From Leishmania infantum JPCM5 (Eukaryota; Euglenozoa; Kinetoplastea; Trypanosomatida; Trypanosomatidae): DNA of 64,000 nt. The notes under the pieces were generated by a model. That model ran no database searches. It was not told the DNA's origin and was given only the letters and a program-made list of their open reading frames with translations. Both the position numbers and the translations under genes were made by a program. The stretch spans positions 2,146,951-2,210,950 of the forward strand of contig NC_009420.2 of the NCBI RefSeq assembly GCF_000002875.2, written 5' to 3'. Of this stretch, positions 1-64,000 are shown piece by piece (position 1 is the first letter of the stretch; every line of letters starts with the position of its first letter).

Positions 1-20
1 TACCGCCTCAAGTCCGGAAG

Positions 21-1139
21 CTACCACCATCGCGAAAAAGCCTGTGCAATCCGGTCTGCAGTGGTGCTACCACCCTCTTCTTTCACCGCCCGCTGCTGCC
101 TGATGCGCGCCGCCAGGGAGTTATTCCTCGGATCACTGTACACCATTACGGAATTAAACAGGTTCGAGGCGAAGTTCTTTGCGCTCTGCACATAGGACGG
201 CCGCTTGCTTTGCTGATCGTAGAAGAAACTGCCGTTAAGGCTCTGATTACCGGCATCGCTACCTTGGTAGCGCATCCGCTCGGCGCTGGTCAGTAAGTTC
301 TCGTAGCCGGCCTCCGTCAGCATGTTCTGCAGCGGTGCCTGGGCGAAGGCGGAGAGGAAGACGCGAATTTGGTGGGCACTCGCCGTAATGGTGTACGACA
401 CAACTCCGCGAGTTGTCTGCAGGATCTCCTCGATGTGCGACGTGTCCGTCATCGCATCCAGCGCCGGGATCTCCAGCACAATCGAGAGAGGGCAGTCTTT
501 GCCGACGCCGCGGATGACCTCCGACGGCCGAAGCGCGGGGTCTGTCATGCGCCGCGTCAGGTGAGAGCTAGAGCTGGCCATCTCAAAGCCAGTGCCACCA
601 GAGATGACGGAGAGCTGATCAAAGTCGCCGACCGCCTCGGCGTGACCATCGCCCATAATTGTGTCGTATTCGCGGACGGCGTTTGACAAGTCTGGCAGCT
701 CCGAGGAGCTACCGGCGTCCGGGAGCGGGGTGGGGCACAGCGGCACCGCACCAGCGGACGCGACCCCGGCATCCTGCTCCGCCCGGCGCGCCACCGCCTC
801 GCGCGGGTCGCCGCAGCGGAAGGCCGGCGCCAGGAGATCGAGTGTTTTGTTGGACAGGTCGTACAGTTCCGGGTCGTCGTACCGGGCCCCATCGTAGATC
901 TCGACTACACCGTCAACAAGGTCGTGGTCGTTACCGAGCAGCTCGAGGTTCTCGTGGTGCTCGGCCAGGAGGTAGACCGCCTCCAGAGAAAGCTTGCGGA
1001 TCTGGCGGTCTTTGCTACGGAGGAAACGGGAAAGAGTCGGAAGCGTGTTACGGCGCGCAACGGTGGGCCGCGAATCGTAGTTCTGCAGCAGCGCGTGAAA
1101 GCGTCGCACTAGCGAGAGTTCGGTGTTGATAGTCGCCAT
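21..1139 (-). CDS. ARMC1-like armadillo/HMA-fold protein
   Basis: The product is 372 aa. Residues about 1-110 form a helical ARM-like region that discusses as one repeat pair (e.g. VYLLAEHHENLELLG). Residues about 215-290 resemble the ferredoxin-like (HMA-type) domain of ARMC1: CPLSIVLEIPALD, then GVVSYTITASAHQIRVFL, then an alternating helix. The C-terminal stretch with SAKNFASNLFNSV and the final FSRWW matches the layout of animal ARMC1, which ends in a short amphipathic helix. In animals ARMC1 sits at the mitochondrial outer membrane with mitofusin and MIB/MICOS partners; the same location here is inference. The middle (about 115-215) is low complexity. The ATG at 1139 is the first in the open frame. 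It is the last gene of the window in transcription order; its stop lies only 20 bases from the window edge. Confidence 0.75.
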   Translation of the reverse strand: MATINTELSLVRRFHALLQNYDSRPTVARRNTLPTLSRFLRSKDRQIRKLSLEAVYLLAEHHENLELLGNDHDLVDGVVEIYDGARYDDPELYDLSNKTLDLLAPAFRCGDPREAVARRAEQDAGVASAGAVPLCPTPLPDAGSSSELPDLSNAVREYDTIMGDGHAEAVGDFDQLSVISGGTGFEMASSSSHLTRRMTDPALRPSEVIRGVGKDCPLSIVLEIPALDAMTDTSHIEEILQTTRGVVSYTITASAHQIRVFLSAFAQAPLQNMLTEAGYENLLTSAERMRYQGSDAGNQSLNGSFFYDQQSKRPSYVQSAKNFASNLFNSVMVYSDPRNNSLAARIRQQRAVKEEGGSTTADRIAQAFSRWW

Positions 1140-2544
1140 GGCTGCAGGTGCGCAGAGGCAAACACCGGTGAAATGCTAAGTGAAACCAAATAAGCTGTAT
1201 AGCGCGTCTTCGAGTGTTATGTGAGCGAATCAAGAAGGTGAAGACGTTATGGCGACGGGATGAAGGAAAAAGACCAGCCAGCGATGCGTCACTTCCGCGA
1301 CGGATAAATAGTTGCTGCCGTCGACTCAGAGACGTCAACACGTGCGCGTACCAACTTTCCCACGCAAACACCTGTTTCTGTTCTTGCGCTTCTTCACGAT
1401 ATCGATGCGTGCGTGCGCGTGCTTGCAATCCCATGAGGAGCAGGCGAGCAGGGAGAAAGGTGAGGGGGCTTGAAAAGAACAGCAAACAAGCGGAAAGGGG
1501 GGTGGGGAAGAAGGAGAAACAAACAACCAACGCAAAACGGGGTCTCTATAGGAAAACGGAACCACAACAAGAAGGGGTAAATGATATACCACACCACCGC
1601 TCCAATGACGATAGCACTACAACACAACACAGAGTCACGCGTACCTGTGTGGGGAAGCGACGGAGAGCGTCAGTCAGAATGCAGCGGTAAAACGGAGCCC
1701 GGCTAAACGTCGTGCGATACGTGTAGCTGTCCGTGCGCGTGAGAGGTAAAGGGCGAAGAAGAGAAAGGAGAGGGGTGTGTGGACCAAGATGAGGAGCCAG
1801 ACTCAGAGAAACAAGGGGGCCAGTCCGTGGGCGGAACAGCTTCCACGAAGCAGCTCGGGGCGCGCTTCCCGCTTCTCTTTTTTTTTCTCGCTTGGGCAGC
1901 CATGCAACGTGAGGCGCGAGGATGGCAGATGGACGGAGAGCGCAAACACGAAAACCCCAAAGCGCCAACACCGAAAGAGGATTAAGACGAGATGCGTGAG
2001 CATGGCAAGCGGTAGAAGGACGGCCATACCAGCAACACAGGCGGTGGATAAGGGAGGAGCATGTGCGCATGACACGCGGCGCCGTTCGGACGTGAGCGTC
2101 TGCGCGTGTGCGTGCTTTTACTAGCGGCCTCGGGCGGTAATCGCACATCGCCGTGACGCGGAGAAGCAGCGGCCGGGAGGGAGACGTGTCGGGACCATGC
2201 AAACAAAGTAAACACGACAGCTCATGCGGTGGTCTGCTTTTTGTTTTCTGTTTCTTTTTTTTTCAGTGTCCCCTTTCAACCCTTGTGAGTCTGGGGCGGA
2301 GAGGGGCGTCTGGGTGGTAGTGCAGCACGCTGACGTAACGAACACGAGAGAAGTGGAAAAGGAGTGATGGAAGCGCATGGTAGCTTCTGTAACACCGCTG
2401 AGCATGGGTACAGAAACCAAAGAGAGCAAAAACACAGCAACAGCACGTGCAGCCACCATACCCCGCATAATGCGCCTGGAGTAGGCATCGGAAATAACCG
2501 AAAGTGTACACACAAGAAGGGGAGGCGGCGGTGGCGGTGATTGC
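1140..2544 (-). other. Intergenic: 3' UTR of CAP-like gene and 5' UTR of ARMC1-like gene
   Basis: No gene seen. On the coding strand there is a short pyrimidine tract near 1251-1279 that could feed a splice acceptor for the ARMC1-like gene. The open frames found here on either strand have no recognisable product and run through purine- or pyrimidine-rich simple sequence. Confidence 0.6.
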
Positions 2545-3360
2545 TTAGAAGGATTCACTTGGCTTCGTACAGAGCTTGTGGCCTCCCTTGCCGTCCGGAA
2601 CGATGCGCGTGACGAACTGCTCCGGAATGGCACGCTCAACAATGTCCTCGTCCTTCTCCGAGGGGAAGAGAACGTTGACGGTGGAGCTGCACGCCGTGAC
2701 GATCTCGGTGTTGCGCGCCTCATCTTTGTCCAGCAAGTATACGTTCACACTCGTCGAGCGCTCAATGTCGATGGTTGGCGCCGCCTGCGCCACTTGCACG
2801 TCGACGTCAGCGCAGCTGAGCACCTCGAGCGAGGACACGATGACCTGCAGAGCCACCTGCACCTTGGTGCAGTTGACGATACTCACGGAATTAACCTTGT
2901 TGGTGATCGTGATGTAGGCGTGATGGCAATTCTCGATACGAACGGCGTGGCGCATCTCTGCCTTGTCGAGCTCCAACTGCAGCTGCTCCGCTGGACTGCC
3001 GGCTTGGTACTTGACGACCCACCGCTTGTCCCCCTCTAACGTCAGCACCGGCGGCTGCGCCGCCTCCTCTCCGGTGGTGCGCTCGGTTTGCTGCTGTGCG
3101 CGACGACGTTCCTCGGCGGCTGCTTTTTTGTGCTCCAGCTCACTCATGTCGACTTCACCATGCCGAACGTTCTGTTTGTACATCTTTTGGTCATCCGTCA
3201 CGTGACGCAGACGCGCGGTGATGTTGTCACCGCCTTGGCAGATCTCTGCAAAGACGGCGGCGGCAGCACCGCCAACGCTGGCGCTGGGCCCTCCGGCGTT
3301 GGCCGGCGGCGGCGGCGGTGGAGGCGGAGGCGGTGGAGGCGGTGGCGGTGGGACCGGCAT
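2545..3360 (-). CDS. Short cyclase-associated protein (CAP/Srv2), C-terminal CARP domain
   Basis: The product is 271 aa. It opens with a run of about 17 prolines (residues 4-20), then a short linker, a charged segment with EEVDMSELEHKK-like spacing, and from about residue 100 to the end a CAP C-terminal beta-helix (CARP) domain. Recognisable stretches are PPVLTLEGDKRWVVKYQ, RIENCHHAYITITNKVNSVSIVNC and the ending EQFVTRIVPDGKGGHKL. In CAP proteins this domain binds ADP-actin and promotes nucleotide exchange. The usual N-terminal adenylyl-cyclase-binding and helical-folded domains (about 300 aa in fungi and animals) are absent, so only the polyproline and actin-recycling half is encoded. The ATG at 3360 directly precedes the polyproline run. 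Purine-rich plus-strand sequence at about 3455-3500 gives a pyrimidine tract for trans-splicing upstream. Confidence 0.85.
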   Translation of the reverse strand: MPVPPPPPPPPPPPPPPPPANAGGPSASVGGAAAAVFAEICQGGDNITARLRHVTDDQKMYKQNVRHGEVDMSELEHKKAAAEERRRAQQQTERTTGEEAAQPPVLTLEGDKRWVVKYQAGSPAEQLQLELDKAEMRHAVRIENCHHAYITITNKVNSVSIVNCTKVQVALQVIVSSLEVLSCADVDVQVAQAAPTIDIERSTSVNVYLLDKDEARNTEIVTACSSTVNVLFPSEKDEDIVERAIPEQFVTRIVPDGKGGHKLCTKPSESF

Positions 3361-4441
3361 TGCTGTTGATCACCTTCACCGGTGAGTGTAGGTTAGCGGT
3401 GCGAGTTGAAAAGGAAATAGGAGATACTATAATGAGTACTTCACATAGACTACGCAACACTGAGAAGAGGAAGAAATCAGAGAGAGGGAGGGGAGGGGGC
3501 GTCAAGGCCACTGCGAGAATGAGCACGACAAAAGATTTCTTCGGTAGGAGTGTTGGCGTACGGGGAGTAGCCGTGAATTGGAGAGGAGATGATACGGAGG
3601 TTGAGGGAGGGATCACAAAGGTTGATGGCGGTGGGTAGGGGAAGCCCCCGGCACATTGCTGGCTCGTGTGGGCGTAGAGGTGTGCCCCACGCTGCTTTTC
3701 ACTTGAAAAAAAAAACAATGGAGTTTGCGGAGCCCTCGCCCCTCCTTTCGGGTTCTCACCAGCTCTTCCCCTGGTGGCGCATCAGACGTACACCGGCACC
3801 GCAAGGCTGTGAGCGTGTGCGCTGTGCTTTGTTTCGCTTACCTGCGGACGTGGTCGGACAAACTATCGCTGGTCGTGCTGGACGCACACGACCCCTTTGC
3901 CCATAACGGAGTACAGGCGCTCACGCGCGCATACCCAAGACAGGAGGAGGACAAGGGGAGGGGGAGGAAACAAAAACGCACAGCCGACAAGCGGCGGCAC
4001 ACGTATGCGCCACAACGCGAAAAAAAAACCCAAAACGTCAACAGTTGCGTCACGAGTGACCAAGTGCCTTCGCGGGAAAAAAGTGGATGTGTGGACTGTG
4101 CAGGCATTGACCGTGGCGGCTCACCAGCTCCGTCGCCGCTGCTAAAGACCTTTGCTCTACTTCGCGTTTGCTTGCTCCACTGGTAAGAAGAATCGAGACA
4201 GCGTGTCGGGGGTGCGTTTTTTTGTTGTGTGTGAAGAGTCTTATGCGGGCGCATGGGGGTGCTGCTGCACTGCGTGAGGCGCCCTACACACTTCGCCCGA
4301 GAATCTCTGCAGATCGTTGAACATGACACTTTTCGCAGTCACCCACACCGCGCTTGTGAGGGCCACGAGGGGGTTCATCAAGAAGCACACTTGAGCCGGC
4401 GCTATGACCACGGCGTAAAGTGCTCGCATCGGCGTACCGTT
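3361..4441 (-). other. Intergenic downstream of the adaptin pseudogene
   Basis: It holds the pyrimidine tract and leader region of the CAP-like gene at its low-coordinate end. A-runs at about 3707-3717 and 4019-4028 read as T-runs on the coding strand. An open stretch of 62 codons at 4241-4429 lies just past the last adaptin-like segment and might be a remnant of the adaptin C-terminus, but I cannot align it. Nothing else is seen. Confidence 0.5.
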
Positions 4442-6070
4442 CTACATTCCCGATGCGAGAGGAACGATACTGCGCGTCTTCAGTGCCGCTTCTATGGCGG
4501 TGCTGCCGGACACAAGGCCAGCGCCTTCAAGCTCTACAGTGTAGAGCTGGCTGTGTGACTTGTCGTCGTCCACGCGCCTCTCCGCAGCCTCGCTGATGAT
4601 GTCCGCCTCATCAGCGGGCACGCTGTCCTCCTCCTCGTCTTCCTCTTTCGCTGCTTCAGCGCTCGACGTCCTATACTGCCGCTGCCGCCTCTCTGCATCA
4701 AGAAACAGCTCTCGCGGCGCGTCCTTGACGATGGAAAGGGTGTACAACTCTACCGTGAGCGGGTCCATCACACCGGTATCCGCGCCCTTGACGGGGGTGG
4801 TGCGCACCGACTGCTTCGCCGCAAAACGTACCCGCGCCGCCGCTGCCATAGCAGTGCTGAGGAGCCGATAGCGCAATGGCGCCTTGCTGCGAACGTCTGC
4901 GTTCGTGAAGTCATTCAGAAGGGTCGGAGAGGGTGACCCCGAGGCAGCGCTGCATCTCTGCCGGGCACTTGAAAAAGCGTTTTGCGGCAGAGGTCAGCAG
5001 CCGCAGCCGAAACGCCGCAGAGTCCTTGAAGTGTGTGTCGAGGAACAGCTCCAACGGGCACGAGGCGCCTATAGTGTACTGGTGCAAGTCGTCCCACAGT
5101 CAGAGGAGCGCCGGCCGCCTTTTATCGTCGGCGAGCGGTGCCTCCTTGTAGCACTGGACGATGGTCAGTAACAGAGGGCGGCCAGCGTCAAGATGCAAGT
5201 GCTTCCGTGGCGCGTCCGTGAGCACCGTGAGCGTGGCATCAAGATGCAAAGGCGTGACTGCAGGGCATCACGACGCCGGCCTTGTGGGGCTCGAGGTGCT
5301 CACCCAGCAGGTTAATCATTTCAAACATCCCCTTCTCGCTAGTGTGTGTGTGGGGGGGGGGAAGAAGAGGTGTACTCGATCCACGGGTGGTGCACCTGAA
5401 TCTGCTCCCACTCGTTCGTGAGTCGCCGCCGGCCCAACAAATGGTACGGCAGCGCGCTGTTCACCATGAATCGAAGATGCTGGTTTGCACCGAGGCTCCT
5501 GCGTCGCCCCACTCTGGTGCACCGCAAGCAGCAACTCAAGTGCCTTGCAGCTCACTTGCACGCCGGGGTCGGACGGAAAGCGCAGGGCGTACTCGAAGCA
5601 CTTGTGTTCCTAGGAGTCACGGGGGGAGCGATTGAATCTGTGAAAGAGACAGCGCACGGCTGCCTTGCGCACACACAGGCCGCGTAGCCCGCCCTAGCCT
5701 TTTCGGGAAGCGGCAAAGGCTACTCGAGTACGCTGCCCACGCGCATCGCCCACAAGGCGCGGGGCGCCGACCCACGCATCATCGGACTCTGACCACTGCA
5801 CTCTTTCACAAGTACGTTGATGGCCAGCACCGCCAGGCTCTCTTTTTGCTTCAACGTTGTGGTGAGGCAGAGGTGAACCATAGTTTTGTCCTCGAGATCA
5901 TTTCTGCAGCAGGAGATGATTGCTTCCGCGAACAGCACGGCGGTGTCCATGCTGCCCGCCATGAGTGCTGTCACCTTCCTCAGCGCCATCTGCTTTGAGT
6001 TGTTGTCGCCGGTCTGCATTGACTCGCGCCAGCATGCTCTGATCTCCTCCATATGCCCCCTTCCCCTCAT
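4442..6070 (-). pseudogene. AP4B (pseudogene): Beta-adaptin pseudogene, AP-4 beta type
   Basis: Adaptin-like pieces lie in order on the minus strand but in different frames. The first (5720-6070) starts with ATG and carries a classic beta-adaptin N-terminus, including LAVLAINVLVKEC and a following MRGSAPRAL segment, then stops at 5720-5722. Next comes a YVRK-like helix around 5650-5690, broken by a TG slip, and a stop at 5610-5612. The middle pieces are ALPYHLLGRRRLTNEWEQ (about 5400-5470) and GMFEMINLLGEHLEPHKAG (about 5270-5330), with a frame change at the GT/G run near 5345-5360. A segment with RLRLLTSAAKRFFKCPAEM (about 4940-5050) has a stop upstream at 5100-5102 and another at its end. 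The last open piece (4442-4876) begins with LRYRLLSTAM, the end of the trunk, and runs into an acidic hinge. The middle segments resemble AP-4 beta more than AP-1/2 beta. The total is shorter than an intact trunk, so deletions are likely as well. Confidence 0.8.
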
Positions 6071-6744
6071 CTACACTGTGCGGTGGGGTGGAACGGACTA
6101 ACGGTTGTGGCGTTCATCACGACACGTGGACCTTTTTGTGTTTAGCTTGCGGTGATGGTGCACCCCTGCCTACTTGGGAGTGGGGGGGGAGAAGTAGGCG
6201 TGTCTCACGGAGAGGCGCCTGGTGAGCGTCGTTGCAGCTATACAAACGCGTGTCCGAGTTCCAGTGATGATGTCGGCGCCGCGGCGGGGGTTGGCCCTCA
6301 AATAATTCCGTGGAGGAGAAAAGTAGAAGGGGAGTTCCTGCTTGTGTAGGTCTGCGTGTGGGTGATGAAGGTCGCTTAATGAGTCACCACTGGGGAGGCG
6401 ATAGGTCCTCGAGAAGACGTAGCCGCCACCGCCACCGCCACCACACCTGAGAGCTCTGCGACCATGCTCCCGGCTCGGCAAAATCCAACGATGGATGGGC
6501 GGCGGGGTGGCGGCGACAGTGTGGCACCGACGCCGTCCTCTTCCCCTTATCCAGTTACTTTTGCCTGTTCCCCGCCGCCGCCGTTTAAACGCGGCGGTGC
6601 AGACGTGCGTGTGCATGTCTGCACGCACCTCTGCGACGCGGCGTTTACGTTATGCGACGTTTTCGACACCGGCGCGAAACAAAAAAATAGCCGAATCGGA
6701 AAGGTGCGGCGGAGTGCCGTGCACCACCCCGTGCGCAGCGCCTC
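6071..6744 (-). other. Intergenic upstream of adaptin pseudogene
   Basis: No gene seen. It includes a possible degenerate retroposon segment near 6590-6660, listed separately, and GC-rich simple sequence at 6420-6450. Confidence 0.5.
6590..6660. repeat. Possible degenerate retroposon (SIDER-like) fragment
   Basis: The plus-strand segment with ctctgcgacgcggcgttta resembles, on the opposite strand, the sequence flanking the repeat copy near 19225-19260 (a TGATGCGGCCTTTAAA-type motif preceded by CTGCAG). Both lie in spacers. The similarity is short and judged by eye only; class assignment is a guess. Confidence 0.25.
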
Positions 6745-8442
6745 TCAATCTGCACTGTTTGCTTTGATCAGGTCAGCCGTCACATGATCGTAGTAGGCGA
6801 CACGATCGGACGGCACGGCGTTGTCCTCGCCGCCGTCCACGAACACCCCTCTGCCCGACAGCGTCGTGCTCCATGCAAAAACATCGGAGAGAAGGATCTG
6901 TGGAAGTTCCATGCATTCGGTGAGCTTCGCTGCACGCAAGAGCTGATGTGACACGGCGAAGACAAACTCTTGTGCCTCTCGTGCAAGGTCCTCGCAACCG
7001 GCAGGCGAGTGCCTCCCGCGGCTCTCGTGCACCGCTGTCGTCAGCTCCGCCACTGCCGTGACGGCGATCAGGTCGGATAGAAATGCCACAACGTCTGCGC
7101 GGCGGTGCACTGTAGTCGCCGTCGCGGTCAGCGCTTCAAGAAGCAAAAAGAGGGGGCACTCCAGCCCAAGGGCGAGGGAGCTGAGCTCCTCATCCGCCGC
7201 AATCATGGCAGCCACGCCACCAGTGTCGGCATCGGCCGCTGTCGCGTCAACGCGTCCCTCTCCGGACGCCGGGGTCCGTGACCGCGCAGCGAACGCCTTC
7301 TTCAACGATCTTGCGCGCCTGTGAAAACGACTTGTTGTGGTGGAGGTGCTATACAGAGAAGCACGCAGCGCCTTTGTTACAGCCATTGTCGATGGCTGCT
7401 GCTGGTGCCCAAAGCGATGAAGCGCGACGAGCAGCTGCAGTAAATCCGCCACAGAGTAGAGGCGCAGCTGTGAGTAGAGGAGGCCACGCCTGCCGCGTGC
7501 GCCATCGTGCACGGCGCAACTCGTCACCACATCGAGGACGGCTTCCTCGACGATACCGAGCGAGGACATTGTGTAGAGCATCGCAGGAAGGGGAAGCGGT
7601 GATGCGCTAGGCGCCCGCGATATCCCCTTCACCCCCTTATTCGCCGCTTCCAGATCGTGATCGCCTACAGTGGTACCCGCCACAGAGGGAGTGGAGCTGC
7701 CGTCTCGCGCGGCAGCCGCATCGGCCGCAGTCTCTGCCAAGGCAAACAGCTGCCGACGAATTTCGTTCATCACCTGCACCAGCAGCTGTCCATCTTCCAC
7801 GTTGGCGCTGTCGTACAGTCGCAGAAACAAAACTAAATCAGAGAGGGCAAAGTCGGCCGCTGCCGTCATCCGCGGGCCACGAGGAGGCACGACAGGGCTG
7901 CCGCTCACCACCGGCACAACGCGGAAGCGCTGACGCGACGCAGGGTTAGCAGAGTCGCCACCACTCGTCTTCGCAGGGGGAGGAAGAAGGCCACGGAGAG
8001 GCCCTAGCACATCGCGCCTGGCACTAAACTCGGCAAACCCTTTCGCGGCAGCAGGGGACAGGGAGGATTGCGAGTAGCCGACGGTGGTGAGCTCATGAAG
8101 CAGCTCCTGTGCGCGTTGCACCAACGGGTTGCTGGTGTGCAAGATATCCGGCGGAGGCGAGTGGAGACCGCTGATCCGGGGCTGATTTAGGTTCTGCCCT
8201 ACGGAGGGGCTTGACGGTGCGTCCTCAGCTGGCGATTTTCTGGCAGGCTTCGGTGGCGGTGGGGCGCGCGTCGGTAAGGCGCACACTGTCACGGTCTCTC
8301 CTCCCTTCGCCGCCCCAGTCAAGCAGTGAGGAGGTGCAGCATCGAGGGCTCGCACGCGTCGCTTGCCAAGGTACCGCCCGGCACTGGCTTGCCCACGGAA
8401 GTACCTTGGTGTCCACAAACGGTAAGGCGTGCGTGCTAGCAT
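6745..8442 (-). CDS. Hypothetical helical protein, probably mitochondrial
   Basis: The product is 565 aa from the ATG at 8442. I chose this start because a run of twelve Ts on the coding strand (plus 8474-8485) is followed by the first AG at 8462-8463, 20 bases upstream of that ATG; the open frame upstream would lie in the intergenic region. The N-terminus MLARTPYRLWTPRYFRG is basic and lacks acidic residues, consistent with mitochondrial import. The rest is mostly helical, with segments such as YSVADLLQLLVALHRFGHQ that resemble the repeats of FAST-kinase/RAP-type organellar RNA-binding proteins, but no RAP or catalytic domain is visible. Ala/Ser/Pro-rich linkers interrupt it. An RNA-related mitochondrial role is inference; the family is not identified. 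Confidence 0.7.
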   Translation of the reverse strand: MLARTPYRLWTPRYFRGQASAGRYLGKRRVRALDAAPPHCLTGAAKGGETVTVCALPTRAPPPPKPARKSPAEDAPSSPSVGQNLNQPRISGLHSPPPDILHTSNPLVQRAQELLHELTTVGYSQSSLSPAAAKGFAEFSARRDVLGPLRGLLPPPAKTSGGDSANPASRQRFRVVPVVSGSPVVPPRGPRMTAAADFALSDLVLFLRLYDSANVEDGQLLVQVMNEIRRQLFALAETAADAAAARDGSSTPSVAGTTVGDHDLEAANKGVKGISRAPSASPLPLPAMLYTMSSLGIVEEAVLDVVTSCAVHDGARGRRGLLYSQLRLYSVADLLQLLVALHRFGHQQQPSTMAVTKALRASLYSTSTTTSRFHRRARSLKKAFAARSRTPASGEGRVDATAADADTGGVAAMIAADEELSSLALGLECPLFLLLEALTATATTVHRRADVVAFLSDLIAVTAVAELTTAVHESRGRHSPAGCEDLAREAQEFVFAVSHQLLRAAKLTECMELPQILLSDVFAWSTTLSGRGVFVDGGEDNAVPSDRVAYYDHVTADLIKANSAD

Positions 8443-9129
8443 ATGAATGCGTAGATGTGTGCTGCCCCTTCTCAAAAAAAAAAAATCGGTCCCGCTATTG
8501 CTGGACCAGGGGAGGGGAGAGGAGCGAGAGACGAGCGCAGAGAGGGCGATGAGGGTTTGTGGCATAGTGGATGCGTCAAAAAGATATGAGCGAGGACAGG
8601 GAGGTTTCGCTTTCAGGTGGCGCACCCGCACTCGCAAAGCAGCCGGCGCGCGTCTGCCACCCACACATGGAAACGTACGACAGCGTTTGCGCGTGACGCA
8701 GAGGGGCGGGCGAAAGGGAGGAGGAGGACCACGGCATGCGGTACGTCGATGCTGTTTTACGCGCTTGGCGTCCATGGCTCACCGAGCGCACCCGCGCATA
8801 GGAACGCGCTCAAACAGAGCAAGAGAAGGCACAGCGAAGGGGTAGTGGTGGAGGTGAGGACATCGGCAGACGACGGACTCACGGCAAAACGTTGACGCTA
8901 CTCTCCAGCTCCAACGCCCTTCCGCATCGCATCCGGCATTGGTATAATGCAGCCTACATTAATAAAGTGGCAGCTTAACCGAAAGGGGTGCCGAGGACAC
9001 ACACAAACACGAACACTGACAAAAAAAAACGAAAGAGGAAAAGAAAAACGACAAGAGCCACGACAGCATCATCCACTCTGACAAGGTCGCCACGAAACAC
9101 CCGCCCACGCAGTCCGGGGCGGCGGTTTT
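8443..9129 (-). other. Intergenic between NERD-domain gene and mitochondrial-type gene
   Basis: It contains the acceptor at 8462-8485 and A-rich sequence at about 9018-9050 in the 3' UTR of the upstream NERD gene. No further gene seen. Confidence 0.6.
8462..8485 (-). promoter_or_regulatory. Spliced-leader acceptor (polypyrimidine tract plus AG)
   Basis: On the coding strand twelve consecutive Ts are followed by GAGAAGGGGCAG. The AG at 8462-8463 precedes the ATG at 8442 by 20 bases. It decides the start of the downstream gene. Confidence 0.6.
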
Positions 9130-10449
9130 TTACTCTAGCTGCTTCTCACTCTCGTACAAGTGACGGCTCAGCGAAATGTGATCGACATCGCACAGGAGCA
9201 CCGTCTCCAGCTTTCCTGTGCCCGCCATCTTCATCACCAGGTATCCGTTCTCCTTGTTCTTTTTCGGCTTCATAGGGAAGACGATGTTGCCCTCGGCGTT
9301 GCGCGGCTTCTTCTCCTTGCCCTTCTTCGCCAGCCGCTTCGCCGTTGTCAGGACGAGTTCAACGCTGCCAACGCTGTTGGTGAGCAGCGTCTTTACGAGA
9401 CCGACTGCGCCGCGGTTCCACCGCACGTTAACGCCGAGGAGGTGCTTGCGGTTGTACATGCAAAACGCACTAGGAACATCAATCTTCTCAAGGTCACCTG
9501 TGATGAGGCGGTGGTCGAGCAGGTACACTAAATCCCACGTACGCAGCACGTCCACGACGCCAGCTACGTTGCTTCGCTGCTCTTCGGTGAGGAAGACAGC
9601 GGCAGAGGCGGACGTGGGTGTTGAAGGGCGAGAGACCCGCATGAACGGCAGCCAGGATGACCACCACGACGCCGCTGCGACGTCGTTCAGTGCCTCCAGA
9701 TCTATGTTACCGCGGATAGCATGCGAGGCAAAGACGCCGAACGTGTCGAGGGTGAAAACGTACTTCTTAGCCTTGACTGTCGAGGGGTCCAGCTTGACAC
9801 GCGGATGCGTGAACACGACGACGGGAACGACACACTTGCCGCACACCTTGTGGATGGACTTGTCGGAGTACCATGTGGCGCGCTTGCCGTTGGCGCCCGT
9901 GTCTCGACCGAACAGAACCGCATCCGACTGCACGAGATGCGAGTCTGGCAGCTCTACACGACGCGCGTTTTCAATGTAGCGGCGCAGTGCGGCAGCCTTC
10001 TCCACGTTATCTTCCTGCACATCCTCAAACTCCAGCGTGTCCATCCGTTTGCGATTGCGGCACTGGTACCAACGCGGACCGTTGCTCCACACAAAGCCTT
10101 GCCAGTTCTTCACCTCGACGACGAGGATGATAGGGCCGACCGCGACGACGTCGATTTCGCGGTTGTGCCCGACACGCGCGACAGCCACACGTCGCCGCAG
10201 AAAAACATCTGTCCACCCCGCCTTGCGCAGTACCGCCTCCACCTTTTCTTCGGCCTGCATGGACCGCAGGAAGTTCTGCTGTTCGTGCGTCAACAAATCC
10301 TCGCGGCGAAGTTGCGATCGAGCCTGTGCACGCAACGTTTCGCGATAGACATTACGGCTGAGGCCAAAGGCTACCGCGCAGAGCAGCACCGTTGTCATGC
10401 CTAGGAGGATGTAGACTGTGTCGTCCAGCAGAGAAAGCACGGCGTTCAT
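9130..10449 (-). CDS. Membrane-anchored NERD-domain protein (nuclease-related fold)
   Basis: The product is 439 aa from the ATG at 10449, which is the first ATG after an eleven-base T-run on the coding strand (plus about 10672-10683). Residues about 8-28 (VYILLGMTTVLLCAVAFG) form one transmembrane segment. A NERD domain covers about 55-175: AEEKVEAVLRKAGW, then NREIDVVAVGP at about 95 and VVEVKNWQGF at about 112. The Asp of REID and the E-x-K of EVKNW are the expected PD-(D/E)XK-like active-site positions and are all present. NERD domains are found in bacterial and some eukaryotic DNA-processing or stress proteins; the substrate is unknown. The C-terminal 200 residues are not recognised. Its location, probably with the catalytic-like domain facing the cytosol from an internal membrane, is inference. 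Confidence 0.8.
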   Translation of the reverse strand: MNAVLSLLDDTVYILLGMTTVLLCAVAFGLSRNVYRETLRAQARSQLRREDLLTHEQQNFLRSMQAEEKVEAVLRKAGWTDVFLRRRVAVARVGHNREIDVVAVGPIILVVEVKNWQGFVWSNGPRWYQCRNRKRMDTLEFEDVQEDNVEKAAALRRYIENARRVELPDSHLVQSDAVLFGRDTGANGKRATWYSDKSIHKVCGKCVVPVVVFTHPRVKLDPSTVKAKKYVFTLDTFGVFASHAIRGNIDLEALNDVAAASWWSSWLPFMRVSRPSTPTSASAAVFLTEEQRSNVAGVVDVLRTWDLVYLLDHRLITGDLEKIDVPSAFCMYNRKHLLGVNVRWNRGAVGLVKTLLTNSVGSVELVLTTAKRLAKKGKEKKPRNAEGNIVFPMKPKKNKENGYLVMKMAGTGKLETVLLCDVDHISLSRHLYESEKQLE

Positions 10450-13008
10450 GACGTGTGCGCCTGCGCCCGAGGGCAGAGAGGATTCAGCAACGCAGGCACA
10501 CGGCGGCAGGAAGAGGTGCCGATAAGCTGCGACGAAGCACCAGCACAAGCGCGTCGCCAGCGGTGCTCCGTACTTTGACGGCGTGCGACGAAAGAAAAGG
10601 TGGATGTCAGCAGAGGGAAGGCGACAGGTGGGAGAGAAGATGAGAATAGCAGCGAAGAAGAAATGGGTGATTAAAAAAAAAAACATCTTCTGTGAAGAGC
10701 TTACGTCACGAACTACGACAAGGCAAATGGGCCACCGGTCTCGGCAGATCCGCATCCTTGCATTGCGTAGAGTGTGTCGCAAACAAGCCTTGCGGCAAAG
10801 CCCCCATTTACCCTCTTAAGTCATAACGGCACCACTAAAAAGACGCACCTCTTTTTGTGTGTGTGTGTGTGTGTTCCCCTCTGGAAACACCGTCGTCCGC
10901 GCTTCACACGCGTTGGCGCCGAGACGCGTTGTTGTCGCCAGCCTGCATTCCCTTGATTGTCGCTTTTTTTCCCACAGCGCGCACTCGGTGACCTCTTCTT
11001 TTGATCGCCTGATTCTCACAGGGGCGAAGGGGAAAAGCATGCGACACTATTATGCTCTCGTCCGTGCGTTCACCTCCCCGCTCCCCCCTTCCCAACTACG
11101 CACACCAACCTGCAAATATATATATATATATAATAATAAGCACTTGAGGTGTGGAGGAGGAGGAGGAGAGGAGAGGAGAGAACAGAGAGAGAGGATCACG
11201 ATAATTATCACCAAACGCCATGCATACAACACAAGAGACCACCACCACTACCTCCGGGCCAACAACAAACATCCTACACATTCCATTCCACCTTGAATAT
11301 CTTTTTTTTTGCGTGCGACATTTCCACTTTAGGCTATCAGCGAGCGCGCCACACCGCTCATTACGTTCTGCAAGCCGCACAAGGACCGAAAGGGATGAGA
11401 AGCACCACTGCAACGGCGAGGACGTGCCCTTGCACCGCTATCCTCGACGACTGCAGCGGCTCCTCCTCATGAGCGTTCGACAACGACCCAGCGTCCACAG
11501 AAAGACGCACACAACAACAAACAAGCAGCACGACGACAACGGCACAACGATCGTGTCATCAGAGGCAATCCGAGGAGGAGGATTAGGGAGCGGGGAGGTG
11601 GGGGGGGGGGGACGGAGAGGGGACACCAGAAAAAAACCCGAAAAGTTTGTTTCTTCCTCTTCGTGAGTTCGAGTGATCAGGAGGCGCATGTAAGCGAGTG
11701 TAACCTTCTAGCAGACCTCTAACGATAAAGATGGAGTGAAGATGAGTGGGCGACTTATCCATTAGATGGCAACATAGAAAACCGAAAGAAACAAAAAACA
11801 TTATGAAAAAGGCGACAGGGCGAAGATACGCAGACGTACTGGTTCCTCACCACATGGTCATGAGCGCGCGCACAGACACAATCGATCTCCAGCGGGGGAC
11901 ACGTTGCCCCCTCAGCGCACCACAGAGTGGTAGTGGTCATGTTTTGATGTGTGCTACAGTACTCGTTACTTTAACCGATGCACGTGCTACGGAGGTAACG
12001 GCACACTGCGTTTCCTTACCATGTTAACACTGAAACGGAAAGGAAAAGCGGCAAAGAAGAGAATCATAGTAAAAGCGAATCGGACAACGACGACGTTCAC
12101 GCGTGCCCGCCTGCACTGCGCCGTGACTTGGCCGCAGTTGATTTTATGGACGCTCCCTTTTCTACATGTATTGGAGCGGATCAGAGGTCTGACTGGTGGC
12201 GATGGCTGGCGATTCGCTTCACAATATGTGCCGATTTCTTTCTCGTTCTTTCTCCCTTTTTCGCCATCTGGTTCTCCACAGGGAACAGAAAAAAAAGAAG
12301 ACGAGGTCACTCTGAGCACAGACACACACACGCGCACGCACGCACGCACGCAAAGAACACAAACACTACAAAAAAAAAGGAAACGAGAAACAAAAATATA
12401 AGAACTCGAGCTGACCGCGTTAGAAATGCACAACACCTACGGACAGAGGCGAGGGAACGGAGCGTGTTTGTGAGTCTGTCTCTGTGTGCGTGTGCGTGTG
12501 TGTGTGTCTGTGTGGCGTGCGCGCACGCTTGAGAGTTTGTCAGAGCTTAGGTGGAGCACAGAGAGAAAACAACAACAAAAGAAAAGGCTTTTTAAAAAGA
12601 AGACGAGAGACGGCGGAGTGAATAGGGAAAAATCACCGAGTCTCTGCTTCCGAGTTAGTTAACCACAGAGGTGGGCCACATCCACACCAGCAACACAAAC
12701 ACGAAAACGACAAGATATGATCATAATTGTAAGACGTAAAGGGTCATACGAGCAAACAACAAAGACAGAATGTGCGTTTGTGGGGTGTGAGGGAGGGTGG
12801 GTAGGTGAGTGAGTGGGGCAGTAGAAGACTCATGCAGGAAATGGTTGGCGTGACAGCAGCTACCGGACATGGCGAGGTCGTCTCTATGCTCAACGAAGAG
12901 ACGAACCTCCTCTTGGATGTGGGTGCGTGTCGGGGGGGGGGCTCGGTATCCACTTTGGCGGCCAATGCTGCAGGGCCTGCATCCCACCCACCCTCTTCAT
13001 ACGGCACT
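10450..13008 (-). other. Long intergenic region, mostly 3' UTR of IleRS
   Basis: About 2.5 kb. It contains the T-run and acceptor for the NERD gene near 10672-10683, a GT run at 10856-10875, a TA run at about 11116-11132, G-rich tracts near 11600, a CA/CG run at 12321-12352 and a GT run near 12490-12515. No coding signal stands out on either strand; the open frames present are built from simple sequence. Confidence 0.6.
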
Positions 13009-16000
13009 TTAAGCCTTGGGCTTGGTGAAGACGAGGCGCACCGCCACCCCCGAGATGTTATTGTCCTCCTCCGCGACGAGCTCGGCGTCGCTAGGCTTCT
13101 GGTCCATCGTCGTCCACACGCCCCTCAGTGTCTGATTAATCTGGTCCTTAGAGTGGAGGATGGACGCCGTCAGATCCGCCTCCTCCGCCTCAAAGTACAC
13201 ATCCACCTCGTCCGTCACCACTAGCTTCGCCTTCTTACGCAGCTGCTGTACGCGGCTCACGAACTCACGCGCGCGCCACGAGTCAATCAGTTCCTGATCC
13301 TGGCGCTTGTCAACCAGCACAACGACGTCGTTGTCAGTGTTGCTCTGGAAGTCGGCAATGCCCTCCTTTACCTGGCGCAGCACCTTCACGTCCTCGATGG
13401 TCAGCTCCTTGCCGACGACGACGCCCTTCTTGTCGTGCAGGAACTTGGCCACCTCATTCTGCGTCATGGCCTGGATACCCTTGCGGATCGCGGGCATCTC
13501 CTTGCGGTACTTCCTGCCAAGCACCTCGAAGTTTGCGTCCAGCTTCGTCTCCAGGTAATTCTCGCCACTCGACATCACAATCTCGAACGCGTTCACCTCA
13601 TCCTTGATGTAGCCCGCCACCTTGCGCACGTCGTCGATGTACTGCTGGTCCGGGTGAACAATGACAACCTGACGCACCGGCCGCTTGATCGGAATGACCA
13701 TCTGATCGCGCAACACACGCACCAAATCCACAATGTTCATCATGCGGGACATGGCGCGCTCCAGCTCCGGGTCGTCCAAGGAGGTATCCTCGTCGGGGAT
13801 CATGAGGTAGTGCACGGAGTCCACTTGCTCGTTCGCCGGGAGGAGGGGCTTGATCTGCTGGTAAAGCATTTCTGCCACAAAGGGGGCGATGTGGCCCACA
13901 ATGCGGGACACCGAGAAGAGGAGGTACAGCATCGTCGACAGCGCCTGCGAGCGGTCCTCGCTGTCCGTGGCGTTCTTCATGCGGCGGCGGTTCATGCGCA
14001 CGTACCAGTTGGACAGGTCACCGACGAAACGCAGAATGCCGGGGACGACGTTGTACAGGTGGTACAGCCGCATCTCCGCCTTCACGTAGCGCAGCAGACT
14101 CTGGCACGAGGCGAGAATCCAGCGGTCCATCTCGTTTGTGCTGCGAACCTGCAGCGACACCTGACCACCGGCCGCAGTGCAGTAGTTTGTGTTCGAGATG
14201 AAGAACTTCGCGGCGTTGAACAGAGGCAGAAGGATGTCCTTGACCACGGCCTTCACACCTGCTTCGCGGAAGCGCAGCGGCTCGGCGCGCACAACCGGGG
14301 AGCTAATCATGTACATGCGCAGGGCATCCGCGCCGTACGTGTCGATCACCACCTTCGGCTCAGGGTAGTTCTTGAGGCGCTTGCTCATCTTCTTACCGTC
14401 CTCGGCGAGCACGAGCCCGCTGACGGCGACGTTGCGGAAAGGGGAGACGTCGAAGAGGGCAACGCCGAGCACGAGAAGGGTGTAGAACCAGCCGCGCGTC
14501 TGGTCCAAGCCCTCCGACACAAAGTCGGCCGGAAACAGGCTCTTGAACTTCTCCTGGTTCTCGAAAGGGAAGTGCTCCTGGGCGTACGGCATCGAGCCGG
14601 ACTCGAACCAGCAGTCAAACACCATCGGCACACGCTTCAGCGGCGGCATGCCAGGCCGCTTACTTGGGATCGTGATATCGTCGACGAACTGGCGGTGGAT
14701 GTCGGTGATGCCGGTGACGCCGGAGAGCTCCTCGAGCTGCTTGATGCTGCTGATGCACACAACCTCCTCCCAGTCCTCGCTGTGCCAGACCGGCATCGGC
14801 GTGCCCCAGTAACGGTTGCGTGACACGTTCCAGTCACGCGCCTCGGCGAGCCAGTTGGAGAAGCGGCGGGTCTTGACAAAATCAGGTACCCAGTACGTCT
14901 TGTCGTTGCACTCGATGAGGCGGTCGCGGAAGGCCTCGACGTTGACAAACCACGACTCGACAGCCTTGTAGATGAGGGGGGTGTCGCTGCGCCAGCAGAA
15001 GGGGTAGCTGTGCACAATCGACGCCTTGTGAAAGAGGTGCCCTTTCGTCTCGAGCGCTTTGATAATCTCCGGATCCGCCGCCTTGACGTACTTGCCGGCG
15101 AAATCCGTCACCTCGCTCGTGAACATGCCGTTCTCGTCGACCGGGCAGACGAACTTGCCGCCCTTCTCGAAGATGCCGGCGTCGAGGCACGCCTGGTAAT
15201 CATCCTCACCGAAAGCGGGGGCCTGGTGCACGATACCTGTACCAGCGTCTGTCGTCACGTAGGTACCGGAGATGACGCGGAAGGCCGTGGCGCTCATGGA
15301 CGACTCAAAGTACGGGAAAAGTGGCACGTACTTCTCGCCCACTAGCTGCGCGCCCTTGACTTTCTCGACGACCGTGTACGGCGCGGCATCGGCCTCCGCG
15401 GCGTTGTCCACGTCCTTCGCCTTGGAGGCCTTCTTGCTGTCCTTCTTCGGGTACACCTCCGCCAGGCGGGCCTCTGCGAGCCAGTAGTGTCGCTTCGACT
15501 TGTTGTCCAGCACCTTCACGTAGTCCAGCTCGGGGTGCACGCACAAACTGAGGTTGCTCGGCAACGTCCACGGCGTGGTGGTCCAGGCCAGGAAGTATGT
15601 GTTGGGGTCGGCGCGGGCCTGGAAGGCGACCGTCACGGCGAGGTCGCTGACCTCCTTGTAGTTGGAGTTAGCCTCGAAGTTGCTCAGCGGCGTCGTGCAG
15701 GCGGTCGAGTACGGCATCACGCGAAAGCCGCGGTACACCATCTTCTTCTCCCACAGCTGCGAGAAAACCCACCAGATACTCTCCATGTATGTGAGGTGCA
15801 TCGTCTTGTAGTCGTTGTCAAAGTCGATCCAGCGGCCAACGCGCTCGACGGTCTTCCTCCATTCGTCCACGTAGCGGGTGACGATCTTCTTGCACTCGTC
15901 GTTATACTTGTCAATGCCGAGCTTCGCCACGTCGTGAGACGTCTTGATGCCGAGCATCTTGTCGATCTCGTACTCCACCGGCAGACCGTGGCAGTCCCAG

Positions 16001-16695
16001 CCGAAGCGACGGATGACGTGGTGGTTCGTCTGGTAGGCGAAGCGAGTGACCATGTCCTTGATGGTGCCAGCCAAGATGTGGCCGTAGTGCGGCAGGCCAG
16101 TCGCGAACGGTGGGCCGTCGTAGAAGCTGAACGGCTGGCGGCCCTCGGAGAGCTTCATGGAAGTGCGGAAGCAATCCTTCTCCCGCCACATCGCCAGCAC
16201 CTCCTCCTCCATCTTCGAGAAGTCGAGCACATCGGGATAGTTCGTCACCGGTACGCCCTGATGCCCCGCTGGGGGGTCTTGCTGCTGCTGCTGCTGACCT
16301 TCGCCCGCCATGTGAGACGACAACGTCGGTTGTGCGAGAGACGAGGAGGAATTCGGGGACGGCGGATAGAGAGAGTGGCGGGCGGTGAAGTCGGGGTTTT
16401 GGCTGTTAGCGTTAGGTGTAGCTTGACTGTCGTCGGTGCGGAGCGTGCTGCTCGGCGCGGTCGATGGCGGATGTGAACCAGAGGGAGGGGGAGAAGGGGA
16501 CGAGGCGGAGGGAGCAGTCGCAAAAGCTGAAGTTGCCGTGCACTTCAAAGGCCTTCTGTGTGAGTAGATGACCGTGCGGGCTGCAGTGGGATAAGGGTTA
16601 CTACTTTTCCCGCTCTTCTTCCTTAGCCTCGCCGCCGTGCAGGCCAAGACACCACAACCGTAGCCTCTCGCGAGGTGTGTGCTGCTACGAAGCAT
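13009..16695 (-). CDS. IleRS: Isoleucyl-tRNA synthetase, with probable dual (mitochondrial/cytosolic) forms
   Basis: The long form is 1228 aa. It charges tRNA-Ile. The class I signatures are clear: PPFATGLPHYGHI (HIGH motif, about residue 202 of the long form) and KMSKRLKNYPEP (about 767), with the CP1 editing domain between and an anticodon-binding C-terminus. WDCHGLPVEYE and LDQTRGWFYTLLVLG are typical of eukaryotic cytosolic IleRS. The first 128 residues are an extension: MLRSSTHLARGYGCG is basic and free of acids, as in a mitochondrial presequence, and is followed by Ser/Pro-rich linker. Residue 129 (ATG at 16311) is a second start, matching where cytosolic IleRS normally begins. Separate pyrimidine-AG signals precede each start. 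In Trypanosoma brucei, alternative trans-splicing of a single IleRS gene for dual targeting has been published. Confidence 0.95.
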   Translation of the reverse strand: MLRSSTHLARGYGCGVLACTAARLRKKSGKSSNPYPTAARTVIYSHRRPLKCTATSAFATAPSASSPSPPPSGSHPPSTAPSSTLRTDDSQATPNANSQNPDFTARHSLYPPSPNSSSSLAQPTLSSHMAGEGQQQQQQDPPAGHQGVPVTNYPDVLDFSKMEEEVLAMWREKDCFRTSMKLSEGRQPFSFYDGPPFATGLPHYGHILAGTIKDMVTRFAYQTNHHVIRRFGWDCHGLPVEYEIDKMLGIKTSHDVAKLGIDKYNDECKKIVTRYVDEWRKTVERVGRWIDFDNDYKTMHLTYMESIWWVFSQLWEKKMVYRGFRVMPYSTACTTPLSNFEANSNYKEVSDLAVTVAFQARADPNTYFLAWTTTPWTLPSNLSLCVHPELDYVKVLDNKSKRHYWLAEARLAEVYPKKDSKKASKAKDVDNAAEADAAPYTVVEKVKGAQLVGEKYVPLFPYFESSMSATAFRVISGTYVTTDAGTGIVHQAPAFGEDDYQACLDAGIFEKGGKFVCPVDENGMFTSEVTDFAGKYVKAADPEIIKALETKGHLFHKASIVHSYPFCWRSDTPLIYKAVESWFVNVEAFRDRLIECNDKTYWVPDFVKTRRFSNWLAEARDWNVSRNRYWGTPMPVWHSEDWEEVVCISSIKQLEELSGVTGITDIHRQFVDDITIPSKRPGMPPLKRVPMVFDCWFESGSMPYAQEHFPFENQEKFKSLFPADFVSEGLDQTRGWFYTLLVLGVALFDVSPFRNVAVSGLVLAEDGKKMSKRLKNYPEPKVVIDTYGADALRMYMISSPVVRAEPLRFREAGVKAVVKDILLPLFNAAKFFISNTNYCTAAGGQVSLQVRSTNEMDRWILASCQSLLRYVKAEMRLYHLYNVVPGILRFVGDLSNWYVRMNRRRMKNATDSEDRSQALSTMLYLLFSVSRIVGHIAPFVAEMLYQQIKPLLPANEQVDSVHYLMIPDEDTSLDDPELERAMSRMMNIVDLVRVLRDQMVIPIKRPVRQVVIVHPDQQYIDDVRKVAGYIKDEVNAFEIVMSSGENYLETKLDANFEVLGRKYRKEMPAIRKGIQAMTQNEVAKFLHDKKGVVVGKELTIEDVKVLRQVKEGIADFQSNTDNDVVVLVDKRQDQELIDSWRAREFVSRVQQLRKKAKLVVTDEVDVYFEAEEADLTASILHSKDQINQTLRGVWTTMDQKPSDAELVAEEDNNISGVAVRLVFTKPKA
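16448..16515 (-). promoter_or_regulatory. Internal spliced-leader acceptor for short (cytosolic) IleRS
   Basis: On the coding strand a long C/T-rich tract (about 16477-16515) within the extension is followed by GAGCAG with AG at 16448-16449. A leader spliced there would skip the first ATG and leave the ATG at 16311 as the start, about 136 bases downstream. Location inferred by eye. Confidence 0.55.
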
Positions 16696-17844
16696 TCAAC
16701 GCCTGCCACACCGCACGCGCGCGCCCCTAGATTTCGTGTGCGCCTCTGTGTGGGCCCGCGACGCAGACGACACGCACGTAAAAAAAAAAAGAAGGACTGC
16801 TCTCCTCACAAACGTGCCGTTTCGAATCTCCAAACTGAGAAGGGGAGCCGCAGTCGTACAGCGGCACAACAACAAAGAAGCTTCAACACCAGCGAAGACA
16901 GGAAAGGCAGGGGAAGGATAAACACAAACGCACACAAAGACACACACACACACAACGCACGCTCGCCGCAGTTGCCCCAGATGCGTTGCTTGTGTCCGTT
17001 TTGTTGGCGTTTGACCTGAACCGAAACAGCGACCACCGTAAAAACAAACAAGACAAAAGAAGACAAAACAAAAAAGAGCGACAACCGAATGCGATAGGTT
17101 TACTCTGTTGGCTGTGCGATAGTCATTAGGTAAGCACATGAAAGTGCGTGTGTGGGTGGGTGGGTGTTTCGTTCCGTCGCTCGTCCAGCGCGTGAGGCAG
17201 AGCAGAGCAGAGGAGAGGCCGTTTTCACCAAGGATTCAGTGCGCACTCGTCGCGCCATCATTGTGTAGCCATCGAGAGAGATAGAGAGAGAAGGAGGGAG
17301 GGGGAGGAGAAAGTGTGTGCCACAGAGAGCGATGGGAAGTCCGTGGACAAACGTGTGCACGTGTGTGGGGCTACTCCCGTGCTTTTGGAAGAGCAAGAAT
17401 AGCAGCGGTGGAGATGCTGACACTCGCCGCCGACGTTATGCACCTTTTGGCTGCATCGCGCTGTCTTCTCCCTCCTCCCTCTTCTTTCGACACCGCTGCC
17501 AAATCGCCACTCCGGGCGTGATGCTGAGGCGCCTCCGCCAGTCCCTCGATCTGCAAGGCGAAAGGCGGGGTGAAGGGAAGGAGGAGACACAGTCCTGCCT
17601 TCGTTTTTTCGCTTCGCTCGTTCACCCCCTCCAATTTCACGGGCGCCAGAGAAAAAGTCGGGGAGAAGACAAGGCAAGCAAGAGCAGCAGCGGCAGTGAA
17701 CCCCCCCCACAACAGAAACAAAGAGAGAAGCAGCCTTGTGGCAGTTTACACGGACGTCACGGCAGCGAGCAGACATCATCGGCGAACCAACACTTGCCGA
17801 GAGCATCACGCACTCGTCTCGTCCACCGGGTCTGCTCCGTTGAT
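16696..17844 (-). other. Intergenic between SWS1-like gene and IleRS
   Basis: It holds the IleRS acceptor and the 3' UTR of the SWIM-domain gene. CA repeats lie at about 16924-16960 and GA-rich sequence at 17270-17310. No gene seen. Confidence 0.6.
16746..16790 (-). promoter_or_regulatory. Upstream spliced-leader acceptor for long (mitochondrial) IleRS
   Basis: The coding strand has eleven Ts (plus 16780-16790); the first AG downstream is at 16746-16747. This lies about 50 bases before the ATG at 16695. Confidence 0.55.
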
Positions 17845-18552
17845 TCAGAGGGAGTGCAGCAGCAGCTGCTCGTACTCGGCAGGGCTGACGATGCGCACAG
17901 AAAGGTTGTCCTGCACCACTCCGGTGGCCTCGATGCGCAAGGCGAGCTGCAGCGCCAGCATGTGCTTGCAGCACCACACCTCCTGCCGCTGAATCGACTG
18001 GTACGCGTACGCAGAGCAGGGGCAGTAGTAGGGAGAGAAGAGTGTGTGCTCGCCGATCTGGTAGAGACAGCGTGCCCGCTGCACGGCCACCAGTGAGGAG
18101 ACTGCAGCTGCGCTCTCCTGATCTTCCTGCTGGGAGACAGCGTTTGAGCGAGCGGTGGACGACACGGCGACAGCACCGGAGCGCTTCGCACGCTGAGCTT
18201 CACGGTGCACGCACTCGACGTCATCGCCCGCCATCTTCGGCGACTCGTCGTCGTCGGCAAAGTCCGCCTCAGCACGCTCCACATATCGTATGACGGGCTC
18301 GGCCCCGTGCAACGCGATGCCAATGGCTGACAGCGCCGTTTTCCCATAGAGAATCTCAAGCGGCGCCAGCGCCTCCTCGACGCTCTTGGGCACATCATGC
18401 GCCTCGGCACCGCCCACGCCATCCGGGCGTAGGGCATCACTGGAATGAGAGCCCGCAACGATGTATTGTGCGTAGGCGTCCAAGACGGCGCGGGTGGTGA
18501 GCGCTGGATAGTCCTCGGCTGCTCTCGAAAAACCTGCCATTGCCGTGCTCAT
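17845..18552 (-). CDS. SWIM zinc-finger protein, SWS1/ZSWIM7-like recombination factor
   Basis: The product is 235 aa. The C-terminal part (about 160-205) carries a SWIM motif: YYCPCSAYAYQSI at about 171-183 and WCCKHMLALQLAL at about 192-204, giving the C-x-C...C-x-H ligands intact. The surrounding sequence (CLYQIGEHTLFSPYYCPC) and the short length match ZSWIM7/SWS1 rather than MULE transposases or larger SWIM proteins. SWS1 is the conserved core of the Shu complex, which helps Rad51 filaments in homologous recombination; it works with a Rad51 paralogue such as SWSAP1, not encoded here. A low-complexity charged insert separates the N-terminal helix region from the motif. The ATG at 18552 is the first in frame. 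Nuclear location is inferred. Confidence 0.8.
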   Translation of the reverse strand: MSTAMAGFSRAAEDYPALTTRAVLDAYAQYIVAGSHSSDALRPDGVGGAEAHDVPKSVEEALAPLEILYGKTALSAIGIALHGAEPVIRYVERAEADFADDDESPKMAGDDVECVHREAQRAKRSGAVAVSSTARSNAVSQQEDQESAAAVSSLVAVQRARCLYQIGEHTLFSPYYCPCSAYAYQSIQRQEVWCCKHMLALQLALRIEATGVVQDNLSVRIVSPAEYEQLLLHSL

Positions 18553-19395
18553 GAAAGCGGCGACGGGCTAGGCGCCTTCTCGTGGACCGCAAGTTCGAGG
18601 CGGCAGGAGACGTCAACGGCGTCGTGCAGGGCTGCCGGTCCTCAAGGGAAGTGATAGACATGGTTGGAGAAAAGGGGAAGGGGAGTGGGAGGAGGAATAT
18701 GAAGAGAGTAAACATGTCGACGGGTCGTGACATTTGGTGAGGCCGACTTCCATTGGTGAGTTCTTCGGCCTTTGTCTCGCAGTGCAAGAGACTGCCCCTC
18801 GACTGTGCAGCGCATCACACCTCCTCCTTTTGGAGGTGCTCAATGGGGGTCACCGTTTTCGTCTCCACGACGCACACAACTGCGCAGTTGTGTTGACCCA
18901 CTGCTGGTATGATGCAGCAGCGCGCCTCCTTTCGTTTCTATGTACTTCTCGACCTCCTGAAGACGGTGGAAGGAGGGATGAGGGGAAGGGACGCACCCCT
19001 TAGTGCGTGGTGGCATATCACACACGCTCCGGTGCCCCTCCCCTACCCCACCTCTCGGTTTGGAGAAGCCGGAGTGGCCACCTCGAGGGGGATGCACCCC
19101 GTGGCGACCTGGCATGATGGGAGGAGCGGCCGTGGGGGAGGGAGGGAGGGGGAAATCGAGTGGCGCTGAGCTCATGGGCGGTGGCAGCGAGCAGATGCCT
19201 TGACCAAAGAAGAACACTCTTTTTTTAAAGGCCGCATCACACATGTGCGCCCTTATCTGCAGAACACACCAACACACACACACACACACACACAGACAGA
19301 CACATACAAAACGGGGAGGCACAGGGAGGACGGAGTGGCACCGGAGGCGCGCGCCATGCCTAGGGTTGGTATGGGTGCCTTCGCGGATGACCGGC
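18553..19395 (-). other. Intergenic: 3' UTR of cyclin gene carrying a repeat
   Basis: The 3' UTR of the cyclin gene contains the 239-bp repeat (18975-19213) and a CA run at 19271-19295. The pyrimidine tract of the SWS1-like gene is the plus-strand purine block near 18664-18695. No gene seen. Confidence 0.6.
18975..19213. repeat. 239-bp dispersed repeat, copy 1
   Basis: By eye this segment matches 26490-26728 base for base with no gap (constant offset of 7515). It begins gggatgaggggaagggacgc and ends gccttgaccaaagaaga. It lies wholly inside the 3' UTR of the L-type cyclin gene. Flanks outside the two endpoints differ and show no obvious target duplication. The core (gccggagtggccacctcg) is loosely like the signature of trypanosomatid retroposons, so a SIDER relative is possible but unproven. 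Confidence 0.85.
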
Positions 19396-20883
19396 TCACT
19401 TGCGGTGATGGCGACGCCGCCGCAACTCTCCGTCGTCGTTATGGCGCCGGTGGTGGCGCTTTTCATGCTTCGACCTCCGCACGAGAATGTTCTCGTCGTC
19501 GTCGTGACGCGAACGGCGTCTCGACGCGCCATGAACGGCGTCGGAAGGGAGGGAGGCACCAATCAGATCGCGCAGTTCTTCGATGCTCGCCGGGTTGGCA
19601 AAGGATGCCGGCAGTGGCCCTGCAGCGCCGGAGGACGATGGCGGCGGCGGCGGAGCGGGCGATACACTAAGCGAGGTCTTGGCGCTCGCCTCTGCGGCTG
19701 TTTCTCGAGCCACCTTGAGTTGCTCCATGGCAAGGTTATACTGATCCCGCTCGGCAACGGTGCGGTACAGCGGAACCGTGCTAAGCGCTCGCGCGTCTGC
19801 CAACGCGGCTGTCGCAGGACGGCTTCCAACACTGTTGCTGCTGTATACCCCGTATCGATACGAGATGGCCTTGAGAAGGCGCTCGCTTACCCCGAACGCC
19901 GTGGACCATTTGTCGGGTAGAGTGAGGTCGGGCGGACACGATTGCTGTATGGCGTAGATGGCGAGCGCGTCGGCGGGAACAGCGAGGAGCCGGCGGCATC
20001 GCGGGAGGTCGTTCACGACCTGCACCGCACGTATCATCCACTGCGTCAGAGCCGCAGGCGGTCGTGCGGTTTTTGCTACGGCGGCGGCGCTTGGACGAGT
20101 CGTTCCGTTCGCGCCAGCACTCGGGTCACCCCTGACGGCGCCGATGCCGCTCTGCGCATCGTCACTGGCCGGCTCCGACAAGATATTCAAGTACAGTAGA
20201 ACGTACTTGTAGGGGCTCTCGACAAACGTCTGAAAGCCAAGCTGGTGCAGGACCACCTCCTCTGCCTCTACCACGCAGGCCTTGAAGTCTTCGTAGCGTG
20301 CAAGAGAGGGCTTGGACTGCTCATTTACAGGAGTTCCGCTGCGGCGTAGGCTCAGTCGCATGCAGACGTTCACCACGGCGCGAATGCGCGTCGACGGGTC
20401 CTCCATTTTGGTAGCGATAAGCAGGCAGGCCGCCACGAGATACATGATGTCCTCATGATCCGACAAGTGATGAATGCAGTAGTCGAGTGGGGCGTGTAGG
20501 TCGACCAAAGGAACGAGACCAGTGCGCATCTTGAGCTGCACGTGGTTCGGCACGAGATACTCGACGCCGGCCGGGTACGCAGGCTTGCTCGGAGCATCAC
20601 GTGTCTTCTCCGTCATGGATGGACTGCCGGTGGGCGATGAGGCAGCCAGCAACTCGAGTTGGGCACGCTTGAGATCCTCGTTGAGACAATTTCGATAAGC
20701 GGGCATGTCGAGTGCGCTGATGTACTGAGAACGGAAGTGCGTCTCGACGGACGCCTCGAAGCGCTGGAAGAGAATCGAGGCGCGGTAAATTGTGGAGGGT
20801 GTGGTTCGCAGAAGCAGCCCCGCTGTACGGATCAAATCCACGCCGTAGGCGGTGTATGCATCCCGCGCCGCAGCATCCGTCAT
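19396..20883 (-). CDS. CYC12: L-type cyclin (probable CRK9 partner, CYC12-like)
   Basis: The product is 495 aa from the ATG at 20883; a pyrimidine tract and CAG lie within 60 bases upstream, and the open frame further up crosses it. The N-terminal half has two cyclin-fold regions: TAYGVDLIRTAGLLLRTTP at about 9-27 opening the first helix, ACLLIATKMEDPSTRIRAVV as the conserved K...E core, then EAEEVVLHQLGFQTFVESPY, a hallmark of cyclin L/transcriptional cyclins. The C-terminus is rich in Arg, His and Ser (SRRRSRHDDDE, then RRSKHEKRHHRRH), like the RS tail of cyclin L. In T. brucei the L-type cyclin CYC12 binds CRK9, a kinase needed for spliced-leader cap methylation and trans-splicing. Assignment to that orthologue is inference from the cyclin L features. 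Confidence 0.75.
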   Translation of the reverse strand: MTDAAARDAYTAYGVDLIRTAGLLLRTTPSTIYRASILFQRFEASVETHFRSQYISALDMPAYRNCLNEDLKRAQLELLAASSPTGSPSMTEKTRDAPSKPAYPAGVEYLVPNHVQLKMRTGLVPLVDLHAPLDYCIHHLSDHEDIMYLVAACLLIATKMEDPSTRIRAVVNVCMRLSLRRSGTPVNEQSKPSLARYEDFKACVVEAEEVVLHQLGFQTFVESPYKYVLLYLNILSEPASDDAQSGIGAVRGDPSAGANGTTRPSAAAVAKTARPPAALTQWMIRAVQVVNDLPRCRRLLAVPADALAIYAIQQSCPPDLTLPDKWSTAFGVSERLLKAISYRYGVYSSNSVGSRPATAALADARALSTVPLYRTVAERDQYNLAMEQLKVARETAAEASAKTSLSVSPAPPPPPSSSGAAGPLPASFANPASIEELRDLIGASLPSDAVHGASRRRSRHDDDENILVRRSKHEKRHHRRHNDDGELRRRRHHRK

Positions 20884-21647
20884 GGCGACTGGAACAATAT
20901 AAGAGCGGCCACCCGAACACCTTGGGGGAGAATACAGACAACAACGCGAAAACGAGTGTGTTCGTGACAGAGTCGGTACACCAGCGCAAATGTAAAGAGG
21001 TGCGCGTGTGTCTGCGGAGGGAGTGCACGCTGCTACGACTCGACTGCAATATACATATATGCCCCTCCAAGACGAAGGGGCCTTCGGGTAGGTTGTGCCT
21101 GCCTTCACACAGCGCACAGATCTTGGCAACCGTGTGGGATCACGGGTGCGCGACGGTAAGTCGAGTGAGAGAGAGCGAGAAGACAAAGAGAAATCGGTGT
21201 GCGTGTGTGGGAGGCGGGAGGGGAGGGGGTGGAGAGCGAGACGATTGGGGGGGGGGCGCACAAACGACAGATGCGGAGTAACATACACCTGTCGTCTTCA
21301 GGGCTCCTGCAACGCCGGTGTGAAGGCTGCCTCACCTGGAGACAAACGCAAACGCCAGGGGGTCTAGGTGTTCTTCACCGGGTCGACGTGCCGTTCGTGC
21401 AGACTGCTCCACATGTGGCACGAGTCCAATGTGGAGGGAGAGAGCAGTGCCTTTTCCGCGCGGCTTCACGTGCGTCCTCTCCTTTCGTTTAGCAACTGTA
21501 GCCTAGCACAACATACCCATGCGCACACTTTCACGCATGCAAGGCTCCGCTTCGGTCGAGGGAAGCGATGTTAATACTCGTTGCGAATGAGTCGACTGGT
21601 CTGCTTCGTAATGGAAGCAGACGCGCACGCACATGCTCCTCTGTGCC
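20884..21647 (-). other. Intergenic between canopy-like gene and cyclin gene
   Basis: It contains the acceptor region of the cyclin gene (about 20895-20960) and GT/GA-rich sequence at 21160-21255. No gene seen. Confidence 0.6.
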
Positions 21648-22631
21648 TTAGAGATCGTCAGCGTCGCTCGGAGCACTTGGCCGGCGCTGCCGCTGCTGTT
21701 GTTTGCGTTCCTCACCACGCATGTAGTCCTGCAGCGTTGAGAATTCATCGTCGGTGAGGTCGAAAGCGGTGGGATCGACCGCCTGCAAATCCTCCTTGTT
21801 CCCCGTCACAAAGGCTTCCTTCATTCGACGGATCTCGTCCCGGGAGAAGACGTCGGCGGACTGGCCCTGCTCACGGGTCAGGCGGTGGAGCATCGTCTCC
21901 ATCTCTCGCTCCTCCGTCTCAATCTCCTGGGGCCTGTCCGCGTCAATCGACTCACGCAGCTCCGTGTCTTTCGTGAGGGCCATGTCCAGCTTGCGGACAA
22001 AGGTCGCGTGCTTCTTGCAGTGCGTGGAGGGAGCGCAGAAACTGCCAAAGACGACGTCGCGGTGCGCCGCATCGCTGATGTTGCGCCCAGCCTTCGCTTC
22101 CTTTACAAGGCGGCTGGAGAAGCCGTCCATGTAGCCGCTGTCCATCCACTCCTCACAAAGCACCGCCACGGTTTCGCAGATTCGGCCGCACTTGCTGTAG
22201 TAGTCCACCACTCCCACGCTCATGTGATAGCGAGGCGTTGCGGCAGCGGGCCTGTCAGCTCCTCTCTTCGAAGGCGCCACCTCTTCCATTTGCAGAGCCA
22301 CTTGGCGAATCCACTGGCCCTGGTCCTTGAAAGGGACACACATATTCTCAACCTCCTCCAGCACGTCGTCCTCACGCACCTGCAGCCGCTTCCTCTGCTG
22401 CTCCTCTCGCTTCGCCTCTACTTGGTAGAGGGCATTCACGACAATGAAGGAGCACACGTCGCAGCGCAAAGCATCCTGCACAACGGGGGGATAGGGGGTG
22501 TTCAGCGGCAGCTGCTTGCGGGCACTCGCGCACCCAAGCGCAGCGGCCAACACGCACACTAGTAGCAGCAGCGCTGACGTGACGAGCGGCCGCGTCGGAG
22601 CGACGTGGGATGGAGGGCTGCAGCACGGCAT
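21648..22631 (-). CDS. Secreted/ER canopy- or saposin-like protein
   Basis: The product is 327 aa. Residues about 17-37 (LVTSALLLLVCVLAAALGC) form a signal peptide core. The mature part has a six-cysteine helical pattern: LRCDVCSFIVVNALY at about 55-69, LEEVENMCVPF, YYSKCGRICETVAVLCEEW, then FGSFCAPSTHCKKH. The C-x-x-C start, the LLEE-x-x-C-like helix and the final FC...C pair resemble canopy (CNPY, DUF3456) proteins, which are ER chaperone helpers, and more loosely saposins. The last 120 residues are acidic and helical (EIETEEREMETML, DEIRRMKEAF) with a basic/Gln stretch; no KDEL-type end is present (ends SDADDL, which is only vaguely like a retention signal). The role is inferred; the cysteine pattern is observed. 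Confidence 0.65.
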   Translation of the reverse strand: MPCCSPPSHVAPTRPLVTSALLLLVCVLAAALGCASARKQLPLNTPYPPVVQDALRCDVCSFIVVNALYQVEAKREEQQRKRLQVREDDVLEEVENMCVPFKDQGQWIRQVALQMEEVAPSKRGADRPAAATPRYHMSVGVVDYYSKCGRICETVAVLCEEWMDSGYMDGFSSRLVKEAKAGRNISDAAHRDVVFGSFCAPSTHCKKHATFVRKLDMALTKDTELRESIDADRPQEIETEEREMETMLHRLTREQGQSADVFSRDEIRRMKEAFVTGNKEDLQAVDPTAFDLTDDEFSTLQDYMRGEERKQQQRQRRPSAPSDADDL

Positions 22632-23488
22632 CCGAAGGGTGCCCTTCTTTATGTGTTTTACGAACTGCAGGAATGCTTAGGTGCTGCTGGTGGTGGCGGT
22701 GGTGATGGCGTGTGTGCGCAGGGCGGAGGCGTGGGGATGAGGGAAGGCGATAGCAGGTGAGTCCCCCCCTCAAAAAAAAAGTGGAAGCGATTTCACCTCC
22801 AATGGATGGTGGATGGTGCACGGGAGAGAGAGGAAGAGAGGCAATGCAACGAGAATAATGACAAGAAACAAAGAGAGGTGCCGTGTGTCACGATAAGCTT
22901 CAGCTGAAGCCGCTGCTGCCGGTGGCGCATGGAGCGAAACAAGGAAAAAAAAACGAGGCGCTGAGGGCGGGGCCACAACCATCGCTCTGTCACTCCTTCC
23001 AAGCCGATCATGAGGCGTCCTTTCATCTCCTCGACATGCCTGCGTTTTTTTTTTCCCTTGCTTGCCGCCTCCACGCGCGTGATCGACGCAACCCCTCCAT
23101 CTGCACCGACACACCTGCCCTTGCATATGGCGAAATGTCGCTCGGCGTTGGCGCGTTCCCCTTCATGGAATGAAGTACCCGTTCGGTCTTGCGCTCTTCG
23201 TTCCCCCCCCCGCGCACTTGAGTCGGGGTTGCACGTGCATGCGTGCGTAGACGTGGGCGTGCTCCACGATTTGAAACAGCGGGATACCCTTCCGCAGATT
23301 CGGAAAGGGTGGCGCACAGCACGCCCGCTAAAGGGTCCAGGTGGCGACGGTATTCGATTGGTCTGCCCACTCATCTGGTGTAGGCGATGTGACAAGGAAA
23401 AAAAATGCGGGAAGGAAAACGAGGCAGTAGCCGACACTCTGCACTCATGAACGCACAACGCGTCTGAACCTAGAGAGACCCCGCCCGA
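22632..23488 (-). other. Intergenic upstream of canopy-like gene
   Basis: A-runs on the plus strand at about 22771-22779 and 22945-22955 give T-runs on the coding strand that can serve the canopy-like gene. No gene seen. Confidence 0.6.
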
Positions 23489-25642
23489 CTACACTCTCTT
23501 GGCAAAGACTTCGCGCGCGCGCCGCTCCAGCTCTGCCTGCTTGCGCTTGCTCTGCTCTGCGGGTGTGAGGGGCAACTCTTCTGCGCCATCGCCCGTTGTC
23601 TTGACGTCGGCCACTGGGGTTTCGTACTGACTCGCGAGCTTCTGCAGGCTATGCACGTGCTGCTCCTTTCGCGCCTGCGCGGCCGGATCGTCGTCCTCCT
23701 CGTACATGAAGCAGAACACGAGGGTGCGTAGCCAGTCCGGCGTGTTTTCTCGCAGTGCCAGCTCGGTGGCCTTGGCGTGAAAGCGGCGGCGGAGCGGCTC
23801 CAGGTGAGTCAGGAAGGCATCCTCGAGAGCACAGAGGCGGCTCAAGATGGGCGGACTACTGTCCGTCTTCACCTCTTTGCGCACCATGTTCGCGAATCGG
23901 TTCGTGCTGTACGGGTTGTCTTCGAACCTCAGCAAGGCCAGAGCCGACGCCTCGGACGGTGTCCTGGAGTCCTTCCGTTTCACCGCATCTGGGTCCGCAC
24001 CATTGAAGAGCAGCTGCAGCTCCTCCTCTACGGCTGTCCGTCGACTCGGTGACAGCTTCGACGTCAGCAGCCCCCACGTCTTTGTGTTTTCGATGTCCTC
24101 CTCGCGGAGGTGCTGCGCCTGATGCTCCACAAGCTTGCCAAGCACCTTTGCGGCCCCTGGTGCGAAGTCCATGGCGTGGTCGCCGAAGCCGCAGCACACA
24201 AAGCAGTTGAAGGAGCCGCCGTTGCGGTCAACGATAGGAACACCGTCAGGGGTGAAGGCTCGGACATACTCGCGTACGCGGACGACGTTGCTGCCGCCCC
24301 CGGCCTCGGCTGACGTAGAAGACGAGCTGAGGGGGACTGACCAGCCGCACTTGATTCGCAAATACGACTCCAGCCGATCGAGCTGCCGCGATACCAGTGC
24401 TTGAGTTTTAGTTTTGACGGTGCTGTCCAGGGAGAGCAGCCCTTGCAGCACAACGTCCTGCGATGCCGGCAGCACCTTTGACTGCATCATGGAGGCAACG
24501 GCAGATGATCTGCTGGGGAGCCCACCGTTACGATTTGTGGAGAACGTGAGGCTGCTGGGCCACGTGTAGCCGTACAGACTGCAGTTACTGTTGAGCAGCG
24601 CCAGTGTACCTGGGGCAGGCCGCGCAAGGGAGTCTGCTACACCGTCGTGGCTGGACGACGCATGTACCTCCGGGGAAGACGACGTCGATGCTGCGGCTGG
24701 GGATCGGTGCGGCTTGCACTGAAAGAGGGACCAAATCGCGTCTTTGAGGGCACCGCTTGGTTGCTGCACCACCGCCGAGAGACCGCTGAGACCCAGCACC
24801 GGGAGGCGGGAGTTGGGAAGGGTCATGGTGCCAGTGCTAGCTCCCGCTGCAAGGACCACCACATCATACCCTTCGCTGGCGAAAAGGCGCTGCTCGGGAT
24901 GCAAAGGGTCGGGCTTCGATACGCGAATGCTCCGGGTGGATTCGACGTCGTACTTGAGGTAGGTGACGGCGTCCTCGAGCCGCTCGCCAAGGGCAAACTG
25001 TACGTCGTAGTCTCGCCTGCACACCTCTGCCAACGCTCGCGTCCAGCCAACGGGATCGACCGTCAGGGGCTCCGCGTGCGCTGTCACGGCGGCCTCTTTC
25101 CGCTCGTTGAGAACCGTGACCGGTCCCGCGAACACGTGCTGATGCAGGTGCGGGTACTTGTTCACGAGCTCGCACACGACGGAGTGGCTGACGCAGGATA
25201 GGTTGTTTGTGTAGGCCATCACCTCAGAGTCGGAGAAGCAGGATCGAAGCCGACCCCACATCCAGCGGTACACCACTGGGTTGAGCAGCGTGTTAAAGAG
25301 GTGTTCCCGGGCGATCAAATCCGGGCAGGCGGTAGGGAACAGCATGCCACGCAGCACTTCTGTGCGGAATGCCGTCCGAGCCAGCGTCGGCTCGATCAGT
25401 CCAACGCCCACAAACGGAAGAGAGAACCTGGTCTCGCCTCCCGCGATGTCGCCGCGGCGCTCAAAGACAGTCACCTTGAAGCCTAGCTTGGCGAGCTCGT
25501 AGGCGACATGTACACCGGCCACACCAGCACCAACGACCGCGGCGCTTGGGGCAACCAGCGACAATCGCTCCGTCGGGTTTGGGGAAGTTGAGTCGCTGGC
25601 CGACGCAACCACCGGTGGCATCCGAGACCCGCGCTGTCCCAT
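23489..25642 (-). CDS. FAD-dependent oxidoreductase (DAO family) with C-terminal extension
   Basis: The product is 717 aa. A dinucleotide-binding site opens the fold: AAVVGAGVAGVHVAYELAK with GAGVAG at 38-43 and the ribose-binding Glu at the end of TVFER (residue 60). The DAO-like return motif FTPDGVPIVDRNG and CCGFGDHAMDFAPGAAKVLG follow at about 440-480, closing the FAD domain. This matches DadA-type D-amino-acid dehydrogenases and related enzymes; the substrate cannot be read from sequence. A Ser-rich insert sits around 300-345. The last 200 residues or so (after ENTKTWGLLTS) are not part of the DAO fold; they are helical and end in a charged coiled segment. I chose the ATG at 25642 because it is the only ATG near the start; the longer frame begins at TTG. 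Confidence 0.8.
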   Translation of the reverse strand: MGQRGSRMPPVVASASDSTSPNPTERLSLVAPSAAVVGAGVAGVHVAYELAKLGFKVTVFERRGDIAGGETRFSLPFVGVGLIEPTLARTAFRTEVLRGMLFPTACPDLIAREHLFNTLLNPVVYRWMWGRLRSCFSDSEVMAYTNNLSCVSHSVVCELVNKYPHLHQHVFAGPVTVLNERKEAAVTAHAEPLTVDPVGWTRALAEVCRRDYDVQFALGERLEDAVTYLKYDVESTRSIRVSKPDPLHPEQRLFASEGYDVVVLAAGASTGTMTLPNSRLPVLGLSGLSAVVQQPSGALKDAIWSLFQCKPHRSPAAASTSSSPEVHASSSHDGVADSLARPAPGTLALLNSNCSLYGYTWPSSLTFSTNRNGGLPSRSSAVASMMQSKVLPASQDVVLQGLLSLDSTVKTKTQALVSRQLDRLESYLRIKCGWSVPLSSSSTSAEAGGGSNVVRVREYVRAFTPDGVPIVDRNGGSFNCFVCCGFGDHAMDFAPGAAKVLGKLVEHQAQHLREEDIENTKTWGLLTSKLSPSRRTAVEEELQLLFNGADPDAVKRKDSRTPSEASALALLRFEDNPYSTNRFANMVRKEVKTDSSPPILSRLCALEDAFLTHLEPLRRRFHAKATELALRENTPDWLRTLVFCFMYEEDDDPAAQARKEQHVHSLQKLASQYETPVADVKTTGDGAEELPLTPAEQSKRKQAELERRAREVFAKRV

Positions 25643-26963
25643 GACGCTCCTCGCGAGGGGAACGGAGGGGGTGCAAAACAAGGAAACCAGAACAAGGCGA
25701 GGTGGCCGGCACGCACGGAGAGCCTGAGGTTCGGCGGAGCAACGTTGGCCAAGCCGGCGCAAAGTTCAACAGCAAACAACGATGAAGAGAGAGGGGTGCT
25801 CCGAGGACACGCGCACCGCCGGAAAGACATCAATGATGGGGCACTTCTCTGGCGTGAGCAACGCAGCGCTTTCTTTTTTTTTTTCCACAGTCGCGGCAAT
25901 GCAGCCAGCCAGGCCGCACAGGAGCAGATCAAGCGCCGCACGGAGGCTTCAAGAACCTGCGCAGCTCGACCTTTACAGTGGTAATGACCTTCTTTCCAAG
26001 AGCCGTAGGGGATTACCTTGCCCGGTGAGGGTTGGGACAGTACAAGATACATGCGCCGAGGTACGGCGGAAAAGGGAAGGAGACGAGGAAAGAAAAACGC
26101 AGAGTAGACGCAAATCGCGACAAGGAGACGAGACGTGCATGGAGGACACAACCAGTGTCTGGATGGGATTCAAAGATTGGAGAAATAATGATGATCGGCC
26201 CGCCACCCGCGCTTAACGAGCTTTACAGCTTTCTCTCTCTTGTACACACACACACACACACATACACAAGAGATGCCATGGCCGCGCCACGGCCTCTGTG
26301 GGTTTCACGTAACACAGAACACCCAGAAAAAGGACATGATGCTCTATTTTAGCGACTGTATCAAGGCTTTTGCCCTCAACTTGTTTTTCGTGTGCCCGTT
26401 GTTCGGTTGGGCAAGCACTGCGCACTTGACCTCTTTCTTTTTTCTGTTCGCCTTCTCCCTGCGCTATGCTCATCCAATAATGACGACGGGGGATGAGGGG
26501 AAGGGACGCACCCCTTAGTGCGTGGTGGCATATCACACACGCTCCGGTGCCCCTCCCCTACCCCACCTCTCGGTTTGGAGAAGCCGGAGTGGCCACCTCG
26601 AGGGGGATGCACCCCGTGGCGACCTGGCATGATGGGAGGAGCGGCCGTGGGGGAGGGAGGGAGGGGGAAATCGAGTGGCGCTGAGCTCATGGGCGGTGGC
26701 AGCGAGCAGATGCCTTGACCAAAGAAGATGTTTTCTGCGAGTGTCTTAGACGCGTGTTAATCGAAACAAACAAAAAGAAAAAACAGAAGACCAACACGAG
26801 CAGAGCACAGCCACCAATGCGCACACGCCGTGTGTGCGCGCCGCGCGCCTGCGACACAGACGCCGGCAAACATGCAACAACGCTTTGACGATCGTGTTGG
26901 CATTGCCAACACGGATGGCGTGCAGGCGCATATTTCGTGTGCACCGAACCCGCCGAGCGTGCG
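25643..26963 (-). other. Intergenic: 3' UTR of DEAH helicase gene carrying a repeat
   Basis: It contains repeat copy 2 (26490-26728) and a CA run at 26245-26263. The leader region of the oxidoreductase gene occupies the low-coordinate end. No gene seen. Confidence 0.6.
26490..26728. repeat. 239-bp dispersed repeat, copy 2
   Basis: It matches 18975-19213 base for base by eye, in the same orientation, inside the 3' UTR of the DEAH-box helicase gene. Flanks differ on both sides (ccaataatgacgacgg before, tgttttctgcgag after). Confidence 0.85.
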
Positions 26964-29057
26964 CTACGAGGCCGCCGTCAGAAAATCTGGCGCGGCGTCC
27001 TGCAGCCACTCCTCTTGCACCACCGACACGTCCTTCATGTATCGCTTCGTGGTGCGCACGACGCTGTTAAAGATCACCAAAGCAGGCTTCTTGCGGTGGG
27101 TAAAGAGGACGCTGGAAGGGTGGATGTACACCGGCAACTGCCCAACGATGGTCTGGTACATGCCTAGTTTCGCGTTGTAGAAGGCGGCGTTCAGGAAGTA
27201 GCCAAAACAGAGAGCACGACGCAGCAGTTCTGCGTCAAGCAGTTTCCCCTTGCGCTCGGTTGATCCGGTAGACAACCCACCGCCGCCGTGCCGCAGCTCT
27301 TCGTAGCGCTCCAGCAGATCGCTGGCGTCATCACCGCCTTCGTCCCGGGGGCGCTTGTGCGGCAGATTAGACAAATCACCACCAGCGCCCACTCGCAGGT
27401 ACCGCAGAGAGGCGGGGATAATCTTGGCGAGTAGCTCACTGTCGTTCTTCTCTTCCAAAATGCTTTGCAGCTGGGTAATGACGTCCTCGACCTTTAGCAT
27501 TTGCCGGTGGCTCATGGCGTTGGACTCACACCACGTCTTGCGCTGGTCGCGCGGCGAGCGGCAGTACGCCTGGTAGATGCTAAGGAGCGTCGCGTGATCG
27601 CCGGCAGACTTGGCAAAGGCGGCGCGGCAGCGGTCAGCAGACTCCTTGAACTCGCGCGAGGTGAGAAAGAGGTTGTCAGTGCTGGCCATGGCAATCACGA
27701 TAACAGCCTCACGGGCAACGCCGAAGGCCTTCGCGGCCAAGAGAACCATCGCGGGCATCGGTTCAATCGGAAAGTCCGTCAGACGGGCGCCCAGGGCCGT
27801 GATGTGGCCCGCCTTGTCGAGGGCTTGCAGCAGCATCAGCGTCTCTTCCGCCTTCGCGACAGCGCGCGGGCGAGGCATGTCCATGAATTCGAACGCAAGG
27901 ATATTGTGGATGTGGAGGCTTTTCATTTGAAGCACAACGCTGAGCAAACTACTTCGGCGTATTTCTGGAATCGTGTTCTCGCTCAGATTCTCAAACGCGT
28001 TGGCGGTGTAGAGGCGGTAGCACTTGCCAGCTGCCACGCGACCGGCGCGCCCCGTGCGCTGCGTGGCCTGCGCGCGGCTGATGTCCACCTCCGTCAGCAT
28101 CTCCATCCCGGACTTGCTATTGTAGTACTTCGCCTTCACCACGCCGCTGTCCACGACGTAGCGGATACCCTCCACCGTGATGGATGTCTCAGCGATGTTG
28201 GTGGCGAGGATCACCTTGCGCTGCTCGTTCAGGCTTGGCTCAAAGACAAGCAGCTGCTGCTCGTACGGCATCGCGGCGTACAGGGTCAGAACTGAGAAGT
28301 CCGGCACGTCGTTGGGCAGCAGCTTCATGCGCTCCAGCAGAATGCGCTTCGCGTCCTCGACTTCTTCCTGACCCGTCAGGAAACACAGAACATCGCCAGG
28401 CGGCTCCGTCTGGTGGATCAGCAGGATGGCGCTAATAGCTGCCTCGACGTAGTCCGCCTGCGGCTCCACCGTGTGCATGATGGTCACCGGAAACATGCGG
28501 CCATGCACGACGCCGATTGGGGCGTCCCACCAAAACTTCGAAAAGTGCTCCGCGTTCAGCGTAGCGGACATGACCACGATCTTCAGCGAGTCCTCGCGCT
28601 GACGCGCGATCGTCTTCAGCAGGCCAAAGAGCACGTCTCCATGCAACGTGCGCTCGTGGGCCTCATCGAGGATGATGCAGCCGTACTTAGACAGCACAGG
28701 GTCAGCCTGAATCTCACGCAGCAGAATGCCGTCCGTGAGAAACTTGATGCGTGTGGCGCTGGTGCACGTGTCATCGAAGCGGACAGCGTAGGCCACTTCG
28801 CCGCCGACTTTTCCGCCGCGTTGCCGAGCAACGTGCCGTGCAATGCTGACAGCCGCGACACGGCGCGGCTGCGTGCACCCTACTATGCCACCACCAGGCC
28901 GCTTACTCAGGATATCGTCCCACACGTACTGCGGAATCTGCGTCGTCTTGCCCGATCCGGTCTCGCCAACGACGATGACGGCTTTGTTCTTGCGGATCAT
29001 GCGCACAATGGAGGCTCGTGCTTCGGTCACGGGGAGTTCTGGGCTGCTGCTCGCCAT
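26964..29057 (-). CDS. DEAH-box RNA helicase
   Basis: The product is 697 aa. Helicase motifs are complete and in order: GETGSGKT (about 29-36), TQPRRVAA, DEAH (about 131-134), MSATLN (about 162), CFLTGQEEVE, ATNIAETSIT and QRTGRAGRVAAGKCYRLY (about 332). The winged-helix, ratchet and OB-fold region of DEAH/RHA helicases follows (LGARLTDFPIEPMPAMVLL, then HPSSVLF and VVRTTKRYMKDVS near the end). It is a 3'-5' RNA helicase of the Prp2/16/22/43 or DHX33/35 class; short N- and C-terminal ends and absence of accessory domains favour a small family member, and I cannot name the orthologue. I chose the ATG at 29057: after the pyrimidine tract at about 29163-29180 the first AG lies downstream of the alternative ATG at 29135, so that ATG would be spliced away. 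Confidence 0.93.
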   Translation of the reverse strand: MASSSPELPVTEARASIVRMIRKNKAVIVVGETGSGKTTQIPQYVWDDILSKRPGGGIVGCTQPRRVAAVSIARHVARQRGGKVGGEVAYAVRFDDTCTSATRIKFLTDGILLREIQADPVLSKYGCIILDEAHERTLHGDVLFGLLKTIARQREDSLKIVVMSATLNAEHFSKFWWDAPIGVVHGRMFPVTIMHTVEPQADYVEAAISAILLIHQTEPPGDVLCFLTGQEEVEDAKRILLERMKLLPNDVPDFSVLTLYAAMPYEQQLLVFEPSLNEQRKVILATNIAETSITVEGIRYVVDSGVVKAKYYNSKSGMEMLTEVDISRAQATQRTGRAGRVAAGKCYRLYTANAFENLSENTIPEIRRSSLLSVVLQMKSLHIHNILAFEFMDMPRPRAVAKAEETLMLLQALDKAGHITALGARLTDFPIEPMPAMVLLAAKAFGVAREAVIVIAMASTDNLFLTSREFKESADRCRAAFAKSAGDHATLLSIYQAYCRSPRDQRKTWCESNAMSHRQMLKVEDVITQLQSILEEKNDSELLAKIIPASLRYLRVGAGGDLSNLPHKRPRDEGGDDASDLLERYEELRHGGGGLSTGSTERKGKLLDAELLRRALCFGYFLNAAFYNAKLGMYQTIVGQLPVYIHPSSVLFTHRKKPALVIFNSVVRTTKRYMKDVSVVQEEWLQDAAPDFLTAAS

Positions 29058-29816
29058 CGTGAACTCAGGAAAGAGGGTGTGCTCCGCTCTCTGCCAAGCA
29101 AACAAACAGGCTGCCGACAAACGTGAGCGCCGCATCGTGCGTTTCAGTATTTTTCGCCGTGACGAGGAAAAAGGGTGATGAGGTTTGGTGGAGACAAGTG
29201 ATGGAACGAGGACGCGAGAGAGACTCACAGGGAGTCCGACGCAAGCGATACGGCGGCGCGCATGACAAGCCTACGAGGGCCATTGTCTCAACGGCGCACT
29301 GCCGGATTCGTAGACCGTGACCACCTACCGCAAGGGGAGACGAGGCAGGGGAAGGAGATGCAAGAGAACGATGATGCTGTCCAGCTGTTTCATTTCCTTG
29401 TCGTTTCCTTCGTTGCCAGGCACATCATGCCTGGTTAGCGCGCACGTTTAATTGGTGAGAAGTAACCGCGTCTCCGCGCCTCTCGAGGCTCCCTCCCCAT
29501 CACCCTCCCACCCCGCGCACACGCGCATGCCTATGCATAGAGAGAGGGCGGGAGAAAGGGCGACGCACGGGTGCAGACAGGACAGGCAGACACAAAGACG
29601 ACGTTCCACGTAGACAGACAACGTGAGAATGGCGAGCCTTGCGCACACTTCCGACCATCCGTGTGCGCCGGCACGCATTCAAATCGAACGTCCAAAGTAC
29701 GACGAGCAACGCCGAGGTTCGCCGCACGGGGATCCGCGTCATCGCCCCACACGTACATAAGCCTCGCTTCCTCGGTGGCGTCTGGCTTCGTTGCTCGACT
29801 CGCCTCAAGTCAGATC
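29058..29816 (-). other. Intergenic between helicase and membrane-protein gene
   Basis: It contains the helicase acceptor region (about 29085-29180). No gene seen; open frames at 29500-30030 are shadows across the neighbouring gene. Confidence 0.6.
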
Positions 29817-30533
29817 TCAACCGCAGAGCGAGGCCAAATCCCCGCCGAAGAGATACTCCTCCGGCACAGAGTTGAAGAGCTGCTGAAATTGGTAGGAGCT
29901 GAATATGTAAAAGGGGATATCGATGGGCTGCAGGCGTGTCCACTCTGCCCGCGCCGCATCGCCCATGGGCGTCTTGGCGCGCAGCGCCGTGGATAGTAGC
30001 TGGTGACTCGGGTAGGTCGCCTCCGCCCACATCTCGGCGACGGCGAGGCCAGTCAAGATGGGCATCGTGCGGCCGCGGAGAAAGCGTGGCAGCTTGTCAT
30101 GAAACACTTTAAAGAAGACGTACACGGGCGGCGCCACAACGCAGGCAGGGGCCAGAAACAGCTGGTACTGGATGAACCGGTACGAGGCCCAGAACCTCTT
30201 CTCTTCCTTGGTCGCCGGCAGCTCGTCTGACATGCAGATGTGGCGGCAGTTGTCCATCAAGATCTTCACGTTGCGCACTTTCTCGCGCGTGTGACGCTCG
30301 CTAGGGATCGAAAAGAGAGGAACCCGGTACCGTAGCCCATCCGTGCCGGACCAACTTCGCGTATCGGGGTCGTACACGCCCGGGTCGCTGTCCTCGGGCG
30401 CCGCCGCCTGGAAACTTGTCTGCGTTTGGCCAAGCACAACTTGAATGAAGTCCACCAAGAACGCGGTTAAACCGCTGCACATGTCAAGAAGAGACGGCAC
30501 ATTGTTGCCGATGCCCGTGTTGTAGTGAGACAT
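29817..30533 (-). CDS. Hypothetical conserved-looking protein, possible membrane association
   Basis: The product is 238 aa from the ATG at 30533, which follows a pyrimidine stretch and AG (TTTAG at about 30553). Two moderately hydrophobic stretches are visible: LLDMCSGLTAFLVDFIQVVLG at about 14-34 and FIQYQLFLAPACVVAPPVYVFFKVF at about 127-151. The second could span or lie on a membrane. The remainder is globular (ILTGLAVAEMWAEATYPSHQ, IDIPFYIFSSYQFQQLF). No family is recognised; it may be kinetoplastid-specific. A mitochondrial or other membrane location is a guess. Confidence 0.75.
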   Translation of the reverse strand: MSHYNTGIGNNVPSLLDMCSGLTAFLVDFIQVVLGQTQTSFQAAAPEDSDPGVYDPDTRSWSGTDGLRYRVPLFSIPSERHTREKVRNVKILMDNCRHICMSDELPATKEEKRFWASYRFIQYQLFLAPACVVAPPVYVFFKVFHDKLPRFLRGRTMPILTGLAVAEMWAEATYPSHQLLSTALRAKTPMGDAARAEWTRLQPIDIPFYIFSSYQFQQLFNSVPEEYLFGGDLASLCG

Positions 30534-31026
30534 GTGAGACACGGAGAGACAGCTAAACAGGAAGAACAACAACAAGCAGGCGCGCCCGTACCTCGCCCTG
30601 TTTTCCGTACAGACGTGACTAAACAGAGGCCGTGCGATGCCGGTGGTGGTGGTGCAGAGAGCGTCGTCGAAGCAGATGCGAGAAGAAAAGAAGATACGTT
30701 GACGCCGGTGTGATGAAAAGATTGCATTCGATCGTGAAGGGCACACGCTCGCGGCGCTCACCCCTCGTCTCGGGGCGGTACTATCGCCGGGCCGCAGTTC
30801 TTCGCTGTGGTGCGCCTGCTGTTGACTCGCTCAACATACTCCTCCGCCAGTCCATCCCGTTTCGCCGCATTCGTGTACCTGCACAGATGGGGCGCAGAGA
30901 ACCGGAGTAGGTGGCTGTTTCGCGGCAGTGGCAGTTATAGGTGCGGTAGTTCAGTGGATATGATGAAGAACAAGCAAACGGTTCGACTGCGGCACAAGAG
31001 CCCCATCAAGAAATGTCAGCCGCGGG
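30534..31026 (-). other. Intergenic with tRNA-like boxes
   Basis: It includes a plus-strand segment at about 30940-30990 with tagttcagtgg and ggttcgactgc, resembling tRNA A and B boxes, but no cloverleaf can be drawn. On the minus strand 30770-30915 has an open frame of coding-like composition without an ATG. Neither is called a gene. Confidence 0.4.
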
Positions 31027-31995
31027 CTACTGATTCCACGACCGCGTTTCCGGGCGATGCGGGATGGCGAGCAGATTTCGATGGATGTCATCCCGCCGCA
31101 TCGGTGTGTGAAAAATCTTTCGACTGCGAGGTCCGTAAAAGTACTCGATGCGTTTCTTTGGCTCTAGTACCCACGGCTTATCCTTGAAGCGATCTCGCAG
31201 CTCCCTCATCTGCTTCACTCGCAGGCCACTGTGAATCTCGGTGATGGAAGGAGGCGTCAGCTGCGCCTTTGTCTCGAGAGGCCGCGCGGAAGCGCACGCC
31301 CGATCCAGCCGCTGCGCCATCACCTCCGCAACATGCGTCATTTCTTCTCTCTTGTCCACGCAGCGCATCTCGTCGCAAATCTCGGCAGCGCGCAGCACCA
31401 TCGCCACGGCGTCGGGGTGTGAATGCGAGCATCCCTGCGCAAACTGCGCGCAGCCCTCGACGTACTGAAGGAATGTGTCCTGGTCCGGCTCTGGCAGTTC
31501 GTCAAAGACCTTTATCTGGCCGGATAGGCGCATCTCGCTGAAGCACTCCAGCGCCTTCAGCAGCATCTTCGCCTTGTCATATCCGCGATTGTTGTCTTTC
31601 ACCTTCCACCGTTCGGTCATGAGCGCCACCAGCATGTTGAGTCGCTCCGCCGGCGGCAGGTCTTCGAGGCGGTTTGTGGACAAGACATAAGCGTCTTTGT
31701 CGCTGTCGTCGCGCAAAACCGCGAAATTCTCCGTGGCCTCGCGCTCGTGGCCAACCTCGGAAACAAGCTCGTAGTTGTTGCCCGCCGTCAGCCACCAGTT
31801 ACGCGAAAAGCGGTGACAGTCCTTTACCAGACTCTTGTAGCGTGCGTGCGGGTACTGGTGCAAATTGCGGAGACCGCGCCGTTGCACCGTCAGGGGGGAG
31901 CAACCGCAAGACATGAGCGTCGAAGAGTGCAGCGATGCGCGTGCGTGCAGCTGCGCCGCGGCAACTGTGCACGCACCCAATGACGATCGCTGCAT
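31027..31995 (-). CDS. Hypothetical protein, probably mitochondrial
   Basis: The product is 322 aa. The first 45 residues are rich in Arg, Ser, Ala and His with no acidic residue (MQRSSLGACTVAAAQLHARA, then VQRRGLRNLHQYPHARYKSL), typical of a mitochondrial targeting sequence. The mature part is mainly alpha-helical (YDKAKMLLKALECFSEMRL, VAMVLRAAEICDEMRCVDK) and ends in a basic segment with MRRDDIHRNLLAIPHRPE. The style fits a mitochondrial ribosomal or RNA-editing accessory protein of kinetoplastids, but no family is recognised. The ATG at 31995 is the first in the frame. Confidence 0.75.
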   Translation of the reverse strand: MQRSSLGACTVAAAQLHARASLHSSTLMSCGCSPLTVQRRGLRNLHQYPHARYKSLVKDCHRFSRNWWLTAGNNYELVSEVGHEREATENFAVLRDDSDKDAYVLSTNRLEDLPPAERLNMLVALMTERWKVKDNNRGYDKAKMLLKALECFSEMRLSGQIKVFDELPEPDQDTFLQYVEGCAQFAQGCSHSHPDAVAMVLRAAEICDEMRCVDKREEMTHVAEVMAQRLDRACASARPLETKAQLTPPSITEIHSGLRVKQMRELRDRFKDKPWVLEPKKRIEYFYGPRSRKIFHTPMRRDDIHRNLLAIPHRPETRSWNQ

Positions 31996-32429
31996 CGCAA
32001 CGAGGCTACCCCACTACGTGGTGCGCAGAGAGTGAAACACCGAAAAGGCAAAAAGCAAAACACAAAGAAGTATCTACAGCTCAGCTGAGGCAAGAGACGG
32101 AGCGCGTTCGAAGAGAGACAGAGAGGTGGCGAAAGAGGGCAGCGTTGACGTTGACCGACACGTGCCCGCAGGCGGATGCTACACAGCGCTATCACCGCCC
32201 CACACGCTGTCACATGCCCCAGTCCAACGAATGCGCATCGATATGCGCTTTCCAAGAAGCCGCTCAGCAGCGACCAACACCCCAGAGAAAGGATGAGGTG
32301 TGTGTGGGAGAGATGAGGCTACACACACACACGTGAAACAGCTGCTTCGCTCTCGAGTTTGGGTGTAGCGCGAAGTGCCTCTTCCCGTCGCATGATAGTG
32401 TCTTTGCTGCCGCAGTCGCAAACAGCCAA

Positions 32430-32466
<37 letters not shown>

Positions 32467-33716
32467 ACACGGCCGCGTGCACACGGCGATGTGTGCGAAC
32501 ACCCACGTTATCAAGCATTAAGCCTCTTCTCCGTCTTTACGTTCGAGTGCGGATGCGAAGCAAGGTGTGGATGGGTGATATGCAGAAGGACACCTCGGAT
32601 CGCCCCTCATGCGCAGTTGCTCGCTCTGAGAAGCTAGTCTCGTCGGCCAGTGCACCGGACAAGTTTGCCACAGAAGCACAGCGATACGCCTCCAATCGTC
32701 TCTATCCATCACCGGGAGAGGGCAAACACACCGAGCCCCAACGTCTGTGAGCTTCCCTAATATATCCAACTCTGTCTCCCCTCACTCCCGCATGCAGACA
32801 CTTCGCCCACATCAACAAGGCGGTAATACACGTCCGTGGCTTTCCCTTTTGGTTCTTTCCCAGCGTGCCCATCCCACCACAAACACGTCTGCAACAGCGC
32901 GTACACGCCTCCGCAACCACAGCGCCCAAACCCTCTGGCCGCACGGCGGCGACATCTCCTGGTCGCCGAGAACGAGCCGCCCTGCAGGGTAGCAGGGGTG
33001 GTGGTGGTGGTGGTGGGCCAGACGCGTGCCGAATGAGCTCGAGGAACAAGTCGGCCAGCCTCCGGTGAGAGCCCTTCAGAGCCTCTGCAACCCGGCCGTA
33101 TGCCATGCTTCCGGCACCCGTGCCCTCATATCAGCCCACCGCGTCGGACGCAGGAGACGCCGCATGCTCTGCGCACACATGCGCCCTGGCGTCGATTCGT
33201 ATGGTGCCCTTCGCGCCCTTTTTCGCCCATCACTCTTGCGCATCGGACAACCGCACGCCTTGCATGGATGCGGCACACCCATGCCAGCTGTGCATGCCAG
33301 CTGTGCATGGCAGCGCCTGCGCACCGTGCGCTCTCGCCTTTTCGAGATCCTGTGGCCTGCCTCAGGGCACGACGCAGCTGTCCGGGTGGCGGGCATCCTC
33401 TTCCATCTCCGTCGATGCCGTGGCGGCGAGTCGGGATGGGTTGGCCCACATGCGCCGCGACGGGGGGGGGCGCTGCCATGGGTCTGCGGCAGCAGGGGCC
33501 AACAGACAAGCATGTATCTGCGCACAGAGAGCTTAGAGCGCGCTTACGTGTTTTGTATCGTCGACACGATGGGTAGCGAGGTGGCCCAAACGGTGTGATG
33601 ACCGCATGTCTCTCCGACACAGAGTGAACACAGCCCTGTCTGCGGACACCAAGAATGATGACTGTGCCCTGTCGCCATCCAGAGATGGTCAGCCACCATC
33701 AACGCACGTGCATGTG
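31996..33716 (-). other. Long 3' UTR of ASCC2-like gene with GC-rich section
   Basis: It contains a CA run at 32432-32464 and a GC-rich part at about 32850-33600 with a short tandem copy of gccagctgtgcat near 33290-33315. Overlapping open frames exist there on both strands, without recognisable protein features. No gene is called. Confidence 0.5.
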
Positions 33717-36290
33717 TCAGGCGTCGGCCGTGAACTTGCCCCGCCTCACGGCGCGCTGCAGAGAGCCCTTCGATCCCCCGGCCTTTGCCTTCGACGTCTT
33801 CTTCTTGTTGGCGTACGCAGGCACCCGCTCATTCCGCTCTGACTGGATTTGCTTGGTGCGCGCCAAGCGATCTTTCGAGCGCTTCTCATGGTAGCGCTTG
33901 TCGTGGTACTCGTCGCGAGGTGCCCGTTGCTGCGGGGGTGAAGCTGCGCTTGCAGCGGCCCGCTCTTGGCCCTCAACGGCCGCCCATGTCTCCGTGTCCA
34001 GGTACCCGGGAGCGTAGCCGTCGACACCTCCACCGCCACGACGACGCTCACGTCCTCGTCGCCCGCCACCGCCATTGTCGTCACCGTCGCTGTCGGAGGC
34101 ATCGTCGATAATGTCCCCGCCTGCCAGGTGAACATCTTGCTGGCCGTCGTCCAGTTCATCTTCGTACATGATCTCGTTCAGCACCCGAATCTTCATCTTC
34201 ATCTCCTCGTCAATGTCGAAGGCGTCCGACATGTAAGACTGAGGGTCGTTCATGGTGATCTTGTACGCCGTCTCATCCTCCACCTCGTCATCGTTCGCGC
34301 CGCCGTCGGCGTAGCCGGCGTCACCGTCCGAGTCTGCCAGCATCTCGTACAGATCACGACCCATAAGGCGATAGAGCGCGTCAGGATCAAAGTTATCATC
34401 AAAATCGTATAAGGCCAAGTGCGCCGAGGCGTCGGCGCGAGTCGCCGGCGACTCTGCTGCGTGGATGCTGGTAGCGGGGGCAGCAGCGTCCTCGACCCCG
34501 GCCTCATGTGCCGCTAGTGCTGCCGCCAGCTCCGCGTCGGACTGCGCAGACGCTGTCAAAGGCCCGACGAGGTGCGGTGGCAAGTTCTCCACACTCGCAT
34601 CCATGATGAATTGCTCCACGTCGTTGCTGTAGAAGTTCAAGGCGGTGCGAACGCCACCAGCGCTGAACTGCGGGAACACCTCCATGACCATAGCAACGAG
34701 AGGATCGTCGACAATGTCTGTTGCGGCGGGCGCCGGTGATGGAGACGTCGGCGCCGGGCTAGGGTCCGCAAGGGCGGCTTCAGCGACGGCGTTGCTTGCC
34801 GGGAGGCCGGCCAGCGCGTTCGTCAGAGTGCCCTCCGAGGCGCCCAGCTTTGACGCCTCTTCGGTCGTCACGAGGTGGCGCGCGAGAAGATCATCGATGT
34901 GCACACCCTGACGCACGACCTCGAGCAGCAGGAGCTCAAAGAATCGCTGCCGGGAGCCGTGAACGGCCTCGGCAAAGTCGTTGCTGTCCGAAATGTCTTT
35001 CGTGAGCGTCAGCATTAACTGCCCAAGCGCCTTCTCGCCGGCGTCGTCCGCGAAGCGGGCTGGGGGGTACAAGTAGTGAATGAGGCCCAAGAGCGACCCG
35101 TTGCCGTATGCCTGCAGCGTTTCCTCAATAAAGCCTCGCCCGTGTTGACGCAGATACTCACGCAAGTGACTGTAGGTGCGGTTGATCAGCTGTGGAACGC
35201 AAAAGCCGTCCGCGTCCTGCCGCCGATGCGGCCCCTGTACGGCGTAGGTGTGATACAAGAGCAACGCCGACGATGTGTTGATCGCGGCATTTACGATAAC
35301 GGAGTTCGCACGACTCAGGATTGGCCGCCGCGGCGTGAGCTCATCGCAGACCATGATGAAATGCTGCAGAACGGGCGAGAGAACGTCGACAATGACGCGC
35401 AGCGCCCGCAGCGTCCGCGGCAAGGACATGTAGTCTGAGAGGAAGGGGGCGCACTGCACCGCAGCCCAGAGCTGCTTGGTGATGCGATACACCTGCTCAA
35501 AAGAGGAGAGGATGTCGCCTGGCTGGCGCTGGAAGCGGCCGCGCTGCAGCTCACGCGCGCACCGCACGGAAAATCGGTTGACGCCGTCCCACCACGTTGT
35601 CATGAACGTGTTGAGCGTGCAGAGGTAGCCAGGGTTGAGAAGGATCAGGGAGGTGACGGTGACGGAGGCGGCAGCGCCGCTGTGGCGGAGCAGCAGCAGC
35701 GACACGGGAAAGAGCACCTTCCACGGCAGGAGCACACTCAGCCGCGTTGCTAGGCTTGCCGGGTCGACATGTCGGCGCAAGCATAGATCGGTGCTGGTCG
35801 CGAGGCGAATGAGAATCTCAATGACGCGCTGCTCTCCGTTTGGCGGCACAGCTTTTCGCTGCGCCCTTGAGTGAGAACTGTGAGCGTGGTCTACGGCGGT
35901 GATCACGTTCACCAACACCACCGGCAGGCGGTCGTGGTTCGCCACGACGATCCAGAAGGTGAGATCATCTGCCTCCGCTAGCCGTTCAATGCCGGCCCAC
36001 AGCTTTTCAGAGAGGTCGACGGAGCTAAAGAAGGTGCTGCAGACCGCACCGCCTCCATCTGGAAACGCGTCTTGCAGCGAAGAGGACATGCCGCTCGTTA
36101 GGCACCTGAATGGGAGGGGTGGGATCTCACTGAGTACTGTTTCTCTTGCTTCGAGCCAGAAGAGCCAATCCTGCCGGGCCCCAGAAAATCGATAGCGATC
36201 AATCCAGTCGAGTGTGGGAGCACAGAGGTAGATGAACAACGCAACGAGAAGCGAACCATAGTGCTCAGAAGAAGGGTAAAAGGTCATCAT
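33717..36290 (-). CDS. ASCC2/CUE3-like CUE-domain protein
   Basis: The product is 857 aa from the ATG pair at 36285-36290. A helical N-terminal half (SEKLWAGIERLAEADDLTFW, LPRTLRALRVIVDVLSPVL) corresponds to the ASCC2 N-terminal region. A CUE domain follows at about 523-570 with MVMEVFPQFSAGGVRTALNF and VEQFIMD; such domains bind ubiquitin. Downstream is an acidic stretch with MYEDELDD and a basic C-terminus (KRYHEKRSKDRLARTKQIQ), the same order as human ASCC2 (757 aa). In yeast and animals ASCC2/Cue3 works in the RQT/ASC complex that splits collided, ubiquitylated ribosomes and in alkylation repair signalling. The start is less sure: no convincing AG was found between the pyrimidine tract at about 36305-36330 and the ATG, and the upstream region contains ambiguous bases. 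Confidence 0.78.
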   Translation of the reverse strand: MMTFYPSSEHYGSLLVALFIYLCAPTLDWIDRYRFSGARQDWLFWLEARETVLSEIPPLPFRCLTSGMSSSLQDAFPDGGGAVCSTFFSSVDLSEKLWAGIERLAEADDLTFWIVVANHDRLPVVLVNVITAVDHAHSSHSRAQRKAVPPNGEQRVIEILIRLATSTDLCLRRHVDPASLATRLSVLLPWKVLFPVSLLLLRHSGAAASVTVTSLILLNPGYLCTLNTFMTTWWDGVNRFSVRCARELQRGRFQRQPGDILSSFEQVYRITKQLWAAVQCAPFLSDYMSLPRTLRALRVIVDVLSPVLQHFIMVCDELTPRRPILSRANSVIVNAAINTSSALLLYHTYAVQGPHRRQDADGFCVPQLINRTYSHLREYLRQHGRGFIEETLQAYGNGSLLGLIHYLYPPARFADDAGEKALGQLMLTLTKDISDSNDFAEAVHGSRQRFFELLLLEVVRQGVHIDDLLARHLVTTEEASKLGASEGTLTNALAGLPASNAVAEAALADPSPAPTSPSPAPAATDIVDDPLVAMVMEVFPQFSAGGVRTALNFYSNDVEQFIMDASVENLPPHLVGPLTASAQSDAELAAALAAHEAGVEDAAAPATSIHAAESPATRADASAHLALYDFDDNFDPDALYRLMGRDLYEMLADSDGDAGYADGGANDDEVEDETAYKITMNDPQSYMSDAFDIDEEMKMKIRVLNEIMYEDELDDGQQDVHLAGGDIIDDASDSDGDDNGGGGRRGRERRRGGGGVDGYAPGYLDTETWAAVEGQERAAASAASPPQQRAPRDEYHDKRYHEKRSKDRLARTKQIQSERNERVPAYANKKKTSKAKAGGSKGSLQRAVRRGKFTADA

Positions 36291-38255
36291 CCATAGAAAC
36301 GGCGACGATGTGGGGAGAGGGAGGTGGGTGGGAGAAGCCGTGANCGGGGCCGATGGCTGTCGGTGCTGGTTCCGCTTGCCNCNTNTCCNNTGCANGACNT
36401 GTGCAAGCNCNCACTGGCGCTGCTNCTNGTCTCTCCTCTGCCCGCTNCGAGCAAGGATTCTTGTTTGTGTGTTTCGGTTTCTCACGAATTTCGCATACCC
36501 AGCGAACTGATGTGTCGGCTCGGGCATGCACAAAGCGAGAAAGCGTAGCGGTCGAAAAACGTTCGAGATGCATCGTCGCGATACGTGTTGGACAGCGTCG
36601 GATGCACGGGGACGGGACGCCCGATACGCAGACGACCGCGCGATCCTTGGCATCTGCAGAAGCAGAAAAATCCGCCACTCACTGCAGGCCTCCCCTCGCC
36701 CCTGCTGCATGAGTGCCACTGGCATCGGGGACTCGGCTACCGGTGGAGGAAGATGCTGTCGCTCTGTGCTGATGCTTCGGCAGAGGGATCGTATACCTGT
36801 TGTATCGCCGGCTACTGGCGGCGAGAGGGAATACGCCAATGCAGCAGAGAGGCACGGACGTGCATCGCAGGAGAGGAGTGCCGCGTTTGCGTACTCCCGC
36901 TCTACTGAGAGCACCGAACCGGCACGCCAGCTGCGCGAGTGGCCTGTGCTGCAGCAGGCCTTGCGGACGATGAAGCTCCGCAAGAAGCCACCATTTGAGG
37001 TGGTGATGTGACAGACACCGATGGCGATGTGGGAGCCGACGCCCGCTCCAAAAGCGTCAACGGGCACGAGGCGCTCGGCTGCAGGGACGGCGCGACAAGA
37101 CACACATGCTTGTACGGCGACTTGCCTGTCGCGGCGCGCTCAAGGTGCGAGTCAGCAGGATGAGGGGCCTCAGGCAATAAATCAAAGAACGCGCGGTGGC
37201 TCCCTCTCGACACCGGCGAGGAGAAACATGAAGGAGTCAGCTCCCCCTGGTAGCAGCAGTGGGTTAGGCTCCACAACGGCGATTCGGTTCTTACGATCGG
37301 GAGGGGGGTGTCACCTAAGAACAGGTTGCACCCTCTGAGGGGCTACGATGGGAGTCGTCTGCATGATCCACCGTCGAGGAACTCATCAGTGTGTTTTTGG
37401 AGGGAGGGAGGAAGGTGTTGTAATGTAATCAAGTCGCACTCATATTCGCACAGGAATGGTGCGCTACGCGGCAATCGCGAAATTTTTTTCTCGTTGACAT
37501 GCGTGCCATCGAGGGATGCTCGAGCGAAGGCGGTGTGGTGGCTTTAGCGTCACGTAACAGGAGAGAATCCAGCGGACAAGAGATAAGGACGAGAGCACGC
37601 GGGGAGGAGGGGAGGGAGAGTGAAGGGCTCTTGCGCACGTCACGATGAATGCAGCAAGCAATAGAAAAGGTAGAAAACCCCATTAACGGGGGTATACGTG
37701 AAGTGAGAATTCGAAAAAAAAAAGCGACTGCGAGGTGAAAATGGCGCGCGGCTGGCAGGCTCGTTTCATCGCACAGTGTCTGCACTGTACACCCATCTTG
37801 CGGCATACTGTGTCAAGAGTAGTGTAGATGAAGAGCAGTTGTGGTGAGACGAGCAGTACGAAACGAACGTTCTCCGCATCAACGCTCTTCCCATCCCATG
37901 ATCGCACACGCACGCAAAGAAAATGCATGACACAGTCCGCTAATGTCCTTTTGTGGCACCCGAGAAAGGAAAGGCAGATCCCGCCTCGCACACGAAAAAG
38001 AAAGACGGACGAGCACCGCCGAGATGCCGACTACGGAGATCAACCGTGGCGTGCCGGCGGGGCACGCCAACGTGCGAAAAAGATAACGAACGCCTACACG
38101 ACGGTGTTCGTTTTCCGGAGAGCAAGAAATCCCATGGGTGGTACTGTTGCGCAGGGGAAGCGTCGCACATGTTTTCCCGGCACATACGTACGCTGACCAT
38201 CGCCCTTCTGCCTCACGTGAGGCGTGCACGCCAATCACAGGTGCGCTGGCTGCCT
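36291..38255 (-). other. Intergenic between DCN1-like and ASCC2-like genes
   Basis: About 2 kb. It includes the N cluster and a GC-rich part at about 36700-37130 with long open frames on both strands but no recognisable product. An A-run at 37713-37723 reads as a T-run on the coding strand. No gene called. Confidence 0.5.
36344..36447. other. Cluster of ambiguous bases (N)
   Basis: Thirteen N positions are scattered over 104 bases (36344, then nine between 36381 and 36411, then 36425, 36428 and 36447). They lie just upstream of the ASCC2-like start and make the leader sequence unreliable. Confidence 0.99.
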
Positions 38256-39053
38256 CTAAGCTTTCTTGCTCGCTTCTAGCTTACGCACGTACTCCACAAA
38301 GTCGTCCATGGTGACCGGCCACGAGTCCTCGTCGTCGTACGCATCGTAGTTGTCGAACTGGGCAAACAGCAGGAGTTGCGTCCAGGTGTCAAACGAGACC
38401 CCAGACTGCTCAACGGCAGCCCTGGCTGACTTGCTCTCTGTCGCCTTCTCGCCCAGGATTGTGATGAAGTCAAGCCACTGATTAATGCGCGGAAAGCACA
38501 CGTACGCGGTAAACTTGCGACGCGCCTCCTCCGCCGTGAACGATACCGGCGATGCCGAAAAGAAGCACGACCACAACTCCTTCGCGCTATCCACGCGATC
38601 CGAGGCGTCGTTGCCTTTCAGGCACCAGTTGTACAGAAACTGGTAGAACTTGCTGCGCTTGTCCTCGTTGTTGCGAATAGTGTTGTTGAGGTCCACGATC
38701 GCGCCATGGGCGGCAGCGAATAAGGGTGCGTATGCGTTCTCCCTGGTAGGCGGGGCGGCGTTGCGGGGGAGCTTGCTGATGAGCCCTGCCATCCACGCTA
38801 CGAAGTGCTTCTCCGATATTCTGTAAATGCGCTTCGCTGACTCGTCAACAGCGAAGGCCAAAAGGTAGAGCGAGAGGTCCTCGAGGCTCAAGCACGTCGC
38901 GGTGGCAAGCGACTCGAAGTGACCAATTTCCAGAAAGCGCTCGACGTCCACCTCCACAGGCGCTGGGATCTGCTCATAGATGTAATCAAAGGCCTCCTGC
39001 GCCACGTTCGACTTGGGCGGCTCACCGCCCTTGTAAACGGTTAAAAACCCCAT
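38256..39053 (-). CDS. DCN1-like protein (cullin neddylation factor)
   Basis: The product is 265 aa. Most of it is a potentiating-neddylation (PONY) domain: LSLEDLSLYLLAFAVDESAKR at about 55-75, KFYQFLYNWCLKGND, SAKELWSCFFSASP, INQWLDFITILGE and the acidic C-terminal patch with DDEDSWPVTMDDFVEYV. This order and the final DDFVEYV are diagnostic of the DCN1/DCUN1D family. These proteins act as scaffold E3s that bring the NEDD8 E2 (Ubc12) to cullins, with the acidic patch contacting the cullin. No UBA domain is seen at the N-terminus, as in several short DCUN1D members. The ATG at 39053 is the first in frame. Confidence 0.9.
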   Translation of the reverse strand: MGFLTVYKGGEPPKSNVAQEAFDYIYEQIPAPVEVDVERFLEIGHFESLATATCLSLEDLSLYLLAFAVDESAKRIYRISEKHFVAWMAGLISKLPRNAAPPTRENAYAPLFAAAHGAIVDLNNTIRNNEDKRSKFYQFLYNWCLKGNDASDRVDSAKELWSCFFSASPVSFTAEEARRKFTAYVCFPRINQWLDFITILGEKATESKSARAAVEQSGVSFDTWTQLLLFAQFDNYDAYDDEDSWPVTMDDFVEYVRKLEASKKA

Positions 39054-40228
39054 CAGGGATGCGCCACGCGACGGCTACGCTAGGCAGTGGGCCTGTGGGC
39101 AAAAACACCAAACGCCTCCAAGCGGGCACGGCAGGCAACCCACGGCCACAGCAGACGAGCAGGTCACTCGGGGAGCCGACGGGCGGAGATGGAAAGAGAA
39201 GGTAAAGCGATCGGGGAGGGGGTGAGGTGCGGCTGCGGGGGAGATGGAGATACGGAGCGCGCACACGGCACACACACGCACATACAAAGAGACACAACTA
39301 CACCAATAGGGCGGAGGAGGGAGGGACGCGCGCGAAGGGCTCTGGAGAGGAAGATAGCCGGAAGGGTGAGGGAGGGGGTCGGAGTGCGTAGGGGGAAAAA
39401 AGCGAAGGATAAAGTCAAACACACAGGCGACAGTCACACCAATGTCGCCACGCTGCAATGATGGTTGCTTCAGAGGGGTAAATCTAAATCACATAGAAGC
39501 TGACACGCACACACACACACACACACATACACACACACGCACAAACGAAGTGGCGCCTACGTAGCCCATACGCCTGTGCGAAGCTCAGCGCAGGAAAAGG
39601 TGGGACTAGGCAGAGCGACGCACGCTCGAGCGCAGGCAACCAGTAAAGGGGGAAAAAAGACCGTAGTTGAGTACAGGGTGCTGTTCCTTCCCGACACCGC
39701 AGGCGACGCGCGCACGCACACACAGAGTGGAATGCCACAAGTGCGGAGGAAAAAAGTATGGAGAACGAGGCAGAGGAGAGAGAAAGAGAGAGGGATGGGC
39801 GTGTGCGTGTCGCAGGAAAAGTAACACACCTACGTAGGCGCAATCGCGCCATAACCCTGCAGCACGCCGACGAGCAGGGATAACGCGAAGCACTTGAGAG
39901 CGCCAATCAGGGGACCCTAGCCGTCCCTGACGGTTGGGTCAGAGGAGAAAGAGGACGAGGTGTCGCCAAACGAGTCGTCTCCAAAAGTTACCACGCTTCG
40001 TTTTGTTACTGTTGCTGTGGCCGTGGGAGCATGACCAATTATGGAAGTGCAGTGGCGCACAACATTCATACGAGAGAGGAGGCAGCACACACATACACAC
40101 GCACGCGCACGTAAACCACCGAAAACAAAAACGGGCCAAGCACTCGTAGAGACGCAGCAACGACGTGAGTGAAGAAGAAAAAAGGTTGTTCACCGCTGGT
40201 GGCCCGCAGGCGCTGTGCTCTTCACATT
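39054..40228 (-). other. Intergenic between basic small protein gene and DCN1-like gene
   Basis: Rich in CA repeats (39260-39290, 39508-39542, 40085-40112) and purine tracts. No gene seen. Confidence 0.6.
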
Positions 40229-40495
40229 TCACCGATTTGTAATGTAGCGCATCCGCGCCGGATCCGTTCGCTTGACACAGTCGCACACGGTATGGATGTT
40301 GCACTTGCGCTCCCCTGTCTTGATCCACTTGCCGCCCTTGCCTTGCCTCACGTCAAAGCTGACGTTGCGAGAGCTCACCATCTTCAGGTCTCCGCGCTTG
40401 TGCTTTACCTTGCCCTTGCTAGTAAGCTTGCGCGGGCGATCCGCCATGGCGAGTTTCCGCTTCTGCTTTGGGGCCTTCTTGGTGCGCTTGCCCAT
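40229..40495 (-). CDS. Small basic protein of 88 aa, unidentified
   Basis: The ORF is short but looks real: a clean ATG at 40495, high third-position GC, and a compact sequence with a strongly basic N-terminus (MGKRTKKAPKQKRKLAM) followed by an ordered-looking region (RNVSFDVRQGKGGKWIKTGE, CNIHTVCDCVKRTDPARM). The basic head resembles ribosomal, nucleolar or RNA-binding proteins. The Cys and His residues (C-x5-C-x-C with His between) could bind metal but are too few for a firm motif. A second ATG 16 codons in (MADRPRKL) is also possible. No family is recognised. Confidence 0.75.
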   Translation of the reverse strand: MGKRTKKAPKQKRKLAMADRPRKLTSKGKVKHKRGDLKMVSSRNVSFDVRQGKGGKWIKTGERKCNIHTVCDCVKRTDPARMRYITNR

Positions 40496-41110
40496 TGTCG
40501 AGTGTGTGCGTGCTTTTTTGTTCTTGTCCGTCTGTTCTCCAGTGAACCGTAGAGGCTGACTGGCGACAGAGGAGCGCAGAGCGCATTAAATTTCGAACGC
40601 CGGGGTTGCCATCATGAGAGGGGACGAGGTAGGAGAAAAGTGAATGGGAGAGAAAGGCGGCGGCATGCACGTGTGCGAGCGCTTGGAGAGCAGCAGACAC
40701 TCAATGGCTGCAGGCAGCAGATGGATCTGTTCGTCCTGCTCGCTTCCTTCCTCTTTTGTGTGTGTGTGGGTTTATCTTTTTCTCCCGCATCATAACCTTC
40801 ACACCTCAAAGTACCACAAACAAGTGAGTGCGTGTGTGCAGGACATGCGCGGCTGAAAACATAATGCATAGCGTTTTGTGTGTGTCGTCATTCCAGGTTC
40901 AGATCTACATCCCCCAAACAGATCAGCGCCGAGGGGCGAGGTGGTGGTCGCCGTCGGGCGGCGGGGGAGGAGAGCAACGCCCGTGCTCACGCATATCGAC
41001 GGCGTCGATGCATCGAGTGCGCAAAGCGCCTTGCGGTCCCCACGGAGGGAGAAGTCTCGCGTCGGCCCCCCCACACAGAAGACACGCACACGCACACATG
41101 CACCGAGTCG
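40496..41110 (-). other. Intergenic between helical-repeat gene and basic protein gene
   Basis: It holds GT repeats at 40759-40770 and the leader of the 88-aa gene (pyrimidine-rich coding strand near 40515-40640). No gene seen. Confidence 0.6.
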
Positions 41111-43129
41111 TTAATGTGACGCGGCAAACTGCAGTAGTCGCATGGCGTCTGGAAAGTCGGTGCACTGCTGCAGACACTCACAGCACGGCACCAGCTGCTC
41201 CGCTTCCATGTCGTATCGCTGCCCCCACAGGCTGGCAAGGAGCTGGCGGATAGCGTCGTGCTGGCGCGGGCCTGTGCGGCCCATCCGCAGAAGCGCCTTC
41301 AGCGTCCGCATCAAGTCGTCGGCAGTCATGTCCACGCTGTGCGCCTCGACCGCGGCGCAGAGCGGCTCCAACCGGTGCGACTCCTCCCGCGACGCCTCTC
41401 CAAACGTTTCCGCCACGCGGGTCACCACCTCGGCCAACGCGGAGGGAGCGTTCGGGACTGTAGTGCGGAGGTGCTGTGGCTTGATCTGCTCCGTCAGTTC
41501 GAGCACCCGCTCCTTCGGTACTGTCGACCACGTGCGCAACAACACTTCCACAGGATTCTCGTCCGACTCCAGCCGCGGCGCGCGGGGTATGCGCGGGTGG
41601 TCCTGGATGCCGCAGTATAGCAGCGCGTTCATGACGTAGGGACCCTCGTGCGGCTCCATGTCCTTGAGTTTTTCCGTCGCGATGGAGATTGTCCGCTCGA
41701 CCTTGGTGTGCCACGTTTGACGGAGCTCCAGAGGCACTTGATCCGCGGGCACGCCGCCCAGGGCGTAAAGGAGTTTGCACCGCTCCGCTGTCGTGAGGCG
41801 GCCAACGCTGCGGCGGGTCTGCCGCGCTGTCATGAGTTTGTACTTGGGGTGCTGGATGCCGAGGCACGCAAGGCCGTGGCCGACATCGATATACCACTGC
41901 GGCGGGAGGGTGTATTCACTGTCGTTCAAAGGGTCGGCAAGAGCTCGGCGCGCGCGAGGCGACAATGAGTGCTGCCCCTTTCCATCACACCTTCCTGCTT
42001 TTTCCAACGATTGAGAGGGAGAGGAGGATGAGGGGCTTTTGGTGCTGCGCCGCTGCTGTTGGTGCGCATGGGGGGCGCGCAGTGCGTGCAGGAAGACGCC
42101 ATTCATGAGTCTCGCCTCGCTCGGAGGTGGTTGCCGCAGCATGGCGAGTCCGAGAACGTGCAGCCGCATCGCCTCCGCGTTGCACTTCTCGGCTTCGATC
42201 AGACTCGAGAAGAACTTCTGATGAATGTGGCGGTGCTGCAGTGTGCCGAGATAAAAGATGACCTGGCACAGCTGCTGACTGGACAAGATTGCATGCTGAG
42301 AGAAGAGGACGTCGCAGCTACGATTGCACACCTCCGCGTCATAGAGTCCCGTCTGCGCCATCGTTGCGAGGCACATGCCGGCATCTGTGCGATTCAGCTC
42401 CAGCTTGCGCAGAGATGTCAAAAGGCCGCGCGCACCGACGCAGCGCTGCATCTTGGCTTCCATTCGTATCTTCGCCTTCGCGGGCAGCAGGCCGTTCTTG
42501 TCTGCGCCGACAGCGGGGAAGTGAAACCCCTTACCGTAGATCCGGCTGGTCGTCTCGAGGAGCGATAGCACACTGAGCGTCGTTGGCCTTTCTCGCTCCA
42601 GAGACCACAACTGCATGGCATGACGATATACTGACAAGAGAAACGAGTCGAATCGGTGCGCTGACGCTGTGGGGGGCGCGGTCGTCGACGACCTTGACGC
42701 CCGTGACGCGCCGAGATCCGAGTGCGATGGGAGCCCTGCCAACTCTAGTAGGCGGGCCTGGCAGTCGTCCAGGGCACTGGTGGAGCGAAGAAGCGAGCAG
42801 AGCTCGTTGAGGTTAATGCAGCCGCCAAGGTGGCCGCCGTCGTCGTACTTTGCCGTAAGGGCCGCGCAAAAGTCCAGCGCGTCCAACGCAGGCAGCACGT
42901 CCTCGTCCGGTGCGAAGCGCAGCACTGTCGCACACGACCGCAGCAGCTTCGGCACCAACATGGAAATCCGCGAGTTCACGCTGGACGGCAACTCGATCGC
43001 AGGGAGCTGCTCCCGCAGGAGCTGGATGCCTTCGTGAGCCAAAAGAAGCGGCGCACCGCGGCGCTGGAGCAAGTCCACCTGTATTCGCGAGAGCTCAGCG
43101 CAAAGTCCGGCCAAGCTGACGCTGTGCAT
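41111..43129 (-). CDS. Helical-repeat protein, possibly organellar RNA-binding
   Basis: The product is 672 aa from the ATG at 43129; the longer frame begins with GTG and has no other ATG. It is built of short repeated helical pairs, for example LNRTDAGMCLATMAQTGLY, LSSQQLCQVIFYLGTLQHRH, LTTAERCKLLYALGGVP and MTADDLMRTLKALLRMGRTG, which resemble the degenerate repeats of FASTK/RAP or heptatricopeptide-like mitochondrial proteins. No RAP domain is seen at the end. A Ser/Gln/Arg-rich linker sits around 365-400. The N-terminus is not a clear presequence. Function is unknown; RNA binding in the mitochondrion is inference from the repeat style. Confidence 0.75.
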   Translation of the reverse strand: MHSVSLAGLCAELSRIQVDLLQRRGAPLLLAHEGIQLLREQLPAIELPSSVNSRISMLVPKLLRSCATVLRFAPDEDVLPALDALDFCAALTAKYDDGGHLGGCINLNELCSLLRSTSALDDCQARLLELAGLPSHSDLGASRASRSSTTAPPTASAHRFDSFLLSVYRHAMQLWSLERERPTTLSVLSLLETTSRIYGKGFHFPAVGADKNGLLPAKAKIRMEAKMQRCVGARGLLTSLRKLELNRTDAGMCLATMAQTGLYDAEVCNRSCDVLFSQHAILSSQQLCQVIFYLGTLQHRHIHQKFFSSLIEAEKCNAEAMRLHVLGLAMLRQPPPSEARLMNGVFLHALRAPHAHQQQRRSTKSPSSSSPSQSLEKAGRCDGKGQHSLSPRARRALADPLNDSEYTLPPQWYIDVGHGLACLGIQHPKYKLMTARQTRRSVGRLTTAERCKLLYALGGVPADQVPLELRQTWHTKVERTISIATEKLKDMEPHEGPYVMNALLYCGIQDHPRIPRAPRLESDENPVEVLLRTWSTVPKERVLELTEQIKPQHLRTTVPNAPSALAEVVTRVAETFGEASREESHRLEPLCAAVEAHSVDMTADDLMRTLKALLRMGRTGPRQHDAIRQLLASLWGQRYDMEAEQLVPCCECLQQCTDFPDAMRLLQFAASH

Positions 43130-43529
43130 TATGATGACGCGAACGCCCGACTGCGGGCTCGCCGACGGCACCTAGGGACAAAAGCAAGGGCGATAGGGTG
43201 GTGGTGTGTGTATGTGGGTGAGTCGACACGCTATGGCACACGCTGTCAACGTACTGCCGTCGCCGGGAGAAATGAAAGACCAAACAAGGAAAAGAGAGAA
43301 GTCATCGACGACACGCAGGGGTAGCAGCGCCTGGCAAAGAGCCGCAGGGAGAGAGAGAAAGAGCGGGGTACGGGAAGGGGAGGGGCAGAAAGAAGGAAGG
43401 TACAGGGATGCAAGGCAGGCCAAGAGGAGGAGGACTGCTCTGTGTGTGTGTGTGGTGCGCCCCGCAGGGAGAGGAGAAAAGAAGCAAACAGGGCAAGGTT
43501 GCAGCACCAGCTGGTGCGTTCGAGCAGGT
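43130..43529 (-). other. Intergenic
   Basis: GA-rich on the plus strand (43340-43400, 43470-43490), giving the pyrimidine tract for the helical-repeat gene. A GT run lies at 43441-43453. No gene seen. Confidence 0.6.
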
Positions 43530-43684
43530 CTATTCCACCTGCGCCTCAACATAGGGCAGCCGCGCGCGATCCCAAGAAAATGACCATTTACCGTCATCTT
43601 CGATGAGTAGGTGTATCAATCCTTCGTTGCGCGCAGTGGTGACGAGCTCCACGTACTGGCGCGCTCCTCGCACCGCACGACAGG
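43530..43684 (-). other. Out-of-frame coding-like tail after the coiled-coil gene
   Basis: Directly after the stop of the gene at 43685-45868, one of the other frames reads RGARQYVELVTTARNEGLIH, then LLIEDDGKWSFSWDRARLPY, then VEAQVE and a stop at 43530. Composition and codon choice look like true coding sequence, and the frame overlaps the end of the upstream gene. It may be the original C-terminus, displaced by a frameshift (mutation or sequencing error). Confidence 0.45.
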
Positions 43685-45868
43685 CTATGCCTCGGCAGTG
43701 GGGGAAAGCGCCAGGCTTCGCTGACTCGGGCTGCCGAGACCCAAGTTGTAGCCGTAGTAGTACCCACCAGCCGAGATGGAACCTACATGGCCCACCGACG
43801 AGGTGCCGAGGGAAACGCTCTGCGCGAGCTGGGGTGGGCACATGAAGTGCGAAAGCGCCCGCGAAGAGTTCTGCGAGGCGTCGCTACTTTTCCGTCGCGA
43901 GGAGCGCTGGATAGAGTGCTGAAGCGAGTAGGAAGCGAGGCTGTACGCATCCTGGCTCTGGGACGTGTAGGGGCCTGCAGGCGACTCCTCCGAGAAACGT
44001 GTCCCGGCGTTCTGCGATGACGGTTGCGACGAGGCCGAGTCTGAGTAGTTGTGGAAGCTCGAGTCGCGGTGGTGCGCTTCGGTGGACTGACGCAGCGAGG
44101 GATGGCAAAAGGCCGCAATGTTGGATGAGGACGATGTGGATGCGCTGCTGTCGGAGGGTATCGGCCGCAACGCCTGCAGCAGATTCGCCCGCGACGCAGC
44201 GCTCGCGTGGTCGCCACGACCGAGCATCGCCGCGGCAGCTGGGTTGCTTCCAGCGGCACACGCCCTGGTCGAAGCCGTGACGAAGGCAGAGGGAACGTTC
44301 ATGGACTGCACGCTAATGGGTTGGCGGCCGCCGAGGATCACGCCTGCTCTGTACGGGCTCGGGATCACTGAATGCAGCGCCTTTTGCAGCTCTGCCGCAT
44401 CCCCCTCAGTGCTTTCCTCAGATGTGCTGCTCGAGGATGACGCATATTCCTGTGCAGGCGACAGTGCGCTCGTTTGCAGACCCAGCTGGTTGTGACGCTG
44501 CTGCGAAGAGGGGGCTTGCGCTGACGGTGCCGGCGATGGCGTCGACGCAGCTTGGACCGCCCTCGTTGCTGCTGTTGCGTCCTCCGGCACATGACTCAAC
44601 GCAGGGGAGTTGTAGGCCGACGACAGGGCGCTGTAGTTGTATATGCCCTGCTCGCTATGGATGATGCTGCTCGCAGCACTACCGTATTGCAAGGAGCCGG
44701 CTTGCAGGGAGGCGCGCTTGCTGGACACGGGCGACTCGGACAGCGCGCCCGGTGCCTCGCAGCCGGGGGGAAAGGTCGAGAGGCTGCACTGGCCTGTCCC
44801 TTCTGATGAATGCCAAGCAGCGCGGCGCTCGGCCTCCTGTTCTGACGGCGAAAGCTGCCGTTTGCTTGAAGTGATGCTGGCCGACTGGTGCAGCAGAGAG
44901 GCGGCCGCTGCCGGCTCCGTAGCTGGGGCAACTTTCTTCCGGGGACTCGCCACTGTGGTCGCGTTCATGACATACGTGCGACGCACTTCTGATCGTGACG
45001 GCGATGTGGTTGCCGACCGGGTCGGCGACGTTGCCATCGGCATGACATTGCTGCGGTCTGGGGTCCTCTCCTGCTCGTTTGCCGCTTCTTGTTGCCGCTG
45101 CGCTCGTAGACGGCTCACGACAGAGGTCGCTATGGGAGTCGGCGCCGTCGCGTTTGCCGATGGTGGCTCCTCTCGTGTTGGCGCAACATGGATGGGGTTC
45201 GCGCTGGTGCTTCGCTCGCCGGCGAAGAGGGTGTCACCTTGCCCCTGCGCCAGTGCGGGCTTAGTGCGCTTCCCGTGGCCATCCTTTTTCAGCACCACAA
45301 GCGTCGGAGAGGACGAGGTGGTGGTCAAAGACGGCGAGGATGTGCGTGCCGGTCCTGCATTCGTGTGCGACAGGAAGCGTGTCGGCTTGTTGCCCTGAAT
45401 GTGCGACGAGGATATGGTAAGCGGGGCGTCAGAGGACCTCTGTGACTGGCTCCTTGATGGCGCTGCACAAGGGCTGGATCGAGAACTAGATGAGCCGGCT
45501 CTGCGAGATGCGGCAGGTCGGAGATGTCTGCTTGGATGGCGGTGATGGCGTGACGGCTGCCGTCTTCGCCGGCCGTGGGAGACTTCGGCATCGTTGCGTT
45601 GCTGCTGCTGCTGCTGTGCCAGAAGCAGTTGCGCCAGCGGTAGTATCTCTTTGTACGAGTCCAAGGTAACTTGTAGGCCTTTCGGGGTACCGGAGCTGGT
45701 GGCTTTAGAAAGCGGTGCCACCTGCCGTGGGTCTACGTGGCTGCTGCGGTGGTGTGGATCAGGTAGAGGTGCCTCCATCGCCTGTGTCACACGGTGCACC
45801 ATGAGGCGCAGCCGCATCACCTCAGCACTGAGGTGCTCCACCTCCTGTTCCAGAATATCCATGTACAT
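43685..45868 (-). CDS. Ser-rich protein with N-terminal coiled coil
   Basis: The product is 727 aa. Residues about 1-32 (MYMDILEQEVEHLSAEVMRL, then MVHRVTQAM) form a short leucine-zipper-like coiled coil. Almost all the rest is low complexity, dominated by Ser, Ala, Gln, Pro and Thr, with short basic patches (RRRRQPSRHHRH). A slightly more ordered segment near the end (GSISAGGYYYGYNLGLG) precedes the stop. No domain is recognised. Such proteins in trypanosomatids are often cytoskeletal or RNA-granule associated, but that is only a general possibility. The ATG at 45868 is the first in frame. The C-terminus may be wrong: see the out-of-frame tail immediately downstream. Confidence 0.75.
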   Translation of the reverse strand: MYMDILEQEVEHLSAEVMRLRLMVHRVTQAMEAPLPDPHHRSSHVDPRQVAPLSKATSSGTPKGLQVTLDSYKEILPLAQLLLAQQQQQQRNDAEVSHGRRRRQPSRHHRHPSRHLRPAASRRAGSSSSRSSPCAAPSRSQSQRSSDAPLTISSSHIQGNKPTRFLSHTNAGPARTSSPSLTTTSSSPTLVVLKKDGHGKRTKPALAQGQGDTLFAGERSTSANPIHVAPTREEPPSANATAPTPIATSVVSRLRAQRQQEAANEQERTPDRSNVMPMATSPTRSATTSPSRSEVRRTYVMNATTVASPRKKVAPATEPAAAASLLHQSASITSSKRQLSPSEQEAERRAAWHSSEGTGQCSLSTFPPGCEAPGALSESPVSSKRASLQAGSLQYGSAASSIIHSEQGIYNYSALSSAYNSPALSHVPEDATAATRAVQAASTPSPAPSAQAPSSQQRHNQLGLQTSALSPAQEYASSSSSTSEESTEGDAAELQKALHSVIPSPYRAGVILGGRQPISVQSMNVPSAFVTASTRACAAGSNPAAAAMLGRGDHASAASRANLLQALRPIPSDSSASTSSSSNIAAFCHPSLRQSTEAHHRDSSFHNYSDSASSQPSSQNAGTRFSEESPAGPYTSQSQDAYSLASYSLQHSIQRSSRRKSSDASQNSSRALSHFMCPPQLAQSVSLGTSSVGHVGSISAGGYYYGYNLGLGSPSQRSLALSPTAEA

Positions 45869-46555
45869 GGTAACGAAAACAACCTCCTTTTGTGCTGCTA
45901 GAGGCGATTGCTAGACAGAAAGCAACTATACGAGACCTCATAATAGAAGGACGCCGACCCCCATGAACAGAGACTTGCTGAGGGTTGTCTGTTACTCGCT
46001 TCCTCCTCCCCTCGACACAGACTAGAGAGCAAACAAGCAGCATGCAGAAGGGGGAGGGTTAGGGCATCACATGAATCAATGAAAACGAAAAGAGTGCAGC
46101 GGGAGAAGGATAACGGGATGGATGAGTGAGGTGGGCATTTCAAGGGTTTGCCCCGCCACGTCGCCATCAAAGAGAGGGCAGCTGCGTTCGTCGAAGGGGA
46201 CCGACACATTCAACACGAATCGGCCATCATATGGCACGTGCACGCGTGCTGGAGGGTACCCCCTTTCAGGGGAGCGTGTCTTGCCAACATGACGCCGGTG
46301 CAGCTCCAGAAGAGGCAACGACAAAAAAAAAGAAACATGCTGCAGCGCGAGAGAGTCTTCTAGGGCCTTACTTGCACGTTGACTCCATCACATGGCATGC
46401 GCCAGAGGAGTCAGTGACAGCAATGCGATGGAACGACAGAGGCGGCAGAGGCGCAACGAGCGCGTGACGACGCAACGGCTTGTGGGCCGCTGGTGAAAAC
46501 CAGCGTCGCGACCTGCCTGCCACCCATCGTGTGACAGGGCGTCGCCACGGCTGCT
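45869..46555 (-). other. Intergenic between TruD-like and coiled-coil genes
   Basis: It includes a nine-base A-run at 46323-46331 and a pyrimidine tract with TAG near 46005-46050 on the coding strand for the coiled-coil gene. A frame at 46076-46324 has protein-like stretches but no ATG at its start. No gene called. Confidence 0.55.
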
Positions 46556-48598
46556 TTACTCATCCTCCGTCCCTGAGTCTTTGCCTTGACCGTTCTCCGT
46601 CGTAGGAATGCAAAACTCTCGTAGCACACTCGTCGCGTAGCTGCCGGGTGGCAGTGAGAAGGTGGCGACCACGACTTGCACCGGTCCCGTCGGCTCCAGC
46701 ACCGATGCCGCGTTGCCGGCGCTGCTGACCGCCGGTGTCACGATACCTTCTGCGTCGCAGTGTTTCTCCCAGTCGGACTTCAGCACAGGGGTTCGCCAGC
46801 CAGCCACTGTCTCCGCACGCAGTGAGAAGCCCTTGGGTCGCACCCCCAGCGCACGGTACGTGCCGTGGAAGTGAAACACCTTCATCAGCGCCAGCGCCTC
46901 CTTCGACGCAAAGTCGATGCCCAGCGCCGCGAGCACAGCATCATAGTCGTCTCGCGTGCAGCCAAACGAGGAGGGGTACACGAGATCTTGATCTGGCCCT
47001 GGGATCGGCAGAAGGACGTCCTCGAGGCCAAAACGCGCGCAGTCGTCTTCGCTGGTCAGACGACGGGCAGCAGGCAGCTTGGAGTCGTCGAAGTTCGGCG
47101 TTGGTTGCGCATCCCTGGCCGCCACGCGCTCCTGATACGTCGATTCAAGCACGAGATCACCCACCTCGGCGTGTGCTCGACCCTTGTCGGACAGCCGCGA
47201 CGAGGCCAGTAGGTTCCATACAAGACTCTGCACAGAGTGAAAGTACATCATCCCCATGGTACGTGAGAGGGCCTGCAACGAGCCCAGGTAGTCGTTCGGA
47301 TTCGTCGACAGGTGTTTGAGGATGTCGCGCTCCTGGTAGCAATAGTACGGCGCCGCCTGTAGCGCTGCCACGTAGTCGCTCGCGTCGAAGAGCTCCACTA
47401 CCCGCTGCATCTCCGGCACCATGCGCGCTTTGGACTCCAGGATCAGGCGAAGGCCCTCGCGAAGGCGCCCCTGCAGGAACTGGACGCCAACGTCACTGGT
47501 CAAGACGCTTGTCGTGCCGAAGCGCTGAGGGCCAAAGTAGTTGATGACCCCCACCTCTTGCACGACGCGTTCTACCTCGTGCAGGTCCTGCGCCGTAAGC
47601 GCGTGGCACACGGAAGTCTCGCCTTCGGCAGCCGACGGCGCGGCAGGGAACATTCGGAGAACAATACGAAAGTGGTTCCCGAGAGCGTCGCCGAGGCGCA
47701 ACCCGTGCTTCTCCTCCGTGAAGCCGCATACCTTGATGACGTTGTGTGCTCCGAAGGCGCGACTGTTGATCGTCATGAGTCGCTCCACTGTTGTTTCGCG
47801 TACAGCAACGCGCTGCAGCGTGACGGCCCGCTTGTCCTTGGTGCCGCAGAACTGCAGCTGTCGCGAGGAGAGCTTCAGGTGGTGGGCGAGCATGCGCAGC
47901 GCCTGGTTGTTGTCCGTGTTCTCCTTGTAAAGCGTGAAGTGGTGGTACTTCGGCTCCGGGCGGTTGGCGCGAGAGCGGCGACGCTCTTCCCGGCGGTCGG
48001 CCGCGTTTGCCTTGAAGACGGTCACGACCCCATCCACCGTGTTGCTCACGTGCGTGCCGCCGAGACACGTCTTGATGGCCTTGTGAAGCGCGGCGCGCTT
48101 CTCCTTGTCGGTGACACTCGGCAGCGGAATCGACTTGGCCGCACCGGCCAGTCCGGTACGCAGATTCGCAAGGTCCTCGGTGCTGATCAGGGGTCCGATC
48201 ACTTCCTCGACGGTGCTGCACGGTACCGGCGCGCCCGCCTCCGCGACCTTTGGCGCGACTACCGTTTTACCGTGGTCCTCCTGCGCGTCACGAGAACGCT
48301 TGAGGGAGCTGATGATTACGCCGTTCGGTGCAGAATCATCTGCACTCTTGATTGAGGCACTGCCGCCTAGCTCGAGCACAAGGGGAGCACCATCGCCGTA
48401 AAAGGCGGGCAGCTCACGTACCTCAAAGTCCGTGTAGAGCGTCTTGAGCGAAGCGACGGGGAGTGACCGAGCGCCGTCGCCGTTGGCATCGCCACGGTAT
48501 AGCGCCACAAGTCGACGTTTGGCGCCAATGCTCTCCTCGCGTGCGGTGTGCCGGCGCACTACCGTGGCGAGAAACTGCGACAGTTGATCGAGGTTCAT
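46556..48598 (-). CDS. tRNA/RNA pseudouridine synthase, TruD/PUS7 family
   Basis: The product is 680 aa. The catalytic segment is QLQFCGTKDKRAVTLQRVAV, with the TruD-family catalytic Asp at about residue 253. Other family stretches are YHHFTLYKENTDNNQALRML just before it, LGDALGNHFRIVLR, and VINYFGPQRFGTTSVLTSDV. It converts uridine to pseudouridine; yeast Pus7 acts at tRNA position 13, pre-tRNA-Tyr U35, U2 snRNA and mRNA. An insert of about 100 residues sits in the N-terminal region and another in the TRUD insertion domain, common in the eukaryotic enzymes. I chose the ATG at 48598: the upstream extension (to ATG 48811) crosses a long pyrimidine tract and several AGs, the likely splice acceptor. 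Confidence 0.92.
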   Translation of the reverse strand: MNLDQLSQFLATVVRRHTAREESIGAKRRLVALYRGDANGDGARSLPVASLKTLYTDFEVRELPAFYGDGAPLVLELGGSASIKSADDSAPNGVIISSLKRSRDAQEDHGKTVVAPKVAEAGAPVPCSTVEEVIGPLISTEDLANLRTGLAGAAKSIPLPSVTDKEKRAALHKAIKTCLGGTHVSNTVDGVVTVFKANAADRREERRRSRANRPEPKYHHFTLYKENTDNNQALRMLAHHLKLSSRQLQFCGTKDKRAVTLQRVAVRETTVERLMTINSRAFGAHNVIKVCGFTEEKHGLRLGDALGNHFRIVLRMFPAAPSAAEGETSVCHALTAQDLHEVERVVQEVGVINYFGPQRFGTTSVLTSDVGVQFLQGRLREGLRLILESKARMVPEMQRVVELFDASDYVAALQAAPYYCYQERDILKHLSTNPNDYLGSLQALSRTMGMMYFHSVQSLVWNLLASSRLSDKGRAHAEVGDLVLESTYQERVAARDAQPTPNFDDSKLPAARRLTSEDDCARFGLEDVLLPIPGPDQDLVYPSSFGCTRDDYDAVLAALGIDFASKEALALMKVFHFHGTYRALGVRPKGFSLRAETVAGWRTPVLKSDWEKHCDAEGIVTPAVSSAGNAASVLEPTGPVQVVVATFSLPPGSYATSVLREFCIPTTENGQGKDSGTEDE

Positions 48599-49263
48599 TG
48601 TACCCGTCGGGCAGCCTCCGCGACTGCGCTGCGACGTCGGTGCGCACGGGCGCTCGCACGAGCGAGGATGAATCGGGTTTAAGTAAGCATGCAACGGGAA
48701 GGAGAGAGCGAGAAGGCGGGAGGGATGGGACACCCGAGAAGGGAGATCAGCAGAGGGGGAGGAAGAAGAGGAAGAAAAGGAAAGCCAGCGAGGCGGCAGA
48801 CTTCGCCGCATGCACGACAAAAAAAAGACGCGTCATGAGATGCGTACGTTTCCTCTTGGGCAGGCCCTTGTTCATGCAGCGGTGGCTCTCTCTCAAACAC
48901 GGTTGGGCTCCTTGTGGAGGCGCACTCGCCCCTGCCCACGCACTGAGGGTAAGTCTGTGCGTGTGTGTGTGGGGGGGGAGGACAAAAGAGAAAATGTGCT
49001 CTCCGGTGTTTGTCACTCGACCAGCTGCGGCGCACCGCATCGGAGCAGCTTCGCGCGCACACACACATACACGAATAGCGCGGGGCTAAGCACGCCAGGC
49101 ACCGGTACGCTACGCGCGCACACGGGGTAGACACGGCAAAGGAGAAGAGACGACCGAGCCCACGCAGGCGCTAAGGGAATCCGCCATCGACGACGGCGCA
49201 GCAGCTAAGAGTTCAACAATGGGGCGACACGCAGCAGCGCTCGATTAAACGCGTGCCCCGGCC
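48599..49263 (-). other. Intergenic between RAB3GAP2-like and TruD genes
   Basis: The coding strand has a long pyrimidine tract at about 48690-48780 followed by GCAG near 48620, the TruD acceptor. A GT/G run lies at 48960-48978. No gene seen. Confidence 0.6.
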
Positions 49264-52200
49264 TCAAATCAGCTTCTCCCACCTCTCAACGATCAGCGGC
49301 AGTTCGTGGGCCACTCGCTGCGCAGCAGATGGGAGGTACAGGCGACCTTCGCATGCCCACTGCGAGAGTGTGAAGAGCAGGTGGAAGAGGTTTTTGTTGG
49401 CCGCACTTCCCTTCCCGGTCGAAAGGACGGACGACACCAGGCGGCCCATCTCCTGGTGTTCTGCTGATGTCACCCACCCGGGCCCAGCCAAGACGGACTC
49501 GGCCGGCACAGCGCAAGGGCCGCGTAGGGCAGACGATGTGGAGTCTCTGCCACCCGCTGCGCCCCTCTTCGTCCTGCTCTCGGGCGTCGCTGCCACCGTC
49601 ATCTCTTCCTCGCGTTCTTGCAGCCACGTTCGTAACTCCACCGAGGCGGCCTGTGCCATGCTACGCAGCTGTTTCGAAGCAGCGTCGTAGGCGGCACGGT
49701 CGCCGCGCTGCCCATACCCGTTACGCCGCGCCGACATGCACTGAAGAATGAGAACCAAAAATGACTGCAGAATCGATGCCGCCACCTGGGGCGCGGCCGC
49801 CTTGGAGGACAACAGCAACATCTCCTGTTCTACAGTAGCGACGGGGAACAGATGCTTGATCTCGTAGTCCATAAGCACCACATCGGCGATGTCGGGGAAA
49901 GACTCGTGGAGGCCGAGGCACTGTGCTAGACGCGCCAGGGCTTGACGCGTATCCTCGGCGATGAGACCGAGGCAAGGCGTTGGCCCTGCTGCGGTGATCG
50001 CGGCCGCTCCACGCTGCTTCGCGTGCAAGACGCCTCCAGCGGCCAGAAACCGTCGAAGCACCGTTGCCGCTGCCCGCGCGTTCAGCGGGGCACTGTGTGT
50101 ATCTTCCTCCTCCGCCGCGTACGGCGAAAGCACGGAGTCGGCGCGCCGCGTGGATCGCGAGGCGGTGACCACCGGAGAGGCACGACAGGCTGTCAGCGAC
50201 GCCCTGTCCGTGAGGGCCACGGTGGGGAGAAGCTGAAGCTGCATCCGCCTGCTGGGACCACCGAGCAAGACCCTCCACGGAATGGAGAGGTGAGACTGCA
50301 GCTGCGTCAGCGGCACACCGCCCACCGTCAAGGAGGACACCTCGGAAAAGAAGAGGATCAGCTCCACCAGCCGCCGCACTCGCTGCGTCCGCCGCAGCGG
50401 GGCGCGCGGGGTCTGGGCCAGTACCTGCATCCAAATCGTCAGCCGCACACGCAGGAAATTGGGCACGAGCGGGAAGAGGAGCGCGTCGTCCGCTGCCAAG
50501 GCAAGGTTGATCTGCTGAATGAGGAGAGCCCGCTCGGCGTTCTCGAGCGGCGCGACGACGCGCAGCAACATGCTCTCCAGCAGACTCGAGAGTCGCTGCA
50601 CACTGTTCAGGTAGTCGCGAGTGGTGCGACTGCCGGACAGCACGAGACCGGATGGGGTGCCGTCGACAGGAAAGAAATTTCCATCAGGGACGGCGTCGGT
50701 TTCCCAGAAAAAAAAATCTAAGTCGGTGAGAGGGCGCAAGACGTGCTGCAGGACGCTCATGGTCACGAGAATGAGGCAGGACGCGTACATGGCCGACGAG
50801 CTGCTACTCAAGGGCCCGCCTGTGCCGTCCTTTGCGGACGTCGAGGTCAGCTGCTGCCAGAGCTGCTCGATTGGCCGCAGTGCCGCGTTGCGAAACCGCT
50901 CCACATCCCACTGGTGCCCGACGATCCACGCCAAAGACGGGACGGCAACGGCGTCTGGCTCGCAAGCGTGCGCCGTCTCGCCGAGCAGCGAGACAAAGGC
51001 AGAAAGGGACGGGAAAAAACGGGCGGCGTCCGCGTCGGCGTCTGCTCGCGGCACCGCGAAGACATCCAGGAACGTGGCTGTGATGCCGTTGCGCTGCAGA
51101 TACACCTCCATGACGTCCCCCTCAGAGCAGGCAACCACACTTGTCGCGGTCACTTTTCTTCCGCCGCTGTCCCACGTACGACCGGCAGCCTCTGCGGTTG
51201 GCAAGCACGACGGATCGACGCCGCTCAGGCGGAGATGCAAGGCCAGCGCGTCCTCGGAGGCGGGGCTGCCGCTCCGCCCCGGATCCGCATCCGTGGACTC
51301 GGGGGCGCTCAGTGGGGGTGAGCACTTGGAGAGACTATGCCACAGTTGAAGTAGCTGCCGCATGCGGCGCAGCAGCAGCTCGCTTTGTGCGAAGGACGAC
51401 GTCCGTCGCCGCAGCGCCACCCGTACTGCACAGCACCACAGCAGGCCTGTCACGCTGTCCACCGCCGCGCGAGCCGCCAAATCGCCATTAACGGAGACAA
51501 ACGGGATCGGTGCCCGTGCCAAAGCCGCCGCGAAGTGGTCGTCAGAGAAGCTGAGCAGCGTGGCAGCGAGGCATCCTACTGTGGTGGTGGACAGCAACGC
51601 GGCCAGGTCGCGGCCGGCTTGACGCGCCACCCAAGTGACAGTGATGTGCGCGACATCGCCGTCTGCGCAGCCAACCTGTCGGAGCGCGGGAAGCTGCGCG
51701 AGAAAGCTGTCCATGCCCCAAACCCCAAAGACGAGGTCGGATAAGGGGCCAAGAATGCTGACGCTGCCGTCGGCGTCTTCGGCGCTCTCGATGGCACCGC
51801 GCAGAAAGGTGGGGTGCATCGAGCCGACGTAGAAGCAGCGCAGAAAGGCGGGAAGGGGCATGAAGCTGGAGGGGTCGGCCAAGCACGGCGCCGCTCTGGT
51901 TGTCAGCAGCTCCCGCGCCGCAGGGCATGTGCTGCCTGACCCCGCTGAAGCAGATGCACGAGGGGGGCCGCGCATCGCCTGCTGCAGGTACGTGGAGACG
52001 TGCTTCTTGTAGATGTGCAGTTCGGCGGGGTGCGCTGCGAGGGTTGCGGCGACATACGCGTCCATGGTTTTCACAAAAACAGCTACGGCAGGATGTGCCG
52101 CGATGCAGAACGTCGCCTTCCACAGGTCCGGAGTCACAAGGGGTGAGGTCCACTGGTGTGGGTCGAAGTAAAGGGTCGCAGCGACGTCTTTGCAGGTGAG

Positions 52201-54576
52201 GAAGCGCTGGTAGTTCTCCACCAAGCTCGCATACACTTGAACGTAGTGAAGGCACTGTGCCGCGGTCACGCCTCGCGGCACTGCCGTCACCGCGCCGCCC
52301 AGAATGTCCTGCGCGGAGCTCGGGATCGGTGTCACGGCGATCTCTGCGTACCCTGGCGCAAAACGACGCTGGACTGTCTCGCAGAGCACGGCCAGCTCCT
52401 TTACGTAACCGCGCACCTCATCGCCACCAGCAACACTGCATCCTCCTCCTGCGGAGGCCACTCGCTGCACGCGCGGGCATGGCAAGGGCAGCTTCAGAGC
52501 AAGTTCAAGGAAATCATCCGGGGTCTGGCAACCCCGCAGCACCGATGTGCTCAGCGAACACGTCTTCCTAGCGGGACACGCCTCTTCTGCGCCTTCCCTC
52601 AGCGATGCGGGCTGCGTGGAGCGCAGGCGAGCGAGGCTTGCCTGTGGATTGTCGAGCACCCACTGTATACCAACACGGAACACGTTTCCGGCAGGGTCCA
52701 TGAGCAGCGGGGCAGTGCCATTACCATCACAAGCAGCAGCGGGTCGGTCTTGTCCGTGGTAGTCTGACGTCCCTCGCATTGCTTCACATGGCGCCCCACA
52801 GCATCGCAGCAGCACACTCCCCTTCGGCACGTGTCGTGCGGCGAGGCGCTGCCACGTCCGCGTCGTGTACACCTCGACGGCGCTGCGGAGGGGCAGGTAC
52901 ACGACGAGCAACAGGGCAGGCCTGCCAGCGGCGAGCTCCGTCCACCACCACGTAAACTGCGCCGCGCGACAGCCTTTCAGCACCGTAGCCACGATGCCGC
53001 TCTGCACATCGGCCACGTAGATGCGGCCGCCACCCTCAATCGCAAGCGCCGCCCATTGCTGCGTGGGGTCCACCTGAAGTGCAGTGCATTTCGCGTCGGC
53101 TTGCAAAAGCGTGTGCGTGCGCAGTGCAGCGACTTTTTTGAGGTGCGGCGGGTGTTCCACTGTCTTCGATGTGCCGATGGCTTTGGACCACAGCGAGCGA
53201 GCCACACCTGTTACCATGTGCTTGACAGCCGCAACTGTGTTGGATGCCGAGAAGCGCGAGGGCGGAGGTTGTAGGCGAAACGACGAAAAGAGCGGGCTTG
53301 TGCCGCCGACAAGAAGCACATCGGAGAAGCCGCGCTGTACTTCAAGGGGAGAGAGCAGCGGCGACGATCCGCCGCCGAAGGGCTCTCTGACGATGTCGAC
53401 ATCGCAAATGGAGAAGGTGGTCGACTCCGCCGTTGCTGACTTGGTGGACGCGGTGCGGCTCTCGAGAGTCGAGTACGAGGCCGGCGACGGCGCCAACACC
53501 GAAACACAGTCGACGTGTGCAGCAAACTCGCTGGCAGGTCCGGCGACTGGGAAGGCGGTGGTGGACGTCTCCGGCGACCACTCCAATATGAGATGCGGGC
53601 GACAACCATCAAGACGATTGACAGAGACGCGCACAAACACGTCCAGTGCAGCGCGGGAGAGCTCGACTACCTTGCCGCCACTGTGTGCGACAAAGACGCT
53701 CACGACGCGCGAGTCCGCTGTGGGAGATGGGGGCGTATCGCTGGCTTTTGCTGAGCGGCCACTACCCCGGTTCGACCCCGCGCCCGCCGACAGTTGCGAG
53801 AAGGGAAGAGATGGATTCCACAGCAGCGCGTCGGACCGCTGGCGTACCACAAACTTCACCACCGACTGGTTCACAGCGGTGACCTTTTCGTTCATCGGGC
53901 ATCCTGCCGCCGGGTCATCGCGGCTTTCGCCTGTGCGGCTGGTGGAGGTTGTGGTGAGTCGATCGCCCCGTCGCTCATCATCGAAGCGATGATGGTACTG
54001 AAACTGCGCGACCGCCACGATGGTGCCGCGCAACGCGTTTCCCACGAGGACCGTGCCGTTGGAAGTGCCGATGAAGAAGTGCACATGCACGTGGTGCATG
54101 GACGTTGGCGACGCGCCGTCTACGGCGCTCGTCCGCGCAGCGCTGCCCTCTTCTCCCTCGGGAGCGGACGAGAACGCCAAGCCAAGCGGTTCTCGAACGA
54201 GGGCAACGGTTTCAATAATCCCCTCATCCTCGGCGACGAGTTGGATGACTCGCGGCACTCGAAAGGCGGACATGAGTGTCGCTGGTACATTCACTGCGGA
54301 TGCGTGTCTTGCGGAGCTTTCCAAGGACTCCGACAAGCGTCGTTGCAGCACGTCGTTGTGCGTTGACGCAGACGAGCGAGAGACTACGTCGGAAGACGTT
54401 GCCGTTGGTTGCAGCAGCTCCAGAAGACACCGGTTCTTTGCCCGCACTATCGTCGCAATCAAATACAGTCCCGGGAGCACCTCCACCACCGACGGCGCTA
54501 CACGCGACGAGAGGCCACCTTCGCGCGGGGGGACTCTGCCCACGCTGTTCAGCTCGAGAGCGGTCTTGGCGGCCAT
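49264..54576 (-). CDS. RAB3GAP2-like protein (Rab3 GAP non-catalytic subunit)
   Basis: The product is 1770 aa from the ATG at 54576; the open frame upstream crosses the pyrimidine tract (CTCCTCTTTTTTTGC) so it is leader sequence. The N-terminal third is a beta-propeller (VLPGLYLIATIVRAK, FFIGTSNGTVLVGNALRG, SVFVAHSGGKVVEL). The diagnostic segment is VADVQSGIVATVLKGCRAAQ followed by LLLVVYLPLRSAVEVYTTRT and then ARHVPKGSVLL, which mirrors the RAB3GAP2 N-terminal domain around its WKGYRDAQ motif. Near the C-terminus LAQCLGLHESFPDIADVVLM and the following helices also resemble RAB3GAP2. With RAB3GAP1 this complex is a GEF for Rab18 and a GAP for Rab3 in animals, acting at ER and lipid droplets. 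The partner subunit is not in this window. Between are Ser/Ala-rich disordered spans. Confidence 0.82.
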   Translation of the reverse strand: MAAKTALELNSVGRVPPREGGLSSRVAPSVVEVLPGLYLIATIVRAKNRCLLELLQPTATSSDVVSRSSASTHNDVLQRRLSESLESSARHASAVNVPATLMSAFRVPRVIQLVAEDEGIIETVALVREPLGLAFSSAPEGEEGSAARTSAVDGASPTSMHHVHVHFFIGTSNGTVLVGNALRGTIVAVAQFQYHHRFDDERRGDRLTTTSTSRTGESRDDPAAGCPMNEKVTAVNQSVVKFVVRQRSDALLWNPSLPFSQLSAGAGSNRGSGRSAKASDTPPSPTADSRVVSVFVAHSGGKVVELSRAALDVFVRVSVNRLDGCRPHLILEWSPETSTTAFPVAGPASEFAAHVDCVSVLAPSPASYSTLESRTASTKSATAESTTFSICDVDIVREPFGGGSSPLLSPLEVQRGFSDVLLVGGTSPLFSSFRLQPPPSRFSASNTVAAVKHMVTGVARSLWSKAIGTSKTVEHPPHLKKVAALRTHTLLQADAKCTALQVDPTQQWAALAIEGGGRIYVADVQSGIVATVLKGCRAAQFTWWWTELAAGRPALLLVVYLPLRSAVEVYTTRTWQRLAARHVPKGSVLLRCCGAPCEAMRGTSDYHGQDRPAAACDGNGTAPLLMDPAGNVFRVGIQWVLDNPQASLARLRSTQPASLREGAEEACPARKTCSLSTSVLRGCQTPDDFLELALKLPLPCPRVQRVASAGGGCSVAGGDEVRGYVKELAVLCETVQRRFAPGYAEIAVTPIPSSAQDILGGAVTAVPRGVTAAQCLHYVQVYASLVENYQRFLTCKDVAATLYFDPHQWTSPLVTPDLWKATFCIAAHPAVAVFVKTMDAYVAATLAAHPAELHIYKKHVSTYLQQAMRGPPRASASAGSGSTCPAARELLTTRAAPCLADPSSFMPLPAFLRCFYVGSMHPTFLRGAIESAEDADGSVSILGPLSDLVFGVWGMDSFLAQLPALRQVGCADGDVAHITVTWVARQAGRDLAALLSTTTVGCLAATLLSFSDDHFAAALARAPIPFVSVNGDLAARAAVDSVTGLLWCCAVRVALRRRTSSFAQSELLLRRMRQLLQLWHSLSKCSPPLSAPESTDADPGRSGSPASEDALALHLRLSGVDPSCLPTAEAAGRTWDSGGRKVTATSVVACSEGDVMEVYLQRNGITATFLDVFAVPRADADADAARFFPSLSAFVSLLGETAHACEPDAVAVPSLAWIVGHQWDVERFRNAALRPIEQLWQQLTSTSAKDGTGGPLSSSSSAMYASCLILVTMSVLQHVLRPLTDLDFFFWETDAVPDGNFFPVDGTPSGLVLSGSRTTRDYLNSVQRLSSLLESMLLRVVAPLENAERALLIQQINLALAADDALLFPLVPNFLRVRLTIWMQVLAQTPRAPLRRTQRVRRLVELILFFSEVSSLTVGGVPLTQLQSHLSIPWRVLLGGPSRRMQLQLLPTVALTDRASLTACRASPVVTASRSTRRADSVLSPYAAEEEDTHSAPLNARAAATVLRRFLAAGGVLHAKQRGAAAITAAGPTPCLGLIAEDTRQALARLAQCLGLHESFPDIADVVLMDYEIKHLFPVATVEQEMLLLSSKAAAPQVAASILQSFLVLILQCMSARRNGYGQRGDRAAYDAASKQLRSMAQAASVELRTWLQEREEEMTVAATPESRTKRGAAGGRDSTSSALRGPCAVPAESVLAGPGWVTSAEHQEMGRLVSSVLSTGKGSAANKNLFHLLFTLSQWACEGRLYLPSAAQRVAHELPLIVERWEKLI

Positions 54577-55514
54577 CCAGTACGCATGACGCTCGTCAAA
54601 GGAACGGAGAGCGGAGCGTCGAGCAAAAAAAGAGGAGAGCACCACCACCAACGAAAAACGGCACCAGAGGAGGCGGCGTAGGGAGGTGGGGAAGGGGGAG
54701 GGGGCGGACCTGCTCAACAAGGCAAGAAAAGAAGAATCGGATAAGCGAGTACGGTTGCGGCGCTGCTGTGATGTTGCGCGAGGCTGCGAGGCGATGCAGG
54801 CGCTCCCCATGGGCCTTGGCAGCAGCTAGAGAACCAACCGTCCGATGCACGAAGGAGATGAGCAGAGCACGGCAGGGGCAGAGAGGAGAGAGAAGAGGAG
54901 GAAGGTCGAGAGCACGCGTCACGCGCTAACTTGCGTGAGGGAGGTGCGTTGGTGGATGCAAACATGGCCAGGAGGGTGGGGTAGCGGTTCCGCAGAACGT
55001 GGAGAGAAGAGGGCGTTTTCTTTTCGCGTCTCTCGCTTACAGCCGACAACCTTCCTGTGACGGCATGTGTCTTAGTGAGCCACCGCCATGACTCTGCCAC
55101 GGAAAACGAGAGGCGACGGCGAACGGAAGAGGGCAGCGTCACACTAATTCACAGTATCTCTTAGCGATCGGGCGCGTCGATGCGTGCAGAACGCAGATGC
55201 AGAGAAGAGGCGCAAAACGGCGAGGGGTGTGGGAAAGGCCAGAATAAATGAGATGGACACGGCACAAAGATAGGTCGAGGCGCTGGTATCCCCTACGCTA
55301 AGCACGTCGTGAGGGTTGCTGGTGGTCCTGGCAGAGAGTTTCTCATCTGTGCAATGGATAATACCAGAGAGGAGGAGGCAGTGCATAGACGATGTCGTAC
55401 ATCTTGCTGGGGGTGTGGATCCGTGCCTCACCACGCGCACTGCCAGAGCGGGGTGGCGGAAAAAAGAGAGAGAAACAGAGAATGGGGGTTGTGAAAGCCG
55501 AGTCGGTTACCGCG
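54577..55514 (-). other. Intergenic between MscS-like and RAB3GAP2-like genes
   Basis: It holds the acceptor tract of the RAB3GAP2-like gene (about 54600-54660). An out-of-frame ATG lies ten bases upstream of the chosen start. No gene seen. Confidence 0.6.
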
Positions 55515-56030
55515 CTACTTCTTGGGCGGCTCAGCTGCGCTGGCGGCTGCATTCCAATCCTTGGTGTCGTTTGCCTGAGCCGCACCCTCCGCTGTCAGCG
55601 GAGAGCTCGTATCCGGGTCCTTCCACATGACGACAGAGTTGAGCACCACATTGTTCGGTACGCACACTACGGCCCTTTCCTCGTTTCGGAGGTAGATGTA
55701 GCGCGTGTCCCAGTCTACAACGGTGCCGGAGACGATGTTGGGGCCAACGCCGATCGAGACCTTGTTGCCCGTGCGCAGCGCTCGCTGACCGGAAAGGGCG
55801 ATGCTAGCGACGAAGTTCGCGCCGAAGTCTTTGCACGCAAAACCGATCGTCGCGCCGGTGACGCCCGCGGCAGCGATAAGGGGCGAGGTGTCGACGCCGA
55901 GCGTGCCTAGCACTGTGAAGACAGCCACCCCCTCCACAGCCAAAGCAGTGACGCGGCTGGCGATGCTGCGCTGCCCCGGGTCCTTGATGATACCTGTGCC
56001 CTCGTAGAGCGAAGAGAAAAACCGCTTCAT
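55515..56030 (-). CDS. Small mechanosensitive channel, MscS family
   Basis: The product is 171 aa. The pore-lining helix is clear: LIAAAGVTGATIGFACKDFG at about 51-70 followed by NFVASIALSGQRALRTGNKV, the MscS TM3 and start of the beta domain. GTVVDWDTRYIYLRNEERAV and the VPNNVVLNSVV segment complete the beta domain. An upstream hydrophobic helix (VEGVAVFTVLGTLGV) gives a second membrane segment, fewer than the three of bacterial MscS. Kinetoplastids have such short MscS proteins; the T. cruzi one has been studied as a channel for osmotic and calcium homeostasis. Location in this organism is unknown. The C-terminal 35 residues are low complexity and end in basic KK. The ATG at 56030 is the first in frame. 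Confidence 0.92.
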   Translation of the reverse strand: MKRFFSSLYEGTGIIKDPGQRSIASRVTALAVEGVAVFTVLGTLGVDTSPLIAAAGVTGATIGFACKDFGANFVASIALSGQRALRTGNKVSIGVGPNIVSGTVVDWDTRYIYLRNEERAVVCVPNNVVLNSVVMWKDPDTSSPLTAEGAAQANDTKDWNAAASAAEPPKK

Positions 56031-57250
56031 GTTCTGCTACTCTGTGCGTCTCCCTCTCTCTATTTCGCTGGAGCTGCTACGGTTTGAAACTGGGGCGCTG
56101 CGCCTGTAGGCTGCTGCATACAACAAACGAGGGTCCACGCGGAGGCGGGGGTAGGGGCGCTGAGAACGCCTTGGTAAAGTCGCATATGCACCTGTGGACA
56201 GGGGTTGTGAGCCGGAGGCGGGGACACTGCAGAAGCAGTGGAAACAGAGAGAGAGAGCCACAAGCAGTGTTGAGCAGAGGCCGAGTGCTGCAAGGACCCC
56301 GTGGGCCGTTCATCCATGGTGAGAGAGAGGAGGAATGAAAAGTCAGGGCACTGCGGGGTGCGGGCCGCCCGTGAGTGACACCGACGGCTGATGTGCACCT
56401 CCCAATGCGTTTGAGCCGCACCAAAGAATGGCAGAGGGCAGGAAAAAGAAACCGCAACACCTCTGGCACAAACCTCAAAGGTGGCCCCTTCAAGAGGGGG
56501 TCGGGCTCTCACAGAAGCCAGCAAACGCCATCGCCCGTGCGCATTTGGGTGCCTCAGCATATCCGCAGCCCTTCGCCTGACCTCGTTCCACAGCCTCGTT
56601 CGGCTGTATGCCTACGCGCACAAACGAACGTGCACCATTGTGGCGCGCACGCTTGGCACAAGGTGTGACTTGCGCAGCGCTCTTTGCGCGCGCATTCCTG
56701 TGTAACGAGTCCCTCGAACGTTTCGCGGCCTGTCTTTCGGTTAAATATTACACAAACTCTCTCTCCCTGACACCGTCGCCTTCGCATCACTCGCGCGCAC
56801 ACTCACACAATCGCGAGCAGATGCAGACCCGGACGGAGAGAGGGAGGGAGAATCAGTTAAGGCTCACCCCCTTCCCTGGATCCGTTAGGAACTACGCAGA
56901 GGGCGGATGGAGCCGGGACGCGTAACAGAACAAGAAGTACGCACACACACGCGCGCGAAAAAAAAAACACGAGCCGACGAAGGAACGCTGCATCACGGGC
57001 AACGAGAACACGGACATCAACGTTCGCAGAGCTGAGCTACTTTGTCTTGGCCACCACTGTCAGCAGCGACGAAGAAGAAGTGGCGCTGGTGAGCGGTCCC
57101 CGGGGCGTGGGCACAAAACGCCACTGCACTTACGCCTCGCGCAGTTCACTGGATACCGGGCACACGCCGCAGCAGAGGAGAGGCGGTGCAGGATCGGCTG
57201 CACAGCTCAGCACGCTGTAGCTCTGGTGGCGGTGAGAGAGAGAACGCTCT
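56031..57250 (-). other. Intergenic between the 47-aa gene and MscS-like gene
   Basis: Contains the possible uORF (56060-56185) and the acceptor for the MscS-like gene. An A-run lies at 56959-56967. Otherwise nothing is seen. Confidence 0.55.
56060..56185 (-). other. Possible 41-codon upstream ORF in the MscS-like leader
   Basis: After a pyrimidine tract and CAG on the coding strand (about 56230-56260), an ATG at 56185 opens 41 codons ending at 56060, 29 bases before the MscS-like ATG. No second acceptor is visible between, so if the first is used the mRNA would carry this uORF. The peptide (MRLYQGVLSAPTPASAWTLV start) has no recognised domain. Confidence 0.4.
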
Positions 57251-57394
57251 CTACAGACCAGTGCTGGCCGCACCTGCCGGCTTGGCAGTCTGCTTGTTCA
57301 CGATGGCCGTCTTGGACTTTCCGTAGTCATCGCGACGGCGGCCGCTGGACCTAAGAAACTGTTGGTACTGCGCGGAGTTGGTATCGTAGATCAT
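57251..57394 (-). CDS. Small protein of 47 aa, unidentified
   Basis: The ORF has 47 codons from the ATG at 57394 to TAG at 57251-57253. It starts MIYDTNSAQYQQFLRSSGRR, continues with RRDDYGKSKTAIVNKQTAKP and ends in a short Ala/Gly tail. Codon choice is strongly GC-ending (TAC, AAC, CAG, AAG, GCC, GTG), as in the neighbouring long genes and unlike the spacers. It lies on the coding strand of the polycistron in a 2-kb gap between two genes, with a T-rich stretch and GGCAG upstream (about 57435-57465). It is hydrophilic, with no signal peptide or membrane segment. I do not recognise the family. Confidence 0.65.
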   Translation of the reverse strand: MIYDTNSAQYQQFLRSSGRRRDDYGKSKTAIVNKQTAKPAGAASTGL

Positions 57395-58070
57395 GATGAC
57401 GGCCGGAGAGGGGAGGGGGGATAGGGTGGAGTGCAGATAGAGCCTGCCGAAAACAAATTGAGATCTGCTGACGATTGAAATAATGTGGGCGTGTGCGTGG
57501 GAGAAAAAAATGGGAGACTGTAAAACGACTGTAGAGCTCCTGAACGGATTTATTCAAATGATCGGCGGCGTTTGTGCGTGTGTGTGCGTTGGCGCGCTCC
57601 AAGGACAGCCCATCGAAAGCGTGGGAAGAGATGAGATGGTTGAGGTTCACAACGAAGATGGGGTAACATCTGGGCATGAAACACCGGAGGAGGTGCCACG
57701 TCCTGCACGTGCACGAACGTCGACATGCGTCCAAAAGAAAAAAAAACGCTGAAAGACGGCAGACAGGCAAAAACATATCTATGCCCACATTCCTGGCATG
57801 CGATAGGGGAAGAGAAAGGGGAGAAGGGGAAGGGGCGCACGATGGGAAACCGTTGTGCCGGAGCGTGCTCGCGCGGTGCCGTTGGCCGGTATTCTTTTCG
57901 TTTGACGTGTTCTCATATTCTTTTCTTGCTTAATCGACTTACTAGATTGCTAAACAGACACAGGCGCACACACGAACGCCAACGCACACTGACCGGCAGA
58001 GGCATACAGAGCCGGGAAGGTGCATGGGGGCGTGCGACGGGCAGCAGAAGAGCATGGGTGGCGACTCGAT
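57395..58070 (-). other. Intergenic downstream of TRM6
   Basis: 3' UTR of TRM6 and the leader of the 47-aa gene. Contains GT repeats at 57570-57590 and an A-run at 57738-57747. No further gene seen. Confidence 0.55.
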
Positions 58071-59465
58071 TCAGTTGGCGTTTCCCTCGTCCGAGGTTTC
58101 CACGTTCGCAGACTTCTTCGAAGCCATGCCGTTGAGCTCCTCGGCAGCTGACCTTTTGTGACCTGCGTGCGTCGTGGCTGATAGAGCAGGTGCCGTTACC
58201 GCCGCAGCCCACCGCGGTACCGCTGGGCTCCGGCACACCTTGATCGCCGTCAGAAGATACCCGGCCGCTGTGCTCATGTTCACGGTGGGGTGGGTGCGCT
58301 TCGGCAGCACTTGGTGATGGCGGTACCACGTTTCGGATATTTGAAGGTTCACACAGTTGTCGCGCAGCGCGAGAAAGATGCCGGTGAGGTCTTCAGGGAA
58401 CGGGCTGTAGACGACAATGTGGCCACCAAACGCCAGGAAGGGGAGCAGGTCCGCCACGGCGCGTTGCGGCGATTCGTCGTCGCAGATGACAAGGGAGTCC
58501 GCCGGACTCTCGAGCAGGAGCTGCCGCGCCTCGAGCCCCTTCACCCACTGCGTCGAACTAGCACAGGTGTCTTGACGCCTCAGCCCCTTCCCTGCGGCAG
58601 CGCCGGCGGCGTTCTTCTCAGCCGCCTCAGCGGTGCCCCTCGCCGACTCCTTGTCCGGTTCTTCCAAACCTTCAAGAAATCCAGGGTTGCGGGGCACCGC
58701 CTTCCACCGTTCCTTGACGAGGGGGAGCTTAAGCACCTTGATGGCAGTCATCGGGTTCGGCTGCGCGTTCTTGTCTAGGATCTGGAAGATGCGGCCCTCG
58801 TCCGACATGCGCGTGAGTAGGCTTGCCGGCAGCACACCGTTCGTCTTCTCGTACAGAATAACACGGCTGTTGTGATGCACGTCGCTATGATGCAGAATCA
58901 GAGCCACCGTGTCGGCGCGCAGTCGAAGGCACCGCGCCTCTTCAGACGTGTTGTCCGAAGGGTTGATGGTGGGGACGTGGAGCTCCGCCAGATTGTCGAC
59001 GGTTACGCGCTCGACCTTGAAGAGGGTGCCGTACTTCTTTTGCTTCTTTTTGAGGTACTTCTCCTGCGCAAAGTTAGTTTTGGTGCGGTAGCTGGCACTC
59101 TTTTCCACTAGTGTTTGGAGGAGCTGGTCGAGGCCTTTCTCGCGACGAATCGCCGCTACCTCGTCGTTGGAGAGCTGCTGATTCGTGTTGTCATCCACTA
59201 AGTCGCGATTGTCTTTCACCTCCTCGCCATCCCCGACCTCGGTGATGTCCAGATCCGGATACTCATCGCTCTCCATGAACTTCTTTCGAGCGTGGTCGAG
59301 GTGGCATACGCCACCGTAGCGCATGCCAATCAGCGTCGTGGCGAGTGCTGCACCAGATCGCCCGAGGCGCACCGTTACATCCTTTTTGACCTGCACAATC
59401 TTGTTCGACCCTCCGCCGCTGATGAAGACGTAGTCGTCCTCCTGGATGAGATCCGAAGAACTCAT
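58071..59465 (-). CDS. TRM6: TRM6 (Gcd10), non-catalytic subunit of tRNA m1A58 methyltransferase
   Basis: The product is 464 aa. With the catalytic TRM61 it forms the enzyme that methylates A58 in the T-loop of tRNAs, including initiator tRNA. N-terminal beta-barrel sequence (EDDYVFISGGGSNKIVQVKK at about 9-28) is followed by the family signature: NFAQEKYLKKKQKKYGTLF at about 134-152, then TVDNLAELH. A degenerate Rossmann-like domain follows (SPADSLVICDDESPQRAVAD, FGGHIVVYSPFPEDL, QISETWYRHHQVLPKRTHP), lacking an AdoMet-binding glycine motif as expected for this subunit. The last 50 residues are low complexity. ATG at 59465 is the first in frame. The partner subunit is not in the window. Confidence 0.9.
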   Translation of the reverse strand: MSSSDLIQEDDYVFISGGGSNKIVQVKKDVTVRLGRSGAALATTLIGMRYGGVCHLDHARKKFMESDEYPDLDITEVGDGEEVKDNRDLVDDNTNQQLSNDEVAAIRREKGLDQLLQTLVEKSASYRTKTNFAQEKYLKKKQKKYGTLFKVERVTVDNLAELHVPTINPSDNTSEEARCLRLRADTVALILHHSDVHHNSRVILYEKTNGVLPASLLTRMSDEGRIFQILDKNAQPNPMTAIKVLKLPLVKERWKAVPRNPGFLEGLEEPDKESARGTAEAAEKNAAGAAAGKGLRRQDTCASSTQWVKGLEARQLLLESPADSLVICDDESPQRAVADLLPFLAFGGHIVVYSPFPEDLTGIFLALRDNCVNLQISETWYRHHQVLPKRTHPTVNMSTAAGYLLTAIKVCRSPAVPRWAAAVTAPALSATTHAGHKRSAAEELNGMASKKSANVETSDEGNAN

Positions 59466-60298
59466 TTGACCTCACAGCTTCTGATCCGGGTTTGCCGAAA
59501 GATGCGTATCTGTATGGGCCGAGAAGGGAAGGGGGAGCGGTTGGGACACCGCAGACACGAACTCCTTCACGTGTGCGTGCACCAGCGATGGCGGTGCGCT
59601 CGTCGACCGTCCTTTCGCTTCCAGCTGCAGCGCCTCGTCTTTGCTTTTCGTTGTTTGGTCGGGTGCTCGAAAGCATGAGTAGAGAGAAGGAGTGTGTGTG
59701 TGGTGTGTGTGGCTGAGAGTGCGGGGGAGCAGTCATGGCACAGCGTCGCATACGCGCGTGTAACGGAGACGCGCGCCTGTCGTCGACACGAGAGTGCTAG
59801 ACAGGCAAAGCAAAAGGCAAAGAAGGAGGCCTCGCCAACGCGGAGACCATTCCTGCTTCTGCCCCCTCCCCTTTCCAGCAAGCCACGCTTTCACAGAGGC
59901 CCACTGCACACTGCGGTGCAAGCAGCGAGGGAGTCTGGTAAGGAGGCAGAACAGCTGTGCATAAGTGCCTCAACACAAGTGAATGACTCATTTTTTTTTT
60001 TGGCCCATGACCCGAGCTCGCTAACGTCTCTTGGCCGGTCAAAAACATCCCGGGAAAGCTTGTGCCTTGCCCATCTAGCACACCAGCGCGGCAGTCCTTT
60101 GGCACGCCTAGTTGGGCGACATGGTAACGAGAGAAGCCCGTCCACCTTTTGTTGTCTTTCGGTACGACGCACACGCCTATTCACACGCAGAGGCAGCGGG
60201 CGCCAGGCTCACAAGCGCCAAGGGACGAGTGAGTTCGCAAAGACAACGCGAGTCACGCTCTTCCTCCCCGCCTCCCCGCCCCTCACCTTGCACTGGAG
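59466..60298 (-). other. Intergenic between LRR gene and TRM6
   Basis: Contains a GT run at 59692-59710 and a T-run on the plus strand at 59992-60001. No gene seen. Confidence 0.6.
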
Positions 60299-61069
60299 CT
60301 ATGACGTGCGTGCTGCGACGGTAGCCGTACTTGGTTTACATCGATCTGCAGCGCGCTCGAGTTGGCGTCGCAGCGTCGTTTCCTCACTCACAGTGGCTGT
60401 CATCTGCACCCGGATAGACTGAAAAGATCGAATGGCGGCGTCCACGATTGCCTTGGTGGAGTTTGCCGTGGCGTCGTGCGCCTCTGCGGTCGTGCTCTCA
60501 GCGAGGGAGCTCGCGCGTAGATAGGCTGACACACCATCTACCCAACGCACATGGGACACCCTAGCGAGGAAGTGCTCTCTATACGCCACAGCGTCGCGAC
60601 AAACCGGGTTGTCCAGCAGTAGCAGCCTGTCAGGGCTCTGCTGAGGACTCCCCAAGTCTGTGTCAGTGCCGTCCAAAGGCACGTGTCGCTGCAACACCAG
60701 TTCAGCGAGGCAAGGGAGCGACACGAGTGGTTGAAGGGAGCCCACCGAGGCAAGCTTGTTGCCCTCCAGCATGCATCGCTCCAGCGCCGCGCATGTGACG
60801 AGCGCGCTGATATCGTGAAGGCAGTTCTCGGCTGCGTTGATGAATGTGAGCTGCGGCGCGACGCTTTCCAGCCCTGACAACGAGCTTAGCCTGTTTCCCG
60901 ATATGTCTACGACGCGCAGCCCGCCGCAGCGGACAAAGGCATTGGCGTCGATCGCCTGATAGCCTTTGCGCCGTAAGGGCACGTGAAAGATGAGTTGGGG
61001 TTCGTACTGCTGCGAGGAGGTGAGACAGTCATCTTCAGTGAGCCTGTGCTCGGCATCCTTGTGCAGCAT
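60299..61069 (-). CDS. Leucine-rich-repeat protein
   Basis: The product is 256 aa from the ATG at 61069; the longer open frame begins with TTG and has no earlier ATG. Residues about 45-150 form SDS22-type leucine-rich repeats: LRVVDISGNRLSSLSGLESV, LTFINAAENCLHDISALV, LERCMLEGNKLASVGSLQPL and LAELVLQ, capped by the LLLLDNPVCRDAVAYREHFL motif found at the end of many LRR proteins of flagellar or phosphatase-regulatory type. The C-terminal 70 residues are helical with a heptad pattern (SFQSIRVQMTATVSEETTLR). Such proteins are often axonemal or cytoskeletal adaptors; nothing here fixes the role. Confidence 0.8.
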   Translation of the reverse strand: MLHKDAEHRLTEDDCLTSSQQYEPQLIFHVPLRRKGYQAIDANAFVRCGGLRVVDISGNRLSSLSGLESVAPQLTFINAAENCLHDISALVTCAALERCMLEGNKLASVGSLQPLVSLPCLAELVLQRHVPLDGTDTDLGSPQQSPDRLLLLDNPVCRDAVAYREHFLARVSHVRWVDGVSAYLRASSLAESTTAEAHDATANSTKAIVDAAIRSFQSIRVQMTATVSEETTLRRQLERAADRCKPSTATVAARTS

Positions 61070-61829
61070 CGCGACACTCCACCGCAACGAAACCTTTTCG
61101 GTTGTGGGTCCGCTGGTCAACTGAGTGAAGGGAACCCTATAGAGCCGTGAAGAGGCCAGTTGGTGTGTCGCTGCAGTGGCAGCCAAGCGGAAGCCAAAGC
61201 ACAGAGAAATGACACTGCCTTCGAGCAACGTGGCATAATGTGAGACGGAGAGAGTGACAGGAGTTGCGGCAACGTGCAGGATGCCGATGTCGCAGTCAGT
61301 GGAGCGTCGCCCGAGAAGGAAAGACGTGCGTGGATGAGAGTTGCTGGCTCTTTCTGTCTTCTGTTTCGCTGCCGTCTTCGTCCTCCACAGCCGTGTGCAG
61401 GCGACTATGTGACACCAAGACCGGGTGTGCTACGACAGAGAGTGACATTGAGGAGTGATTGTGCTCTAGAACACGCACAAACACGAGACCAAAGCAGCTG
61501 CGTGCCTGCGTGCGTTCAGCGACACTGCGCGGTGTGCAATTCTGCTTACCTGTTACTTGGGCACCTCGACTTGAGAAATTACGTCTGTGTGATGGACGAA
61601 AGGCGTCCTTTTTTTTCGTTTTTGTTTTTTGTGAACAACAAAAGGCGGATGACACATAGACAACAAAATCTGTCCGCCCTCCTCTCGCAGCACTTCGCCG
61701 ATGGACTTAAGCACCCGCTTGCCTGATCCTCTGTCTGCGCACCCGCCCACGTGGACGCCGATACAGAAACACAAACACACGCACACACACAGGATTCGCT
61801 GCGCGCCTTGAAAGTAGGCGCGGTCACTA
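61070..61829 (-). other. Intergenic between LRR gene and partial helical-repeat gene
   Basis: A T-rich stretch on the plus strand at 61609-61630 and a CA run at 61765-61790. No gene seen. Confidence 0.6.
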
Positions 61830-64000
61830 CTAGCAGCGATGCAGCAGAGCCTCCTGCTTCACCTTGCGTTGGGCAGACCAAAAATCCTTGACACGCCGCC
61901 TGCTCCTCACCTTCCGCAGGCGAGACGCACGCAGCTGAGTCGGCAGCTCGACCTCGAACGCGTCACACAGCTCCTCCGTCATGGCCTGGAAGTGCTTATG
62001 TCCCCGTGCGCCGTCTCGGCTGTCGAGAATATGGAGCACCAACGCACCCACGCTACTACTGTAGCCCATCTCCAAGTCGAGGATTAGCCGACCCACCTGA
62101 TACTGCTGAAGCGGTGTCAGCGACGCCGCCATCTTCTCCAGCCGTTGAAAGCACAGAACAAGAAGTCGCTCCGGCACCTGCGACACGGTCAGGCTGGCAA
62201 CGGCCTGCAGCACGCTAAGCAGCTGAGGCACGTCCAGCTTCACCTCGGTGCTGGCCTGGCGCTCGAGAGCCTGAAGCGCTGCCGTCACGACGATCTCGTC
62301 ATTGATGTTAAAGTGCGCGTGGCACTGCACGAGACGCACGATGGCACTGCGACGGCACTGATCAAGCATAGGTAGCATGCGAGTGTCGATGGCGTCCAAC
62401 ACGGGCTCCACGATTGCCTCGCTGCTGACCTGCAGCGCAGCGGTGAGGACAAGTTCCAGGTCATCGGACGGAAGCAGCGGGATATCGGTTTGAATAGGTG
62501 CGAAGACGACGGCCTCGAAGCGGCGCAGCACGGTCGTGTCCATGGCGATGGCCTTGAGGAGAACGCAGCGGCTGTGTGCGTCGGCGCGCTCGTAGCACAA
62601 CGCTAGCGTTCTTTCGAAGGTAGCGTTCTCGTCTGCGGCAGCAACGGCCGGAGTGAAGGCGCCGGATGGACTTGGCTGCGACGCCGGCAGCATCAGATCC
62701 CACGCCTTCAGGCGGCCGATGCTCTGCACCAGTCGCGCAAACTCGCTCGGGTTCAGATCACTGCTGCGGCTCAGGAGCATCCGGCATACATGCCGGCTTG
62801 CTGTCTCTTCCGTCGCTGACAGGGACGAGGTGGTGGCCGTGGCCAGCTCTGCGACGGCGGCTAGCCAGTGCTGTACGCCGTCAAACACGCTCAGCACCAG
62901 CTCAGTGACCCGTAGGAGAGGGAACGGCTGATATCCTCGTGCAGCTGCCTCCGCGCACTTCGTCGCAATGCGCAGGAGTGCCTCCAAGGCGGAAACGATA
63001 TCGCTGTCCGAGGTCATCACGACCGCCTCGTGCAGACTGGCGAGCTGTGCCTTGGTGAAGACGGACTCGAGAATGATGCCCACGGTGGATGGCAGGAGGA
63101 CGCGGTGCTCAGCGAGCAGATGCACCAGCGCTGCCAGCTCGCGCCACTGGAGCGGTGTCGTCGCCAGAATGTTGGGCAGGAGCTGCTGCTCGACCTTCGC
63201 CACAACACCCTGCTCCCGCATCTGGTGAAGAGAGGTCGGATATGATATGAGAAAAATCCGCAGCTCCTCGACAGTGAAGATGTGCTCAAGAGAGAGAAGG
63301 CGGTCGCAGCAGGCGCGAATGAGCTCACGACGCTGGTGCTGCTCTGCCTCCCCAACGATGTGTGTCGTCGACGTCAACGCCCAGAGCAAGTCGTCGATGA
63401 CCGAAGCGCTGCTCTCTCCAGTCGCTGGCTTCCTTTCGGATGGCAGCTCCGCCAGGCTGCCGCGATCGGTGCGGAAGCAGAGGTACCCCTGCAGTATCAT
63501 CATGAGCAAGCTCTTGTCTGACTCACTGGTGTCCTCGGCCACCGCCGATACCCGATCCAGCAAGCGCCGCAGCAGCGGCAGAGGCACATCTTCATGACGC
63601 GCTGCCAGCGCAGAGAGCACGCGTGCGACCCAGGCGATGGTCATGTGCGGCAGGTGGGCCGCAACAATAGCCTCGCTGATCTGCATCGGCAGCCTCTTCG
63701 CAATCGTGACGTAGTCGTTGAGATCGACGCTGGCATGCATGTCTGTTGTGGAAAGTAACGTCAGCACCTCAGCGGCCCCGGCAGGGTACTGTGCGACCAG
63801 CAGCAGCAGCTCCCGCTGGCTGAAGTCGCTCAGCTGCGGCTGCAGCTGCTGCACCACAAACGCAGACACGCGAGGGAAAAAGACGGAGAGCCTCCGCATA
63901 TGGGCGAGGCCGAGCTGCTTCAACTCGACCGCCCCAAGATATGGAATGAGGCGGAGGAGGCAAGCCTCTAACTTGGCGTGGGCTGCTACGTGACTCTCAA
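61830..64000 (-). CDS. Helical-repeat protein, 5' end beyond the window
   Basis: The frame is open from the window end to the stop at 61830, about 722 codons, with no stop before position 64000, so the N-terminus is missing. The visible part consists of tandem helical pairs such as FSQRELLLLVAQYPAGAAEV, MTIAWVARVLSALAARHEDV, FTVEELRIFLISYPTS and LDVPQLLSVLQAVASL. The pattern is like the repeats of FASTK/RAP or mitochondrial-translation factors of kinetoplastids. It ends in a basic segment (RASRLRKVRSRRRVKDFWSA) but no RAP domain. It resembles the genes at 41111-43129 and 6745-8442 in style, though not clearly in sequence. RNA-related organellar function is inferred. Confidence 0.75.
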   Translation of the reverse strand, partial: ESHVAAHAKLEACLLRLIPYLGAVELKQLGLAHMRRLSVFFPRVSAFVVQQLQPQLSDFSQRELLLLVAQYPAGAAEVLTLLSTTDMHASVDLNDYVTIAKRLPMQISEAIVAAHLPHMTIAWVARVLSALAARHEDVPLPLLRRLLDRVSAVAEDTSESDKSLLMMILQGYLCFRTDRGSLAELPSERKPATGESSASVIDDLLWALTSTTHIVGEAEQHQRRELIRACCDRLLSLEHIFTVEELRIFLISYPTSLHQMREQGVVAKVEQQLLPNILATTPLQWRELAALVHLLAEHRVLLPSTVGIILESVFTKAQLASLHEAVVMTSDSDIVSALEALLRIATKCAEAAARGYQPFPLLRVTELVLSVFDGVQHWLAAVAELATATTSSLSATEETASRHVCRMLLSRSSDLNPSEFARLVQSIGRLKAWDLMLPASQPSPSGAFTPAVAAADENATFERTLALCYERADAHSRCVLLKAIAMDTTVLRRFEAVVFAPIQTDIPLLPSDDLELVLTAALQVSSEAIVEPVLDAIDTRMLPMLDQCRRSAIVRLVQCHAHFNINDEIVVTAALQALERQASTEVKLDVPQLLSVLQAVASLTVSQVPERLLVLCFQRLEKMAASLTPLQQYQVGRLILDLEMGYSSSVGALVLHILDSRDGARGHKHFQAMTEELCDAFEVELPTQLRASRLRKVRSRRRVKDFWSAQRKVKQEALLHRC

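What the first reader, a model, noticed from the sequence alone, without database searches (positions are those of the whole stretch)
4442..6070. Decayed AP-4 beta-adaptin gene left in place in the polycistron
Adaptin-like segments occur in the right order on the coding strand but with stops at 5720-5722, 5610-5612 and 5100-5102 and frame changes at a TG slip near 5675 and a GT/G run near 5350. The order (N-terminal helices, YVRK region, HLL...EWEQ, MFEMINLL, LLTSAAKRFF, RYRLLST, acidic hinge) matches AP-4 beta, with part of the trunk deleted. Repeated secondary loss of adaptor complexes in kinetoplastids has been published; this would be a fossil of such a loss. Still recognisable, so the loss may be recent.
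Basis: partly seen in the sequence, partly recalled or inferred. Interest (0 to 1): 0.75.

Follow-up and report, generated by a model that had tools for sequence, protein, structure and literature searches.

The report
Fossil AP-4 adaptor gene in Leishmania
A Leishmania parasite still carries the broken remains of what is most likely the gene for one part of AP-4, a protein-sorting complex that Leishmania is known to have lost, and remains of two more AP-4 genes lie on two other chromosomes of the same genome.

Summary
Window 4442-6070 (minus strand) carries a degraded beta-adaptin. Three fragments are secure: N-terminal (Adaptin_N 49.5 bits), late trunk, and trunk end with hinge. They lie in order and in two frames, with stops between and about 120 trunk residues missing. 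The YVRK, EWEQ and MFEMINLL fragments are not separable from chance singly. The genome is of the Leishmania donovani complex; it has intact AP-1 to AP-3 large subunits and no intact AP-4 beta or epsilon by best match.

Beyond the finding, the genome holds a full-length AP-4 mu relic (C31; 8 stops; 59% identical to Novymonas mu over its best piece) and a sigma relic (C32; 3 stops; only PDB match AP-4 sigma, E 0.002). Epsilon and tepsin remains were not found.

AP-4 loss in Leishmania is published (PMC3650584, PMC4810370); I found no paper on the fossils. [quoted passage not shown] Ordinary gene decay, of moderate evolutionary interest.

The parts
5723..6070 (-). N-terminal beta-adaptin fragment, 116 codons open, closed by TAG at 5720-5722; secure
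   Evidence: PF01602 49.5 bits; 31.6% identical to own beta1/2 residues 45-139; 0 of 300 shuffles as good
5484..5609 (-). possible trunk fragment (EHKCFEYAL...), another frame, preceded by TAG at 5610-5612; not secure
   Evidence: read by eye; same stretch is residues 94-135 of the L. donovani model P0001; 190 of 300 shuffles as good
5372..5470 (-). possible trunk fragment with HLL...NEWEQ; not secure
   Evidence: read by eye; best place on own beta1/2 217-227, 28 of 300 shuffles as good
5242..5328 (-). possible trunk fragment with MFEMINLL, next to C and CA runs; not secure
   Evidence: read by eye; 208 of 300 shuffles as good against own beta1/2, 25 of 300 against beta3; partly in P0001
4914..5267 (-). 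late trunk fragment (LLTSAAKRFF) with TGA at 5100-5102; the part 4914-5099 is secure
   Evidence: 21.8% identical to own beta1/2 residues 418-514; 4914-5099: 0 of 300 shuffles as good, 5103-5267: 235 of 300
4442..4912 (-). end of trunk and acidic hinge, open to the terminal TAG at 4442-4444; secure
   Evidence: 28.3% identical to own beta1/2 residues 523-619; 0 of 300 shuffles as good; last piece of P0001
6173..6198 (-). pyrimidine-rich tract followed by AG, a possible leftover trans-splice acceptor
   Evidence: read by eye; not tested

Best explanation
This is most likely a unitary pseudogene: the former AP-4 beta gene, in a parasite that has lost the whole AP-4 complex. Once AP-4 was dispensable, substitutions, indels and a net loss of about 120 trunk codons accumulated without selection in the subunit genes. 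Shown: the beta relic, a full-length AP-4 mu relic on C31, a sigma relic on C32 with AP-4 affinity, intact AP-1 to AP-3 large subunits, and no intact AP-4 beta or epsilon found. Inferred: that the beta relic is AP-4 beta and still sits at its ancestral place, that the three decayed as parts of one complex, that epsilon and tepsin are gone or unrecognisable, and that the loss came after the split from Novymonas.
For: Beta relic. Eight full-length adaptin/coatomer large subunits assigned by best match: beta1/2 twice, beta3, alpha, delta, gamma (PDB), gamma-COP and beta-COP (Pfam). Mu relic: Novymonas protein P0004 is AP-4 mu (208 bits against 162 for mu1) and matches C31:1411878-1413226 minus in 4 collinear pieces with 8 stops. 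Sigma relic: C32, two adjoining pieces covering PF01217 positions 40-95 and 99-129 in different frames; its N part matches only AP-4 sigma in the PDB at E up to 1 (E 0.002, 21.9 bits). Public L. donovani models of the beta and mu loci (P0001-P0003) are discontinuous too. Published AP-4 and tepsin absence in Leishmania (PMC3650584; PMC4977521).
Against: Direct similarity does not single out AP-4 beta from AP-1/AP-2 beta. No intact AP-4 beta from a relative was retrieved: both beta searches returned only P0001. No epsilon or tepsin trace was found. The frame 4993-4445 is open for 183 codons and beta relic GC3 (0.72-0.77) is like that of intact genes, so decay there is moderate. By eye, two of the proposed frame changes lie at simple repeats, where sequencing errors are common. 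Synteny with AP-4 beta of relatives was not testable.
Confidence: 0.88

Rival explanations
1. Sequencing or assembly errors break an intact gene.
For: Two proposed frame changes lie at a TG repeat and at C and CA runs (read by eye); P0001 is annotated as a protein in another L. donovani assembly.
Against: About 120 missing trunk residues, a discontinuous model in another assembly, and separate relics of mu and sigma with 8 and 3 stops.
Confidence: 0.03
2. A gene with introns, spliced to the 333-aa protein that the L. donovani record predicts (P0001).
For: The model exists; its first gap begins with GT and ends with AG.
Against: Its gaps pass over the stops and frame changes, and it keeps only the first quarter of the Adaptin_N profile as a recognisable match (positions 19-115 of 524). 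The mu models P0002 and P0003 lack the start of Novymonas mu4 and carry N-terminal sequence not found in it. Cis-introns are very rare in trypanosomatids (recalled).
Confidence: 0.03
3. A decayed old duplicate of AP-1/AP-2 beta, not AP-4 beta.
For: Slightly better PDB scores to AP-1 beta than to AP-4 beta; best own-genome match is a beta1/2 gene.
Against: Only 22-32% identity to that paralogue in the three matching pieces, which would need an old duplicate; AP-4 mu and sigma relics coexist and every other beta class is intact.
Confidence: 0.07
4. The surviving N-terminal open frame of 116 codons, or a transcript of the locus, has a new use.
For: The open frame has GC3 0.77, like intact genes, and a pyrimidine tract with AG lies upstream (by eye).
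Against: No relatives' DNA was available to test for constraint; the first 93 residues of P0001 are identical to the window, but the whole model differs at only about 3 of 333 residues, which says little.
Confidence: 0.04

Closest known systems
Loss of the AP-4 complex in Leishmania and Phytomonas (Manna, Kelly and Field 2013, PMC3650584; parts 1 and 2 of 5 and found passages seen)
   Same: AP-4 absent; this genome fits.
   Different: [quoted passage not shown] Here remains of three subunits are still legible and a mu4 exists in Novymonas, so the Leishmania loss is later.
Leptomonas pyrrhocoris genome (PMC4810370; found passages seen)
   Same: It states that L. pyrrhocoris keeps AP-1 to AP-4, so loss after the split from Leptomonas was already implied.
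   Different: The word pseudogene does not occur in its main text; [quoted passage not shown]
Intact-looking AP-4 mu of Novymonas esmeraldas (P0004)
   Same: Matches the C31 relic over residues 1-452 in four pieces.
   Different: One 454-aa protein with both mu domains recognisable; the relic has 8 stops and pieces in three frames.

Membership tests
AP-4 beta (as a pseudogene) | Adaptin_N trunk | tested here: met
   49.5 bits over a cut-off of 37 for the N fragment
AP-4 beta (as a pseudogene) | beta-type rather than gamma/alpha/delta/epsilon type | tested here: met
   own beta1/2 L001 far ahead of other paralogues; 22 of the 25 PDB matches with E up to 1 are named beta subunits of AP complexes
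AP-4 beta (as a pseudogene) | closer to AP-4 beta than to other betas | tested here: inconclusive
   AP-1 beta 46.2, AP-2 beta 43.4, AP-4 beta 42.1 bits
AP-4 beta (as a pseudogene) | other beta classes accounted for elsewhere | tested here: met
   beta1/2 twice, beta3, beta-COP intact
AP-4 beta (as a pseudogene) | disabled reading frame | tested here: met
   secure fragments in two frames, stop at the end of the N fragment and TGA at 5100-5102, about 120 trunk residues missing
AP-4 beta (as a pseudogene) | synteny with intact AP-4 beta of relatives | not testable with these tools
   no trypanosomatid genome other than the window's own was available
AP-4 mu (relic on C31) | closest to AP-4 mu among mu subunits | tested here: met
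   59% to P0004 over 217 residues, while P0004 matches the genome's own intact mu genes at 24-28%; relic against PDB 62.4 bits for AP-4 mu, 59.3 for mu1
AP-4 sigma (relic on C32) | sigma small-chain family | tested here: met
   two adjoining PF01217 pieces, E 0.001 and 0.0018, both below the family cut-off
AP-4 sigma (relic on C32) | AP-4 class among sigmas | tested here: inconclusive
   only PDB match at E up to 1 is AP-4 sigma, but at 21.9 bits, E 0.002
AP-4 complex | epsilon subunit, intact or relic | tested here: inconclusive
   nothing found; the PF14807 model rang in no control, so it is uninformative

The most novel reading that the evidence does not exclude
AP-4 was lost on the branch that leads from the one-host ancestor shared with Novymonas to the two-host Leishmaniinae (Leishmania, and perhaps Endotrypanum and Porcisia), close in time to the move into vertebrates, and its fossils can be used to order and date that loss subunit by subunit.
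Probability: 0.4. Interest if true: 0.6.

Novelty: new member of a known kind. Interest (0 to 1): 0.45.

Why it matters
Loss of adaptor complexes is usually inferred from absence, which incomplete genomes can mimic. Here the loss is documented positively by remains of three of four subunits on three chromosomes, each checkable for shared lesions across Leishmania species. That makes it testable whether AP-4 was lost once or several times, which subunit broke first, and whether the loss coincides with the change to two hosts. It also flags database gene models built on these relics.

Tried and rejected
Epsilon relic: Adaptin_N at E up to 10 (12 matches: 8 large subunits, the window relic, a protein on C20 and two weak hits in long open frames on C26 and C15). 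The C20 protein scores over the Adaptin_N cut-off but is an armadillo-repeat protein (Arm 114 bits, Adaptin_N 44); C26 and C15 were not examined further. Own gamma, PF14807 (rang in no control, so no evidence) and own alpha gave no epsilon; a weak alpha-like hit on C11 with one stop (E 0.78) was read and taken as noise. Tepsin: the ENTH search gave one strong gene and one weak hit in a 499-codon open frame. Intact AP-4 beta from relatives: two protein searches returned only P0001; since L. pyrrhocoris is reported to have AP-4, this is a limit of the search, not evidence of absence. Frameshift-aware alignment of 5722-4401 to four other paralogues gave 127-143, near the 137 maximum of the L001 shuffles; those four had no shuffles of their own.

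Literature: ten searches. Nine bore on AP-4 or adaptins in these organisms and one on phylogeny. One search listed 15 of 471 papers and 15 of 27, so those were not seen in full; the terms ap-4, pseudogene, leishmania and adaptin together gave 0 papers. Subscription journals and supplements were not searched.

Full report
Where it is. The window is G000:C36:2146951-2210950 of a 32.07 Mb genome in 75 contigs. The one protein found for the region is a 333-aa Leishmania donovani record, P0001, 'Adaptin N terminal region family protein'. Its pieces match the window's fragments with about three real residue differences. I take the genome to be of the L. donovani complex; its exact species is not shown.

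The observation. On the minus strand, 6070-5723 is an open fragment with an Adaptin_N match of 49.5 bits. tblastn with the genome's own beta1/2 gene L001 finds three collinear pieces, residues 45-139, 418-514 and 523-619, at 32%, 22% and 28% identity. Taken singly, three fragments are beyond chance against L001: the N fragment, 5099-4914 and 4912-4445 (0 of 300 shuffles as good each). Five others are not: CVRKAAV (114 of 300), 5609-5484 (190), HLL..EWEQ (28), MFEMINLL (208) and 5267-5103 (235). Two frame changes are therefore supported, and five only if the middle fragments are real.

As a whole, the N part scores 141 against a maximum of 49 in 60 shuffles, and 5722-4401 scores 196 with L001 against a maximum of 137 and a mean of 106 in 60 shuffles, and 127-143 with four other paralogues. 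That path crosses 5456-4926 in one frame, so it does not confirm the EWEQ and MFEMINLL readings. Between the N piece and the first C piece, 278 reference residues face about 157 codons, so roughly 120 trunk residues are missing; their place is unresolved.

Which adaptin. Eight full-length large subunits of adaptor and coatomer complexes are intact: beta1/2 type on C36 and C11, beta3 on C36, alpha on C7, delta on C8, gamma on C34, gamma-COP on C28, beta-COP on C20. None is AP-4 beta or epsilon by best match; the two COPs were assigned by Pfam only. A further protein over the Adaptin_N cut-off, on C20, is an armadillo-repeat protein. The relic's N fragment scores about equally with AP-1, AP-2 and AP-4 beta of the PDB (46.2, 43.4, 42.1 bits), so direct similarity cannot name the class. 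Elimination and the partner relics point to AP-4.

Partner relics. The medium-subunit family gave four genes without stops and one short hit below the cut-off on C31. A Novymonas esmeraldas protein, P0004, matches that place. P0004 is AP-4 mu: 208 bits to AP-4 mu of the PDB, 162 to mu1, 125 to mu2, 60.5 to mu3. It covers C31:1411878-1413226 minus in four collinear pieces (residues 1-43, 40-259, 253-348, 334-452) with 8 stops. The small-subunit family at E up to 10 gave a ninth hit, on C32 (E 0.0055). Its surroundings show an N part with three stops and a C part in another frame. The two cover PF01217 positions 40-95 and 99-129 (each under the family cut-off), and the N part matches only AP-4 sigma in the PDB, E 0.002. 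The sigma family is secure; its AP-4 class is likely but not proven. So three of four AP-4 subunits have recognisable remains. No epsilon relic was found, and no tepsin.

How old. Stops in the aligned relic frames number 12 in 914 codons: beta 1 of 305, mu 8 of 465, sigma 3 of 144 (the stops at 5722 and 5612 lie outside these stretches and are not counted). Random mutation of eight intact genes gives that density at about 0.2-0.3 substitutions per site (one run per setting, noisy). Stretches too decayed to recognise are not counted, so this leans low. Constraint has been gone for some time, but not so long that the genes are erased. No calibration to years was possible.

What is known. Manna et al. 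2013 (PMC3650584; parts 1 and 2 of 5 and found passages) report AP-4 missing from Leishmania and Phytomonas and place one loss at the base of that clade. PMC4977521 (passages) adds that tepsin is missing too. The Leptomonas pyrrhocoris genome paper (PMC4810370; passages) reports all four complexes there. Novymonas is called the closest relative of Leishmania (PMC8406214, passages including one from the abstract) or of the two-host Leishmaniinae (PMC8472099, passages). With its intact-looking mu4, the Leishmania loss falls after the Novymonas split, and the Phytomonas loss is then separate. The words adaptor, adaptin and AP-4 do not occur in the main text of the Novymonas genome paper. I found no paper on the relics in nine searches of an open-licence library, two of which listed only part of their matches.

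Database artefacts. P0001 is built of pieces whose gaps pass over the stops and frame changes. P0002 and P0003, both L. donovani, carry N-terminal sequence not found in P0004 ahead of the mu relic. I read them as models built on pseudogenes.

Limits. No DNA of related trypanosomatids was available, so shared lesions, synteny and selection could not be tested. Species identity, the AP-4 class of the beta relic by direct similarity, the middle fragments, and the fate of epsilon remain open.

Noticed in passing
L013 / G000:C31:1411878-1413226 (minus): AP-4 mu relic, full length, 8 stops, 59% identical to Novymonas mu over its best piece.
   Followed up: yes
L033:1498-1933 / G000:C32 near 34000 (minus): AP-4-like sigma relic with three stops and one frame change.
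   Followed up: yes
P0001, P0002, P0003 (public L. donovani proteins): Predicted proteins that appear to be built on the relics by skipping stops and frame changes; P0002 and P0003 carry N-terminal sequence not found in Novymonas mu4.
   Followed up: partly
window 6173-6198 (minus): Pyrimidine tract followed by AG upstream of the relic (by eye); the locus may still be trans-spliced.
   Followed up: no
window 2545-3360 (minus): Neighbouring open frame with a CAP C-terminal domain (156.5 bits); a synteny anchor with 6745-8775.
   Followed up: no
window 9130-10782 (minus): Open frame with a nuclease-related NERD domain (45.5 bits).
   Followed up: no
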